From assembly GCA_029246545.1 (NCBI GenBank), contig JAQWMX010000004.1, positions 1 through 64,000 of the forward strand: a DNA stretch of 64,000 bases, in the 5' to 3' direction. The position numbers and the translations under genes are program-made. Position 1 is the stretch's first letter. Every line of letters begins with the position of its first letter. This document shows, piece by piece, positions 1 through 64,000 of the stretch. The stretch is from Gammaproteobacteria bacterium. Lineage in GTDB: Bacteria; Pseudomonadota; Gammaproteobacteria; Pseudomonadales; Pseudohongiellaceae. A model generated the notes under the pieces. That model made no database searches. It saw nothing but the letters and a program-made list of their open reading frames with translations, and had not been told where the DNA came from.

Positions 1-250
1 TGTATCCCGTCAGCACTAGTTGGACCAATTAGCCTGATTGCTTAAGAGATAGTTTTAGCTCATCGTTCACTGAAAAGGAAACGATGATGAAAGAAACTCG
101 AAGTGTAGAAAAAACAGTCCAAAAGGTTTTGACGACATACACCGCCATATTTAGAACTATACGGTTCGATTTATTTCTCTAAGAATCAACTCTACCTGTC
201 TTAAATAAAAACAGTTTTTGTAGTTTTATTTGAGGAATCTTTGGGGAAAT
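1..250. other. Left-edge intergenic stretch, no convincing gene
   Basis: No gene is supported between the window edge and the end of the thioredoxin gene at 251. A 32-codon ORF on the plus strand (84..182) begins with two ATGs behind an AGGAAACG sequence, so a tiny protein is conceivable, but nothing in its composition argues for a real product. No clear terminator follows the leftward thioredoxin gene. Confidence 0.4.
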
Positions 251-760
251 TTATAATAAAGACAGGATTTCTTGTTCAAACTGTTCTTTAGTTGCGAATC
301 CAATATGTTGATGACAGATGTTGCCAGTCCTATCTATCATGAAAGTGGTTGGGAATCCGACTAATGGCCCATAAAAATCTTTTATGTCATCACGTCCATC
401 TCCAATCAACACAGGATAGTCCATTTTCATATCTTCTATATAGATTTCCAGTGCAGGTACAGCATCATCAATAGAAACGCCAAGCACAGTAAAGCCTTGA
501 TCTCCATATTCATCAAGCAATTCAATAAAACCAGGAATTTCTATCCGGCAGGGAGCACACCACGTAGCCCAAAAATCCAGAAGGATTACATCACCTGCAT
601 AATCACTGAACTGAACATCCGCACCACTGACATCTTTAAGTGTAAAATCTAGGTCAGCTACGCGATCCTTTACGCTACAGGCAGAGTTCTGAGCATAAAG
701 AAAACTTGAGCACAGAAGTAACACGAAGGTAGTTAAGAATGTTGTAATTTTTTTTAACAT
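251..760 (-). CDS. Secreted TlpA/ResA-like thiol-disulfide oxidoreductase
   Basis: A 169-residue periplasmic thioredoxin-fold protein. Residues 1-24 look like a Sec signal peptide (KK followed by a hydrophobic stretch ending LYAQ). The active site WCAPC is at Cys68-Cys71, and the cis-proline region reads VGFPTTF. The redox role is to reduce or exchange disulfides outside the cytoplasm, in the AhpC-TSA/TlpA family. A longer ORF runs upstream, but the ATG at 760 has a near-perfect AGGAGG seven or so bases before it and starts the signal peptide, so this start is preferred. It lies 55 bp behind the DUF3179 gene (stop at 816) on the same strand and is probably co-transcribed with it, which suggests that it may recycle the redox centre of that protein. 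The partnership is inferred. Confidence 0.9.
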   Translation of the reverse strand: MLKKITTFLTTFVLLLCSSFLYAQNSACSVKDRVADLDFTLKDVSGADVQFSDYAGDVILLDFWATWCAPCRIEIPGFIELLDEYGDQGFTVLGVSIDDAVPALEIYIEDMKMDYPVLIGDGRDDIKDFYGPLVGFPTTFMIDRTGNICHQHIGFATKEQFEQEILSLL

Positions 761-815
761 AGACCCCTCCTTAATTAATCCTGTTTTCTTCGCACCTATA
801 AGAGTAGTTTTTGGC

Positions 816-1871
816 TCACTCGAAAATATCGATTCTATCGCCGCCAAATGACATAACGAAACCATACCAGCGAGTGAACACTTGCAAAGGCCTGGCAACA
901 TCAAGTTTATTCATCTCAGCATCATAAATAACGCTATCACGTATAATACGGCCGTCATCAAGTACCACATCTGCACCTTCAACACTTGCAGAATCAGCAT
1001 CAACAAATAAAGCAACCGGTACAGAGATCACTGGATCTAAATACACAATTAGACTTTGATCTCCAAACTGATCTAAGACAATACGGCCATTTTCACGCAA
1101 GACATCACTTGGGTAAAAACGATAAACTTCGTCGTCTATCCAGACACCGAGCCCCATTTCCATACGCGGTCGTCGATCATCTTCTGCTCCTAATGTCACA
1201 GAGAATGGATCGGATAAGTCAAAATCCATGTTCACCATGTCACGGTCTATGCCATCACCTCGGCCTTCCCAATCAGAGATTGCTATTGCCATTGTGGGAT
1301 CCATTACCAGCGCTTGGGAAACATTCATTTGCATGAGATTAGACACCTGCATGCGATCACCAATATGTGGGCCATACATAGCTTCACCGGTGAAGTGATT
1401 CCAAAGTGATTTGGTTTGTTGATCTTCCATGACGAACAAGGCGTCGTAGAGACCTGAATTAACAAAGTTATACATATTGCCGTTATCGTCTTCCTGAGGA
1501 GCCAAACTGACCCCTGAATTACAGATTACTCAGAAAGTTGCCATCCAGTTTTTCCCATCGGCGCTGCCTTGGGCAATATGATGAAAGGACATTTGGGATT
1601 TGAGCATGGCTAAATTACCAAGCGCTGTTTCTGTCACCAGTAAATCCATTTCAGCGTTTACGATTCCTGCTTCTAACAATGTCTGCAGGCTCTGCATGTC
1701 GTCTTCAGTTACATAGTAAGTTTCAAACCAGCCTTCCCCATAAGTGCTGTAGCGATCGATATCAAAGGTTTCTGCAGATTGCGCTTGGGCCAAGTTTATA
1801 CTCGACATTAACAATGCTAGAGACCCCAGTACTGAGTACAAAAACCCTGAAAATTGATTCTTTTTACTCAT
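816..1871 (-). CDS. Secreted DUF3179 protein with in-frame TGA, candidate selenoprotein (Sec114)
   Basis: Two collinear ORFs in one frame (1530..1871 and the stretch ending at 816) are separated only by a TGA at 1530..1532. Read through, the product is 351 residues: signal peptide 1-31 (ending AQAQ), then a DUF3179 domain. The TGA codon is residue 114 in the context TF-X-VICNSG. DUF3179 proteins usually have a C-x-x-C-N motif here, so X replaces the first cysteine and gives Sec-x-x-Cys. Family signature continues after it (NSGLYD, SLWNHFTGEA at 155-164). A SECIS-like hairpin sits just downstream. The start at 1871 is chosen because GGAG lies 6 bases upstream; ATGs at 1874 and 1883 are alternatives. 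The biochemical function of DUF3179 is unknown to me. The alternative is a pseudogene with a Cys-to-stop change, but no other damage is visible over 1 kb. Confidence 0.82.
1494..1518 (-). promoter_or_regulatory. SECIS-like hairpin downstream of the in-frame UGA
   Basis: Counting from the base after UGA, nucleotides 15-21 (AGGGGUC) pair with 27-33 (GGCUCCU) to give seven base pairs including two G-U wobbles. They close a five-base apical loop AGUUU. A C-C mismatch and two further pairs (U13-A35, U12-G36) can extend the stem. Bacterial SECIS elements bound by SelB lie in the coding region directly after UGA, with the apical loop about 16-37 nt downstream and a G, typically GU, at its start; the loop here begins at nucleotide 22 with G in its second position followed by U. 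The fold was found by eye and no energy was calculated. Confidence 0.7.
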
Positions 1872-2094
1872 CATGAACTCCATTTATTATAGTAATCGAG
1901 CAATACTAGAAATTATTATTTGCCTTCTAAGCCCTTTGACGACGGGACAACTTGAATAATTCTAAAATAGAAGGAGTATCGAGTATAAAACGCTACTACA
2001 CTATATGCTAGTTTTCTGTCTGAGCTGATAATGCCTGGAATTTAGAGGTAAAACGGCTGGTACAACCCCGCTACAAAAAGGGAAGGCCAGAAAA

Positions 2095-2135
2095 GCAAAA
2101 GGCCAACATTAAGTTAAACAATGTTGGCCTTTAAA
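2095..2135 (-). terminator. Intrinsic terminator of the tRNA operon
   Basis: A perfect 12-bp inverted repeat (arms 2099..2110 and 2120..2131, AAGGCCAACATT) with a 9-base loop. On the minus strand it is followed by TTTTGCTTTT, fitting a factor-independent terminator for the leftward tRNA-Ala/tRNA-Glu transcript. The plus-strand side has a short TTTT run as well, so it could act in both directions. The remainder of the 1872..2181 gap shows no gene; it must hold the promoter of the DUF3179-thioredoxin pair, which I could not pinpoint. Confidence 0.8.
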
Positions 2136-2181
2136 AGCTAACTACAAATCAACATAAAGTATGTTGAATCATAGCCGAATA

Positions 2182-2257
2182 TGGCGTCCCCTAGGGGTTT
2201 CGAACCCCTGTTGCCTGGATGAAAACCAGGTGTCCTAGGCCTCTAGACGAAGGGGAC
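2182..2257 (-). tRNA. tRNA-Glu (UUC)
   Basis: 76 nt with encoded CCA. The acceptor stem starts GTCCCC at 2257, the anticodon stem CCTGG/CCAGG encloses loop TTTTCAT with anticodon TTC, and the T arm contains GGTTCGA. It lies 32 nt after tRNA-Ala and downstream of gltX, which encodes the synthetase that charges it; this arrangement is common in gammaproteobacteria. Confidence 0.97.
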
Positions 2258-2289
2258 ATTTTTGTTTTGCAAATCAGATTGAAGGTGGG

Positions 2290-2365
2290 TGGTGGAGCCA
2301 AGGAGGATCGAACTCCTGACCTCAACGCTGCCAGCGTCGCGCTCTCCCAGCTGAGCTATGGCCCC
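2290..2365 (-). tRNA. tRNA-Ala (GGC)
   Basis: 76 nt with encoded CCA. The 5' end is GGGGCC at 2365, the D arm contains AGCTCAGCTGGGAGAG, the anticodon loop is CTGGCAG with anticodon GGC, and the T arm contains GTTCGATCC. It is the first gene of a two-tRNA transcript, with its promoter at 2434..2462. Confidence 0.97.
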
Positions 2366-2433
2366 GCTTTTTCACCCTGCAAACAAACTAAGTATTGCAA
2401 GTATTTGCTGACTAGAAGCCAGCAAAGACGCGC

Positions 2434-2462
2434 ATTCTAGACAGCACCCTGCACCCTGTCAA
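2434..2462 (-). promoter_or_regulatory. Strong sigma70 promoter of the tRNA-Ala/tRNA-Glu operon
   Basis: On the minus strand, consensus -35 TTGACA (2457..2462) is followed by exactly 17 bases and -10 TAGAAT (2434..2439), then a GC-rich discriminator GCGCG. GC-rich discriminators are typical of stable-RNA promoters under stringent (ppGpp) control. It lies immediately downstream of the gltX stop codon, so the tRNAs are transcribed separately from gltX. Confidence 0.85.
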
Positions 2463-2477
2463 GAAATAAAGAGATTA

Positions 2478-3980
2478 TTAAGATTGTCCTGACTTTTGTT
2501 CTAGAGCAGCATATTCTTTTTCGAGATTCTTAAGCTGTTTTTTGGAAACTCCACCAAGAATTGCAATGGCGTGCCTTAACCTCGCCCTAGTTATATCTAG
2601 ACCTAGAACAGCGATAGAATCAATCACTGAAGTTGAAACTGAACTTCCTGCTATTGCAATGAAAAGCGGAAATAAGAAATCCCGAATCTTTATACCCATT
2701 GATTCAGCTAATAGCATAAGGGCTGTTTCAATTCGGTCTCGATGCCAAGCATCCAACCCTTCAATGCGCCAAGCTATAAATTGTAAAATTTTCTTAGCAT
2801 CTTCATGTTTAAGTTGTTTATGTTCAAAGCTTTGCTCATCAATAGTCGGCATTCCAGAAAAAAAGAATGCAGCTAAGGGCGCAATATCACTAAAACGTTC
2901 TACTCTTTGTTTAATTAAAGGCACGATAGCTTGTAACATATCAGGTTGAAACGCCCATTGAGAAAAACGTTGAATGAATTCATCATCAGATAAGGCTTCA
3001 CGCAAATAACGTCCGTTTAACCAATCCAGCTTCTCTGCATCAAATACAGGGCCACCCAAAGAAACCCGGTTAATATCAAAATTAGATATCATTTCTTCCA
3101 AAGAAAACATTTCTTGCTCATCAGGCATTGACCAACCCATCATGCCCAAAAAGTTACATACTGCCTCTGGTAAATAACCCATGCGTTGATAATAGCCAAC
3201 ACTAGCTGGGTTCTTACGTTTACTTAGTTTGCTTTTGTCGGCATTCCGCAGCAAAGGCATATGGCATAACACAGGGGGTTCCCAACCAAAATATTGGTAC
3301 AATAACAAATGCTTTGGTGCCGAGTTAATCCATTCTTCGCCACGAATCACATGCGTAATTTGCATTAAATGATCATCAACAACATTAGCCAAATGATAAG
3401 TAGGTAAGCCATCAGACTTCATTAACACTTGCATATCAATTTGCTGCCAATCGATAGTTACATCATCTCGTAACATATCTTTGACTACGCAGCTCCCCGT
3501 TTCTGGAACTTTCATGCGAATAACAGGGGGAATGTTTTGTTGCAGTTTGTCAGCTCTATCTGAGTCACTAAGATTCAGGCAATGACCGTCATAACCTAAT
3601 GGCTTTTTCTCGGTCATCTGCTGCTTACGTAATTCGCTCAGTCTTTCCGAGCTACAAAAACAATGAAATGCATGGCCTTCATCTAAGAGCTTTTCAACAT
3701 GCGTCTTATAGATATCGGATCGTTCACTTTGACGATAAGGTCCAAAATCTCCACCTTTATCAGGACCTTCATCCCAGTTCATCCCCAGCCAACTTAGTGC
3801 AGCCAATATATCGTCTTCAGATTTTTGATTACTACGCACTTGGTCAGTATCTTCTATACGTAATATGAATTTGCCGCCATGTTGTCGCGCATAGCAAAGA
3901 TTAAATAATGCTATATAGGCTGTGCCAACATGAGGATCACCAGTTGGTGAAGGGGCAATTCTGGTTCTTACTTCGGACAT
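2478..3980 (-). CDS. gltX: Glutamyl-tRNA synthetase
   Basis: 500 residues, full length for bacterial GltX. It ligates glutamate to tRNA-Glu in the cytoplasm. The class I HIGH-like signature appears near the N-terminus as [12 protein letters not shown] (about residues 10-21), followed by RIEDTD. The KMSKS-equivalent loop reads KLSKRKNP around residue 250, the usual form in many proteobacterial GltX proteins. The C-terminal helical anticodon-binding domain is intact, ending in a charged Lys/Glu-rich helix. ATG start at 3980. It is encoded upstream of the tRNA pair that includes tRNA-Glu, its substrate, as in Pseudomonas. Confidence 0.97.
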
Positions 3981-4084
3981 TTAGTTCCTACTTGAACAAT
4001 CGGGGCAATCTTTGGTTAACATTATACTTGAAGAAAGTACTCAAGGGTTTATTGATTAATGTATCTAGAGGCTTCAAATTAAGA

Positions 4085-4570
4085 CTACTTAGAAGAAGCA
4101 AAATTAAGCAGTTTTTCACCGCTAAGGCGATAAACTGTCCATTCGTCTTGCACACTAGCACCTATAGATTTATAAAAATCAATTGCAGGCGTGTTCCAAT
4201 CAAGCACTGACCATTCGACACGACCACACCCTTCTCCGACCGCTATAGTTGCTATATGTTTCAGTAAGGCCTTGCCTATCCCTAGCTTTCTATATTCTGG
4301 CGTTACATAAACATCTTCTAGATAAATTCCATTCTTACCCAGCCAAGTTGAATAGTTATAAAAATAAACAGCGTAAGCTGCAATCTTTCCATCTAACTCA
4401 GCAATCAATGCTGAAGTTTTAGAATTTTCGCCAAACAACGTTTCCTTAATCTCAGCAACAGAGGTTAAGACTTCATGTTCAGCTTTCTCATAGATTGCTA
4501 ATTCTTTAATTAAAGCAAAGATAATTTCAGAATCTTCGCTATTAGCGACACGGACTTGCATATTTTCCAT
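4085..4570 (-). CDS. GNAT family N-acetyltransferase
   Basis: 161 residues with a complete GNAT fold. The acetyl-CoA binding motif A region reads LEDVYVTPEYRKLGIGKALL, and motif B contains WSVLDWNTPAIDFYKSIGA, a combination found in spermidine/diamine acetyltransferase-like enzymes. The likely reaction is acetyl transfer from acetyl-CoA to a small amine, but the substrate cannot be read from sequence. I chose the ATG at 4570, with GGA six bases upstream, over the longer ORF start at 4603. It is a single gene, 104 bp upstream of gltX on the same strand. Confidence 0.85.
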   Translation of the reverse strand: MENMQVRVANSEDSEIIFALIKELAIYEKAEHEVLTSVAEIKETLFGENSKTSALIAELDGKIAAYAVYFYNYSTWLGKNGIYLEDVYVTPEYRKLGIGKALLKHIATIAVGEGCGRVEWSVLDWNTPAIDFYKSIGASVQDEWTVYRLSGEKLLNFASSK

Positions 4571-4895
4571 TATTTCCGAGAGCCTTGTGTTAACGCATAG
4601 CATTTAGGTTATATTTTAATTTTTAACTAGACTTATCCTGATAGTCTTAACCCTAACCTCCTGAGCCTTAAGAGGTTATTTTCCTACTTATGCAATTAAT
4701 TTTAAACAATTTCTTCACTGATTACTTTAAAGTAAAATGTAGATCTAATTTTCACCGACCACCCAGACAAGGAGTATCATTTTTTGAATTGCCTGGTTTT
4801 TAATAAGCTAAAACATATCTGACATTGAAGTTACTTGCTCTGATAAAAGACTTTTCCCTTGCTAACAGGTATCTTGAATGTGACATTTTAGCCCC
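4571..4895. other. Intergenic region upstream of the dehydrogenase remnant
   Basis: About 325 bp, AT-rich, without a plausible gene on either strand. I looked for the missing 5' part of the glutamate dehydrogenase gene here and did not recognise it; the homology begins only around 4935. No clear promoter or terminator stands out. Confidence 0.5.
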
Positions 4896-5264
4896 ATGCG
4901 CTTTACAAAATCAGATCACAGAACAGAATGCTCCAAACTTAAAATGGTAGCAGAAGGAGCTAATGGCCCTACTTCACTTGAAGCCGACAAAATTATGCGG
5001 GAACGAGATATTTTTGTGCTACCCGACATTTTGGGTAATGCTGGAGGTGTTTCTGTTTCATATTTTGAATGGGTTCAAAATACTCAAGAGTATGCTTGGA
5101 GCCTTGAAGAAGTAAACAATCGACTTCATAAAATCATAGTGGAAGCTTTTCAACGAACTTTGATTCGTAGCCAGCGTGATAATATTGATATGCGCACAGC
5201 CGCATTAATTGAAGGCATAAGCCGTGTAGCTGAAGCTAAATTATTAAGAGGCGTATTCCCTTGA
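4896..5264 (+). pseudogene. Glutamate dehydrogenase remnant, C-terminal quarter only
   Basis: The 122-codon ORF matches the C-terminal end of NAD(P)-dependent Glu/Leu/Phe/Val dehydrogenases: [11 protein letters not shown], then [19 protein letters not shown], and [16 protein letters not shown] near the end. A complete enzyme is about 410-430 residues, so the N-terminal substrate domain and most of the Rossmann domain are gone. The first dozen codons (from 4896) do not look like family sequence, suggesting that the ATG is accidental. The 3' end and its TGA are intact. I read it as a 5' deletion; expression as a functional protein is unlikely. Confidence 0.85.
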
Positions 5265-5358
5265 TAATCTACTGGCTGTATAAAGCATATATTATGTATA
5301 TACTTTAAGTACCTCTTTGTGTTATAGTTCTCGGACACAGAGAAAGAGAGGTCATTAA

Positions 5359-5502
5359 ATGTCATACAATAACTGGGAATCTAGCCTACTTACTAGGGCT
5401 ATAAACAAAACTTTGAAGTGTGAGCCAAAACACCCTGCTAGGCGTAAAAGCATTAAGCAAAGCGATACAGTACGTAGTGCTGTAACCATCAAAAAGCAAT
5501 AA
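5359..5502 (+). CDS. Small basic protein of unknown function (47 aa)
   Basis: The ORF starts at ATG 5359 behind GAGAGG (spacing about 7) and ends with TAA at 5502. The product has 47 residues, rich in Lys/Arg/Ser, beginning MSYNNWESSLL with KHPARRKSIKQ in the middle; there is no signal peptide or membrane segment. I do not recognise the family. Support for it being real: a good ribosome binding site, and an intrinsic terminator that starts 14 bp after the stop. It is too short to exclude chance. Confidence 0.5.
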   Translation: MSYNNWESSLLTRAINKTLKCEPKHPARRKSIKQSDTVRSAVTIKKQ

Positions 5503-5516
5503 GCCTAAATAATCTA

Positions 5517-5544
5517 AAAAGAGCCTGCTTATGCAGGCTTTTTA
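5517..5544. terminator. Bidirectional intrinsic terminator between two small convergent ORFs
   Basis: The hairpin GCCTGC-TTAT-GCAGGC (5523..5538) is followed by TTTTTA on the plus strand and preceded by an A-run that gives CTCTTTTTAG on the minus strand. It can therefore stop transcription of both the rightward 47-codon ORF and the leftward frameshifted ORF that ends at 5542. Confidence 0.85.
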
Positions 5545-5710
5545 TTTTGAATTGAGTTTATCTCGTAGCATGCTGATAACCTTCCCGTTTGTTACAACCT
5601 CATAATAAGGCTCAGCGTTCTCATCACCCCGAATAATACTTTCATCTTTCCATATGCCTACGCGGCCTTCTCTGATGACGATATCGTGCCTAAAATATAT
5701 TTTCTGACAT
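5542..5710 (-). pseudogene. Small ORF (about 55 aa) interrupted by a one-base frameshift
   Basis: From ATG 5710 the frame reads MSENIF and then meets TAG within TTTTAG at about 5690. Skipping one T opens a continuous frame of about 49 more codons (RHDIVIREGRVGIWKDE..., ...YYEVVTNGKVISMLRDKL) ending at TAA 5542, exactly at the shared terminator. The downstream amino-acid sequence looks protein-like (balanced charge, no low complexity). The cause could be a pseudogene mutation, a sequencing error in the T-run, or a +1 slip on UUU-UAG like that in prfB. I do not recognise the product. Between 5711 and 5838 nothing else was found. Confidence 0.4.
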
Positions 5711-5838
5711 AAGCCTACTGCTTTTAAAGCTATTAAGTTGATATTACAAAGCCAGCATAAAGATAGTCCAAGAGTTAATCATATAATGCCGGATAGTTCT
5801 CATTTCTTTATCTTAATAAATACAAGTCTTATGGGTGA

Positions 5839-7214
5839 CTACCAGCTTAGTTTCTCATGTAGAGCGACAACTTCTCCTACAATAATCAATGTTGGCGCCT
5901 GCACATCTTTTTCTCGAATAATCTCAGGTAAGGTATCCAGAGTCCCTATATATATTTTTTGCTGTGGTGTGGTCCCTTTCTGTATTAAAGCTATAGGAGT
6001 ATCGCCAGGTCTACCATGAATGATTAATTGCTCACAAATATAAGGCAAACCTATCAAGCCCATATAAATAACTACAGTCTGTCCTTCTTGAACAAGGTGG
6101 CTCCAATTTAAATCACATTGATTATTTTTCATATGACCTGTCACAAAAGTAACAGATTGCGCATAATCACGATGAGTCAATGGTATACCGGCATAACTGG
6201 AGCAACCTGATGCGGCAGTGATGCCTGGAACAACTTGAAATGGAATATTTGCCTCCGCTAATTGTTCAATTTCCTCACCTCCTCGACCAAAAATAAAAGG
6301 GTCTCCACCTTTTAACCTCAACACTCGCTTTCCTGACTTTGCCAATTTAACTAGCAGTGAACTGATCTCACCCTGCTCCATTGTGTGCTTTTCTCTTTGC
6401 TTGCCTACATGAATTTTGTCGGCATCCTGCCTAGTCATATACAGTATTTCTTGTGAAACCAAGCGATCATAAAGTACAACATCGGCTTGCTGCATAAGAC
6501 GTAAAGCTCTAAAGGTTAATAAGTCAGGATCTCCTGGACCAGCGCCTACTAAGTAAACTTCTCCTTGCGAAAGTTCCTTTTCATCAAAATCACTTAGCAT
6601 AGACTCGACTATAGTCTCTGCCTGTTCGGGTTTACCTGCCAGCAATAACTCCGCTGCTGGACCATTAATTACTTTTTCCCAGAAACGCATTCGCGCTGAC
6701 AATGAATTAATTTTACTTTTTACTTTGTTTCTAAAATCACCTAAGAAAACAGACAATGTTCCATAACCAGAAGGAATAAAGGTCTCAAGCCGCGAACGCA
6801 ATAAACGTGCAAGTACTGGAGACTTACCGCTGCTCGATACTGCAACTATCAATGGCGAGCGATCAACAATTGAGGGGAATATAAAAGAACACAGTTCTGG
6901 TTGATCTACGACATTAACGGGGATGTTTAGCTTAGCAGCTGCATCGGCAATCTGCTTATTTAACTCTATATTATTAGTTGCAGCGACAATTAAAGAGGCT
7001 TCATTTATATCACCATTTTGAAAAGCACGCGAACTTACCTCATGCTTTTTATCTGCCAATAGTTCTTCTAATTCAGCACAAACTTCAATAGCAACCAGTT
7101 TAATTTTCGCCTGCGCTCTTAAAAGAAAATTTGCTTTGCGCAGTGCTACTTTTCCACCCCCAACCAATAAAACCTGGCGGTTTTTTACTTTATAAAAAAG
7201 CGGTAAATAATCCA

Positions 7215-7215
<1 letters not shown>
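5839..7215 (-). CDS. cysG: Siroheme synthase (trifunctional)
   Basis: 458 residues. The N-terminal Rossmann half (about 1-200, motif LLVGGGKVALRKA) is the precorrin-2 dehydrogenase/sirohydrochlorin ferrochelatase module. The C-terminal half (about 215-458, starting VYLVGAGPGDPDLLT) is uroporphyrinogen-III C-methyltransferase, with RLKGGDPFIFGRGGEE and PGITAASG loops visible. Together they turn uroporphyrinogen III into siroheme for sulfite/nitrite reductases. Its ATG overlaps the serS stop codon by one base, so it is translated from the serS message, the same order as in Pseudomonas. Confidence 0.96.
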
Positions 7216-8495
<1,280 letters not shown>

Positions 8496-8543
8496 CTAAA
8501 TAACTCTCTTTATAAATCTTGTAATAACTCTGTTAATTCTTGA

Positions 8544-8918
8544 TCAAAGCAATAATCTTGTCATTGATAAACCTAACCAAGCCGCCAATATACAAATCAC
8601 TACACTAGCCACAATATATATTGCGGCTAAGGAAATTTGCCCCTGCTCCAATAAACTCAAAGCGTCCATCGAAAATGTTGAAAAGGTGGTAAATGCCCCA
8701 AGAAAACCCACGCTGATTACATTGCGCAATTCCAGCCCTATCAAATTTCGCTCTACCAACAGGACAAAAGCAACCCCAATTAGCAACGAACCAATAATAT
8801 TAATTATTAAGGTGACGTAGGGGAATTGATTCTCTGCCAACTTTATCCAAGTATTATACATCCAGTACCTGGAAAGCGCGCCTAATGCTCCGCCAAAGGC
8901 TACAGCCAAATAAGCCAT
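8544..8918 (-). CDS. crcB: Fluoride ion channel CrcB/Fluc
   Basis: 124 residues with four predicted transmembrane helices. Family motifs are visible: GGALGALSRY near the N-terminus, the conserved N in LIINIIGSLLIG, and GFLGAFTTFSTFS, where a phenylalanine lines the fluoride path. It exports fluoride as an antiparallel dimer. The start at 8918 has GGAGTG 8 bases upstream and matches the family N-terminus; the longer ORF start at 8942 is less likely. I looked for a crcB-motif fluoride riboswitch upstream and did not see one. Confidence 0.93.
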   Translation of the reverse strand: MAYLAVAFGGALGALSRYWMYNTWIKLAENQFPYVTLIINIIGSLLIGVAFVLLVERNLIGLELRNVISVGFLGAFTTFSTFSMDALSLLEQGQISLAAIYIVASVVICILAAWLGLSMTRLLL

Positions 8919-8992
8919 ATTTTTCACTCCATTATGAAACAAATACAGATCGATTTACCTAATATAGGCAAACGCATTTTAAATTAAATAAA

Positions 8993-10330
8993 TTATTTAT
9001 ACCTGAGAAAGTCGCTGTCCTTATCCAGCTTGCGAAGATAAGCCATCTTTTCTTTTATCTTTGCTTCTAAACCTCGTTCCGTCGGAAAATAAAAGTGCTT
9101 ATCTTTAAGCGCTTCTGGCATGTAATTTTCACCCGCGAAATAACCTTCAGGGCTATCATGAGCATATTGGTAGTCTGCACCATAGCCCATGTCCTTCATT
9201 AAACTAGTCGGCGCATTACGCATATGCATAGGCACCTCATGACTCTCGCCTTCTTGTACTGTTGCCATTGCTGTTTTAAAAGCTTTATAACTGGCATTAC
9301 TTTTTGCTGCTGAGGCCATATATATAACCGCCTGAGCCAAAGCAAGCTCACCTTCAGGACTGCCAAGCCTTTCTTGTACATCCCAGGCACTAAGTGCAAT
9401 ATTCAACGCTCTTGGATCAGCATTGCCAATATCTTCGCTAGCCATTCTTACCACTCGGCGCGCTATATAAAGTGGATCACATCCACCATCGAGCATACGA
9501 CATAACCAATATAATGCACCATCAGGCGAGGATCCTCTTACAGCCTTATGCAAAGCTGAGATTTGCTCGTAAAAAACATCTCCACCCTTATCGAAACGGC
9601 GAGTATCACTTTGAATAATCTGGCTTAACTCTTCGTCACTAAGGCTATGACTATTCTCTGCATTCGCGAGTTCTCCTGCTAACTCCAACAAATTCAACAG
9701 TCGCCGAGCATCTCCGTCAGCTGACTGTACCAAAGCCGTTTGTTGTGTTTCCGTCAAAGCTAAACCATGTTCACCTAAGCCGCGCACCTTATCATCTACT
9801 GCTTGCTGCAATATTCCCTGTAAGGCCTGATGACTCAAACTTTTAAGTACGTAGACCCGAGCCCTTGAAAGCAAAGCGTTATTCAATTCAAATGACGGAT
9901 TCTCAGTGGTTGCCCCTATAAAAATAAAAGTACCATCCTCTATATATGGTAAGAATGCATCTTGTTGGGACTTATTAAACCGATGCACTTCATCTACGAA
10001 AAGAATGCACTTTTTACCTTGCTGATCTCGAATAAGCTGAGCTTTTTCAATGGCAGCGCGTATATCCTTCACACCGCTGAGCACTGCAGACAAAGCTTCA
10101 AAGTGAGATTGTGTCTTATTTGCTAACAAACGAGCCAGTGTGGTTTTTCCGGTGCCGGGCGGTCCCCATAAAATCATGGAATGTGCCTGGCCATTTTCCA
10201 AGGCTTCAAACAATGGCTTACCAGGACTTAAAATGTGTTCTTGCCCGATAAATTCACTGAGCTGAACGGGTCGCAGACGTGCTGCTAAGGGTTGGTAAGG
10301 TTGTTCAACAGTAAACAGAGATTCGGTCAC
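8993..10330 (-). CDS. rarA: Replication-associated recombination protein A (MgsA) AAA ATPase
   Basis: 445 residues. Walker A GPPGTGKTT at about residue 55, Walker B region CILFVDEVHRFN, sensor GATTENPSFELN; the C-terminal half is the MgsA tetramerisation region. It acts at stalled replication forks. The start codon is GTG (10330), preceded by AGAGG inside the end of lolA, so translation is probably coupled with lolA, whose stop lies 10 bases upstream. The order lolA-rarA is conserved in gammaproteobacteria. Confidence 0.95.
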   Translation of the reverse strand: MTESLFTVEQPYQPLAARLRPVQLSEFIGQEHILSPGKPLFEALENGQAHSMILWGPPGTGKTTLARLLANKTQSHFEALSAVLSGVKDIRAAIEKAQLIRDQQGKKCILFVDEVHRFNKSQQDAFLPYIEDGTFIFIGATTENPSFELNNALLSRARVYVLKSLSHQALQGILQQAVDDKVRGLGEHGLALTETQQTALVQSADGDARRLLNLLELAGELANAENSHSLSDEELSQIIQSDTRRFDKGGDVFYEQISALHKAVRGSSPDGALYWLCRMLDGGCDPLYIARRVVRMASEDIGNADPRALNIALSAWDVQERLGSPEGELALAQAVIYMASAAKSNASYKAFKTAMATVQEGESHEVPMHMRNAPTSLMKDMGYGADYQYAHDSPEGYFAGENYMPEALKDKHFYFPTERGLEAKIKEKMAYLRKLDKDSDFLRYK

Positions 10331-10339
10331 AACATGCCT

Positions 10340-11053
10340 CTACTGGGGCACTGCCTGTTGATTATCTATTTGCCTACTGTCAATCACCTCAATATCGGTG
10401 GGAATTGCGAAACTAAACTCAGCAGGATCAATCACTGCGTTATTAATGATATTTGTAAAAGAAAAACTGGTCAGTTGACCAACACTAGACTCGAACTGCA
10501 TTTGGAGCAGATCTACGCCTGAAAAAGTCATACTAAAGCGTTCATATGAACTAGACGCCGTAAGTGGCAGCAAGACATATTGTTTAACCTCTTCATCAAC
10601 ATAGCCCAGTGATACTTCGTAAGCCTCTGATATAGCCTGTAAATCATCATTAAGTAATAAAATAGGATTATTCTCTACATCATCTGGGAAATCTTGGATG
10701 CTGACTTGTTCTAAATCTGGTTCATAGTACCAAAGCGACTCACCATCACTAATCATCAATTCTTCATAGGGCTCAATAACATGCCAATTCAATAGATCTG
10801 GCTTTTGCATGATTAACACTGCTTGTAGTGCCTGGATTTGCCTGCCATCTTGAGAAAGTATCAACTGCTCCACGTCAGCCTTTATGGATGAAGTCTCGGC
10901 AAGAGTAGCGACTAAATTATGTAACGGAGTCTGAGGTGATTCTTCTTGCCCATTTATCTGCATTGAACCGCTTGAAAACAAGCAAAATAGGCTAAATATT
11001 TTTATATATTTTACTTTAATTAATGCATTTAACTTACTGTATTTAAAATACAT
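10340..11053 (-). CDS. lolA: Outer-membrane lipoprotein carrier protein LolA
   Basis: 237 residues, periplasmic. A hydrophobic N-terminal segment (KIFSLFCLFSSGS) acts as signal peptide. The mature part has the LolA beta-barrel pattern: LVATLAETSSIKADVEQ, KPDLLNWHVIEPYEELMISDGESLWYYE split over two strands, and LLLNDDLQAI. It ferries lipoproteins from LolCDE to LolB. The N-terminus before the signal is longer than usual, so the exact start is uncertain. It sits 4 bp after ftsK and 10 bp before rarA. Confidence 0.92.
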   Translation of the reverse strand: MYFKYSKLNALIKVKYIKIFSLFCLFSSGSMQINGQEESPQTPLHNLVATLAETSSIKADVEQLILSQDGRQIQALQAVLIMQKPDLLNWHVIEPYEELMISDGESLWYYEPDLEQVSIQDFPDDVENNPILLLNDDLQAISEAYEVSLGYVDEEVKQYVLLPLTASSSYERFSMTFSGVDLLQMQFESSVGQLTSFSFTNIINNAVIDPAEFSFAIPTDIEVIDSRQIDNQQAVPQ

Positions 11054-11057
11054 TATT

Positions 11058-13388
11058 TTATTCTTTAGGTGGCTCTGGGGCTAACACTTCTCGACTGCCA
11101 TTAGCATTCATTTCAGTGACTACCCCGGCCATTTCCATTGCCTCTATCATACGAGCAGCCCTGTTATAACCGATCCTCAGTTTACGCTGCACAGCTGAAA
11201 TTGAAGCCTTGCGAGATTGCGTCACAAAATACACAGCTTCATCATATAAGGCATCACTTTCTTCACCACCCTCACCGCCGCCAGAGCCACTTATTCCAGG
11301 AATATCGACTGTCGACTCTGAGGTAATGCTCTCAATATAATGTGGCTCACCACGAGCCTTCCAATCAGCAACTACCCTATGCACTTCGTCATCACCGACA
11401 AATGCGCCATGTACACGTTGTGCCACTCCACCACCAGGAGGTAAAAACAACATATCCCCATGACCTAGTAACTGTTCTGCACCACCCTCACCAAGAATGG
11501 TGCGTGAATCAACCTTAGATTGCACCATAAAGGAAATTCGGGTCGGTATATTAGCCTTTATCAAACCTGTTAAGACATCTACTGAAGGGCGCTGAGTAGC
11601 CAAAATCAAATGAATGCCAGCAGCTCTCGCTTTTTGTGCAATTCGAGCAATTAATTCTTCGACTTTCTTACCCACCACCATCATCATGTCTGCAAGCTCG
11701 TCAACTACTACAACGATGACTGGCAATTCTTCTAGGTCATCCTGACTTTGGTCTTCTTCAGCTATTAAGGGGTCAGGTTGCCACAAAGGATCGCTAATAG
11801 GCTCACCGGCTTTAGCTGCATCACTGACTTTTTTATTAAAACCCGCAAGATTTCGAACGCCTAGGGCAGACATCAGCCTATAACGCCTTTCCATTTCAGC
11901 AACACACCAGCGCAAACCGTTTGCAGCATCCTTCATGTCGGTGATAACTGGGGTTAGCAAATGCGGGATGCCGTCATAGACCGACAACTCTAGCATTTTA
12001 GGATCAATCATTATTAAACGGACATCTTTCGGGCTGGATTTAAATAAAAGACTTAGGATCATGGCGTTAATCCCTACAGATTTACCTGAACCTGTGGTTC
12101 CTGCAACTAACAAATGCGGCATTTTCGCGAGATCAACCACTACTGGGTTGCCGCCAATATCATGTCCAAGAGCCATGCTTATAGGTGATTTAGCACTATC
12201 AAATTCTTCTGCGGATAACACCTGACTTAACTGAATCAACTCTTTCTTTTCATTCGGAATCTCAATACCGATCACAGTTTTGCCGGGAATAACTTCAACT
12301 ACGCGAACACTGCTAAGCGCCAATGAACGGGCTAGATCTTTCACTAAATTTGAAATACGACTAACTTTAACTCCAGCTGCCGGTTGCACTTCAAAACGAG
12401 TGATTACCGGACCAGGATTAATCGCTTCAACCGTAATATCTATACCGAAATCTTTCAGTTTGATTTCGAGCAATTTAGACATCGCTTCTAAGGCTTCGGT
12501 TGAGTAACCCGAATTTAAACTTTCAACCCATTCATCTAAGAGAGAAATTGGAGGCAGCTCACCTACTTCTCCCGCACTGAATAACTTGCCTTGTTTTTCT
12601 TTTTGTACACGCTTACTTGGTTCCGGTGCTTTTTTCTTGACTGGCGCTATTTTAATAGGCTTGCGGCTCTTTTCTTTTTCTTGAAAAGTATCCAATGCTT
12701 GCTTGCGTCGATTTATCACACTTTGGGTTTCTTGCTTTTCTTTGCGCTCTTCGCGCCATTTTTGAATAAGCGAGCTACCATTTTGCCAGGCGTTTAAGCA
12801 GAGTTTACCGGTCAAGTCGACAACATTGATCCAGGAAAGACCAGTGGCGAGGGTTATTCCCACAAACAAAAATGTAAGCGATAACAATGTGGAGCCAATT
12901 AGGTCAAGTACAGGTAAAGTCAAACCCGTTAGTGCACCACCTAATATACCTCCAGCAGATTCAGGTAAAGTTGTAAGGAAATGCATATTCGCCAGCGCTG
13001 TTGCTCCAACCAGCGTTAATACAAAGCCAGTTCCGCGTAGAGTAAACATTGACCAAGAGAATGCTTCGCTTTGCTTACGCTCACGAAACAAAACAAAAGC
13101 CCTATAAGCCAACATAATGGGTATAAGATAAGAAAGGTAACCAAATAAAATTAGCAGCACATCAGCAATCCAGGCACCACTACTACCAACATTGTTAGCT
13201 ATATTATTGGGGTCGCCTGTCCGAGACCAGCCCGGATCTCCAGGTGAATAGGAAAATAAGGCCAGAAATAAATAGATCGCTAGAGCCAGTAATACCAGCA
13301 ATAAGCCCTCTTTCAGCAACATGCTTTGCATGCTCCTGTCTACTTCCGCAGTTGCGGCTTTTTTTAGTCTAGATTTAGCTGTATCCAA
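11058..13388 (-). CDS. ftsK: DNA translocase FtsK
   Basis: 776 residues. About four transmembrane helices lie in residues 25-190, then a Lys/Glu-rich linker, then the RecA-like motor with Walker A GTTGSGKS near residue 430, and a C-terminal winged-helix gamma domain ([21 protein letters not shown]) that reads KOPS sites. It anchors in the septum and pumps chromosome dimers for XerCD resolution. The first codon appears to be TTG at 13388, with AGG about 7 bases upstream; the next ATG (13331) would keep the helices but drop 19 residues. The linker is much shorter than in E. coli FtsK. It leads lolA-rarA and is divergent from trxB. Confidence 0.95.
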
Positions 13389-13534
13389 AAGGTCGCCTGC
13401 TTTAGTTAAATTGGCATATCTTGGGGCTGTATGATAATAAATTATCCATATAAGGGATACATCTAGCTTATTAAATTATGAATTTCATTGCAGTTTTCTG
13501 CTAATATTCAGCCTTCTTTTTTAGCCAGTATTGA

Positions 13535-14503
<969 letters not shown>

Positions 14504-14594
14504 TAAGGGCAATAAAGCACATACTTCCTCAAGGCCTTTATGCATGAGCACTATTTATGTATGAACCAGTCCGATATGAATGAACTAGTTTGTT

Positions 14595-15302
14595 ATGAAT
14601 GAGCCAGTTTGGCTTAATTTGGACGACTTAAGCTTTCCAGCACCGGAACACGCTTTAAAAGAACCCAACGGCCTCCTGGCTATAGGTGGAGACCTCAGCC
14701 CTGAAAGGCTTTTAGCTGCATACAGGCTAGGCATTTTCCCCTGGTACGAAACTGGCCAACCTATTCTATGGTGGTCTCCCGATCCTCGCATGGTGCTTTT
14801 CCCTGAAGACTTACATATTTCCAAAAGCCTGAATAAAGTCATAAATAAACAGGTTTTCCACCTTAGCTCTAATCAAGATTTTTCAGCAGTCATCGCTGCT
14901 TGCTCTAGCCAAAGCAATAAAAATCGAGATGGAACTTGGATAACTGACGAAATGCAACTCGCGTACATCAATTTACACAAAGCAGGCTGGGCCCATTCTA
15001 TTGAAGTGTGGCAAGACGACGAGCTTGTCGGAGGACTTTACGGCATTGCCATAGGAGAAATATTTTTTGGCGAGTCCATGTTTGCAATAAAGGACAATGC
15101 ATCCAAGGTGGCTTTTGTACATTTAGTCAACAGTTTAATTAATAAAGGTTATAAGCTTATTGATTGTCAGGTCAGCAGCGAACACCTAGCAAGCTTAGGC
15201 GCTAGAGAAATTAAGCGAGAAGAATTTATGCACTGCTTATCGGGCCTATCTGATTTATCAAAAAGTATAAACACTAGCCCAAAAGATACATTTTCAGTAT
15301 GA
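14595..15302 (+). CDS. aat: Leucyl/phenylalanyl-tRNA-protein transferase
   Basis: 235 residues with the family signatures [29 protein letters not shown] and [12 protein letters not shown], and [20 protein letters not shown]. It adds Leu or Phe from aminoacyl-tRNA to proteins with N-terminal Arg or Lys, marking them for ClpS-ClpAP. Its neighbours bpt, infA, clpA and clpS place the whole bacterial N-degron pathway within 5 kb. Confidence 0.96.
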
Positions 15303-15327
15303 ACTATCTAACAGTACAATAAAGCTT

Positions 15328-16032
15328 ATGGCATCTTTAAAAGACTTGAAGCTTTACACCACTTCTGAGCATGACTGTAGCTATCTGCCGAACAGGAAAG
15401 CTAAAACTCTGTTTGTTGACCCAGAATTCAGTATCGACAATGAATTTCACACTCGCCTTAATGAAATTGGTTTTCGTCGAAGCGGAGCACACTTGTATCG
15501 GCCACATTGTGAAAATTGTGAGCAATGTATTCCATGCCGGGTCTTAGTAAATGAGTTCGAATTGAATCAACGCTTTCGGAGAGTGATGAAAAAGAATGAT
15601 GATTTAATAGTCACGCCAGTCGACAGTATTGCATCTGATGATCATTTCAAACTATATGAAGAGTATATTAATACTCGCCATAGTGACGGAGATATGTTTC
15701 CTCCTTCATTAGATCAATATCAATCATTCTTATTAACAAAACGCGAAGACACAATCTATCTAGAAGTAAGGTATAAAGATTCGTTGATTGGCGTCATGAT
15801 CTGTGATCGTTTACTGAATGCCTTATCAGCAGTTTTCACCTTTTATGACCCAAAGCTTGAAAAAAGATCATTAGGAACTTTTGCTATTCTTTGGCAAATA
15901 AAAGTAGCAAGCCGCCTTAAACTCTCTTATTTATACTTAGGCTATTTTATAAAAGACTGTAAAAAAATGAATTACAAAAGCCAGTTTCAACCTTGTGAAC
16001 AGCTCTATTCAGGCGGTTGGACCAGACAATAA
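15328..16032 (+). CDS. bpt: Aspartate/glutamate leucyltransferase (ATE/Bpt family)
   Basis: 234 residues. The N-terminal cysteine cluster (HDCSYLPNR, CENCEQCIPCRV) and the C-terminal GNAT-like fold with LGYFIKDCKKMNYKSQF identify the arginyl-transferase family; the bacterial Bpt type transfers leucine onto N-terminal Asp or Glu. It starts 25 bp after aat and precedes infA, so it likely shares their transcript. Confidence 0.94.
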   Translation: MASLKDLKLYTTSEHDCSYLPNRKAKTLFVDPEFSIDNEFHTRLNEIGFRRSGAHLYRPHCENCEQCIPCRVLVNEFELNQRFRRVMKKNDDLIVTPVDSIASDDHFKLYEEYINTRHSDGDMFPPSLDQYQSFLLTKREDTIYLEVRYKDSLIGVMICDRLLNALSAVFTFYDPKLEKRSLGTFAILWQIKVASRLKLSYLYLGYFIKDCKKMNYKSQFQPCEQLYSGGWTRQ

Positions 16033-16146
16033 ATCTTCAGAAACTTTGCCAATCAAACATAATTCAGGCAAAATGCGGCGCTTCCGCACGAAGTCTACTA
16101 ATTAAGCTTAAAACAAAACACTAGAACAAAACACAAAGAGGAATGC

Positions 16147-16365
16147 ATGGCAAAAGAAGATCAAATTGAAATGGAAGGAGAAGTCATAGACACCCTTCCT
16201 AATACTATGTTTCGAGTTGAGCTTGAAAACGGTCATGTGGTTACTGCTCACATTTCCGGCAAAATGCGAAAAAACTATATCCGTATATTAACTGGCGACA
16301 AAGTCACTGTTGAATTGACACCTTATGACCTTAGTAAAGGTCGCATCACCTACCGAGCTCGCTAA
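16147..16365 (+). CDS. infA: Translation initiation factor IF-1
   Basis: 72 residues, exactly the usual size, with the S1/OB fold motif [26 protein letters not shown]. It binds the 30S A site with IF-2 and IF-3. RBS AGAGG lies before ATG. Its TAA overlaps the stop codon of the convergent clpA gene by four bases; no terminator is visible between them. Confidence 0.98.
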
Positions 16366-18650
16366 GCTTCCTGGCCTTCTTGCTGCTTATCTTTAGCACT
16401 TTTAGTAGCTTCAATTTCTAAGCATATTTTGTCATCTTGTACGGAAATACGCACATCACCACCATCTACCAATTTACCAAAAAGAATATCCTCGGCTAGA
16501 GGTTTTTTGATTTCCGTTTGAATCAATCTAAGCATTGGCCTTGCGCCCATTTTCTTGTCGTAACCATGAGACACAAACCAGTCGATTGCTTCATCTTCGA
16601 CATGTAAAGAAACGTGCTTTTCATCAAGTTGAACTTGTAACTCCACCAAGAATTTATCAACAACAGTCTTAATAACCTTGTCATCAAGCGCTTCAAATTG
16701 CACGATGGCATCTAAGCGATTACGAAACTCGGGGGTAAATACTTTTTTCAGCAGTTCCATTCCATCAAGACTATGATCTTGCTGCGCAAAACCAATAGAG
16801 TTTCGACTCATTTCTTGCGCGCCTGCATTGGTTGTCATAATTAAGACAACGTTTCTAAAATCTGTTTGACGTCCATTATTATCAGTCAGCTTGCCATGAT
16901 CCATCACCTGCAACAATAAATTGAAAACGTCAGGGTGTGCTTTTTCAATTTCATCCAAGAGCACAACGCAATGTGGATGTTTATTAACGGCCTCAGTAAG
17001 TAAACCACCTTGATCAAAACCTACATAACCTGGTGGCGCACCAATCAAACGAGAAACCGTATGGCGTTCCATATACTCGGACATATCATAACGAATCAGC
17101 TCAACGCCCATTATTCCAGCTAGCTGTTTACTTACTTCAGTTTTACCAACACCTGTTGGACCCGCAAACAAATAGGAACCAATAGGTTTCTCTGCTTCTT
17201 TCAAGCCAGCTCGAGACAGCTTTATAGATGATGCTAGCGCTTCGATTGCAGGATCCTGTCCAAATACAACCATTTTAAGATTTTTCTCTAGGTCTTGTAG
17301 TAAGGACTTATCTGAAGCAGAAACATTTTTCGCCGGAATACGCGCAATTTGAGAAACAACTTTTTCAATGTCTCCCACTTGAATTAAATTTTTACGTTTA
17401 CTAGCAGGCTGTAAATTTTGGTAAGCCCCAGCTTCATCAATAACATCAATCGCCTTATCTGGCATAAAGCGGTCGTTAATATAACGACCAGCAAGCTCAG
17501 CTGCTGCTTTTAAAGCGTTATTCGCATAACGTAATTTATGGTGTTCTTCATACCGAGTTTTTAAGCCTTTTAGAATCTGGAATGTTGTATCAATATCTGG
17601 CTCTGTAATATCAATTTTTTGAAAACGACGAGACAAAGCACGATCTTTCTCAAAAACCCCACGGTACTCTTGATAAGTCGTTGAACCAATGCAACGTAAT
17701 CTTCCAGATGTTAGTAGAGGCTTAAGTAAATTTGAAGCGTCCATAACGCCGCCAGATGCAGCGCCTGCACCAATGATCGTATGAATTTCATCTATAAAAA
17801 GAATTGCATGCTCATCTTTTGTTAATTCGGCTAATAAAGCTTTAAAACGTTTTTCAAAATCCCCTCGATATTTGGTTCCTGCCAATAAAGCACCCATATC
17901 TAAAGAATAGACCGTACTTTCGTTTAATACTTCTGGCACTTCTCCATCTACAATTTGTTTTGCAAGACCTTCAGCAATTGCAGTTTTACCTACACCCGAC
18001 TCACCAACAAACAATGGGTTATTTTTGCGTCGTCGAGATAAGATTTGCACTAAGCGTTCAATTTCTTCTGAACGACCAATCAAAGGATCTATTTTGCCAA
18101 GCTTTGCTTGTTCATTTAAATTTTGAGCAAAGTTTTCCAAAGGCCCAGCATCTGCTTTAGGATTTTGCGAATCAGAATTTATCTCTAACCCTTCATCGTG
18201 CCCTAGTCCTGGTTTTTCTGCTGAACCATGAGTAATAAAATTCACGACTTGCCCGCGTGACACGCCTTGCTTATTCATAAAATAAACAGCATGGCTTTCT
18301 TTCTCACTAAAAATAGCAACAAGTACATTTGCACCACTTACTTCTTGCTTCCCAGAAGATTGCACATGAAACACTGCTCTTTGCATTGCTCTTTGAAAGC
18401 TTAATGTTTGTTGAATATCTTTATTGTCAGTGGTTTCTTCTATTATTGTTGGCACATACAAATCGAGATGCTGCTCTAAATCTACTCGCAAATCTTCAAT
18501 ATCAATATTACAAGCAAGTAAAACTTCACTAGCAGCAGTATCTTCTAAGAGCGCCAAAAGCAAATGCTCTAAAGTTAAAAACTCATAGCGCTTTTGTCTA
18601 GCTTCTTTAAAAGCCCTATTAAGGGTGAATTCTAATTCTTTACTTAACAT
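16362..18650 (-). CDS. clpA: ATP-dependent Clp protease ATP-binding subunit ClpA
   Basis: 762 residues. N-terminal Clp-N domain (about 1-145) that docks ClpS, AAA module 1 with Walker A GESGVGKT near residue 220, AAA module 2 with GPTGVGKT near residue 495, and the ClpP-binding loop region with the IG(F/L) tripeptide around IGFAQQ. It unfolds substrates for ClpP. It is in an operon-like pair with clpS (86 bp gap). clpP itself is not in the window. Confidence 0.97.
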
Positions 18651-18736
18651 AAATATAACTCTTCTGCTTTTTTACAATTATTTAAATGATACTTTACCAA
18701 TTTTCAAGCTTCTATATCTACAAATGAGTTTGATAA

Positions 18737-19132
18737 CTAAAAATCATCATCAACTTCAATATCACAGAGCAAGGGGTGTTCAGATTCACGAGCATATTCA
18801 TTCACTAAAACTGCTTTAGTTTCAGCAATCTCTTTTGGGAAAACACCACAAACACCTTTACCCTCAGTATGAACTTTTAACATTACTCCAGTAGCAGACT
18901 CAACGCTCAGTGAGAAAAATTTACACAAAATATCAACTACAAACTCCATCGGCGTGTAATCATCATTTAATAAGATCACTCTAAATAATGGTGGAGGTTT
19001 AACTTCTAACTCTTTTGGTGCTAAAGCTTCACTTATTGCACCTTCACGCTCAGCATCTTTATCATTAGATAAAACTACTTTCAACAAATTAGCAACATCA
19101 TTTGCTATTTCTTTAAACATCATCGCCCGCAT
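18737..19132 (-). CDS. clpS: ATP-dependent Clp protease adaptor ClpS
   Basis: 131 residues; the conserved ClpS core starts around residue 48 ([20 protein letters not shown]) and includes the N-degron pocket residues in NDDYT and the helix with [15 protein letters not shown]. The approximately 47-residue N-terminal part is longer than in E. coli ClpS (106 aa); three ATGs lie within the first five codons and none has a clear ribosome binding site. It delivers N-degron substrates made by Aat and Bpt to ClpAP. Confidence 0.93.
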
Positions 19133-19386
19133 AAAAAATCAACAAAATGAGTAATAAATAAATCTTGAAAAACCTGAATAACTAGAATAAATCACTACCT
19201 AAAACTATAACACGCTTCTTTATATAACGATGCGATTTAACTAAAATATACCTACATTCTTAGTAGATGGAGGCAAGCTTTATATTTTCAAGTTTTTTGC
19301 ACAATTCAAATTGACTTGACTTTGAAAAAGGGTTTATATCTGGAAGAGCTTAATTTTTATAAAATATAATTCTGTTGGGAGAGCGA

Positions 19387-19872
19387 ATGAGTACCGGTCA
19401 AGTAAAATGGTTTAATAATGCTAAGGGTTTTGGCTTTATCTTACCCGATGATGGAGATGGTGATTTATTTGCTCATTATTCGTCTATCGGCATGGAAGGT
19501 TATAAAACTCTAAAAGCAGGCCAAATGGTTTCTTTTGATATCGCTGAAGGCCCAAAAGGATTGCACGCGGCAAATATTATGGAGCTTGACGAAGCAGATG
19601 CGCCTCAGCAAACTGACGAAACTGAAAAGGAAGAGGCAGTCAAAGTCGACTCTTTGGAACCTGCTGAATCAAATGAAGAACCCGTAGAAGTAGAAGATGT
19701 AGAAGTAGAAGATTTAGCAGTAGAAGAAGCAGAACCGGAAGTCGTAGAGGAAGCAGAAGTCGAAGTAGCAGAAGAAGCAGAAGCAGTAATATCAAACGAT
19801 GAAATTGTAGAAAACGAAGCTACTGATGTAGAAGGAAATTCCGCTCCTGAAGAAGCTGATAAGGCCTCTTAG
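19387..19872 (+). CDS. Cold-shock domain protein with long acidic C-terminal tail
   Basis: 161 residues. Residues 1-70 are a CspD-like cold-shock domain with RNP1 KGFGFI and RNP2 DLFAHY. Residues 75-161 form a low-complexity tail of Glu, Val, Ala and Asp (repeats such as VEVED, VEEAE, VEVAEE), likely disordered. CspD binds single-stranded DNA/RNA and in E. coli inhibits replication in starvation; normal CspD has about 74-90 residues. ATG 19387 is preceded by GGGAGAG, so the ORF start at 19375 is not used. It is divergent from clpS, the same neighbourhood as cspD in other gammaproteobacteria. Confidence 0.92.
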   Translation: MSTGQVKWFNNAKGFGFILPDDGDGDLFAHYSSIGMEGYKTLKAGQMVSFDIAEGPKGLHAANIMELDEADAPQQTDETEKEEAVKVDSLEPAESNEEPVEVEDVEVEDLAVEEAEPEVVEEAEVEVAEEAEAVISNDEIVENEATDVEGNSAPEEADKAS

Positions 19873-20021
19873 AAATCACCTTATTATATTTACCGCCATA
19901 AGCTATTTTATCTATTCTCTTTTCTATATCCTACTTATATCAATTAGCTAGATCTATTGTCACTCTCTGATATCTCTTACCATAATAAGCACCAAACAAT
20001 TTAACCCTAGTATTAATTAAT

Positions 20022-20573
20022 ATGTCTGATCTTGTTTTATTCAACAAGCCTTATAATGTGCTTTCTCAATTCTCTGATACTGATCCATCTGCCAAAGCTT
20101 CTCAAACACTTGCTTCATTTATAGATTTACCGAATTTTTATCCCGCTGGTAGATTAGATAAAGATTCAGAAGGTTTATTACTGCTTACTAATAACGGCCA
20201 ACTCCAGCATCGTATTGCCAATCCTATAATGAAAATGCCCAAATCTTATTGGGTTCAGGTAGAAGGCGAAATCGATCAAGCAGCTTTAGATAAATTAAAA
20301 AGTGGTGTTGAATTAAAAGACGGAATAAGCAAGCCTGCTACAGCCACTAAGATTAATGATCCAACTATCTGGCCTAGAGTGCCTCCGGTTAGAGATCGCA
20401 AAAATATACCGACCTCATGGCTAAATTTAACAATTCGCGAAGGTCGTAATCGCCAGGTAAGAAGAATGACAGCCGCAGTAGGTTTTCCAACATTACGCCT
20501 GGTTCGTCACCAGATAGGAGAATGGCAGTTGCAAGATTTACTTCCTGGTGAATACCAAATACTCAAGGTATAA
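20022..20573 (+). CDS. rluE: 23S rRNA pseudouridine synthase RluE-type
   Basis: 183 residues, short RsuA/RluE family without S4 domain. The catalytic motif is PAGRLDKDSEGLLLLTNNG with the nucleophilic Asp in RLDKDSEG. A second motif, REGRNRQVRRM, is present. In E. coli RluE makes pseudouridine at 23S position 2457. It is followed 15 bp later by mnmC, so the two RNA-modification genes are likely one transcript. Confidence 0.93.
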   Translation: MSDLVLFNKPYNVLSQFSDTDPSAKASQTLASFIDLPNFYPAGRLDKDSEGLLLLTNNGQLQHRIANPIMKMPKSYWVQVEGEIDQAALDKLKSGVELKDGISKPATATKINDPTIWPRVPPVRDRKNIPTSWLNLTIREGRNRQVRRMTAAVGFPTLRLVRHQIGEWQLQDLLPGEYQILKV

Positions 20574-20587
20574 CTGCAAGACATCAA

Positions 20588-22594
20588 ATGCCAAATCAAG
20601 AGAACATTATCAAGCCAGCAAGACTAAGCTGGGATGATTCTGGCAATCCTTATTCAGAGGATTATCAGGATATATATTATGCCAAGGCTGATGCGCTAGC
20701 TGAAAGCTCTTATATTTTCCTAGCAGCTAATAATCTGGCTGAACGTTGGCAGCAGCTCTCTAACAAAAACTTTATTATTGGCGAGTGCGGTTTTGGTGGA
20801 GGATTAAATTTCTTAAACACTTGTAAGCTGTGGTGCGAAATCTTTAAAAAAAATTCGACTAACTCTACGCTTTATTACCTTACTTGCGATTTGCACCCTT
20901 TCACTAAAGATGACTTAACTTACTTACACCAAAAATACCCTGAGTTGGGAACATATTCTGATGCTCTTTTAAAGATCTACCCCCCTCTTCTCTCAGGCAT
21001 ACACAGTAGAGATTTAAATTTTGGAGATAAAAAAGTTGTTTTAATATTTATGCTGGGTAATGCCACAGAAATGTTTGAGCAAATCTACCAAGCGAACGGT
21101 TTTCGTGTTGACGCCTGGTACCTTGATGGCTTTTCTCCTTTATTAAATTCAAATATGTGGGATAAACTTTTATGTTCAGCTCTCGCAGCTTTAAGTAAAG
21201 CTGAAACCACACTCAGCACTTACAGTGCTGCCGGTCTAGTGAAAAAATCACTTAGAAGAAATGGCTTTACTATAGAAAGGAAAACGGGCTTTGCCAATAA
21301 AAGACATATGCTTGTGGGAAAATATAATCCTATCGATCAACAAAACAACAGTCGGCAACCCGCATGGTTTCATATTCCAAATATAAACCAAGACGACAAA
21401 AGAGCCATCATTATCGGTGCTGGACTTGCAGGCTGCTCGACAGCCTCAGAATTAGCCCAAACGGGCTGGCAAGTCACCTTAATTGAGCGTGAGCCTAAAA
21501 TAGCCAATAAGGCCTCTGGCAACCCTAAAGGCATAGTTTATTGCAAGCTATCCAACAGTACTGATGCAATTGCAAATTATTATCTACATTCATTCCTTTT
21601 TGCTGTAGATCACTACGAGCAATTTTCAAAGTCCAATGATATAGGATGGCAATCCTGTGGCCTAGTGCAGATAGCATTTGATGAGCGTGAAAAAAAACGC
21701 CAAATACAAGCTATTAATAAACTTTCTAATTTGAGTTTTGTAAGGCACCTTAACTCACAGGAAGTTAATAAAATTTCCGGGGTAAATATAGACAATGAAG
21801 GTTTATTTTTCCCCTATAGCGGCTTTTTAAACCCTCGTGCCCTTTGTAATGCTTATACTCAACACAACAACATTTCATGTCTAACAAATACAGAAGCCCT
21901 CAATTTAAATTTTAAAAATAATATCTGGCAGGTGGAAGATTCATCTGCGAATATAGTTCAAGCACCCATAGTAATTATTGCCAATAGTCATGACGCCTCA
22001 AATTTTCAACAAAGTCGACACTACCCTTTAACTAAAAGTTTTGGCCAGATAGACCAATACCCCGTAACTGAATTAAACAGCTCATTAAATTGTGTTGTTT
22101 GTGGTAAAGGTTATGTTTTACCAGGCAGCTCAGATTCACAATTTATTGGTGGCATCACTAATACTGATAAAGCACTAGCAACAAATATAAGGGCCGTAGC
22201 TGAAAAAAATCTTGAACTAGTTAAATCGATGAGCCCTAGTTTGGCTAAAGATTATGGCAAGAATGTTTTGACAAAAAGTCGTACAGGAGTTCGCTGCAGC
22301 AGCCCTGATTATTTACCTTTGATCGGACCAGTTGAGAATAAAGAGCAGTGCCAAGATATTTATGCAGGGCTCAGTCGTAATGCAAAAAAAGACTTTACTC
22401 AGATGGCGGAGCACCAGACAGGCTTATTTATCAATGTTGCTCACGGGTCTCATGGGCTAAGTAGCACACCTGTAGCTGCCAAATATTTAACAAATCTCAT
22501 CAATAAATCACCCCTACCTCTATCAAACGCAAATGCTAATTGCTTGCATCCGATAAGATATCTAATCAGTAATTTAAAAAAACAACTATTATGA
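20588..22594 (+). CDS. mnmC: tRNA mnm5s2U biosynthesis bifunctional protein MnmC
   Basis: 668 residues. N-terminal methyltransferase domain (about 1-250, with ECGFGGGLNFL and DAWYLDGFSP), then the FAD oxidoreductase domain (from about 275, AIIIGAGLAGCSTASELAQ). It converts cmnm5(s2)U34 to mnm5(s2)U34 in tRNAs for Lys, Glu and others. mnm5s2U is also the precursor base that SelU converts to 2-selenouridine where selenophosphate is available. It overlaps convergent apeB by 6 bp. Confidence 0.95.
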   Translation: MPNQENIIKPARLSWDDSGNPYSEDYQDIYYAKADALAESSYIFLAANNLAERWQQLSNKNFIIGECGFGGGLNFLNTCKLWCEIFKKNSTNSTLYYLTCDLHPFTKDDLTYLHQKYPELGTYSDALLKIYPPLLSGIHSRDLNFGDKKVVLIFMLGNATEMFEQIYQANGFRVDAWYLDGFSPLLNSNMWDKLLCSALAALSKAETTLSTYSAAGLVKKSLRRNGFTIERKTGFANKRHMLVGKYNPIDQQNNSRQPAWFHIPNINQDDKRAIIIGAGLAGCSTASELAQTGWQVTLIEREPKIANKASGNPKGIVYCKLSNSTDAIANYYLHSFLFAVDHYEQFSKSNDIGWQSCGLVQIAFDEREKKRQIQAINKLSNLSFVRHLNSQEVNKISGVNIDNEGLFFPYSGFLNPRALCNAYTQHNNISCLTNTEALNLNFKNNIWQVEDSSANIVQAPIVIIANSHDASNFQQSRHYPLTKSFGQIDQYPVTELNSSLNCVVCGKGYVLPGSSDSQFIGGITNTDKALATNIRAVAEKNLELVKSMSPSLAKDYGKNVLTKSRTGVRCSSPDYLPLIGPVENKEQCQDIYAGLSRNAKKDFTQMAEHQTGLFINVAHGSHGLSSTPVAAKYLTNLINKSPLPLSNANANCLHPIRYLISNLKKQLL

Positions 22595-23908
22595 TTTACT
22601 AAAAAATGCGGTCAGAACTTGCAGCAGAAATTCAGTATCTTTACTGCCGGCAAGTTCACGAATTGAATGCATAGCTAAAGTAGGCACTCCAAGATCAACT
22701 GTTTTAAGCCCAAGCTCTGCGGCAATAATAGGCCCAACGGTTGAGCCACAAGCCATGTCACTGCGTACTACAAAACTTTGCAAGGGCACATTTATCTCAG
22801 CACAAAGGGATTCCAATAAAGCACTGGTTTCACTATTACTGGCATATCCCTGATTAGCATTAATTTTTAATACCGGTCCTTGATTCAAAATTGGGCCATG
22901 TTGCTGGTCATGCTTTTCAGGATAGTTAGGATGGATGCCATGTGCATTATCCACTGAGATCAGTATGGAGTTTTCTAACAATCTGCGTTTAGCCTCTTGT
23001 TGTTTGCCACTAGCTTCAGAAGCCAAACTTTCTGTAACTCTTTCTATTACAGCCTCTAAAAATGAACCAGCAGCACCTGCAGCTGAGACACTACCCACTT
23101 CCTCATGATCCGAACACACAAGCAATGCAGGCTGATCATTGTTACTTGCTATTAGCGACTGCAAGCCAAGATAGCAACTTAATAAATTGTCTAACCTAGC
23201 ACTAGCAATAAACTCTTCTTTCATCCCAATTACAGTAGCTTTCTGGTTGTCATAAAAACTTAATTCATAGCTTAATATTTTTTCTGCATCTATAAGCCCA
23301 AGGTTTTCATGCAAAAAATTGAGTAACAAAGCATTAAAATCAAAATCATTATTATTGCTGGTTTGTAAAAGCACCGGGGCTAGATGTTTTTGTTTATCAA
23401 TGCTGCGCTTACTATTTGCTTCTCGATCAAGGTGAATTGCTAAACTAGGAATACTTGCTATCGCTTTTTCAAAATCAATCAAGCAAGGAGCCACATCGCC
23501 ACTTTTATGCTTGTAATGAACTCTACCTGCAAGAGAAAGGTCGCGATCAAACCATGGGTTTAGTAATACTCCTCCATAAACTTCTACGCCGCATTGAGCA
23601 TAGCCTTTGTTAACTAAAGCAGCCTGTGGTTTTACTTTAAGGCAGGGACTATCACTGTGTGCCCCTACTATTTTAAACCCTGAATCCTGCAAGTTCCCGT
23701 CGCCAGTTCTAAAGGCTATTAAAGAAGACGAATTGCGGCATACAAAATAACCTTGGCCAGGTTCAATATGCCAAGCATCACTTTCATGCAATAGATTATA
23801 GCCAGCTTTGATTAGTTCTTTACTGAGATTTTCAACCGCATGAAATGGAGTTGGTGAGGCTTGTATAAAATCACACAAGCCTGCATTTAACTCTTTTTGT
23901 TTTGACAT
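22589..23908 (-). CDS. apeB: M18 family aspartyl aminopeptidase
   Basis: 439 residues. Signatures of the M18 zinc aminopeptidases: GAHSDSPCLKVKP near residue 80, DHEEVGS with metal ligands around 265, and ISVDNAHGIHPNYPEKHD near 330, with RSDMACGSTVGP close to the C-terminus. It removes N-terminal acidic residues from peptides in the cytoplasm. It is convergent with mnmC, the coding regions overlapping slightly. Confidence 0.94.
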   Translation of the reverse strand: MSKQKELNAGLCDFIQASPTPFHAVENLSKELIKAGYNLLHESDAWHIEPGQGYFVCRNSSSLIAFRTGDGNLQDSGFKIVGAHSDSPCLKVKPQAALVNKGYAQCGVEVYGGVLLNPWFDRDLSLAGRVHYKHKSGDVAPCLIDFEKAIASIPSLAIHLDREANSKRSIDKQKHLAPVLLQTSNNNDFDFNALLLNFLHENLGLIDAEKILSYELSFYDNQKATVIGMKEEFIASARLDNLLSCYLGLQSLIASNNDQPALLVCSDHEEVGSVSAAGAAGSFLEAVIERVTESLASEASGKQQEAKRRLLENSILISVDNAHGIHPNYPEKHDQQHGPILNQGPVLKINANQGYASNSETSALLESLCAEINVPLQSFVVRSDMACGSTVGPIIAAELGLKTVDLGVPTLAMHSIRELAGSKDTEFLLQVLTAFFSKS

Positions 23909-23934
23909 TTTAGAAAGATCTATTAAGTATTTTC

Positions 23935-24645
23935 TTAGTTAATCCCTAATAGCTCAACTTCAAAAATTAACGCAGAATATGGAGGGATTGGGCCTGCGCC
24001 TGCAGCACCATAAGCTAATTCAGAAGGAATAAAAAAGCGATATTTATCACCGACTCTCATCAACTGTAATCCCTCTGTCCAACCGGCTATAACACCATCA
24101 AGAGGAAAAGAAATAGACTCACCTCTGTCGACAGAGCTATCAAAAACACTGCCATCTATCATAGTACCGTGATAATGAACTTCTACTTCATCAGTCGCCA
24201 ATGGCATCGCTGCATTATTATCGGCACTCTCTTCAAGTACTAGGTATTGCAAACCAGATGGAGTCGTCACAACGCCTGCTTGCATCGCATTGTCGTTTAA
24301 AAATTCCTCTCCACCCTGCGCCATTCCGGCCAACTGTTCTTGAGCTTGTTGCTCCATTAACAAACTGTACTGCTCCAAAGCAGCTACAATTTCTTCATCA
24401 CTAAGCTGGATAGAGTCTTCTAAAGCATCACGTATGCCCTGTATCAAAGCAGCATTATCTACGTTATCACCTAAAATACCTTGGCTGGCTAAATTAAGAC
24501 CTATATTTACGCCAATGCTATAACCCGTTCTGATTTCTGTATTCTCAAGATCAAGTCCTTGAGCAAAAAGTGATGTGCTAGCTAATAAACTTAATACCAA
24601 TATCGAAATTATCTTAGTAACTCTCACTTTCACGAAACTATTCAT
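23935..24645 (-). CDS. FKBP-type peptidyl-prolyl isomerase, periplasmic (FkpA/Mip-like)
   Basis: 236 residues from ATG 24645 (AGGG about 8 bases upstream). A signal peptide ends near residue 30 (STSLFAQ). Then a helical dimerisation domain (SIGVNIGLNLASQGI and later QEQLAGMAQGGEEFL) and a C-terminal FKBP domain with VEVHYHGTMIDGSVFDSS and IPPYSALIFEVELLGI. It is a proline isomerase/chaperone for secreted proteins. A longer ORF start at 24735 is not favoured because it would bury the signal peptide. Confidence 0.93.
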   Translation of the reverse strand: MNSFVKVRVTKIISILVLSLLASTSLFAQGLDLENTEIRTGYSIGVNIGLNLASQGILGDNVDNAALIQGIRDALEDSIQLSDEEIVAALEQYSLLMEQQAQEQLAGMAQGGEEFLNDNAMQAGVVTTPSGLQYLVLEESADNNAAMPLATDEVEVHYHGTMIDGSVFDSSVDRGESISFPLDGVIAGWTEGLQLMRVGDKYRFFIPSELAYGAAGAGPIPPYSALIFEVELLGIN

Positions 24646-24745
24646 TGTATTATCCCTACCTCTTATTTGATCGTTGCTTTCAGCGTGTAAAAAGATCAAT
24701 ATTACCGAGACTGAGTTTGAATTACTACTGCCCATAAGCCTGATA

Positions 24746-25255
24746 ATGATGCTGAAAAATTTAATTTATTTATTGATTGCGACATTACCTATAAATGCCT
24801 GCAGTTTTAATCCATATGCGATTTCTGTGAATGAAAATGTTCTATATTCACCTTCAGGAAATATTATTGAAGAGGTGGTTGAAGATCCTGGCTTACAAGC
24901 TTGTATTAACTCTTATTTGAATAATAACCCAGATTCAACGCTAGATTCTATTTCACAACTTTCTTGCACAGAAGCTGGCATTACTTCTTTGATCGGACTA
25001 AACAACGTTCCTAATCTCAACTTATTAGATGTAAGTAATAATAATATAATCGATCTTAGTCCAGTAATTTATCTCGGAAATTTACGTGTTTTAAGAATAG
25101 CTAATAATTCGATACGTAATATTAATACTCTATCCAATCTCAGCTTGCTGAACTTCATTGACCTTAGCGGAAATAGTTCTATTTCTTGTCGACAACTAGA
25201 CCAACTAGAATCAAGCCTAGGATCTTCATTACGCAGACCGCTAAGCTGCGATTAA
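24746..25255 (+). CDS. Leucine-rich-repeat protein, probable lipoprotein
   Basis: 169 residues (or 168 from the next ATG at 24749). The N-terminus is a lipoprotein-like signal (LIYLLIATLPINAC with Cys as possible lipid site). Residues 55-150 carry about four internalin-type leucine-rich repeats of about 22 residues (LNLLDVSNNNIIDLSPV, LRVLRIANNSIRNINTL, LNFIDLSGNSSIS). Two Cys pairs may form disulfides. Such repeats bind proteins; the partner is unknown. The gene is divergent from the FKBP gene, about 100 bp between starts. Confidence 0.7.
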   Translation: MMLKNLIYLLIATLPINACSFNPYAISVNENVLYSPSGNIIEEVVEDPGLQACINSYLNNNPDSTLDSISQLSCTEAGITSLIGLNNVPNLNLLDVSNNNIIDLSPVIYLGNLRVLRIANNSIRNINTLSNLSLLNFIDLSGNSSISCRQLDQLESSLGSSLRRPLSCD

Positions 25256-25280
25256 GAGGGCAGTTAAACTTATAGATTTA

Positions 25281-25913
25281 TTAGTGCTGTACTGTTAATT
25301 CTGGCGTACCGCTGTGAAAACGAAACTGGCTGTCCTTGCTTGTTATCAACTCGGCCTCTTGTTCTGCAAAGAAAGCCACTCTCTCACTGATATCTTCTCC
25401 AGCATATAACCCAGCTAAAGCTATATAATCTTCAAAGTGCCTAGCTTCTGAACGTAATAATGAGACATAGAATTTTTTTAAATCATCATCCAATCTTGCT
25501 GCTAACTTTGCAAATCGTTCACATGACCGAGCCTCAACAAAAGCACCAACAATTAGTGTGTCAGTTAATCTAGCCGGCTCATGCGATCTAATGTGTTGTC
25601 TGAGTGAAGAAGCGTAACGCGATGCACTTAAGTGACTATAGCTCACTTCTTTTACCTGCATAATTTTCACAACCTGCTCAAAATGCAGAAGCTCTTCACG
25701 TGCTAATTGGGACATCTTTTGAAGTAATTCACAACGATCAACATAGCGATACATTAGATTCATCGCAGTCGCTGCAGCTTTCTTCTCACAATTTGCATGA
25801 TCTATTAATAGTATAGATTCATTTTCAAGCGCAGTATCAATCCAAGCTTGCGGTGTTTCACATTTAAGGAATTCTAATAACTGAACTGGGACAGTAATGC
25901 TTGAAGTGCTCAA
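25281..25913 (-). CDS. miaE: tRNA-(ms2io6A)-hydroxylase
   Basis: 210 residues, ferritin-like di-iron hydroxylase. Iron-ligand glutamates and histidines are visible in LAREELLHFEQV and in RSEARHFEDYIALA. It hydroxylates the isopentenyl group of ms2i6A37 in tRNAs that read U-starting codons, needing oxygen, consistent with an aerobic organism. The start is a TTG at 25913 that overlaps the rmuC TGA (TTGA); the frame upstream offers no better start and AGGGGAAG lies in front, so translation is likely coupled with rmuC. Confidence 0.92.
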   Translation of the reverse strand: MSTSSITVPVQLLEFLKCETPQAWIDTALENESILLIDHANCEKKAAATAMNLMYRYVDRCELLQKMSQLAREELLHFEQVVKIMQVKEVSYSHLSASRYASSLRQHIRSHEPARLTDTLIVGAFVEARSCERFAKLAARLDDDLKKFYVSLLRSEARHFEDYIALAGLYAGEDISERVAFFAEQEAELITSKDSQFRFHSGTPELTVQH

Positions 25914-27247
25914 TGCACTTCCCCTTCCCCATCTCTTTTAGCTTTAATTTCGCGGCCAGCATCTTCATCGATTTCATTCTTGTTCTTAATAGCGGCGGTG
26001 TTTTTTGAATTCTCAATTTTCTCGCTGAGTAAGTTCTCAGGCAATGATTTTTTAGTATTAGCTCCAAGTGCTTTTAGCCTCTCAACCCGACTAATCAAAT
26101 TACCTCGGCCTGTATTAAGTTTATTTAATGCAGCATCATAACTATCCTGGCTACGTTGAATATGCTTCCCTATCTCTTCAAGGTTTTCTACAAAATTCAC
26201 AAACTTATCGTATAACCGTCCGGCACTCGTAGCTATTTCAATAGCATTTTTATTTTGATGCTCAAAACGCCAAATATTCTGTATTGTGCGCAAAATAGCT
26301 AATAAAGTTGATGGACCAACTAAAATAATGTTTTTATTTAAAGCTTCTGTGAAAAGATCATTGTCTTCTTGAATAGCTAAAGTGAAGGCAGCTTCGATCG
26401 GTAAAAACAACAAAACATAATCCAGGCTTTTTACAGCACTGATATCTTCATAACTTTTTGAGGAAAGGTTTTTTATATGCCCTTTTAAAGATTGCACATG
26501 TTGTTTGAGTAATGTCTTACGATCTTCTTCTGAATCAGCGTTACTATATTTTTCATAGGCTACTAATGAGACTTTTGAATCAATAATGACATCTTTATTT
26601 TCTGGTAAATGAACAATAACATCTGGCTGTTTTTTTTCTCCCGTATCGGTAGAGAAACTAGCTTGCACTTCATATTCTCGACCTTTATTGAGTCCTGACT
26701 GTTCTAGCACCCGCTCCAAAATCATTTCCCCCCAAATTCCTTGGGTTTTATTCTCGCCTTTTAAAGCATTCGTTAGATTGATAGCATCCTGGCTTATTTG
26801 CACATTTAATGTTTGAAGATTTTTTATTTGCTCAGTAAGTGAAAACCTTTCTTTAGCTTCCTTGTCATATGTTTCCTCAACCTTTTTCTCAAATCCCTGA
26901 ATTTTTTCATTTAAAGGCGTTAATATACTTTCTATATTCTTCTTATTACTTTCTGTAAACGCTTTACTTTTTTGTTCAAGGATTTCATTGGCTAGATTTT
27001 TAAATTCAGCAGTCATTTGCGCCTTTGAGTTTTCCAATACTTTCAATTTCTCAAGGTGATGATTACTTTCTTCTTGCAGCAAGGTTTCTTGGCGACTTAG
27101 CTCAATTTTTAAATCGGTAGATAAATTGCGTTCTTGATTTAAATTTTCCTGCAAATTTTGATTCTTTTTATAAAAGAAAATTATTACTGAAAAACATAGC
27201 AACAGTAAAAAGAATAACAGGAGGACAATCATCTGTGTAGCAGGCAT
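25910..27247 (-). CDS. rmuC: DNA recombination protein RmuC
   Basis: 445 residues. One N-terminal transmembrane helix (5-25), a long coiled coil (about 30-150), then the nuclease-like RmuC domain with KTQGIWGEMILERVLEQSGL, KKQPDVIVHLP and VIIDSKVSL. It limits inversions between short repeats. The C-terminal tail is charged and probably disordered. It belongs to the purC-rmuC-miaE tail of the dapA operon. Confidence 0.93.
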   Translation of the reverse strand: MPATQMIVLLLFFLLLLCFSVIIFFYKKNQNLQENLNQERNLSTDLKIELSRQETLLQEESNHHLEKLKVLENSKAQMTAEFKNLANEILEQKSKAFTESNKKNIESILTPLNEKIQGFEKKVEETYDKEAKERFSLTEQIKNLQTLNVQISQDAINLTNALKGENKTQGIWGEMILERVLEQSGLNKGREYEVQASFSTDTGEKKQPDVIVHLPENKDVIIDSKVSLVAYEKYSNADSEEDRKTLLKQHVQSLKGHIKNLSSKSYEDISAVKSLDYVLLFLPIEAAFTLAIQEDNDLFTEALNKNIILVGPSTLLAILRTIQNIWRFEHQNKNAIEIATSAGRLYDKFVNFVENLEEIGKHIQRSQDSYDAALNKLNTGRGNLISRVERLKALGANTKKSLPENLLSEKIENSKNTAAIKNKNEIDEDAGREIKAKRDGEGEVH

Positions 27248-27283
27248 TAAAGCTCCTGGTGAAAATGACAGGGATAGGCGGGT

Positions 27284-27997
27284 CTAATTTAAATCAATAC
27301 CTAAACGTTGAGCAACTTCTTTATAGGTTTCAATAACATTACCTAATTTTTGACGAAAACGGTCCTTATCCATTTTATTTCGAGTAGTCTTATCCCATAT
27401 TCTGCAACCATCAGGACTAAACTCATCACCAAGGGTTAATTCACCATTGGACAGACCAAATTCCAACTTATAATCAACCAGAAGCATATTCGAATCAAGG
27501 AACAGCTGCTTAAGGATAGAGTTAACTTTAATGGTTAGAGTCTTCATTGCCTCAATATGTTCAGGCTCGGCCCAACCAAAAGAAATAATATGCGAATCAT
27601 TAATCATGGGGTCATGCAATTCATCATTCTTTAAAAAGAACTCAAAAGTGGGGGGAGTTATCTTGATACCCTCATCTATTCCATAACGTTTGCAAAGACT
27701 GCCTGCTGCATAATTTCTGACCACGCACTCTACTGGAATCATATCGAGCTTTTTAACTAAGGAATCAGTATCCGACAAGCGTCTAACAAAATGTGTTGGA
27801 ATGCCTGCAGCGGCAAGCTTTTCCATAATATAGGCATTAAAAATATTATTGACTTTACCTTTGTCAGCTAACTGCTCAACTCTTTCACCATCAAATGCTG
27901 AAGTATCATCTCGGAAATGCAAAACAAACAATTCTGGATCATCAGTTCGAAAAATTGACTTAGCTTTTCCTGAGACAATCTCTTCACCCATTTGCAT
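27284..27997 (-). CDS. purC: SAICAR synthetase
   Basis: 237 residues from ATG 27997. Signatures SGKAKSIF near the N-terminus, [10 protein letters not shown], and [20 protein letters not shown] split over the ATP/substrate site, with [12 protein letters not shown]. It makes SAICAR from CAIR and aspartate in purine synthesis. GGAG lies about 10 bases before the chosen start; 27991 is an alternative. It follows bamC as in Pseudomonas and many relatives. Confidence 0.95.
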
Positions 27998-28052
27998 CAA
28001 ATTACCGCTCCACAACGCTGTTCAATCACAGCTCAATTATTTAATAAGATTA

Positions 28053-29159
28053 TTAGATGAAGTCTCTTATGGCTTGAATCAAGTCATTAATAAGCTCTAT
28101 ATCTTGTTGCTCTTGAATGTCTAGTTCTGCTTCGCTGAGGTCGTCACTATAACTATTATTTATGTCAACCACTCGTAGTGCTAGCACATCTATACCGTTA
28201 GCAGACTCCTCTAAAAACACATCAAATGGTGTAGTCTCTTCGACACTACCAATAGATAACAAACGTCCAAAAATACCTGCATCATCATTTTCAGATTCTT
28301 CACCAAAAATGACAGAAAAAGAACCTGCATCAACATCTTCTTCAATGATCTCAATTTCGGCACGCTCTAGTGCCCTACCTACTGCTGCCCAACTACGCTC
28401 ATATCCTGCTGTGAGGTGGAGCATATTTATCCCATCTTCTGTGAGCATTTTTGCTTTACCTTCGGACGAAACATTGCCTGCTAGAAAAGATACTGTTGAA
28501 GCTTGGTAATTCCGTAATTCATTCGCTAAATAAATAGATATCTCATTTAATATTTCATCAGAATATTCAGGGTTTATAGATGTTTCTGGCCAGGTAACTT
28601 GTTCGAATACTTCTTGATCTTGTGGTACAGAAATATGGATCAAACTAACTTCCGCACTTTCATTCTGAAAGCCTGGCTCAACTAAAACTCTGAATTTCTC
28701 TTGTGTATCAACATTTCCATCCTGAATAAACCAGTTTGTATCGAGCGATCCTTCGCCTGCGTTTTCCAACGATAAATCAATGTCTTGCTCAAGCCAGTAC
28801 TGCCTAATCCTTGGCCAAACCTGGCTTACAGCTGAATCAATCACGGCCCAACTACTTTCATTCATTCGTTGGATAACAACTGATTGGTCAGGATTTCCTT
28901 GCAAAGGACGCGGCCTGGGTACTTGCAAAAAAGCATCACCATCCGCACTTATTAAATCTGGAATAATTAACAGATCATCTATAATGTAAGAGTCCTTGTC
29001 AGCCGGAACATTAATGCGAGGAATTGATTCAGCTTCAAGGTAATCGCCCTGTCGATCACGGAAGAAACCTTCTTCGCCAAAGAGGTCTAATCCAAGCATG
29101 CTACAAGCAGACAAGCTTATTAGCATGGTTAGAACCCAACTAGTTTTTATTACTTTCAT
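28053..29159 (-). CDS. bamC: Outer membrane assembly lipoprotein BamC
   Basis: 368 residues with lipoprotein signal (SWVLTMLISLSAC, Cys about residue 19). The lasso-like N-terminal acidic region (YLEAESIPRINVP, a typical BamC segment) precedes two helix-grip domains. It is part of the BAM complex that inserts outer-membrane proteins. ATGs at 29168 and 29159 are both possible and neither has a strong ribosome binding site. It lies between dapA and purC, the usual place. Confidence 0.9.
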   Translation of the reverse strand: MKVIKTSWVLTMLISLSACSMLGLDLFGEEGFFRDRQGDYLEAESIPRINVPADKDSYIIDDLLIIPDLISADGDAFLQVPRPRPLQGNPDQSVVIQRMNESSWAVIDSAVSQVWPRIRQYWLEQDIDLSLENAGEGSLDTNWFIQDGNVDTQEKFRVLVEPGFQNESAEVSLIHISVPQDQEVFEQVTWPETSINPEYSDEILNEISIYLANELRNYQASTVSFLAGNVSSEGKAKMLTEDGINMLHLTAGYERSWAAVGRALERAEIEIIEEDVDAGSFSVIFGEESENDDAGIFGRLLSIGSVEETTPFDVFLEESANGIDVLALRVVDINNSYSDDLSEAELDIQEQQDIELINDLIQAIRDFI

Positions 29160-29199
29160 GGCTTGCATATAGCTTAGTCTGTCTCTTCGGGTTAGTTTG

Positions 29200-30084
29200 T
29201 TAAGTGTAACTTATGCCAGCCTGCTCTAGGGTGGAACGGAAATAATCGTGAAACATTTCATCCAACGGCGTTAAAGGTAAACGAATACCAGGCCCAATTT
29301 TTCCCATTGCATGCAAGGCCCATTTAACCGGTATGGGACTAGCTTCTAAAAACAGGCACTTATTCAAAATAACTAAACCTTCATTTAAAGAATTAGCCTG
29401 TTCTTTATCACCAGAGATTGCAAAACGGCAAAGATCATGAAATATTTTCGGTACAATATTAGCTGATACAGAAATACAGCCTTGGGCGCCCATAAACATC
29501 AGAGCCATCGCTGTCGGGTCATCACCGCTGTAAACCTGAAAGTCTTCAGACCGACATAGTTCGATGACTTCTTTACCACGTACTAAATCGCCAGTCGCTT
29601 CTTTTATCCCTATTATATTTTCAATAGATGAAAGCTCTTTAACCGTCTCAGGTAGCATGTCACATACAGTCCGTCCTGGTACATTGTATAAAATCTGTGG
29701 GATATCAACAGCTTTGGCAATCTCTGTATGATGAGCAATTAAGCCCTTTTGTGTAGGCTTATTGTAATACGGCGTGACCAATAGACAGGCATCTGCACCA
29801 GAATCTTTCGCCGCTTGGGTTAATTCAATGGCCTCTTTAGTCGAATTCGATCCAGTACCAGCAATAACTGGTACACGGCCATTGACAGTTTTAACGACAT
29901 GGTCAACCACGGCTGAATTCTCCTGAATAGACAAAGTCGGAGACTCACCGGTAGTTCCGACAGCCACAATGCCATCAGTTCCTTCTTGAATGTGCCATTC
30001 AAGCAAAGTGTCTAATGTAGGCAGATCGATTTCACCAGCTTCATTCATTGGTGTAACCAGTGCCACTATGCTGCCTTTAATCAT
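29200..30084 (-). CDS. dapA: 4-hydroxy-tetrahydrodipicolinate synthase
   Basis: 294 residues from ATG 30084, which has a GGGGG-type ribosome binding site and matches the family's approximately 292 residues; the ORF extends 11 codons further upstream. Active-site features: GTTGESPTL, PYYNKPTQ with the catalytic Tyr, and GIKEATGD with the Schiff-base Lys. It condenses pyruvate and aspartate semialdehyde for lysine and diaminopimelate synthesis. First gene of the dapA-bamC-purC-rmuC-miaE series. Confidence 0.96.
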   Translation of the reverse strand: MIKGSIVALVTPMNEAGEIDLPTLDTLLEWHIQEGTDGIVAVGTTGESPTLSIQENSAVVDHVVKTVNGRVPVIAGTGSNSTKEAIELTQAAKDSGADACLLVTPYYNKPTQKGLIAHHTEIAKAVDIPQILYNVPGRTVCDMLPETVKELSSIENIIGIKEATGDLVRGKEVIELCRSEDFQVYSGDDPTAMALMFMGAQGCISVSANIVPKIFHDLCRFAISGDKEQANSLNEGLVILNKCLFLEASPIPVKWALHAMGKIGPGIRLPLTPLDEMFHDYFRSTLEQAGISYT

Positions 30085-30180
30085 TCTGCCCCCAAGAGGA
30101 ATAAATTTTCGAATCAAACTAAACCAATAATTTTATCGTAAGTAAATGCAAGATAATAGAAAGACTATTGCTTTGATTAA

Positions 30181-31254
30181 CTATTCTTGAACTTGATCGT
30201 TTATGTTTTCAGGCACTGGCCATGCCCTGATAATAGCCTTGATAAAAGTGGCGAGAGGGATTGCAAAAAACACACCCAAAAAACCCCAAATGCCGCCAAA
30301 AAACAAAATTGCTGTAATAATTGCTAGTGGATGTAATTTAACCGTTTCAGAAAAAATTAGCGGCACAAGCAGATTCCCATCTAATATTTGAATTACCACG
30401 TAAGCGAAAAGCAGAAAATTTAAATCTGAACTAAAACCCCATTGAAACAGGGCAACCAAAAAAACAGGAATAGTCACGAATGTCGCTCCAACGTAAGGAA
30501 TAATCACAGAAAAACCTGTCATGAATGCTAGAAGTACAGGGTAGTTCAAACCGAACATTGTAAATACAACATAGGAGCTTAGCGCCACAATAACTATTTC
30601 GAGCGCTTTACCGCGGATATAGTTAGCAAGCTGCCCATTCATTTCTTGCCATATCTGAGCCATGATAGGCCTTTTCTCAGGCAGCCAATTTTCTAACCAG
30701 TTCAGTAATTTATCAGCATCTTTGAGCATGAAAAAAACCATTACGGGGACTAATATGGTGTAAACCAATATAGTTACTAGGCGTGTAATACTACTTACTG
30801 AATAAGAAAGAACGCTTTGTCCCATTTGGCCTAAGGCGTTTTGCAAACTATTAATCCAACTTTGTATTTGTGTTTCAGTAAATAGGTCTGGATAATTTTC
30901 GGGCAACAGCAACATAAACGTGCGTAATTGACTCATCATGTTTGGCAGTTCATCGATAAATAAACCCAATCTAGCCCAGGTAAACGGCAATAAAATAAGT
31001 ATGATTAGTAGCATCAGGCTGATAAAAAACAGATATGTCAGGTAAACCGAAAGGCGATAGGACAAATTCAGTCGTACTAAAGAATTGACTAAGCCTTGTA
31101 AAATGAAGCTGAGCACTAAACTCCATAATAAGGGCGCAATTACACCGCCCATGGTCATCATTACAATAATGCCGACTATAATCAGGATTGTGAATATTAA
31201 CGCTTCCTCTTCAGAGAAATAGCGTTTATACAAGTCATTAAATATTCTCAGCAT
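30181..31254 (-). CDS. perM: AI-2E/PerM family transporter
   Basis: 357 residues, about eight hydrophobic helices in the AI-2E transporter (UPF0118) pattern, with PYVGATFVTIP and the C-terminal GGIWGFLGVFFAIPLATFIKA. The substrate is not established for most members; PerM-like proteins are often suggested to be permeases. It is next to tusA and bepA, as in Pseudomonas; bcp and gcvR, which usually lie between this gene and dapA there, are absent here. Confidence 0.88.
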   Translation of the reverse strand: MLRIFNDLYKRYFSEEEALIFTILIIVGIIVMMTMGGVIAPLLWSLVLSFILQGLVNSLVRLNLSYRLSVYLTYLFFISLMLLIILILLPFTWARLGLFIDELPNMMSQLRTFMLLLPENYPDLFTETQIQSWINSLQNALGQMGQSVLSYSVSSITRLVTILVYTILVPVMVFFMLKDADKLLNWLENWLPEKRPIMAQIWQEMNGQLANYIRGKALEIVIVALSSYVVFTMFGLNYPVLLAFMTGFSVIIPYVGATFVTIPVFLVALFQWGFSSDLNFLLFAYVVIQILDGNLLVPLIFSETVKLHPLAIITAILFFGGIWGFLGVFFAIPLATFIKAIIRAWPVPENINDQVQE

Positions 31255-31311
31255 TGAGAATCCTTTTAAGTTCTAACTATTTGATAAATATATATTATTT
31301 CTTAATGGGTT

Positions 31312-31545
31312 TTATCTTTTTTTGAGCAGGTAATAAAACTTTCCATCTAAATGCTGCATTTCCAGTAAAGTATTACCGCTTTGTTCAGCAAAAACCTGAA
31401 AATCTCGTTCTGAACCAGGATCGGTTGCTAACACTTTGATTTTCTGGCCGCTATTCAGTCGGTTAAGGGCCTGCTTCGTCTTCAAAAGAGGGAGCGGGCA
31501 AACTAAACCACTCAAATCAAGCTCTAAATCAACTGCAACATTCAT
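31312..31545 (-). CDS. tusA: TusA-family sulfur carrier protein
   Basis: 77 residues. The active CPxP motif is C16-PLP in LDLSGLVCPLPLLKTKQAL. TusA-type proteins carry persulfide sulfur for tRNA thiolation, molybdenum cofactor or related pathways; some members (YedF) are tied to selenium metabolism instead, but this protein has the short canonical TusA form. It is divergent from bepA (about 105 bp). Confidence 0.9.
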   Translation of the reverse strand: MNVAVDLELDLSGLVCPLPLLKTKQALNRLNSGQKIKVLATDPGSERDFQVFAEQSGNTLLEMQHLDGKFYYLLKKR

Positions 31546-31649
31546 AGCTACATTCTAGCAAGGGCTTGCTAAAAAACCGAGTTATTACATAGTTTTGGTA
31601 GTATTATTCATACTTAGGACAGTTTAGTAATATAAGTTATGTCAATTGG

Positions 31650-33110
31650 ATGAACATTAGACTCTTACAATTAGCCAAACACTGCATACTAGTATCTAGT
31701 ATTTGTATTAGTTTATGCACAAGCACGGCAGTTTCAGCACAGATTGATAATCTTCCTGTCCTAGGTGATGCCGTATCTGGAACAATTACCACACAACAGG
31801 AATATGAATTTGGTCGTGAAATCATACGCTCAATGCGTGCTCAATCACCCTTGTTACAAGACGCTTTAATTGAAGAATATATTGCTAGCCTAAGTTACCA
31901 CCTAGCCGCAAATAGTGAACTAACTGATCACCGTCTTGAATTCTTGTTAATCGATAGCGATCAATTAAACGCATTTGCAGCGCCTGGTGGTATTGTTGGA
32001 ATAAACGCAGGATTGTTTTTATTTTCAGATAATGAAGGTCAGTTTGCTTCAGTTGTTTCTCATGAGCTGGCTCATTTAAGTCAACGCCACTATGCTCGAG
32101 GTGTTGCTCAGTCACAATCAAGTCGACTTGCCACAGTTGCGGCAACTTTAGCTGGCATATTGATTTTGGCTGCCGGTGGAGCAGAAGCAGGTCAAGCAGC
32201 ACTTGCTGCATCGCAAGCTGTTATGACGGAAAACCGCCTGCAATTCAGTCGATCCAATGAAGAAGAAGCAGACCGTGTTGGTATGCGGACACTTTTCAAT
32301 GCTGGTTTTGACCCGGAAGACATGCCTGGTATGTTCGAAAACATGATGCAAATGCGTAGCTTTTCAAGGCGCATGCCAGAATTCCTTTCATCTCATCCTC
32401 TAGATGAAAACCGCGTGGCAGACAGTCGTAATCGTGCACTCGGATTGCCCCCAGTTGAACATATTCAGAATGTTGAGTTTTTACTCATGAAACAGCGCGC
32501 CTTATTACATTTTGAAACTAACTATAGCGCTTACGTTGACAATATAGACCGCGATCTCCCTCAATTAAACGGGGCTGAAGCAGATGCAGCAACATATGGT
32601 AAAGCCCTTGCTCAATTGAGAGATGGAGCATTTGTGGCAGCTTCAGAGTCGCTTTCCCCATTATTAGTTAAAGATCCAAATCGTATAAGTTATGCTGTGC
32701 TTGAAGCTGAAATAGCCAGTACTTCAGGCAACTTTGAAAAGGCAACAGCTATACTGGAAGATCATTTGGATATAAACCCAGATAACTATCCGCTTTCTTT
32801 AAGTTATGCTGAGATGCTTGATACCAATGGTCAATATGCTGAAGCTATAGTTGTTTATAAAGAGTTGAGCCAACAACGGCCGAATGATACAAATATTTGG
32901 TATCAACTTGCCGAGCTACAAGGTCTTGTTGGTGATATTTCAGGTGTACATCAAGCTCGGGCAGAATTTTTTTATGGTACTGGGGAGTTTGGCCGTTCTA
33001 TCGATCATTTAAATTCAGCCCTACTTGAGAGAAATGATACTTTGACAACTGCAAGAATTCGACAACGTTTAGAAGATATACAAACTACTATCGATCGCTA
33101 TTACCAATAG
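31650..33110 (+). CDS. bepA: Periplasmic M48 metalloprotease/chaperone BepA
   Basis: 486 residues. Signal peptide ends around residue 30 (STAVSAQ). M48 zinc site HELAH at 138-142, with a downstream Glu ligand in SNEEEADRVGMRTL. The C-terminal half carries TPR-type helical repeats (KATAILEDHLDINPDNYPL, and others). It degrades stalled outer-membrane proteins such as LptD at the BAM machine, fitting the bamC neighbourhood. Start ATG at 31650 has only a weak GGA in front. Confidence 0.94.
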   Translation: MNIRLLQLAKHCILVSSICISLCTSTAVSAQIDNLPVLGDAVSGTITTQQEYEFGREIIRSMRAQSPLLQDALIEEYIASLSYHLAANSELTDHRLEFLLIDSDQLNAFAAPGGIVGINAGLFLFSDNEGQFASVVSHELAHLSQRHYARGVAQSQSSRLATVAATLAGILILAAGGAEAGQAALAASQAVMTENRLQFSRSNEEEADRVGMRTLFNAGFDPEDMPGMFENMMQMRSFSRRMPEFLSSHPLDENRVADSRNRALGLPPVEHIQNVEFLLMKQRALLHFETNYSAYVDNIDRDLPQLNGAEADAATYGKALAQLRDGAFVAASESLSPLLVKDPNRISYAVLEAEIASTSGNFEKATAILEDHLDINPDNYPLSLSYAEMLDTNGQYAEAIVVYKELSQQRPNDTNIWYQLAELQGLVGDISGVHQARAEFFYGTGEFGRSIDHLNSALLERNDTLTTARIRQRLEDIQTTIDRYYQ

Positions 33111-33181
33111 CCCACCAGTGTCCCAAAAAAAAGCTAAAAGTAATTTCGGCCAGCACTGAGCTATAACCGAAGCATGCCTTT

Positions 33182-34270
33182 CTAGTTAATCAGCTTGAAA
33201 TCCAACATCCGTTGTAAAGGCATCATTGCTTGTTCCCCTAATTTAGGGTCAACGTGGATTTCATTACTTCCTTCTAGAAGCGACTCATATAAATTTTGCA
33301 AAGTATTCATTCCCATCCACGGGCATTGTGCACAACTTCGGCAGGTCGCTCCTTCTCCTGATGTAGGCGCCATAATAAACTCCTTTTCAGGAGCAGCTTG
33401 TTGCAACTTATAAAATATTCCACTATCCGTAGCTACAATAAATTTTTGTTCCGGGCGGCGAACGGCCGCATTAATAATTTGTGTTGTAGAACCAACAGTA
33501 TCAGCAGCATTCAATATAGCCAAAGGAGACTCTGGGTGAGCCAATACTGCGGCGTCTGGGTAAAGATGCTTCATATCTTCCAATGCTTTTAACTTGAATT
33601 CTTCATGCACAATACAAGCACCATCCCAAAGCAGAATGTCATCACCTACTGCACCTAATTTATTTTGAATATAGCGACCAAGATGTTTGTCGGGAGCCCA
33701 GATAATTTTTTCGCCCTGATCCAACAAATGTTCAACTACAGCAACAGCTATAGCTGATGTAACCACCCAGTCAGCGCGGGCTTTAACTTCCGCTGATGTG
33801 TTCGCATAAACAACAACCTTATGATCTGAATGTTGGTCACAATAAGCAGAAAAAGTTTCTATAGGGCAACCAATATCTAATGAGCAAGTAGCTTCTAGGG
33901 TTGGCATAAGGACAGTTTTATCAGGACTTAAAATCTTAGCAGTTTCACCCATAAACTTAACCCCACAAACCATCAGAGAGCTGGCAGAAGTGGTGCTTCC
34001 AAATCGAGCCATTTCTAAGGAGTCGGCCACACAGCCATCAGTTTTATCTGCTAATGCTTGTAATAATGGGTCGGTATAGTAATGAGCAATTAAGGCTGTG
34101 TTTTTCTCAATAAGCAAAGCAATGATTTTGCTTTCATGGTCCGCGTTTTCCTGATCAGATAACTGCCTGTTTAGAGGAATTTTATCTAAGTATTCGCGGA
34201 CAAATACCCTGTCTGTGATTAATTCATTTTTTGAATCATCTTTTAAGATATGGTTTTCAACATTACTCAT
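33182..34270 (-). CDS. nadA: Quinolinate synthase
   Basis: 362 residues. NadA signatures: [14 protein letters not shown] with the substrate-binding His-Tyr, [21 protein letters not shown], and the C-terminal [14 protein letters not shown]; three conserved cysteines ligate a 4Fe-4S cluster. It condenses iminoaspartate and DHAP in NAD synthesis. It lies after the tRNA-Lys terminator, so it should have its own promoter near 34280-34350, which I could not assign. Confidence 0.96.
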
Positions 34271-34356
34271 AAATACAGGTTGCCGATTGTTAATATGATC
34301 TTCAAGATCGGATGATAACGGCTAAAAACGAAAAGGTAAAAAGCTAAAAGAAGAAA

Positions 34357-34390
34357 TAAAAAAAAGGGGCTTAGCTTTAAGCTTCGCCCC
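34357..34390 (-). terminator. Intrinsic terminator of tRNA-Lys
   Basis: On the minus strand the stem GGGGC...GCCCC (34366..34390), with an inner AAGCTTAAAGCTAA segment that can pair further, is followed by eight or nine T residues (34357..34365). It begins 6 bp after the tRNA-Lys 3' end. Confidence 0.93.
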
Positions 34391-34396
34391 TGTATT

Positions 34397-34472
34397 TGGT
34401 GGGTCGTGTGCGACTCGAACGCACGACCAATTGATTAAAAGTCAACTGCTCTACCGACTGAGCTAACAACCC
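34397..34472 (-). tRNA. tRNA-Lys (UUU)
   Basis: 76 nt with encoded CCA. GGGTTGTTAGCTCAGTCGG at the 5' end, anticodon loop containing TTT within ACTTTTAAT, and a T arm with GTTCGAGTC. A single-gene transcript with its own promoter and terminator, downstream of queC. Its U34 is a predicted target of the MnmC encoded at 20588..22594. Confidence 0.97.
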
Positions 34473-34488
34473 AAATAGAAAGGCGCAC

Positions 34489-34516
34489 ATACTACTGTTT
34501 TCAGCGAAAAATACAA
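34489..34516 (-). promoter_or_regulatory. Probable promoter of tRNA-Lys
   Basis: Minus strand: -35-like TTGTAT (34511..34516), 16-base spacer, -10-like TAGTAT (34489..34494), then a discriminator GTGCGCC. The position puts transcription start about 10 bases before the tRNA. It overlaps the end of the queC region without touching its coding sequence. Confidence 0.6.
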
Positions 34517-34526
34517 GTTTTTAGTG

Positions 34527-35228
34527 CTACAAACCCTTATAAAACGTTGGGTCTGCTATGCCTGCATCCAAAAAGCCTTTCATCCGTAGTCGACAACTAT
34601 CACAACGACCACAAGCCTTCCCTTCTTGGTCAGCCTGGTAGCACGAGACCGTTTTACTATAGTCGACACCTAATGTTATTCCTTGCTGAATTATTTGTGC
34701 TTTACTTAAATGAATTAAAGGCGTTTCGATCTTAATCTCCCTGCCTTCAACACCTACTCTGGTTGCTAAATTGGCCATCTTTTGAAAAGCCTCTATAAAA
34801 TCAGGGCGGCAATCAGGGTAGCCGGAATAATCCAGTGCATTGACTCCAATGAATATAGCATCGGCCCCCAAAACTTCTGCCCAACCCAAAGCATAAGATA
34901 GAAAAACCGTATTCCGAGCTGGTACATAAGTTATTGGTATTCCGTCAAATTCAAGTTCTGCTTCAGGCACAGAAATATCAAAATCAGTCAGCGCTGAACC
35001 ACCTATTCCAGACATATCTATAGGAATAGTTTTATGTTCTACAACTTGCTTATTCTTGGCTAGGTATGCAGCAGCTTTTAATTCACTAAGATGACGCTGA
35101 CCATAATTAAAACTCAGCGCGTAGCACTCAAAACCTTGTTGCTTTGCTATTGCTAAACAAGTGGCAGAATCCAAGCCTCCGGATATCAATACAACTGCTT
35201 TAGCTGCTGTTGATTTTGCAGTGCCCAT
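34527..35228 (-). CDS. queC: 7-cyano-7-deazaguanine synthase
   Basis: 233 residues. The PP-loop ATP site is [16 protein letters not shown] near the N-terminus, and the zinc cysteines are near the C-terminus ([20 protein letters not shown] split over the site). It converts CDG to preQ0 on the way to queuosine in tRNA. It begins one base after the queE stop, so the two are co-translated; queD and queF are not in the window. Confidence 0.96.
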
Positions 35229-35229
35229 A

Positions 35230-35877
35230 TTAAAAGCCTGGTTTATTTCCCCATAAATATTTGTGCAGTTGAATTTGGAATCTAACTTTTAAATGGTCAG
35301 CCAATATCCATTCAGCTAACTCCTTGGCAGGTAATTGCTCATTACTTGGGGAAAATAAAACATCAGCCACCTTATCTTGAAGCTTATATTCTTCAACCTT
35401 ATCCTTTGACCATTCATAATCTTTTCTATCGCAAATAACGAACTTAACCTGATCGTGAGACGATAAATGTTGAATATTAGATTCAAGATTTTTACTCAAC
35501 TCACCAGAGCCCGGTGTTTTTAAATCCATCACTTTAACAACTCTAGAATCAACTGCTTCAACGTCAATTGCACCTGATGTTTCTATAGATACTTTATAGC
35601 CTTTATCGCAAAGTGCAGTTAGTAATGGCAAACAAGCATTTTGTGCCAGGGGTTCACCTCCCGTGACTGTGACATATGAAGCTGAGTGCGATTCAACTTC
35701 TTTCAACACCTGCTCAAGATCATAAATAACACCGCCAGTAAATGCGTAGGCAGTATCACAATATTGACAGCGCAAAGGACAACCGGTCAGGCGAATAAAT
35801 ACAGTCGGGTGGCCTACTGTATTACTCTCCCCTTGTAAGGAATAAAATATTTCTGTGATACGTAATGCTTTGCTCAT
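35230..35877 (-). CDS. queE: 7-carboxy-7-deazaguanine synthase
   Basis: 215 residues, radical SAM enzyme. The cluster motif is [12 protein letters not shown] (CxxxCxxC) preceded by [20 protein letters not shown], the substrate region, with [12 protein letters not shown] after it. It rearranges CPH4 to CDG with S-adenosylmethionine. It follows cpoB and precedes queC, the Pseudomonas order. Confidence 0.96.
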
Positions 35878-35935
35878 TACCGGACGGCAACCGCTCTATC
35901 TTATTAAGTTTAGGGGTTTTAATTATTCTAAGGTT

Positions 35936-36877
35936 TCAACGATTGTAACCTTCACGTAAATATACTTCTGCTAAACGCAATGAAGCACTTCCACTATCCG
36001 CAAAGTCTTCTAATAGCTCTCGCCAAACTTGTTGTGCGCGAGGTTCATTTTCCATCAGGCTGTAAACTATGCCTAATTTCAACATTGAATCAGGCGCCTT
36101 TTCGTGTGTTGGAAAGTTGTTCACGACCTGATTAAAAACATTAATTGCTTGAGAATAACGATCAATCAAGATTAAGGCTTCACCCTGCCAATAATATGCA
36201 TTAGGTGCCAATCTTCCTTGTGGGTAATCTTCAATCAATTGTTGAAATATTGAAATGGAAGCCTCAAATTCACCGTCATTCAGCAATAAATTTCTAGCAT
36301 CTTGATATAACTCTTCTTCAGACTTAGGTTCTAAATTTACAACTTCATTCAGCAAAGCAGGTGTTTGAGTGTTGTTATTAACAGTGCCAGGGAAAAAATC
36401 TTCATCTATCGCTAAATTAATGACACTGTTATCTATAGTTGGGTTCAGAGCTGTTTGTGCTTCTAACTCCAAAGCACTGGGCTCAATAATTGAGCCTGAG
36501 TTACTTATAACTAGGCCATTCACTCCTAAAGGAATGCGCTGATTCAATTCGCTCAGCCGATTATCGACGTCCAGATAGCGGTCTCGTTGTTCATTTTCCA
36601 TAAGTCGAATTTGATAAGATTGCTCTTCAACCAAACCACGAAGAATTTGAACTTCTCGTTGTAAAGCTTCAACCATGTTGTAGAGGGTAACCACAATTTC
36701 ATTGCCGTTACCCGAGTTTTGATTAGCCTGTGGAGTTCCTGTAGAAGCGTTAGTATTATCAGCATTGACAGCACCAGCTTCTACTACCTGCACTTGAGAA
36801 AACGCAGTGCTAGCCGTCAATATATATACTAGACTAAATAGAAATAATGCTTTGAGTTGAGAAGCATATTTGCGCAT
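35936..36877 (-). CDS. cpoB: Cell division coordinator CpoB (YbgF)
   Basis: 313 residues, periplasmic. Signal peptide (about 1-27, TASTAFSQ), a coiled-coil trimerisation segment around 60-110 (MVEALQREVQILRGLVEEQ), a low-complexity acidic linker, then TPR repeats (from about 190, LYQDARNLLLNDGEFEASI). CpoB links Tol to PBP1b and septal peptidoglycan synthesis. It follows pal, separated by a terminator/attenuator hairpin. Confidence 0.92.
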   Translation of the reverse strand: MRKYASQLKALFLFSLVYILTASTAFSQVQVVEAGAVNADNTNASTGTPQANQNSGNGNEIVVTLYNMVEALQREVQILRGLVEEQSYQIRLMENEQRDRYLDVDNRLSELNQRIPLGVNGLVISNSGSIIEPSALELEAQTALNPTIDNSVINLAIDEDFFPGTVNNNTQTPALLNEVVNLEPKSEEELYQDARNLLLNDGEFEASISIFQQLIEDYPQGRLAPNAYYWQGEALILIDRYSQAINVFNQVVNNFPTHEKAPDSMLKLGIVYSLMENEPRAQQVWRELLEDFADSGSASLRLAEVYLREGYNR

Positions 36878-36888
36878 ATGGACATCCC

Positions 36889-36915
36889 AAAAAATAAGCC
36901 GGGCGAACCCGGCTT
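36889..36915 (-). terminator. Terminator or attenuator between pal and cpoB
   Basis: On the minus strand, perfect 8-bp stem AAGCCGGG/CCCGGCTT with a TTCG tetraloop (36896..36915) followed by ATTTTTT. It would end or reduce tol-pal transcription before cpoB, lowering cpoB, queE and queC relative to pal. Confidence 0.85.
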
Positions 36916-36936
36916 GATTATTTAGCTAAAAATATT

Positions 36937-37494
36937 TTACTGTATCTCAACGCGACGATTTCTCGCGTGAGCAGCGTCAGAAGTACCTGGATCTATCGGC
37001 TGTTCTTCGCCATAACTGATAACTTCTAGTTGATTTGAAGATACACCTTGTACTTGTAGATAACGCTCAATTGCTTGTCCACGACGTTCGCCTAACGCAA
37101 GGTTATATTCCCTAGTGCCACGCTCATCAGCATGACCTTCTATGCGATAACGCAGTGAAGAGTTTTCCATTAAACGATTAGCATGATAAACCAAAGCTTC
37201 TCGAGCTTCGGCGCTTAAGTCAGAACGGTCAAAATCGAAATAGAACACAGTAGTAGTTAATGCTTCGTCTCTGTCTCGCATTTCAGCGGCAGAAAGTCCG
37301 TCCATATCATCCATACCATTTGCGTTGCCGCGGCCCATAGAATCGCCATTGTCACCATTCATAGAGCCATTATCGTCATCACCCATACCGGAATCAGAAC
37401 CATCACCCATGTCATCAGTAGATGATTGACACGCTGCTAAAAAAAGCGCAAATACAGCAACCATACTTAATTTATAAAATTTGTTGTTTCGCAT
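36937..37494 (-). CDS. pal: Peptidoglycan-associated lipoprotein Pal
   Basis: 185 residues. Lipoprotein signal MVAVFALFLAAC with Cys about residue 22. Residues 25-70 form a linker very rich in Asp, Gly, Met, Asn and Ser (DDMGDGSDSGMG...). The C-terminal OmpA-like domain has VFYFDFDRSDL, IEGHADERGTREYN and AHARNRRVEI, which bind meso-DAP. It anchors the outer membrane to peptidoglycan and binds TolB. Confidence 0.96.
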   Translation of the reverse strand: MRNNKFYKLSMVAVFALFLAACQSSTDDMGDGSDSGMGDDDNGSMNGDNGDSMGRGNANGMDDMDGLSAAEMRDRDEALTTTVFYFDFDRSDLSAEAREALVYHANRLMENSSLRYRIEGHADERGTREYNLALGERRGQAIERYLQVQGVSSNQLEVISYGEEQPIDPGTSDAAHARNRRVEIQ

Positions 37495-37607
37495 ATCTTC
37501 CTATACTCCTCTTAAATTTCTTATTTCTAATGCCCGTATTTTAGAATTTTGGTTAAGAAAAATTTATATAACCCATCAAGCCCAGCATGATACATTACCA
37601 GAAGCCG

Positions 37608-38909
37608 CTAATCCAGAAATGGAGACCAAGCGGGTTCCCTTACATTACCTTGCGCGGATGGTATCTGGAACTTGACTCTGCCGTCAATGGATACTGCATT
37701 TAAAATACCCCTATCACCCGATTTTGAGGCATATATCACCATGCTGGCATTTGGCGCAATACTTGGCGATTCATCTAAAGCAGTTTCAGTTAAAATTCTA
37801 ATGGTGCCACGCTCCAGATTTAGGACTGAAATACTGAAATCATCGTTATTATCATAGCGGTGAACGACGATCATATTATTCCCATCACTGAGCATTCTGG
37901 CTCTAGCGTTGTAGTTGCCTTCGAATGTTAGACGCTCTTCCCAACGTGTTTCTAGATCCACTTGATAAATTTGAGGTGTATTACTTCTTTCTGACGTGAA
38001 TATCAGTGAAGAGCCATCAGGAGTCCAACTCGGCTCAGTGTCTATCGCAAAATGATTTGTAATTCTTTGTAAATCACGAGTACGTAAATCCATTAAATAA
38101 ATATCAGGATTACCGTCTTTCGATGAGACCATAGCTAGTCTATTGCCGTCTGGAGAAAACACTGGCGAACTATTAATTCCGGTAAAATCCGTTAACTGCT
38201 CGCGAACGCCACTGCTAATATTTTGAATAAAAATTTGTGATCGTCCAGTTTCAAAGGAAACGTAGGCTATCTGACTGCCGTCAGGTGACCAGGATGGCGA
38301 CATAATTGGTTCTTCTCCTTCCCAAAGAATTCGAGGTCTGCCTCCGTCGGTATCAGCCATCTCTAATCGAAAGGGATACTGAAGTGATCGATCCTCTGTT
38401 ACGTATAGAATTTTAGTGGAAAATGCACCACGCACACCGGTAATCTCTTCGAAAACCAAATCGCTTATTTTATGAGCAATATCTCGTAGCTGTGATTCGT
38501 TTCCAGTTATAACCTCTCCAAACAGCCTTTCTTCGCGCAACACATCAAACAACTCATATTGCACTTGAATTAACTCACTATTCTCATTGCTCGAAATTTT
38601 ACCAACCAGCAAATAATCAGAGCCTAAAAAACGCCAATCACGAAAATACACCTCATCTTGTTCATGAGGTTGACTCAGCATGTTTGTCGAAGCGATTGGA
38701 GCAAACTCACCAGTATTTCTGAGGTTATTACTAATCACTTCATCAACATTTTCATCTAATACGCCAAAGCCATCCCACTCGAAAGGTACAATAGCTAAAG
38801 GAACAGGGTTATCAACACCTTGGGTAATAACGATGTTTAACTGTGCATTCACATATGCTGGCAAAAACAAGCAACACAATAATACAGTGCGATAAAATTT
38901 AATTATCAA
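37608..38909 (-). CDS. tolB: Tol-Pal system protein TolB
   Basis: 433 residues, periplasmic. Signal peptide 1-22 ([14 protein letters not shown]), an N-terminal domain (about 25-170) and a six-bladed beta propeller with repeated motifs such as [26 protein letters not shown] and [14 protein letters not shown]. It interacts with Pal. Its ATG overlaps the tolA stop region by four bases, so translation is coupled. Confidence 0.96.
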
Positions 38910-39751
38910 CGTAACAAATCCTCTGGTCTGAAGGTTATAGTCAGATTTCTAAATGTTGTCTCAAATAATGTTGTCGACATATCCTGCAGCTCTGGAAAAC
39001 GTTCTGCCCGCCTAACCGCCTGTTCTACCGACCTATCAAAAGCTGCATTCCCACTACTTTGTATGACATTTACAGATATTACTTCTCCAGTAGGTACAAG
39101 CCTGATAGCTAATATAGTTGTCATTCCATTCCTGGCGCTTGGGGGTATATCCCAGTTACCGGCAACTGTGTTATTGATAATAGCAACATAAGTGTCAACG
39201 GCGCGAGCATCTGCAGTTGCTCGCCGGGAAGCCAATGCTTGTTGTCTTTGCAGCTCGGCTTGTCTTGTGATTTCTTGTTCCCGGTCAATTTGAGCTTGCC
39301 TATCTCTTTCTAAATTCTCCTGATTAATTCTTTGCTGCTCTCGCGCTTGCCTTTGAGATTCTGCGTCAGCCTCTTCTTGTTGGCGTTGGGCTAATTCTCT
39401 TTCACTGCGTTGCTGTTCAAGCCTATCAGCTTCACGTTGAGCTTCTTGTTGCCGGGCCTCTTCTTCTTGTGCTCGTTGATTAGCTGCATCCTGTTCACGT
39501 TGCCTTTGAGCTTCAGATTCTCGTGCACGTTGTTGTTCAATTTCTTGAATCCGGCGCAAACGCTGTGGGTTTTGTTCAGCTGTTATGGCATTTATATAAA
39601 TAGGCTCATCCAGATCAACAAGTTCGCGGCTCATAACTGGATTATAGAAAATAAAATATATAAGTATCCCATGAAGAAAAGCAGCAGCTACCACAGCAGG
39701 CGGGTAACCTTCATGTTTAAGTAATAATGCCATAGGGTGGAAAGAGAGCAT
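38906..39751 (-). CDS. tolA: Tol-Pal system protein TolA
   Basis: 281 residues. One N-terminal transmembrane helix (about 17-37), a long Gln/Glu/Arg/Ala-rich helical domain II (about 55-175, [15 protein letters not shown]-like repeats), and a C-terminal TonB-like domain with [23 protein letters not shown] split across strands. It spans the periplasm and connects TolQR to TolB/Pal. AGGA lies about 9 bases before ATG 39751; ATG 39733 is another option. Confidence 0.94.
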
Positions 39752-39766
39752 TCTATATATTCCTGC

Positions 39767-39826
39767 TTTATCTATGGTTTTTTATACAGTTTTTTATACA
39801 GTTTCTTATATGGTTACTTATATGGT
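39767..39826. repeat. Five 12-bp tandem repeats between tolR and tolA
   Basis: Five consecutive 12-bp units fill 39767..39826 on the plus strand: TTTATCTATGGT, TTTTTATACAGT (twice), TTCTTATATGGT, TACTTATATGGT. They lie in the 95-bp gap between tolR and tolA, a gap that is normally a few bases to about 50-60 bp. On the mRNA they form an A-rich series just upstream of the tolA ribosome binding site. No coding role is likely. Confidence 0.85.
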
Positions 39827-39846
39827 TTCTACAAGATAACTCTTAA

Positions 39847-40284
39847 CTATAAGCCAAGAGTTGGCGGCTGCGTAATTAAACGCACGCTTGGCGCACCCGC
39901 GTCTTCTAATGTAGCCATCAAGCTCATGACCAAACCATAATTTACAGCCGCATCTGCCTCTAAAAAAACTGGTACATCAGGGTTTTGATTCATTATCACT
40001 CTGACATTTTCGCCAATAGTTTCAAGTGGCACTGATTCTGGCTCTTCAGAAACTTCACCTAAGCTTATGAAATAAAGCCCATCTGAATTAATAGATACAA
40101 CCAATGTAAGATCATCATTATCGTCTACTATCTCAGCATCTGCCTGAGGCAAGTCTACCCTGACACCTTGCGTTATTAGCGGTGCAGTAATCATAAATAC
40201 AATCAGTAACACCAACATTACATCAATCAGTGGTACTACATTGATTTCTGCCATCAAAGGCCTGCGCCGTCTACGTGAGTCCAT
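39847..40284 (-). CDS. tolR: Tol-Pal system protein TolR
   Basis: 145 residues of the ExbD/TolR family. One transmembrane helix about 18-38 with the key Asp in [18 protein letters not shown]; the periplasmic domain follows. With TolQ it uses proton flow to energise TolA. It begins 10 bp after the tolQ stop. Confidence 0.95.
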
Positions 40285-40293
40285 GATTAAGCC

Positions 40294-41001
40294 CTAGTCC
40301 TCGGATTCCTGGGGTTTACTATGAGCCTGCCTATGCAGAATACTAGAAAATTCATCCAAAAATGTGTAATAACTATCAGAAATTGAATTTACACTGGCGG
40401 AATAACGATTAAAGGCAAGTACTGCTGGTATCGCGGCAAACAGGCCCATTTCAGTTGCAAAAAGTGCTTCAGCAATACCCGGAGCAACAACCGCTAAACT
40501 GGCTTGACTCTGATTAGCTAGATCAAAAAAAGCATTCATTATTCCCCAGACCGTACCAAATAACCCTATATACACAGAAACACTGGCGACAGTTGCCAGT
40601 ATCGGTAGATGCTTTTCTAATACCCGCTCTTCACGTGACAAGGCAACGCGCATGGCGCGCTGAGAACCTTCCATTACTGCATCAGAATCAATACCTGGCT
40701 GCTGCCTTAGTCGAGTAAATTCTTTGAAACCGGAACGAAATAGGTTTTCCATCCCAATAATTGTAACGTCTTCCTTTTTTAATTTATTGGTGCCTTCTCG
40801 AAATAATTGACTTAAATCCATACCAGACCAAAACAGTTTTTCAAAATTAAAAACCTCTCTCTCGGCATCTTTAATAATGATCCACTTCTGCACAATAATT
40901 ATCCAAGACATGACAGAGAGCGCAAACAAACTCAGCATGACTAGCTTACCTATCCAGGTTGCATCTACGATCATGCTCCAGATATTCATTGATTCGCCCA
41001 T
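40294..41001 (-). CDS. tolQ: Tol-Pal system protein TolQ
   Basis: 235 residues, ExbB/TolQ/MotA proton channel family. Three transmembrane helices (about 15-37, 130-155, 170-195) with the typical GLFGTVWGIMNAF and LFATEMGLFAAIPAVLAFNR. GGGGAGAG lies 9 bases before ATG 41001. In E. coli and Pseudomonas ybgC usually precedes tolQ; here ruvB is directly upstream and ybgC is missing. Confidence 0.96.
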   Translation of the reverse strand: MGESMNIWSMIVDATWIGKLVMLSLFALSVMSWIIIVQKWIIIKDAEREVFNFEKLFWSGMDLSQLFREGTNKLKKEDVTIIGMENLFRSGFKEFTRLRQQPGIDSDAVMEGSQRAMRVALSREERVLEKHLPILATVASVSVYIGLFGTVWGIMNAFFDLANQSQASLAVVAPGIAEALFATEMGLFAAIPAVLAFNRYSASVNSISDSYYTFLDEFSSILHRQAHSKPQESED

Positions 41002-41056
41002 GCTTTTTATCTCTCCCCTTTTATAAAACGTTTATATTATTTTAAATATAAAGTGC

Positions 41057-42088
41057 TTATTGATCCTGCGAAAAAAAGTCTTTGCTGTCACGAGCTTTCA
41101 AACCAAAATGTCTGTATGCATATTCTGTGACCATACGGCCTCGTGGAGTACGTGTAATAAAGCCCTGTTGAATTAGGTAAGGTTCAAGCACATCTTCTAC
41201 TGTACCTCGCTCTTCACTGATAGCAGCAGCAATACTGTCTATACCTACTGGACCACCATCAAACTTCTCGATTAAGGTCATCAAAAAGCGTCGGTCTAAA
41301 TGGTCAAAGCCATTTTTATCGATACTCAACATATCCAATGCTTCCGTGGCTATTTTAAAGTCTATATTGCCGCTGTACTTTACCTCTGCGAAATCTCGAA
41401 CTCTTCGTAATAAACGATTGGCGATTCGAGGCGTCCCGCGTGCACGCTTAGCTATTTCTTCTGCCCCAGTTTCATCACACTCAACTTGCAAAATACTGGC
41501 TGATCGAGAAACAATACTTTTAAGATGCTCTACTGAATAAAATTCTAGTCTTTGTACAATGCCGAAACGATCACGTAATGGAGAAGTCAATAAGCCTGCT
41601 CGTGTAGTCGCGCCTACTAAGGTGAATGGGGGTAATTCAAGCTTTAAAGATCGTGCCGATGGGCCCTCCCCAATCATAATATCCAACTGATAGTCTTCCA
41701 TAGCTGGATACAAAATTTCTTCAATAGCCGGATTCAACCGGTGAATTTCATCAATAAATAATACATCTCCAGATTCTAGATTTGTCAGCATAGCTGCTAA
41801 ATCACCCGCTTTTTCTAACACCGGGCCAGATGTGCTTTTTAAGGTCACACCCATTTCATTCGCGACGATATGCGAAAGTGTTGTTTTACCTAGGCCAGGA
41901 GGACCGAAAATCAAGGTATGGTCTAGAGCTTCATTGCGTTGACGCGCGGCAGAAATAAATATTCCCATCTGCTCTTTTACAACTTCCTGACCAATATAAT
42001 CTGCCAGTTTGTTTGGGCGAATAGCAACTTCCTGTTGAACTTCAGTTTCAACAGCTTCACCGGAAGTTAATCGATCTTCTTCAATCAT
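41057..42088 (-). CDS. ruvB: Holliday junction helicase subunit RuvB
   Basis: 343 residues. Walker [11 protein letters not shown] near residue 61, Walker [11 protein letters not shown], sensor [18 protein letters not shown], and a C-terminal winged helix with [17 protein letters not shown]. It is the hexameric motor for branch migration with RuvA. It follows ruvA by 20 bp. Confidence 0.97.
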
Positions 42089-42108
42089 CTCTTTACCATT
42101 AAATAACT

Positions 42109-42741
42109 TTAACCTGTCATACCTTTTAGTGCGACTCTTACTAATAAACTAGTATCGAGAGTCTGACCTTCTTCTTCCAACTTTATTGCCACTTGATTAA
42201 TGGCCTTACTCGCATCTTGTGGTTTATAACCCAAAGAAATTAATGCATCTTCAGCTTCACGAATAGTACTTGAATTAGTTTGGCCCGAAACCTGCCCAGA
42301 AGTTCCATCAGAAGCACTTTCATTGTCTTTTTGGTACCAATCTTCAAGCTTATCTCTTAGTTCAATAATAAGGCGTTCGGCGGTTTTTTTCCCAACACCT
42401 GGCAAACGTACTAAGGCATTAATGTCGTTACGACGCACGCATTCAGCTAACTCTCGAATATTCAAACCCGACAATATCCCTAAAGCCATCTTAGGACCAA
42501 CTCCATTTAGCTTAATAAGAAGTCGAAATAATGTGCGCTCATGCATTTCATAAAAACCGTAAAGCAACTGGGCGTCTTCTCTGACTACTAGGTGTGTATG
42601 TAAGACTGCTTCACTACCCGCTTCTGGTAATTGAAATAATGTGCTCATCGGCACTTCTACTTCATAGCCAAGACCATTCACATCAATCAATATTTGATTA
42701 GCTAATTTTCCTACTAATATGCCTTTGATTCTACCTATCAT
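42109..42741 (-). CDS. ruvA: Holliday junction helicase subunit RuvA
   Basis: 210 residues. OB domain from [12 protein letters not shown], two helix-hairpin-helix motifs ([16 protein letters not shown] and [17 protein letters not shown]), and a C-terminal RuvB-binding domain after a Ser/Thr-rich linker. It recognises four-way junctions. It starts 3 bp after ruvC. Confidence 0.97.
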
Positions 42742-42744
42742 CTT

Positions 42745-43278
42745 CTACCTTTTAATTTCTTCTTGTAAACGTCTCCGTCGGCTACCTTCAACACCTCTTA
42801 TCCGATTCAAACTCGACTGTGTGTGCACATGGCATACTGCCACACATAAGGCATCAGAAGCATCACTTTGAGGAGTGGCAGATAATTTAAGAATGGAGGT
42901 CACCATATGTTGCATTTGGCTTTTGTCTGCGCGGCCTTTACCTACTAAAGCTTTTTTAATTTGATTCGGCGGGTATTCATACACAGGTAGCTTTTGATTA
43001 GTACAAGCAACAATAATTGCTCCACGTGCCTGGCCCAGTTTAAGTGCAGAAACGGCACTTTTGCCAACAAAAATTTCTTCTATAGCGACTTCATCAGGCT
43101 GGTATCGTTCAATAATTTCAGACACACCTTCAAAAATAGTTTGCAATCGGTCTATGAAAGCTAGATCAGCAACTTTAATACAGCCAGAGGAGATATATTC
43201 CAGCTTATTACCTATAGTTTTTATTAAACCGTAGCCGCATACTCGTGAACCAGGATCTATACCTAAAATTAAGGCCAT
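42745..43278 (-). CDS. ruvC: Crossover junction endodeoxyribonuclease RuvC
   Basis: 177 residues. Catalytic acidic residues are in LGIDPGS (Asp8), AIEEIFVG (Glu near 70) and [13 protein letters not shown] (Asp pair near 140). It cuts Holliday junctions delivered by RuvAB. First gene of ruvC-ruvA-ruvB, after yebC. Confidence 0.97.
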
Positions 43279-43366
43279 AAGCTAATATGATCTCCCCTTC
43301 TTGCTATTAAGGTTTCACACTTAAGTCATCAGTAGAACTTAGAAGTATGTATAAATGTTAGCTTAG

Positions 43367-44119
43367 TTATTCACTGTCTAGTTGCGCCAGAACTTCATCG
43401 GAAATGTTGGCATTAGAATAAACATTCTGAACATCATCTAGGTCTTCAAGACTATCGACTACATTCATCAGTTTTTCAGCATCTACTGCATCTAAATCGA
43501 CCTCTGTTGAAGCCAACATAGTAACCTCAGCGTTCATTGACGACAAACCTGAAGCATCTAAAGCATCCTTAACTGAACCAAAATTTTCGAAACTAGTATG
43601 GATATCTATACTGCCATCAGAGTTATTAATAATATCTTCAGCTCCGGCATCAAGAGCAACATCCATTATGGCTTCTTCATCCACATCCTGTGAATAAGAA
43701 ATAACACCGGCCTTACTAAATAAATAGGCTACCGAACCACTTGTCCCCAAATTGCCACCGGCTTTAGTGAAACAATGTCGTACTTCAGCCACTGTTCTAT
43801 TTTTATTATCAGTTAAAGTCTCAACCAATATTGCAGCGCCATTTGGACCATAACCTTCATAAACCAACTCTTCCAGGTTTTCATTTTCTCCACTACCTGC
43901 ACCGCGTGCTACTGCTCGGTCTATCGTATCGCGCGTCATATTCGAACTGAGAGCTTTATCAACAACAGCTCGCAGTCTTGGATTATCGGCAACATCTCCG
44001 CCACCCAGTTTCGCAGCAACAGTGAGTTCTCGAATTATCTTGGTAAACACCTTGGCTCGTTTTGCATCTTGTCCTGCTTTACGATGCTTAATATTGGCCC
44101 ATTTACTATGACCTGCCAT
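43367..44119 (-). CDS. yebC: YebC/TACO1-family protein
   Basis: 250 residues with the family N-terminus [14 protein letters not shown] and the motif [13 protein letters not shown]. Members are described as transcriptional regulators (PmpR) or as translation factors acting on proline-rich stretches; which applies here cannot be told. It lies between aspS and ruvC, the conserved position. Confidence 0.95.
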
Positions 44120-44176
44120 AGCTTATTTTATCCTCTGTGTTTCTGTGCATGTGCTTGCGACACTTTAATTATCATT

Positions 44177-45958
44177 TTATGAGCTTTGTTCAGTCTTGGG
44201 TAATTCACGCAAGCGTATATTTAGTTCACGTAATTGCTTGTTACTTACTTCACCAGGCGCATCTGTTAACAGGCAGCTGGCTGATTGCGTTTTTGGAAAT
44301 GCAATTACTTCACGAATAGACTGAGAGCCTGTCATCATCATTATCAATCTGTCTAGACCAAATGCAATTCCACCATGTGGTGGACAGCCGTATTTTAAAG
44401 CATCCAGTAAAAAGCCGAACTTTTCTTCTGCTTCTGCTTCATTAATGCCTAAGACTCTGAATACCGATTGCTGCATATCTGCATTGTCGATACGAATGGA
44501 ACCACCGCCCAACTCTGTACCATTTAGAACCATGTCATAGGCGCGAGACAGTGCTTTTAAAGGCTCCTGTTCCAACTCTTCAGGACTACATGAAGGCGCA
44601 GTGAAAGGATGATGCACTGAGGTGTAATTGCCATCTTTATCACTTTCAAACATTGGAAAATCAACAACCCAAAGTGGCGCCCATTCTCCATTAAGCAAAT
44701 TCATGTTCTTGCCAACAACATCCCTAAGGGCTCCCATTGCTTCATTAACCACGGAAGTTTTATCAGCACCAAAGAATAGTATGTCACCGGTTGCAGCTTC
44801 GGTAAGAGAAAGCACGCCTTGAATTACCTCTTCTGGCATGAATTTCAATATTGGCGATTGTAAACCTTCTACACCAGCCGCAAGATCATTCACCTTGACC
44901 CAAGCTAAGCCTTTAGCACCATAATTAGCGATATAACTAGTGTAGTCATCAATTTGTTTGCGACTAATTTCAGCTCCACCTGGCACCTTCATTACTACAA
45001 CACGTGACTCAGGATCATTCGCTGGCGCATTGAAAACTTTAAATTCAACTTGTTGCATTAAATCGGCAATATCAACCAGGCTCATTGGGTTACGTAAATC
45101 AGGTCGATCTGTTCCATACTTTAAGACAGCATCGGCATAGGTCATGCGTGGGAATTCGTCCAAATCTACATCTAAGTGCTCTTTAAAAACTGAACAGATC
45201 ATCGTCTCAGCACTTTGCATAATGGTGTCTTCATCCAAAAAGGAAGTTTCTATATCAATTTGGGTAAATTCTGGCTGTCTATCTGCACGAAGGTCTTCAT
45301 CACGAAAACATTTAGCAATTTGATAATAGCGGTCCATGCCAGAGACCATTAACAGCTGCTTAAATAATTGTGGCGATTGCGGCAAAGCAAAAAATTTACC
45401 TTGATGTGTTCTACTCGGAACTAAATAGTCTCTCGCACCTTCTGGAGTAGCACGGGTCAAAATGGGAGTTTCTATATCAAGAAAACCATTCTCATCCAGA
45501 TAACGCCTGATACTACTGGTGACTTTCGAGCGCAAACGTAATTTATTCAACATTTCTGGACGTCGAAGATCAATAAAGCGGTTACGCAACCGCACATCTT
45601 CACCAACTTCCATATGCTCATCTAACTGAAACGGTGGTGTCTCAGCAGCATTTAATATAGAAAGCTCTTTACCCAACACTTCGATCTTACCGGTAGCCAT
45701 GTCCAGGTTCTGGGTTCCTTCAGGACGCGATCGGACCAGCCCTTGAATCTGAATTACAAACTCGTTTCGAACTTGCTCAGCCAATGCAAAACTTTCAACA
45801 GTATCAGGATCAAACACCACTTGTGTAATACCATCCCTATCACGCATATCTAGAAAGATCACTCCACCATGATCTCGACGACGATGCACCCATCCACATA
45901 AAGTGACTGTTTCATCAATATTACTTTCGTTTAATTCACCACAATAATGGCTACGCAT
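44177..45958 (-). CDS. aspS: Aspartyl-tRNA synthetase
   Basis: 593 residues from ATG 45958. N-terminal OB anticodon domain ([20 protein letters not shown]), class II core with RRPEML, motif 2 [18 protein letters not shown], the bacterial GAD insert (about 290-420), and motif 3 [14 protein letters not shown] longer ORF start (45976) adds six codons; 45958 has GAAGGT in front and matches the usual MRSHYCGEL beginning. Confidence 0.97.
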
Positions 45959-46025
45959 AGCTCTTACCTTCTTCAACCTTTACTTTTAATACTGAATATA
46001 AGCCTGTTAGATGAACTCTAAAAGG

Positions 46026-46376
46026 CTACGATGATGATTCTTTTTTTGCACTGTTATTCTTTGCACTGTTATTCGCACTGTTATTCGCACTGTTCTTGGC
46101 AGATTCACCGGTCTTACTAGACTTTTCAGTAGAGGCCTTACTCTCGATAACAGTCTTATCTTTGGCTTTATCTTCTGCACCATGCTTCTTCGTGCCGGTC
46201 TTAAAATCGGTTTCGTACCAACCAGTACCTTTTAATCTGAAGCTGGTTGCCGATATCATCTTTTTTAGACTTGCTTCATTACACTCAGGGCAATCTTTTA
46301 GAACAGGGTCACTGATCTTTTGCAGCTTTTCCAGGTGCGCACCACATGCTTCACATTGATATTCATAAATAGGCAT
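46026..46376 (-). CDS. FmdB-family zinc ribbon protein
   Basis: 116 residues. The N-terminal zinc ribbon has CEACG and CPECN pairs ([29 protein letters not shown]). The rest, after [12 protein letters not shown], is a Lys/Ser/Asn/Ala-rich tail made by short DNA repeats. It may be a regulator or assembly factor; the function is not established. ATG 46376 follows GGTGGGG. It is upstream of aspS, as in other gammaproteobacteria. Confidence 0.88.
46048..46098. repeat. 12-bp tandem repeats encoding the FmdB tail
   Basis: Four near-identical units of GCACTGTTATTC (the first separated by TTT, the last diverged to GCACTGTTCTTG) in the 3' end of the FmdB gene. They encode alternating Ser-Ala and Asn residues ([12 protein letters not shown]). 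Units are multiples of three, so copy-number change keeps the frame. Confidence 0.85.
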
Positions 46377-46388
46377 TTCACACCCCAC

Positions 46389-46785
46389 CGTAATCTTTAA
46401 TTCTACAAATAATTCTTTAGTGATTTTGCAAAATCAAAAGCGGAGCATTGTACAGTATTTATTTAGCGGACAACATTTTTGATCCAAATCACTTTATTAA
46501 GAAATAATTGTAATTTTATTTTACAAAACACTCATAAAACCCTTGCCCGTCCAGAGTGAAAAAGATATAAAGACTCCTCAACTGAGAACACTAGTTTTAA
46601 GAGTCTTTCACTGTTAAATAAAAAAGTATTCAACTGTAAAAAGAAAGAGTCCTCAACTTTAAAAAGTGTATTCAGCATTATTTGAACTCAATCAACACGC
46701 TAATTCTGATTATTAGTTTTGATTAATTGTCGCAATACAATGTTTGAGTTTTTTATTAACAAGTCTAATTAAAAGAGATGAAGGT
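46389..46785. other. Long AT-rich intergenic region upstream of the HU-like gene
   Basis: About 400 bp with no gene. It contains a near-identical 15-bp direct repeat (46569..46583 and 46644..46658, 14 of 15 bases the same: AAAGASTCCTCAACT), related looser copies at about 46622 and 46661, and an inverted repeat AAAGACTC/GAGTCTTT (46569..46608). A promoter-like pair (TTAGTT, 17 bases, TACAAT) ends at about 46741. The repeats could be binding sites for a regulator of the HU-like gene or of the divergent FmdB-aspS transcript. Confidence 0.5.
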
Positions 46786-47148
46786 ATGGCTGTAAAAAAA
46801 TCCGCAAAAACTCCTGTAAAAAAAACCACCGCTATCCAGGATAAATACACCAAGACAGCAATCCTCAGCACTATTTCTGAAAACACAGGTCTAAGCAAAA
46901 AAGAAGTCTCCAATGTATTGGATGAGCTGGGAGATTTAATAGAAAGACACATTAAAAAGCGCGGAGCTGGTGAGTTTACTCTTCCCGGCCTATTAAAAAT
47001 CAAAGCCGTTAAGCGTCCTGCTCGTCCGGCCCGTAAAAATGTTCCAAACCCATTTAAACAGGGCGAATTTATGGACATTCCAAAGAAACCGGCCACTACC
47101 AGAGTTAAAGTCGTACCTCTGAAAAAGCTAAAAGAATATGCCCTTTAA
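46786..47148 (+). CDS. HU-family DNA-binding protein with Lys-rich N-terminus
   Basis: 120 residues from ATG 46786 (GAAGG in front). The Lys/Thr-rich arm (MAVKKSAKTPVKKT) precedes a HU/IHF fold (AILSTISENTGLSKKEVSNVL; beta arm GEFTLPGLLKIKAVKRPARPARK; PFKQGEFMDIPKKPATTRVKV). It is a nucleoid protein of the longer HU-like type. The ORF start at 46744 is rejected. It ends before a strong terminator. Confidence 0.92.
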   Translation: MAVKKSAKTPVKKTTAIQDKYTKTAILSTISENTGLSKKEVSNVLDELGDLIERHIKKRGAGEFTLPGLLKIKAVKRPARPARKNVPNPFKQGEFMDIPKKPATTRVKVVPLKKLKEYAL

Positions 47149-47168
47149 GGCCCAGCTTTAAGTACTTT

Positions 47169-47197
47169 AAAAAAGCAGCCCTAAGGCTGCTTTTTTA
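47169..47197 (+). terminator. Intrinsic terminator after the HU-like gene
   Basis: AAAAAAGCAGCC-CTAA-GGCTGCTTTTTT, a GC-rich 6-bp core extended by A-T pairs, with T6 tail. It isolates the HU-like gene from proS. Confidence 0.95.
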
Positions 47198-47264
47198 TTG
47201 AATTGCGCTTTAAAAGAAACAGTGAAAGCAACATTAAAACAAAACAGTTATCATCCCTAAGCAT

Positions 47265-49007
47265 ATGCGTACTTCTAAATATCTTCTAGCTACTACCAAA
47301 GAAACCCCTTCTGATGCCGTCGTAATCAGTCATCAATTAATGCTAAAAGCTGGCCTAATTCGGAAGCTCGCTTCTGGACTCTATACCTGGATGCCAATGG
47401 GGCTTCGCGTACTGAATAAAGTTAGCCGTATCATTCAACAAGAGATGGATGCCGCTGGCGCGCTGGAAGTTTCAATGCCAGTAGTTCAACCCGCAGAACT
47501 TTGGCAAGAATCCGGACGCTGGGAGCAAATGGGTGATGAATTGCAGCGTCTGAAGGACCGACACGAGCGTGACTTTTGTCTTGGCCCGACTCATGAAGAG
47601 GTAATTACAGATCTAGTCAGAAATGAAATTAGCAGCTATAAACAATTGCCTTTAAACCTATATCAAATTCAAACTAAATTCCGTGATGAACGTCGCCCGA
47701 GGTTTGGGGTCATGCGTGCTCGTGAATTCATGATGAAAGATGCCTACTCATTTCACATAGATCAGGACTCTTTAGAGCTAACCTATGAATTGATGTATGA
47801 AACCTATTCAAAGATATTTACTCGCCTTGGTTTCAATTTTCGAGCTGTAGAGGCAGATTCAGGTAGTATTGGTGGCAATAGCTCTCATGAATTTCATGTC
47901 TTAGCAGATTCAGGAGAAGATGAAATTGTCTTTAGTTCAAAGGGTGAATATGCCGCTAACATCGACATGGCAAGTTCATTAGACCCTGCAACAAAAAGAC
48001 TAAGCCCTGCCCTTGATAAAACACTGGTCGAAACACCTAACACTTCTACTATCGAAGAAGTCTGCACCTTGCTTAAAGTACAAGCCAAACAAGTCTTAAA
48101 AACCTTGATTGCACTTGGTGAAAGCGCTGATGAAGATGCAAATCAACGTCCTTTGGTCGCCCTTGTATTGCGTGGAGACCATCAACTTAACGAAGTGAAA
48201 GCAGCAAAGATTGCTGGAGTTCACTCTCCTTTAAGCCTTGCTAATGAAGACCAGATTGCTGCTTTATTAAATTGCAAACCAGGTTCTATTGGGCCAGTCG
48301 ACATACCAGAAAGTATTACTGTTATTGTTGATAGAGATGCTGCTGTTTTAGCAGATTTTGTTTGTGGCGCGAATCAAGATGACCACCATTTAACCGGCGT
48401 CAATTGGGATAGAGACTGTAAAATAGGTAAGATAGCAGATTTAAGAAATGTCGTTGAAGGCGATCCTTGCCCTGATGGAAACGGCACTTTATCTCTAAAA
48501 CGTGGTATAGAAGTAGGCCATATTTTTCAGTTAGGCAACAAATACAGCCAAGCAATGGGCTTATCTGTATTAAATCAGAATGGTAAAAGTGTTATCCCAG
48601 AAATGGGCTGTTATGGCATTGGGGTTACTCGAATTGTTGCCGCTGCAATAGAACAATGCCACGATGAAAAAGGCATTATTTGGCCAGATAATATTGCACC
48701 ATTTCACATAGCCTTGATCCCGCTTAATGCTCATAAATCAGAACAAGTATCTCAGCTTGCTGATAAGTTATATCGTGATTTAACCGATGCTGGTGTTGAG
48801 GTGCTTTATGATGATCGCGACAAGAAAACAAGCCCTGGCGTAAAATTTGCTGATATGGAATTAATCGGCATTCCACACCGACTTGTCATATCTGATCGCA
48901 GCCTCGAACAAAACAAATTAGAATATAAACACCGATCTGACGAAGATAGTCAGGACATCCCTCTGGAAAATGCTTTAGAATTTCTAACCAACAAAGTAAT
49001 GTCTTAA
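47265..49007 (+). CDS. proS: Prolyl-tRNA synthetase
   Basis: 580 residues, bacterial type with the editing (YbaK-like) insert between motifs 2 and 3 (about 225-400). Class II signatures [15 protein letters not shown]-like start, [32 protein letters not shown]. It charges tRNA-Pro and clears mischarged Ala-tRNA-Pro. It is convergent with yihY with about 20 bp between. Confidence 0.97.
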
Positions 49008-49026
49008 GACTACGCCCGCATTATCC

Positions 49027-50277
49027 TCATTTGCCCTGATAAAGAGTGGCAAATGGGGCAGCAAACTCTTTTTGAGAAGCACTTTCCAGCTCCGCAAAGC
49101 TATTTTTTAAACTTTCCAAATTCGGTAAATGTTCAACTACCAAATCAGGCAGATCTTCAAAAGCTATTGATAAGGGCAAGGCAATATTTAACCAGTCAAA
49201 TACCTGTTTAATCGACAAGCTTTGAATATCGCGAACTAAAACAAATTCGTCAGTACCACAATTACGGATGATTTGCTGTTTTTGCAATATCAATAAAGCA
49301 TCAGACATTGAAAGCTCATTAAAGGGCCATTTTTCTTTTATAAGACTGTTTAATTTGACACTTTTACCACTTTGTTGAGATACCCAAAATTTATGCACTA
49401 AAGCCAACAGCAAAATATGAGGGTGAACTTTATTGCTCTTATATTCCGTTCTGTAGGCTGGTAAGGCTTTAACAAAATTAGCCCCTAATAAAATCACCAT
49501 CCAGCAGATATATATCCATAATAGGAATATGGGTATTGCTGCAAAAGTACCATAAACAAATTGATAACTAGCCAGAGCAATAAACCAGGTAAACACCTGC
49601 TTTACCACCGTGAAAGAAATAGCCACGACTAAACCACCGAGTACACCGTGAAAGAAACGCACTCCACAATTCGGTACAGCTATATACAATAAAGTAAATG
49701 CTCCCGTAGTTAATAACAATGGAAATACTCCCAGCAAGAAACTTGTCGTTCCTAAGGTCTCCGAAATATCAAGAAAACTATCAAACATGTTTAATGAAGT
49801 AATGTATGAGCTAATAGCAAAACCCAGCCCTAGAAGAATCGGTCCTAGACTCATCACACTCCAATAAAGCAAAAATGAATTCAGCCCTTTGCGCGATTCA
49901 CGCACTTCCCAGATACGATTAAAACTTCTCTCGATATTTACCAACATTAAAAACAAAGTAATTAATAACATCGCAGCCCCAACCCATGTCAGGTTTCTGG
50001 CTTGTGCGCTAAATTCGGTGAAATAATTCTCCAATTGGCTACTAGAACTTGGCAATAAGCGTTCAAAAACCATCGCCTGAATCTCATTACCAAAGACCTA
50101 AAACGCCGGAAAAGCAGAAAGAATTGAGAATAAGAGCGTTAGCAGTGGAATCACTGCAAATAGACTCATATAAGTTAAAGACTTTGCATTCTCCATACCT
50201 TTATGGCGACTGAAGTTTAGATAAACAAAGTGAATAAAGTGCCAAAGGTCCGCTATGCGTTCATTGAATCCTGTCAT
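49027..50277 (-). pseudogene. yihY: YihY/BrkB-family membrane protein with in-frame TAG
   Basis: Two ORFs in one frame (N-terminal part starting 50277 and C-terminal part ending 49027) are separated only by TAG at 50098..50100. Read through, there would be 416 residues, normal for the long gammaproteobacterial YihY, with about six membrane helices and a C-terminal cytoplasmic domain (from about 300). The TAG is codon 60, in FPAF-X-VFGNE, where relatives commonly have Gln: CAG to TAG is one transition. The rest is undamaged, suggesting a recent mutation, a sequencing error, or suppression. The family was formerly called ribonuclease BN by mistake; function is unclear. Neighbours match the Pseudomonas order. 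Confidence 0.85.
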
Positions 50278-50409
50278 TTGCCTAGTCACTGCATATTTTT
50301 CTGGAAGTGCATAAGCTATAGCCCTTCTCTTGTTTAATCAATTCTAAATGTCTACTATTGCCCAGCATTGATATAGCGCTAAGTCTTAGTTTTACTCAAG
50401 GTATTTTAT

Positions 50410-51359
<950 letters not shown>

Positions 51360-51364
51360 CTAAG

Positions 51365-51706
51365 ATGTCCTCCCTTGCCCGTATTGGCGTATTAATAAGT
51401 CTCGTTGCCCTGATTTTGACCCTTACACTGGAAAATTGGTTAAGTGAACCGCTAAGTATTTCTCGTTGGCTAGTACAGGTTATTCCTTTGTTTGCTTTTC
51501 TCCCAACCTTACTCAGCAATAAGCTACGCTCCTACCAGTGGTTATGTTTTGTTATTTTGGTTTATTTCATCATTGGCGTTTTAGATATCTTCACAGTAGG
51601 AAAATTAATTAGTGGAATTATGCTAACCTGTTTTTGTGTGCTTTTATTCTGTTCTGCAATTATCTATATTCATCAGCAACAAAAAACCTTGAACTCAAAG
51701 AGCTAA
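51365..51706 (+). CDS. DUF2069 membrane protein
   Basis: 113 residues, four predicted transmembrane helices with the family pattern (QVIPLFAFLPTLLSNKLRSYQWLCF). Function unknown; it is nearly always next to wrbA in gammaproteobacteria, as here. Confidence 0.85.
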   Translation: MSSLARIGVLISLVALILTLTLENWLSEPLSISRWLVQVIPLFAFLPTLLSNKLRSYQWLCFVILVYFIIGVLDIFTVGKLISGIMLTCFCVLLFCSAIIYIHQQQKTLNSKS

Positions 51707-51754
51707 CATTTAATACAAACCAATATCGAACAATAAATAATTCAGGGAAAAAAC

Positions 51755-53605
51755 ATGTTTTCTAAACTTCTTAAAGGATTACTCACAGTTTATCGTTGGA
51801 TTCGAAGTTTCTGTCTCAACCTGATTTTTATCATCGTCTTAGTTTTTTTTCTAGCTGCAATGTTAAGTTCTGACCAATTGGAAATCCCTGAGGGAGCAGC
51901 CCTTTTAATCAATCCAACCGGCAGCATTGTCGAAGAGAGCACAATAGTTGCATCATTTGGCGATTTATTTGGCGGCAATCCTGCCGATAATGAAGTTTTA
52001 TTACAAGATCTAATTGATAGCATAGAAATAGCTGGTCGTGATGAAGCCATCAGTTCAATAGTATTGCAATTGGATAATCTACAAGCAGCATCTTTGGCTC
52101 AATTACAGGAATTGGGCAAAGTACTAACTGCCTTTAAAAATGACGGCAAAACTATCTACGCAATCGCTGACAACCTAAGTCAAAGCCAATATTATCTAGC
52201 TAGCTTTGCTGATGAAATCATTCTTAATAGTATGGGCGCCGTAAATCTTCAAGGAATGAGTAGCTACCAATATTATTATGCTGATGCCTTAGAAAAACTC
52301 GATATTAACGTTCATATATTTAGAGTTGGTGAATTTAAATCTGCGGTAGAGCCTTATGAACTAAACGCCATGTCTGATGCTGCCAAAGAAAATTATGCAG
52401 AATGGCTTAACCAAAGCTGGCAGCTTTTTGTTGATAGCATAGGCCAAGAACGCGATCTAGATGCAGAGCAAGTAAATGACTTTATTAACAACCTCGATCA
52501 ACAATTAGCCCTAGTTAATGGTGATACTGCAGCTTTAGCGTTGGATGTCGGCTTAGTTGACCAGCTTTCCAATCGTCCAGAAATTCGTAATTATTTAATT
52601 GATCAAATTGGCCTAAATGAAGCTGGCAACAGTTTCAAACAAGTTTCATTTAAAGAATATTTGCTTGAACGTCGTGTTCCTCTACCCTCAGTCTTAGGTG
52701 GGAATCAAGTTGGAATTATCGTTGCTAGCGGCACCATTTATGACGGCGAGCAGGCAGCTGGCAGTATAGGTGGCGATACTTTAGCTCGACTTATTCGACA
52801 AGCTAAATTAGATGAAAATATTAAAGCTTTAGTCCTTAGAGTTGATAGCCCTGGTGGTAGCGCCACTGCTTCAGAAGTAATTCGTGCTGAGCTACTTGAT
52901 TTTAAAAGTAGCGGCAAACCACTAGTAGTTTCGATGGGGGGTGTTGCCGCATCTGGAGGGTATTGGATAGCCACTGCTGCCGATGAAATTTGGGCCAGCT
53001 CAGCGACAATAACAGGTTCTATTGGAATATTTTCGATATACCCCACCTTTAAAGAAACTATTAATAATCTAGGTATTTATGTTGATGGCGTAGGAACAAC
53101 CACACAATCTGGGGCATATGGTATAGGCGTTGAGCTCCCTGAAAGTACTCAGCGCGCTCTGCAGTTAAATGTCGAAAGAGGGTATCAGCGTTTCTTAGAT
53201 ATTGTCTCTGAAGCCAGAGATATGACAATCGATGAAGTTGATGCCCTTGGTCAAGGCAGAGTTTGGTCTGCAAATGATGCTTACGAGCAAGGACTAGTTG
53301 ATAGTATCGGCGACATGGAAAATGCTATTGAAGCGGCTGCAAGTCTGGCAGGAATCGAACAATATAGGGCTCAACAAATCACTACACCTCTCTCCCCAAC
53401 TGAATTATTTATGCAAGCTATATCCGAAAATTTTAATATTTCTAGCAGGTTCGGACCTGCAACTAGCATGAGCGTTTTCTCTTCTTTCTCCTCCCCTTTA
53501 AATAGTCTCTATCAACAGATAAGTGAAGATATTAAGCAGTTATTACTTTTGAACGACCCAAATAACTTATATCTGCAATGCTTTTCCTGTGTAAACACTC
53601 TTTAA
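51755..53605 (+). CDS. sppA: Signal peptide peptidase SppA (long form)
   Basis: 616 residues, the double-domain S49 protease. One N-terminal membrane helix (about 17-37). The catalytic pair is Lys195 (GEFKSAVEPYELN) and Ser400 (VAASGGYW), equivalent to the E. coli Lys209/Ser409. It degrades signal peptides left in the inner membrane. It starts about 50 bp after the DUF2069 gene. Confidence 0.95.
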   Translation: MFSKLLKGLLTVYRWIRSFCLNLIFIIVLVFFLAAMLSSDQLEIPEGAALLINPTGSIVEESTIVASFGDLFGGNPADNEVLLQDLIDSIEIAGRDEAISSIVLQLDNLQAASLAQLQELGKVLTAFKNDGKTIYAIADNLSQSQYYLASFADEIILNSMGAVNLQGMSSYQYYYADALEKLDINVHIFRVGEFKSAVEPYELNAMSDAAKENYAEWLNQSWQLFVDSIGQERDLDAEQVNDFINNLDQQLALVNGDTAALALDVGLVDQLSNRPEIRNYLIDQIGLNEAGNSFKQVSFKEYLLERRVPLPSVLGGNQVGIIVASGTIYDGEQAAGSIGGDTLARLIRQAKLDENIKALVLRVDSPGGSATASEVIRAELLDFKSSGKPLVVSMGGVAASGGYWIATAADEIWASSATITGSIGIFSIYPTFKETINNLGIYVDGVGTTTQSGAYGIGVELPESTQRALQLNVERGYQRFLDIVSEARDMTIDEVDALGQGRVWSANDAYEQGLVDSIGDMENAIEAAASLAGIEQYRAQQITTPLSPTELFMQAISENFNISSRFGPATSMSVFSSFSSPLNSLYQQISEDIKQLLLLNDPNNLYLQCFSCVNTL

Positions 53606-53633
53606 GAGTGAGCTTTTTATAGCTCACTCTTAA
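53602..53633. terminator. Hairpin between convergent sppA and hda
   Basis: Perfect 13-bp inverted repeat (TTAAGAGTGAGCT/AGCTCACTCTTAA) around a TTTTAT loop, overlapping the sppA TAA. Neither side has a proper T-run after the stem, so it may protect mRNA ends or act as a weak terminator for both genes. Confidence 0.6.
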
Positions 53634-53638
53634 CGGCT

Positions 53639-54322
53639 TCACCACTGCATAATTGTTTTCACAAACGGTATGGTGATCTTGCGCTTTTCGGCAAGAGAAA
53701 GTTTATCTAATTGCTCTAGCACCGCAAATAATTTCGACATACTGCGCTCACTGCGTAAATAAATGTAATTTAAAACTTCATTTTTTAGTGGCATTCCAGA
53801 AAGTTCTGCCCTATTTTTAAGTGCCAGTAGTTTTCCAGGCTCATTCAATTCATGTAATTGATAAGTCACACCACTACTGAACCGAGACTTTAAATCGTCT
53901 AGAACAAAATTTAATTCTAAAGGCGGCAGTACTGAAGTAATTATCAGCCGGGTTGCATTTTCCTGACAAGCATTAAACAAGCTGAAAAGCTTTTCTTCCC
54001 AAGCTGGCTTAGATAACACCAAATGCACATCATCTATACAAAGCCAATCCAGCTGATCTAAATTTTCTAGTACATGCTCACCCTCTTCTACAAAAACTTT
54101 TAAGGGTAAATAAGCTGAATTTTCTTGTTGCGCACAACTCGCTTGTAACAAATGACTTTTGCCACTGCCTTCTACTCCCCAAATAAAATAAAAAAAATCA
54201 GTCAATTTAGCCGACTGCAATATGCTGAGTAACTCTTGGTTTTCGTCCGTTACAACAATATTTTCAAAAGTAAATTCGTTATACAGAGTGAAGTTAAAAG
54301 GTAGCTGGCTAGAAAGTGGCAT
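53639..54322 (-). CDS. hda: DnaA regulatory inactivator Hda
   Basis: 227 residues, DnaA-like AAA protein without the DNA-binding domain. Walker A reads GVEGSGKSHLLQA, Walker B region LDWLCIDDVHLVL. The N-terminus lacks an obvious QL(S/P)LF clamp-binding motif in its exact form, but SSQLPFNF near residues 4-11 is a good variant. With the beta clamp it stimulates DnaA-ATP hydrolysis. It follows the DUF2066 gene by 22 bp. Confidence 0.93.
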   Translation of the reverse strand: MPLSSQLPFNFTLYNEFTFENIVVTDENQELLSILQSAKLTDFFYFIWGVEGSGKSHLLQASCAQQENSAYLPLKVFVEEGEHVLENLDQLDWLCIDDVHLVLSKPAWEEKLFSLFNACQENATRLIITSVLPPLELNFVLDDLKSRFSSGVTYQLHELNEPGKLLALKNRAELSGMPLKNEVLNYIYLRSERSMSKLFAVLEQLDKLSLAEKRKITIPFVKTIMQW

Positions 54323-54344
54323 TAATCAATAATTAGACAATAAT

Positions 54345-55469
54345 TTAGTTTTTAATCCAGCGATAATGCATAGAAACATCATCGCCAGCACGGCTAAGTT
54401 CCGTCACTTCTTGCAAAGTTGGCTCTAAAGCTATGGTTTCCACAAGCTGCCTTAATTGGCCACCAGTTTCCAGTTGTAAACTTAAGCTTGACGAGACGAC
54501 TCTTGTTAATTGAAATGAACTAACACCTTCTAGTGCATTTAAATAGCTTAGCAATGCTGCATAGTCTTCTGGACTATCAACCCCATCTACTTGTAAATTA
54601 ATTCTTACGCTGTTTTCTGTACCTGAAATCAGTACAGCATAATATTGTGACAATTCATTAGTTGCGAGATTGACACTGCCACTTATAAAATCTTCTTCAT
54701 TCAGCTCAAACTCTTCATAACTAAATACATTATCTCTAAAGAAATACAAGCTTTTCGCCAATACCTCTCCACTCAATGATCGATATATTCTCAAAGCTAA
54801 AATACTTTCCGCTTGATAACGCTGTGAAGCATTTAAAATTGCAGCCTCATCAAGCTCCCATAGTTTGTTTACATTCAAGCGAAGCTGGTCTTCAAGGTCG
54901 AGCAAAGGGAATAATAAAGGCAAACCCCGCATATTTGCTGAATCTTGTATAACAGCGATTCTATTAGCTTCTTCTCTACTGTCACTGCTCAGCATTTGAC
55001 GCTCATCCAATTCATCCTGTACAACTAACCAGACTAATGTTTCTGGACGATTAACCGGCCAGATTGGCATATTATTTTCATCGAGCAAGCGCTGTATCTC
55101 TGACTCGTAAAAATTGATTTCAATCTCGATAAGCTCTTGTAACTCTGATACTTCAGCATCAGGATCAACAGGCATTAGACTTGCTTGAGTTCTCCATGAC
55201 TCAACATAGGGTTCAGGGTTATTTAGTGCACGACGAATAGAAGCTGAATTTGTTGTGGTCCTAAAACCACTTACTTTAGCCAATACTTCACGCATAGCTG
55301 CACCAAATGCTCTGCGCCTTTCTTGTTCACTATTACGTGATTCCACACTAATAGTCGCTTGATACAGACCGTCTATTTCGATAGCAAAACCAGGAGGCAG
55401 GCAAAGCATTAAGCAGAGTGCTAATAACACTTCTAGTGCTTTGCTTGAGTAGCGTTTGGCTAATTTCAT
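54345..55469 (-). CDS. DUF2066 secreted protein
   Basis: 374 residues from ATG 55469 (or 382 from 55493). Signal peptide (VLLALCLMLCLPPGFA), then the DUF2066 domain beginning IDGLYQATISVESRN, with RRAFGAAMREVLAKVSGF. Function unknown; it is a standard partner of hda. In Pseudomonas purM and purN sit next to it, but they are absent here. Confidence 0.85.
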   Translation of the reverse strand: MKLAKRYSSKALEVLLALCLMLCLPPGFAIEIDGLYQATISVESRNSEQERRRAFGAAMREVLAKVSGFRTTTNSASIRRALNNPEPYVESWRTQASLMPVDPDAEVSELQELIEIEINFYESEIQRLLDENNMPIWPVNRPETLVWLVVQDELDERQMLSSDSREEANRIAVIQDSANMRGLPLLFPLLDLEDQLRLNVNKLWELDEAAILNASQRYQAESILALRIYRSLSGEVLAKSLYFFRDNVFSYEEFELNEEDFISGSVNLATNELSQYYAVLISGTENSVRINLQVDGVDSPEDYAALLSYLNALEGVSSFQLTRVVSSSLSLQLETGGQLRQLVETIALEPTLQEVTELSRAGDDVSMHYRWIKN

Positions 55470-55596
55470 AATTAAGATCATAAACGCTATCATAACCGAT
55501 TCAGGTATTGGCTAACCAGCAAGCAGCTTAAACAATGCTAACGGAATTTAGACAAGAGTTAAGAAAAAGTTAAGCTAACATTAGGATAATACCCAT

Positions 55597-56331
55597 ATGC
55601 GTAACTACCCAATAGCAAAGATATTTTTAGTCATAATTTCACTAATGCTCTCTGAATTGAGCACTGCGGAACCGCCTTTGCCTTTTTCTGCCTATTACGA
55701 TGCCCGTTTTCAGGGACTAAAAGCACAAGCTGAAATTTCATTAACCCAGCTTAGTGACACTGAATTTATATCTAATTCACAAATTAAAGTTCGTTTATTC
55801 GGCGCAACAGTTTCAACCATTACAGAAAATAGCCAATTTGAATGGCATAACGACGCTCCTCGTCCTCAGCATTATGAATATGATCAAAGTGGTATTCGAG
55901 GACGCAGTCGAAAGATCAATTTTGATTGGCAGAATAATTTAGCTATCGCCACTGTAAAAGATGAAAACGTAGAACTTCAACTTGCAGGCAATACTTTAGA
56001 TGAACTCAGCATGTATGCCTTAATCAAAAATGAACTCAGCAATGGCAAGGAAGAGATAACATTCAGCGTAATCGACAGCAATGTAGTTGAAGATTATCAC
56101 TACCGGGTTATTGGGGAAGAAGATGTAGCTACAGATTCTGGAACCTTAAGCGCTATCAAGGTTGAACGGATAAGAGAAAATAGTGATCGTTTAACTCAAT
56201 TATGGTTTGCTAAAAATAACGACATGTTATTAATAAAATTATATCAACTAGACCCTGACGGCGATGAAATTGAAATTACTCTCAGTGAAGCACTAATCAA
56301 TGGCCAAGCCGTAAGGCCGCAAGCAAACTAA
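55597..56331 (+). CDS. DUF3108 secreted protein
   Basis: 244 residues. Signal peptide about 1-24 (SLMLSELSTAE), then the DUF3108 beta-rich domain starting FSAYYDARFQGLKAQAEISL. Function unknown. Relatives usually follow purN. It is divergent from the DUF2066 gene, and no ribosome binding site is obvious before ATG 55597. Confidence 0.82.
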   Translation: MRNYPIAKIFLVIISLMLSELSTAEPPLPFSAYYDARFQGLKAQAEISLTQLSDTEFISNSQIKVRLFGATVSTITENSQFEWHNDAPRPQHYEYDQSGIRGRSRKINFDWQNNLAIATVKDENVELQLAGNTLDELSMYALIKNELSNGKEEITFSVIDSNVVEDYHYRVIGEEDVATDSGTLSAIKVERIRENSDRLTQLWFAKNNDMLLIKLYQLDPDGDEIEITLSEALINGQAVRPQAN

Positions 56332-56390
56332 TTTCAATCGTTGTTTTAAAAGCTCTACTTTTATGCAGCCTACATATTTAGGCGCAAGAT

Positions 56391-57008
56391 TTATAACAGG
56401 CTTTTTAAATCCTCTGGTGTATCTATATCCATTAAAGGTGGAAGGGTAGAAAATCCTATGCCCTCTGCTTGAAGCTTATTCAGTGTTTGCTTTAAAACAA
56501 ATTCAGTACCCCAATCTATGTCTTGGAAAATTTCCAGCTGTGGCAGCTTCATTGCTATCAGCACATAACCACCATCTAAAGCCGGGCCTAATACTACGTC
56601 GTTTGTCTTTGCATTAAGCGCTTGTAGGGCCTGTTCTAAATAAACCTCATCAATTCCAGGGCAGTCACTGCCAATAATCACTACCTTATTGAACTTTTGT
56701 AAAACTACCTGAGCAGCATAAAACATTTTTTCGCCTAAGCTATCGCCTTGCTGAAGTTTTAATTCACCTGAAAATTTATTGAATGCTTGATGATCGATGC
56801 TCCGGTCCACCCACAGTTGCACAGAGCATAGAGAGCTTTCATTCAACACTTCAAATTGCCGGTTCATTAATTGCAAGTGCATATCCAATGCGCCTTGTTC
56901 ACCCAAGGCTGGAATCAATCGAGTTTTAACCTGCCCTAAGATTGGCGCTCTAGCAAACATAGCAATACAACTATTAGGGTACCGGTATGTGGTTTCAGAC
57001 TTAGACAT
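56391..57008 (-). CDS. TIGR04282-family (DUF2064) glycosyltransferase-like protein
   Basis: 205 residues, nucleotidyl-transferase-like fold: MFARAPILGQVKTRLIP at the start, IIGSDCPGIDEVYL and LGPALDGGYVLIAM later. This family is found with the radical SAM protein ArsS and the TIGR04283 glycosyltransferase in arsenosugar-type clusters, which is the arrangement here (the next two genes upstream). Its specific reaction is unknown. It is the last gene of the set, 16 bp after its neighbour. Confidence 0.88.
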   Translation of the reverse strand: MSKSETTYRYPNSCIAMFARAPILGQVKTRLIPALGEQGALDMHLQLMNRQFEVLNESSLCSVQLWVDRSIDHQAFNKFSGELKLQQGDSLGEKMFYAAQVVLQKFNKVVIIGSDCPGIDEVYLEQALQALNAKTNDVVLGPALDGGYVLIAMKLPQLEIFQDIDWGTEFVLKQTLNKLQAEGIGFSTLPPLMDIDTPEDLKSLL

Positions 57009-57024
57009 AGTTTATAAATCAGAC

Positions 57025-57726
57025 TTATTTTGAATCAGGATAGTATTGATCTGCCAATTTTTCAGGACTAGCCCCAAAAAAATAAGCCAATCTTAGACGC
57101 CACATAAGAAAAATTGTCTTCCAGACTCCATTTTTTTCCCAACGTCGACTGGATGTTCTAACTGTTTCTTTCAAACAACAAGGTTTACCCAGCTTTAACA
57201 ATTTTTTACTTAGCGCGACATCTTCCATTAAAGGAATTCGATCAAAAAAACCTACGTCTTCAAATATTCTTTTTTCAACAAAGATCGCTTGATCACCTGT
57301 TGCTACGCCACTTAAAGTGCTTCTCAGGTTCATTGCGCTGCCTATAAACTTAAAAATTAACTTTTCGTTATTAAAGCTAACATTAAAGCGACCCCAAACA
57401 TGTTTTTCTGAATCTAGTGACTGCAAAATTAAGTTATCGGCCAGATTGGGCAAGCCTGTGTCAGCGTGCAAGAAGAGTAAAATATCGTTTTTGGCAACAT
57501 CGGCACCTTCATTCATCTGATGAGCGCGCCCTTTCACTGTCTGAATAAAACGATCAACCAAAGGTCTTGCTACTGCCAAACTTTTATCGTGGCTACCACC
57601 ATCAACCAAGATGATTTCATGTCCACGCTGGCGGTAAATCTGCAATAAAGGTAAATGCTGCGACAAAGCTGTTGCTTCATTAAGCGCAGGGATAATGATA
57701 CTTATTTTAGTAGAAGCTAAGCCCAC
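57025..57726 (-). CDS. TIGR04283-family glycosyltransferase (GT2)
   Basis: 233 residues. GT-A fold with ISIIIPALNEATALSQHLP, ILVDGGSHDKS and the DxD-like LFLHADTGLP. C-terminal hydrophobic stretch near FLMWRLRLAYFFGASPEKLA is typical of the family. The start is a GTG at 57726. It probably acts in building a sugar moiety in the pathway of its neighbour arsS. Confidence 0.88.
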   Translation of the reverse strand: MGLASTKISIIIPALNEATALSQHLPLLQIYRQRGHEIILVDGGSHDKSLAVARPLVDRFIQTVKGRAHQMNEGADVAKNDILLFLHADTGLPNLADNLILQSLDSEKHVWGRFNVSFNNEKLIFKFIGSAMNLRSTLSGVATGDQAIFVEKRIFEDVGFFDRIPLMEDVALSKKLLKLGKPCCLKETVRTSSRRWEKNGVWKTIFLMWRLRLAYFFGASPEKLADQYYPDSK

Positions 57727-57751
57727 TGATCTGATTCAGCCTTGAGTATTC

Positions 57752-58714
57752 TCAATCACTCAAGGCACCACCACAACTACTGCCTTGACCTGCAGCACAG
57801 CCATAACAATGCTCGCCAATTGCTATGGGCTTATCAGTCAGGTCTGTATCAAGAATATCTTTAAGGTGAGGCCTTGGTTTACTAACTGCAATAAGTGGCA
57901 TCTCTAGCATTTGATTAAAGTCACAATCATACACATAGCCTTGGTAATCAATGCTAAGAAGGCTTCTGCACATCACTGTTTCCAAATTAGAAGCTGAATA
58001 GGCGCCTTTCAATATATCCATATATTCTTCGTACAAATCTTTTGCCAACAACCATCCACCAAAACGGCTTATCGGCATATTCGTAATGGTGTATAACTGA
58101 TTGAATTCTATGTTGTAGTTTTCTTTCAAAATACGTTTGTAATCGGCTTCTAGTCCTACTTGTGCCGGCGGCAAATTCAAATCTTGTGGGTTATAAACTA
58201 GATTTAATTGCAACTCAGAATTAGTTCCATAGCCTAAATCATTTAACATTTGTATAGCCGAAATGCTGCCTTCGAAAATCCCTTTTCCGCGCTGCTTTTC
58301 AACATTCTGCTCTGAATAACAAGGTAATGAGGCGGTAATTATAACTTTATTATCCAACAAAAATTGAGCCGTATCTTCATAACCCGGTTCATGCAAAATC
58401 ATAAGATTACATCTATCAATTACTTCAATTCCAAGTTCTCTAGCGCTACTGACCAGGTAGCGAAAATGAGGGTTCATTTCCGGTGCACCACCGGTTAAAT
58501 CAAGAATGCGGATATCGAGTTTTTTCAAGGCTTGAATGATGAGATCAACCACCTCCAGGCTCATAATCTCCTTGCGGGTTGGTCCGGCATTAACATGGCA
58601 ATGCACACAGGTTAAATTGCATAGATAACCAAGATTTACCTGCAGAGTATTTAGCTCACCTCGATAAAGCGGTGGAAAATCTGTTTCTAGTAATAACGGT
58701 TTCGTGTCTAACAT
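57752..58714 (-). CDS. arsS: Arsenosugar-type radical SAM/Cys-rich protein ArsS
   Basis: 320 residues. Radical SAM cluster CX3CX2C at C32-C36-C39 (GYLCNLTCVHCHVNAGPTR), then the DUF3641 C-terminal domain ending CYGCAAGQGSSCGGALSD. In some members of this family one cysteine in that C-terminal motif is selenocysteine; here all are Cys codons. ArsS joins a 5'-deoxyadenosyl group to dimethylarsenite in arsenosugar synthesis. The methyltransferase arsM, often adjacent, is not in the window, so arsenic as the real substrate is inferred. Confidence 0.88.
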   Translation of the reverse strand: MLDTKPLLLETDFPPLYRGELNTLQVNLGYLCNLTCVHCHVNAGPTRKEIMSLEVVDLIIQALKKLDIRILDLTGGAPEMNPHFRYLVSSARELGIEVIDRCNLMILHEPGYEDTAQFLLDNKVIITASLPCYSEQNVEKQRGKGIFEGSISAIQMLNDLGYGTNSELQLNLVYNPQDLNLPPAQVGLEADYKRILKENYNIEFNQLYTITNMPISRFGGWLLAKDLYEEYMDILKGAYSASNLETVMCRSLLSIDYQGYVYDCDFNQMLEMPLIAVSKPRPHLKDILDTDLTDKPIAIGEHCYGCAAGQGSSCGGALSD

Positions 58715-58869
58715 TGATATTTTGTATTTAGAGTGAATTCAATTGATGACACTGCTTTTTTAGTGTCATTGGCATTCTATGCTCTGCCCTGCAGATTAGC
58801 AAAATCCACAACTTATATTCTTATTAAGAGCACGGTAGAATAGAGACTTAGTTAAACGAGTTGTTACAC

Positions 58870-60465
58870 ATGTCAGCTATCTATTCTCTAGACGCCTTAA
58901 AGTTCGACAATAGCTTTTACAATAAACTACCTGCAGACCCTGTTATTAATAATAACAGCCGTCATGTTGATGCTGCTTGTTATTCAAAAGTAGCCCCTAT
59001 GCCCTTCCCCAAAGCTAGTTTAGTTGCCTATTCACGTGAAATGGCACATGAACTTGGCTTAAACCCTATGGAATGCATGACCCAGCGCTTCACAGAAGTT
59101 TTTAGTGGCACCAAGCCCTTAAGCGATATGCAAACTTTCGCAGCTTGCTATGGTGGACATCAGTTTGGTAATTGGGCAGGTCAATTAGGTGACGGCCGGG
59201 CAATTAATCTCGGCGAAGTCGTCAACTCAAAAGGTCAACGCTGGGCATTACAATTGAAAGGTTCAGGACCAACACCCTACTCTCGCCATGCAGATGGTTT
59301 TGCCGTCTTAAGATCATCAATTCGAGAATTCCTTTGCAGTGAAGCAATGCATTATTTGAGAGTTCCTACTACTAGGGCACTGTCTTTATTGAACACTGGC
59401 ACTCAAGTTGAAAGAGACATGTTTTATAACGGCCAATCCAAGATGGAACCAGGTGCAATTGTTTGCCGTGCAGCACCTACTTTTATTCGCTTTGGAAATT
59501 TCGAATTATTCACATCACGCAATCAAATAGATATAACAAAACAGCTTGCAGACTACACAATCGAATATTTCTTTCCCCACCTTGGCAAGCCTTCAAAAGA
59601 AGTTTATCTGCAATGGTTTAATGAAATATGTCTTTCAACTGCACGTATGATTACAGAATGGATGAGAGTCGGTTTTGTACATGGCGTGATGAACACTGAC
59701 AACATGTCTATTCTTGGCCTTACTATTGATTACGGTCCCTATGGTTGGCTAGAAGATTACGACCCTCAATGGACACCAAATACCACCGATGCCGGCGGTC
59801 GCCGTTACGCCTTTGGCAAGCAACCAGAAATCGCATTATGGAACCTATTGCAATTAGCCAATGCCATTTATCCAATAGTTGAAGAATCTAAAGGACTAGA
59901 AAACGCATTAGAAAATTTTAAAAAAGTTTATGACATAGCCTGGCGCGATATGATGACGAGCAAACTAGGACTGCTCAATTTTGAGCCAGAAACTGATGAA
60001 GTATTATTTCAAGATTTAGTGCGTAATTTAAAAAATACCGAAACAGATATGACATTGTTTTATCGTCATTTATGCAATTTGGAAATAAAGAAAGTAACTG
60101 ATGCCGATCAGCTTTTAACAATAACTCAACCTGCATTTTATAACGAAGATATTGAACCTGAAGCAGCTGACGAAATTAAAACTTGGTTACTGCAATATGT
60201 AGAAAGGCTAAAAAAAGACGGCAAATCAGATAAAGACAGACGCCAACAAATGAATGCAGTAAATCCACTTTATGTGCTACGAAATTATTTAGCGCAAGAA
60301 GCCATTGAACAAGCTGAAGCCGGTAGTTACACCATGATTCATGAACTACAAGAAGTGCTCAAAAACCCTTATGAAGAGCAAGTAGGTAAAGACCGTTACG
60401 CAAAGAAACGTCCAGAATGGGCCAAACAAAAAGCCGGCGCTTCAATGTTGTCTTGTAGCTCTTAA
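58870..60465 (+). CDS. selO: Protein adenylyltransferase SelO (YdiU family)
   Basis: 531 residues from ATG 58870; the longer ORF begins with TTG and is not preferred. Pseudokinase fold with LQLKGSGPTPYSRHADGFA, RSSIREFL, HGVMNTDNMSILGLTIDYGPYGWLEDYD split through the active site. It transfers AMP to Ser/Thr/Tyr of proteins in redox stress responses. The C-terminus ends SMLSCSS; eukaryotic SelO has selenocysteine near this position, and the codon here is TGT. It is divergent from arsS. Confidence 0.95.
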   Translation: MSAIYSLDALKFDNSFYNKLPADPVINNNSRHVDAACYSKVAPMPFPKASLVAYSREMAHELGLNPMECMTQRFTEVFSGTKPLSDMQTFAACYGGHQFGNWAGQLGDGRAINLGEVVNSKGQRWALQLKGSGPTPYSRHADGFAVLRSSIREFLCSEAMHYLRVPTTRALSLLNTGTQVERDMFYNGQSKMEPGAIVCRAAPTFIRFGNFELFTSRNQIDITKQLADYTIEYFFPHLGKPSKEVYLQWFNEICLSTARMITEWMRVGFVHGVMNTDNMSILGLTIDYGPYGWLEDYDPQWTPNTTDAGGRRYAFGKQPEIALWNLLQLANAIYPIVEESKGLENALENFKKVYDIAWRDMMTSKLGLLNFEPETDEVLFQDLVRNLKNTETDMTLFYRHLCNLEIKKVTDADQLLTITQPAFYNEDIEPEAADEIKTWLLQYVERLKKDGKSDKDRRQQMNAVNPLYVLRNYLAQEAIEQAEAGSYTMIHELQEVLKNPYEEQVGKDRYAKKRPEWAKQKAGASMLSCSS

Positions 60466-60484
60466 ACCAATGTTTTTTATAATC

Positions 60485-61360
60485 CTAAAAACCTGGCGCA
60501 ATTGCCCCTTCTGGTGGCGCCCAGGTTTCACAGTCAGATGGGCTCCACTTTGAATTATCGAGTTCTCGACGAAAATGCGAAGTCGTAACATATGGCTGGA
60601 ATAAGTACATAGGATCGTCAACTATTGTTGTGACAACAAACCACTCTTCCCCAGTAGGAGCTGTAAAACGATTAAAATATTCTGTAAGAATGGTATCTGC
60701 GCTGTACGGAATACCATTAGGCCTGAGGTAACCAGGTAACATTTGAGTAGTAATCACTTTTAATGTACCACTAGGGGGAGGTTCGCCATTAGGATCTGCA
60801 TTACTGCCGCGGTTAATTAAAATATTTTCCCAATCGGCCACGCTATAACCCTGCCAAGTTCTATCAAGACTAGCCGCCTCCAGCATCATGCTCATTAATG
60901 GTCTACGGCCCGTAGAAGAAAAATTTAATAGCCTGGTTTGCGATCCAGCATCACTGTCAATTCTCAAGATGTAGTCGTCCTGCCAACTTATTTGCAGACG
61001 AGTAGGAACCCGCATAATTCTAGCCGCACCAAATGCTTTGCACTGAAGGCCTGCCGCATTATCTGCTTGAAGATCCCAGTTGTTAGTAACAACATTGCCA
61101 GCCTCATTAACGGGCACACTCATGGTATCTCCAATAGCAGGAGTCACCATACGATATGCCCAGTCTTCAGTAACTAAGGAAACCCAAGTGCCTGTCAAGT
61201 CGATTGGCGCTTCGGCTCGACCCGGCGCTTGAGCCGATACCGGGCCACCAAAACGCTGAGCATAAGAATGTGTTCCACTAATTAGTAATACTAAAAAGAA
61301 TAAAGTTTGGAAAATCTTGTTAGAAAATTTTTGTAATCTTTGCTTAGCGTAAATCTTCAT
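60485..61360 (-). CDS. Secreted protein of an unnamed family, paralogue B
   Basis: 291 residues from ATG 61360 (GGAGGCGG in front, located inside the end of the upstream gene; overlap 17 nt). Signal peptide ends about residue 36 (GTHSYAQ). The mature protein has DLTGTWVSLVTEDWAYRMVTP, SVPVNEAG, CKAFGAARIMRVPTRLQI, RLLNF, and LKVITTQMLPGYLRPNGIPYS. It is clearly related to the protein at 62326..63234 (same order of DxxGxW, EDW, N-x-x-Gly-(I/V)P and DP(I/M)YL motifs). I recognise the family from many environmental proteobacteria but it has no known function. It may bind a lipid-like ligand. Confidence 0.75.
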   Translation of the reverse strand: MKIYAKQRLQKFSNKIFQTLFFLVLLISGTHSYAQRFGGPVSAQAPGRAEAPIDLTGTWVSLVTEDWAYRMVTPAIGDTMSVPVNEAGNVVTNNWDLQADNAAGLQCKAFGAARIMRVPTRLQISWQDDYILRIDSDAGSQTRLLNFSSTGRRPLMSMMLEAASLDRTWQGYSVADWENILINRGSNADPNGEPPPSGTLKVITTQMLPGYLRPNGIPYSADTILTEYFNRFTAPTGEEWFVVTTIVDDPMYLFQPYVTTSHFRRELDNSKWSPSDCETWAPPEGAIAPGF

Positions 61361-62315
61361 ACACCGCCTCCAAAAACATTGTTGTGGTCCACTCACCTGA
61401 TTCGTGACCATATATTCCATCATATTCAAGTGAAGGCTGAGCTGCCAAAACTTCCTCTAAAGAAAGGCCCTCATCAATCATTATTTCTACTCGGTCACGT
61501 ATGATAGTGACCATGTCTCGATATTCCACTACATCCGATTCGCTGGCTATACGCCCATGCCCCGGAATAATTAAGGTCCCACCCTGTTGATTGAATTCCG
61601 GCACAGTAATGTCAATAACTCGATTAAGTGCATCAATAAGCCCTTGAAGAGAGCCACCATATTCAGGGTGAAAATGAGGATAGGAGGTCGTGTCAAAAAT
61701 ATCACCAGTCACTAAGACATCCGACCTTCGAAAGTGCACAAGAACGTCTGATTGTGTTATTGCAGCAGGTATATGCATTATGTCAATAGGCTCGCCATTT
61801 AGATAAAGGGCTTTGTTTTCCCCAAAAAAAGTACTATTCGGCCATATTTCATAAGGGATTTCGTCAGAGAACTCAGTGACTAATATGCTTAAGCCATTGG
61901 CATGACCAACAATTGGCATCCCCATTCCGCCTGCTGTCGCTTGTGTTCCTGGAAGAGCCTCCCCAATCCCATGAATGGCAAGGTTGCCTTCTAGATGTGT
62001 TGGCAAAGCTGCTGTGTTAATAAGATATCGTGGTGGCAAAGAACTTAACTCACTAATTGCATTCACTACATTTTCAGATGCTTCAGTATTTCCGCTATCA
62101 ACGACAATCAAACCCAACTCTCCAATCATGACTGCTATATTGCTGCCGCCCGTTGCAATCATGTAAATATTTTCCTGAACAGGCAAAATTTCAATATTTT
62201 CGCTATCAGCTGAAAGGAAAACTGGCCTTTGACTACTAGCATTTTCAACAAATAAAGCGTTACTTATTGGCAAGATAATAAGCAACAGACGGCAATATTT
62301 TATTATTGATGTCAT
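61344..62315 (-). CDS. Secreted metallo-beta-lactamase-fold protein, zinc motif missing
   Basis: 323 residues from ATG 62315 with AGGAGG in front. Signal peptide about 1-29. MBL fold: GELGLIVVDSGNTEASENV, FRRSDVLVTGDIFDTTSYP, GGTLIIPGHGRIASESDVVEYRDM. Where the fold should have HxHxDH, the sequence is LINTAALPTHLEGN: only one His remains and the Asp is replaced. So the canonical two-zinc site cannot form; other ligands (Asp in GDIF, His in GHGR) are present. It may be a binding protein or an enzyme with altered metal use. It lies between two paralogous unnamed proteins in one operon. Confidence 0.85.
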   Translation of the reverse strand: MTSIIKYCRLLLIILPISNALFVENASSQRPVFLSADSENIEILPVQENIYMIATGGSNIAVMIGELGLIVVDSGNTEASENVVNAISELSSLPPRYLINTAALPTHLEGNLAIHGIGEALPGTQATAGGMGMPIVGHANGLSILVTEFSDEIPYEIWPNSTFFGENKALYLNGEPIDIMHIPAAITQSDVLVHFRRSDVLVTGDIFDTTSYPHFHPEYGGSLQGLIDALNRVIDITVPEFNQQGGTLIIPGHGRIASESDVVEYRDMVTIIRDRVEIMIDEGLSLEEVLAAQPSLEYDGIYGHESGEWTTTMFLEAVYEDLR

Positions 62316-62325
62316 ATTCAGCCTC

Positions 62326-63234
62326 CTATTCTCCAGCACGATTATTCTCAAAGTCATCGCGCATTTGACGCAATGTCTCGCGATATTCTGGATAGATTGT
62401 GACACTTCCACCCACTGTAGCCTCAACAGCAATACCAAGACGATTAGCCATATCTAAATGTTTGGTGCCAAGCGGCCAATGTGGCACCCACCCTGGATCC
62501 ATAGCAACTTCTTCTACAGGCTCAAAAGGCTCTCTTTGCCCTACTATTTGTGGAGGGTTCCATATCCAAGTTTGGCTGCGTACTAGGGGTTCTTCTAGAT
62601 ATATTGGATCTTCTATATGACTCACCATGCTGAGGTATTCACCATTTCGAAACCAGTATTCAGTCATTAAGGCATAAGGGCTGGCTGGAACACCATTACG
62701 CTGATAAACCCCATATTTCATATGAGTTGTTGTCACCACTAACATACCATCAAGCCATTCACCTGTAGAAAAACCATTCCATTCATGCAGTCCATGCAAT
62801 GCAGATGGATGAGGCCTGCCATCAAGCCAGATGGTTCTATCAGCACGCCCATAAGTTCCATTCGTTCTATAACCAATAAGATTGTTAGTGACGGGTTCTA
62901 TTATTCGATCGATACTCAAATTTGGTCTTGGTCCTCTAAATGAGTACTGAGCTGGGTGTGGTTGAGCTTGCCTTTCTGGTTGAGACAAAATAGAAGCATC
63001 CCAGGTTTCTGCTTTTTGCCTTGCAGCTGCATTCATTGGGATACCTGTATATTCTCCCAGGCCAGCCCCCGGCAATCTGTCATACCAATCTTCTAGCACT
63101 AAGGCCGCCCACATACCTGAAATATCAAATCCTTCATTTGCTTTAGGGACTGGTTGCGCATAAACAAAAGTAATAGATTGCGTGTTTAACAAGAACGCCG
63201 CTATTACAGTCGGAATTAGTCTATATAACCGCAT
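62326..63234 (-). CDS. Secreted protein of an unnamed family, paralogue A
   Basis: 302 residues, first gene of the three-gene operon. Signal peptide 1-26 (SITFVYAQ). The mature protein has DISGMWAALVLEDWYDRLPGA, GIPMNAAA, LHEWNGFSTGEWLDGMLVVTTTH, RNGVPASPYALMTEYWFR and IEDPIYLEEPLVRS. It matches paralogue B over most of its length. The C-terminus has an extra segment with a His-rich GWVPHWPLGTKH. No function known to me. It ends 10 bp before the MBL gene. Confidence 0.75.
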   Translation of the reverse strand: MRLYRLIPTVIAAFLLNTQSITFVYAQPVPKANEGFDISGMWAALVLEDWYDRLPGAGLGEYTGIPMNAAARQKAETWDASILSQPERQAQPHPAQYSFRGPRPNLSIDRIIEPVTNNLIGYRTNGTYGRADRTIWLDGRPHPSALHGLHEWNGFSTGEWLDGMLVVTTTHMKYGVYQRNGVPASPYALMTEYWFRNGEYLSMVSHIEDPIYLEEPLVRSQTWIWNPPQIVGQREPFEPVEEVAMDPGWVPHWPLGTKHLDMANRLGIAVEATVGGSVTIYPEYRETLRQMRDDFENNRAGE

Positions 63235-63463
63235 AGGATTACCTTTATTTATTATTATTCAACAGCAATTTTTCTAACTTACAAATAGTAAAATAAGACT
63301 TCATTTACTCAACTTTTCTATAACAATTAAAGAAATAAAACCAATATTTTTTAAACTTTCCTTTTATTTGCATCTTTGCGCGAAAGTTAAGAATTTTAAA
63401 TAACCTGTTATCAATAACATTCTTTAATAATATCAGCTACAGACAATCGAAATTTAATATGCA
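63235..63463. other. Upstream region of the three-gene secreted operon
   Basis: Very AT-rich, no gene. It should carry the promoter for the leftward operon; several TATAAT-like sequences occur and I cannot choose one. Confidence 0.4.
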
Positions 63464-63493
63464 AAAAAAGGGTGTCATTTGACACCCTTTTCT
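63464..63493. terminator. Bidirectional terminator after the lectin-like gene
   Basis: AAAAAAAGGGTGTC-ATTT-GACACCCTTTTCTC: a 7-bp GC-containing stem (63470..63487) flanked by an A-run and a T-run. On the minus strand it ends the lectin-like gene 18 bp after its stop and separates it from the three-gene operon. Confidence 0.93.
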
Positions 63494-63511
63494 CTTTAGA
63501 ACTAAATCCTA

Positions 63512-64000
63512 TTAATCAGTTGCAAAACAGTAAAACAGACCTGCGCCGCCAGTTTGTACTAATGATTGTTGGGAGCAGCCTGCACTTGGATGCGTAGCAT
63601 TCCAAGAAGTGTTGCCACCACCATGACGATCATGATGCCCAGTCATAGCGCTACCATCATCACTACTAGTCCAGTTGTTGCAAGTATGGTCGGCTTCATC
63701 TGGGAAAAAGGCTGTGCCGTCAGATTGCGTGCCAGTCAAAATATCATGACGGTTAGGACTGTCTCCAGCACCATTAATCATATTGCCGTTTTCATCGACT
63801 GCTGTAGCTTTAGTTATGCCACGGTTAAAAAGGTGTAGATCATCTACATTAGCGGCAATTAAAGTACCATGAGCGTTATACCAAGGGCCGGAACCAATAC
63901 TGTCACGCGCGCTAATACGCTCACCAAAGCTACCTGCATCATTGCTTAAATAGGCATGCCAGTGTCGTTCACCAGCTCCAGCTTCTTCAGCGAGAGCCTG
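63512..64000 (-). CDS. Secreted lectin-like (DUF1554/endostatin-like) protein, 5' end outside window
   Basis: 163 codons are in the window; the gene continues past the right edge. Visible sequence has the signature of the DUF1554/lectin-like fold found in secreted proteins of proteobacteria and leptospires: EEAGAGERHWHAYLSNDAG, ISARDSIGSGPWYNAHG, HDILTGTQSDGTA, HTCNNWTSSDDG, SWNATHPSAGCSQQ and a final GGAGLFYCFATD. Several Cys and His may form disulfides and bind metal. Likely exported, role unknown. Confidence 0.8.
   Translation of the reverse strand, partial: QALAEEAGAGERHWHAYLSNDAGSFGERISARDSIGSGPWYNAHGTLIAANVDDLHLFNRGITKATAVDENGNMINGAGDSPNRHDILTGTQSDGTAFFPDEADHTCNNWTSSDDGSAMTGHHDRHGGGNTSWNATHPSAGCSQQSLVQTGGAGLFYCFATD

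Follow-up and report, generated by a model that had tools for sequence, protein, structure and literature searches.

The locus analysed here raises the question of whether a TGA codon inside a DUF3179 gene ends the protein or is read as selenocysteine (Sec), and what such a protein would do. The window, i.e., the whole stretch of 64,000 nucleotides that was analysed, covers positions 1 to 64,000 of contig JAQWMX010000004.1 of a Gammaproteobacteria bacterium of the family Pseudohongiellaceae.

The interrupted DUF3179 gene

Translation of positions 1871 to 816 of the reverse strand gave 351 residues interrupted once, at codon 114, by a TGA (1532..1530) with the context ...WMATF-U-VICNSG.... This retranslation agrees with the original prediction, in which the frame was open except for the TGA at 1530..1532, flanked by TF and VICN. 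The terminal stop is a second TGA (818..816), and the organism must therefore distinguish two UGAs within one gene. When the internal stop was taken as a residue, the protein matched Pfam DUF3179 (PF11376) at residues 92-297 with 56.5 bits against a gathering cut-off of 27, and four relatives (L034, L035, L036, and L041) were likewise above the cut-off. A signal-peptide-like segment was recognized by eye at the N-terminus. The window gene is the sole DUF3179 match of its own genome. No TGA of the window other than that at 1532 is preceded by 40 or more open codons and followed by 100 or more. The coordinates of the features are given in Table 1. As a warning for annotation, a mechanical ORF listing shows the gene as two frames, one of 117 and one of 229 amino acids. 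The stop codon as such is what a pseudogene would present, i.e., a nonsense mutation in a DUF3179 gene that leaves a dead short product.

Table 1. Features of the DUF3179 locus, in window coordinates
Feature	Position	Strand	Description
Putative DUF3179 selenoprotein gene	819..1871	-	351 residues with predicted Sec114; Pfam PF11376 match; stop TGA 816-818
UGA probably read as selenocysteine	1530..1532	-	Residue 114, motif U-x-x-C; TGA in relatives, Cys in homologues
Bacterial SECIS-like hairpin	1497..1515	-	7-bp stem AGGGGUC/GGCUCCU, loop AGUUU (or 8 bp, loop GUU)
TlpA/ResA-like thioredoxin gene	251..760	-	169 amino acids from ATG at 760; WCAPC motif; export by eye

Two tRNA genes, tRNA-Glu(ttc) and tRNA-Ala(ggc), were located at window positions 2182-2257 and 2290-2365 (-), between the DUF3179 gene and the ORF at 2478-3980. 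This ORF has the look of a glutamyl-tRNA synthetase (named by eye).

Selenocysteine machinery

The genes on which a selenocysteine reading depends, i.e., selA, selB, selD, and a tRNA-Sec, were all present in the own genome (2.25 Mb, 97% complete). SelB scored 407.4 bits, SelA 588 bits, and SelD 220.4 bits, each over its curated cut-off. The tRNA-Sec scored 68.2 bits against an Rfam cut-off of 47, and ARAGORN also reported a tRNA-SeC with anticodon tca. The four genes are clustered on one contig (C17 of G000). The SelD on this contig (L009 15630-17807) carries a fused pyridine nucleotide-disulfide oxidoreductase domain. With the model named 'fusion_not_SelD' it scored 472.8, below that model's cut-off of 700, and it was over the selD cut-off.

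The tRNA-Sec model was also run on control genomes. At a loose threshold, some match appeared in all 14 of them, with 5 over the cut-off, and at E 1e-9 with stricter filters three of the 14 were left. The cut-off lies near noise, so only matches well above it were counted. Among the genomes of the own GTDB family that bear the DUF3179 gene, SelB was found in 8/8 (the match in G091 is partial and under the cut-off) and tRNA-Sec in 7/8. The exception, G022, gave no tRNA-Sec match at E 1e-9. This may be a gap, because the SelB match of G022 is cut short by the end of its contig, and it is on that side of SelB that G000 and G020 have the tRNA-Sec gene. The tRNA-Sec is commoner than the DUF3179-TGA gene in the family (86/137 genomes), and most of these genomes must therefore spend selenocysteine on something else.

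TGA and cysteine forms in relatives

DUF3179 genes were found in 8 of the 137 genomes of the own GTDB family (E 1e-10). These hold nine copies, that of the window included. In each, the matched stretch contains a single TGA, and the codon concerned is the same in all nine. A tenth copy with TGA at this common codon, L034, comes from a MAG labelled Acidobacteria and is 45% identical in its best segment. In alignment A1, the nine other TGA copies were 48-62% identical to the window protein. One genome (G092) holds two different TGA copies, L039 and L040. The genome of L034 (G510) has a tRNA-Sec of 75.1 bits plus a second, borderline match of 47.6 bits.

The exchange of TGA for cysteine, which the original prediction proposed to look for, was found in the same column. 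A homologue labelled Aureispira (L035, 30% identity) has Cys at the Sec column, and its genome gave nothing above the tRNA-Sec cut-off (best 39.2 bits), a soft result as the completeness of this genome is not given. A search at order level, in a sample of 390 genomes from the larger order, yielded another 27 DUF3179 copies, from 26 genomes, at E 1e-8 or better. None of the 27 has a TGA in the match, and one (L085) has a TAA. Cys stands at the Sec column in 27/27, a count read by eye from the alignment rows together with the motif listing. The second Cys of the motif is present in 25 of them and is replaced by Thr in L098 and by Ser in L100.

Other stops or frameshifts in close relatives, which the original prediction named as a refutation, were seen in one of the ten TGA copies. 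This relative, L043, is truncated, as a pseudogene lineage would be: it starts at the edge of a contig (the end of G072 contig C40), and beyond about residue 215 of the L042 frame it no longer matches. No credible TlpA match was found in the stretch fetched for it, and its genome keeps a tRNA-Sec. L043 is a decaying or misassembled copy, i.e., a 3'-truncated remnant. However, the window and the nine other copies share one TGA codon, and nine of the ten are otherwise open, which a nonsense mutation in a dying gene does not lead one to expect.

SECIS-like hairpin

A spacer of 14 nt separates the UGA from the 7-bp stem, and the hairpin spans nt 15-33 after the UGA, just as had been claimed (start at 15 nt, loop AGUUU). 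With a closing A-U pair added, the stem becomes 8 bp with a GUU loop, 22 nt after the UGA, at -8.7 kcal/mol. For the bacterial SECIS (bSECIS), PMC13188914 gives as limits a loop of 3-9 nt, a stem of 4-16 bp, a distance of 16-37 nt from the UGA, a G in the first two loop positions, and -7.5 kcal/mol or better. The window hairpin in its 8-bp form satisfies these constraints.

By itself the hairpin is not convincing, because it was not exceptional when folded alone (z -0.97 and -0.96). A bSECIS-like hairpin at -7.5 kcal/mol or better follows 24 of the 2592 TGA trinucleotides of the window (both strands). It is more than chance because it is conserved across the relatives, a point on which the comparison upheld the prediction. 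The six inner stem pairs are present in 10/10 TGA copies, with the loop AGUYU. The outermost pair is formed in five of the ten and broken in 4/9 distinct rows. RNAalifold gave the matching stem plus a further closing A-U pair, with loop GUY, in all ten. Pairing was standard in 93.7% of the pair cells of the 7-bp stem, versus 30-67% when one side was slid. Covariation is weak: the two double-change cells were equalled by 65/500 shuffles, and the covariation score by 27/500. As 26-nt folds, seven of the ten TGA copies reached -7.5 kcal/mol or better, and L036, L038, and L042 lay at -6.7 to -7.2. In the Cys homologue L035, the 19 nt of the hairpin gave -2.9 kcal/mol.

The codons of the hairpin were compared in eight sequences, leaving aside the near-duplicate L039, the fragment L043, and the Cys form L035. 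Where the residue is conserved in all eight, pairwise codon identity was 0.74 for the 5 columns that fall within the 12 codons following the TGA, versus 0.37 for the 73 columns elsewhere, and none of 20,000 degeneracy-matched resamplings attained 0.74. In all ten TGA copies, Gly120 is GGG and Ser122 is AGT. These values show the hairpin codons to be strongly frozen, well beyond protein constraint. Such freezing is not expected of a dead gene, and the genome has the machinery for Sec insertion, so that a pseudogene is hardly credible here.

The UGA might also be read through with a residue other than Sec, e.g., Trp or Cys by a near-cognate tRNA, and the residue is not directly visible in the sequence. 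However, the in-family genomes with the TGA form have SelB (8/8) and tRNA-Sec (7/8), the window hairpin is within the constraints of PMC13188914, and the residue exchanged for the TGA is Cys in all 27 order-level copies and in L035. Read-through with another residue is thus very improbable. Decoding of codon 114 as selenocysteine, as the original prediction proposed, is supported by the machinery, the Cys exchange, and the conserved hairpin, and from this comparative evidence we put its probability at about 0.96. In this decoding, SelB would bind the hairpin and deliver Sec-tRNA-Sec at UGA 114, and the final UGA of the gene would terminate translation. Hairpins and SelB proteins from different species may fail to fit one another.

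Downstream TlpA/ResA-like gene

The gene that directly follows DUF3179 in the window encodes a product with Pfam AhpC-TSA and Redoxin domains over the cut-offs. The product reached the curated cut-off of none of the 11 listed NCBIfam models, e.g., ResA (101.3 vs 170), TlpA (72.4 vs 230), and DsbE (54.3 vs 123.15). It thus resembles the TlpA/ResA/DsbE thiol-disulfide oxidoreductases in its domain and WCAPC motif, but it is not assignable to one of them. Directly after DUF3179, and sharing its strand, stands a TlpA/ResA-like gene in the window, L036, L037, L038, L039, and L042, i.e., in four genera. The distance from the DUF3179 stop to the ATG of this gene is 55 nt in the window and 9-29 nt in the other five. 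All six neighbours share WC[AG]PC and begin with a signal-peptide-like segment; the Pfam result is that of the window protein. The neighbour is present in 6/7 of the assessable in-family TGA copies, or 6/8 when L034 is included; L041, which ends at a contig edge, and the remnant L043 were not assessable. Neither L040, which is the second of the two G092 copies, nor the acidobacterial L034 is followed by it. The downstream gene is likely on the same transcript as the DUF3179 gene and its product a redox partner, as judged from gene order and motifs.

The neighbourhoods of the Cys copies are different. No thioredoxin-type motif was found in the 72 frames of at least 100 codons flanking the 27 Cys copies (flanks of about 1.5 kb or less), and Pfam identified no recurring partner in the 10 of 19 same-strand downstream frames on which it was run. 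As an exception, a SoxA/TsdA-type cytochrome c-like frame lies downstream of L076 and L083, two Cys copies from a single genus.

Possible function

The exported DUF3179 protein would be a selenol/thiol redox protein, in which Sec114-x-x-Cys117 may cycle through a selenenylsulfide. The idea of a selenenylsulfide in a Sec-x-x-Cys pair is drawn from what is generally known of thiol redox proteins. This pair might swap electrons with the product of the next gene, the TlpA/ResA-like thioredoxin, a partnership that is proposed because the genes adjoin. We judge such a periplasmic selenol redox relay to have about an even chance. This gives DUF3179 a specific candidate for its electron partner, the TlpA-like protein.

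The Sec/Cys pair could instead bind a metal or act alone on a substrate, with the adjacency being incidental. With this fit the lack of a PDB relative by sequence and of any biochemistry found, the frames of at least 100 codons beside the 27 Cys copies, which have no thioredoxin motif, and L040 and L034, which have no TlpA neighbour. L098 (Thr) and L100 (Ser) also lack the second Cys that a CxxC relay would need. However, same-strand adjacency in 6/7 assessable in-family copies from four genera speaks against this, as does the fact that both proteins look exported (by eye). A selenoprotein without the relay is given slightly less than even odds.

A further step would be to suppose that the TGA-bearing DUF3179 subfamily and the TlpA-like protein beside it form a dedicated selenol redox pair in the periplasm, with the DUF3179 protein possibly the main Sec client of the 2.25-Mb genome. 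We consider this unlikely, but the following observations fit it. Of the five genomes of the own genus, the one that holds the window is alone in having the DUF3179-TGA gene and alone in having a tRNA-Sec over the cut-off; the four congeners have neither. A SECIS model searched against the own genome gave 14 matches at E 10 or better, among which this site was first (1.2e-14) and the others had E 0.4 or worse; 150 of 1328 candidates had been scored in a first look with the model. No interrupted gene was found at the nine of the 13 weaker matches that were checked, and the two molybdopterin-oxidoreductase matches had no stop inside. The TGA-interrupted frames L113 and L118 lie away from the matches of the model and were taken as chance.

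Comparison with known selenoproteins

DUF3179 is already tabulated as a bacterial selenoprotein family with the motif UxxC/T in reviews of 2022 and 2026 (PMC9312934, PMC13188914). Both cite Zhang and Gladyshev 2007 for it. The table of PMC9230427 has a DUF3179 row, in which no function is given. A Sec-containing DUF3179 as a new redox link for a family without function, which the original prediction put forward, has therefore been overtaken by these tables. The find is mostly a confirmation of a known family and is a well-supported further member of it.

The selenoproteins reported in 2007 from an Olavius algarvensis symbiont share PF11376 and the motif class UxxC/T with the present copies, as the tables of PMC9312934 and PMC13188914 give them. 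Beside this 2007 set, which is known here via the reviews, the feature of the present copies is the TlpA-like neighbour that most in-family copies have. What is added is that the TGA-bearing subfamily is usually followed by a TlpA/ResA-like thioredoxin gene, a gene order that suggests a partner. No printed link between DUF3179 and TlpA was found in open-licence PubMed Central papers; one review has both, in separate rows of its table.

The Cys forms of the order are mostly of the CPLCGT type. The Sec column of the window gene is Cys in 27/27 of them, and F136, D150, and W157 are widely common to both. However, the window has HHIAQG...TFUxxCNSG where most of the order-level Cys forms have HEIVND...[FY]CPLCGTG, and, unlike in the TGA subfamily, none of the examined frames beside the Cys forms had a thioredoxin motif. 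The Sec column would mark the reactive cysteine of the DUF3179 family, which Pfam still lists as of unknown function.

Structure and mobility searches

No sequence match for the A1 profile was found in the PDB at E 1. An AlphaFold2 model built from a four-sequence alignment had a mean pLDDT of 54.9 and a pTM of 0.43 and was set aside. Its Foldseek search against the PDB had no hit at E 0.001, with TM-scores of the top rows near 0.1, and was set aside as well. In viral contigs, none of the 95 pattern matches was a relative, and tblastn gave no match in plasmids. A mobile origin is thus not indicated by these two collections. By eye in alignment A1, the region around Sec114 and residues 240-290 resemble an internal repeat.
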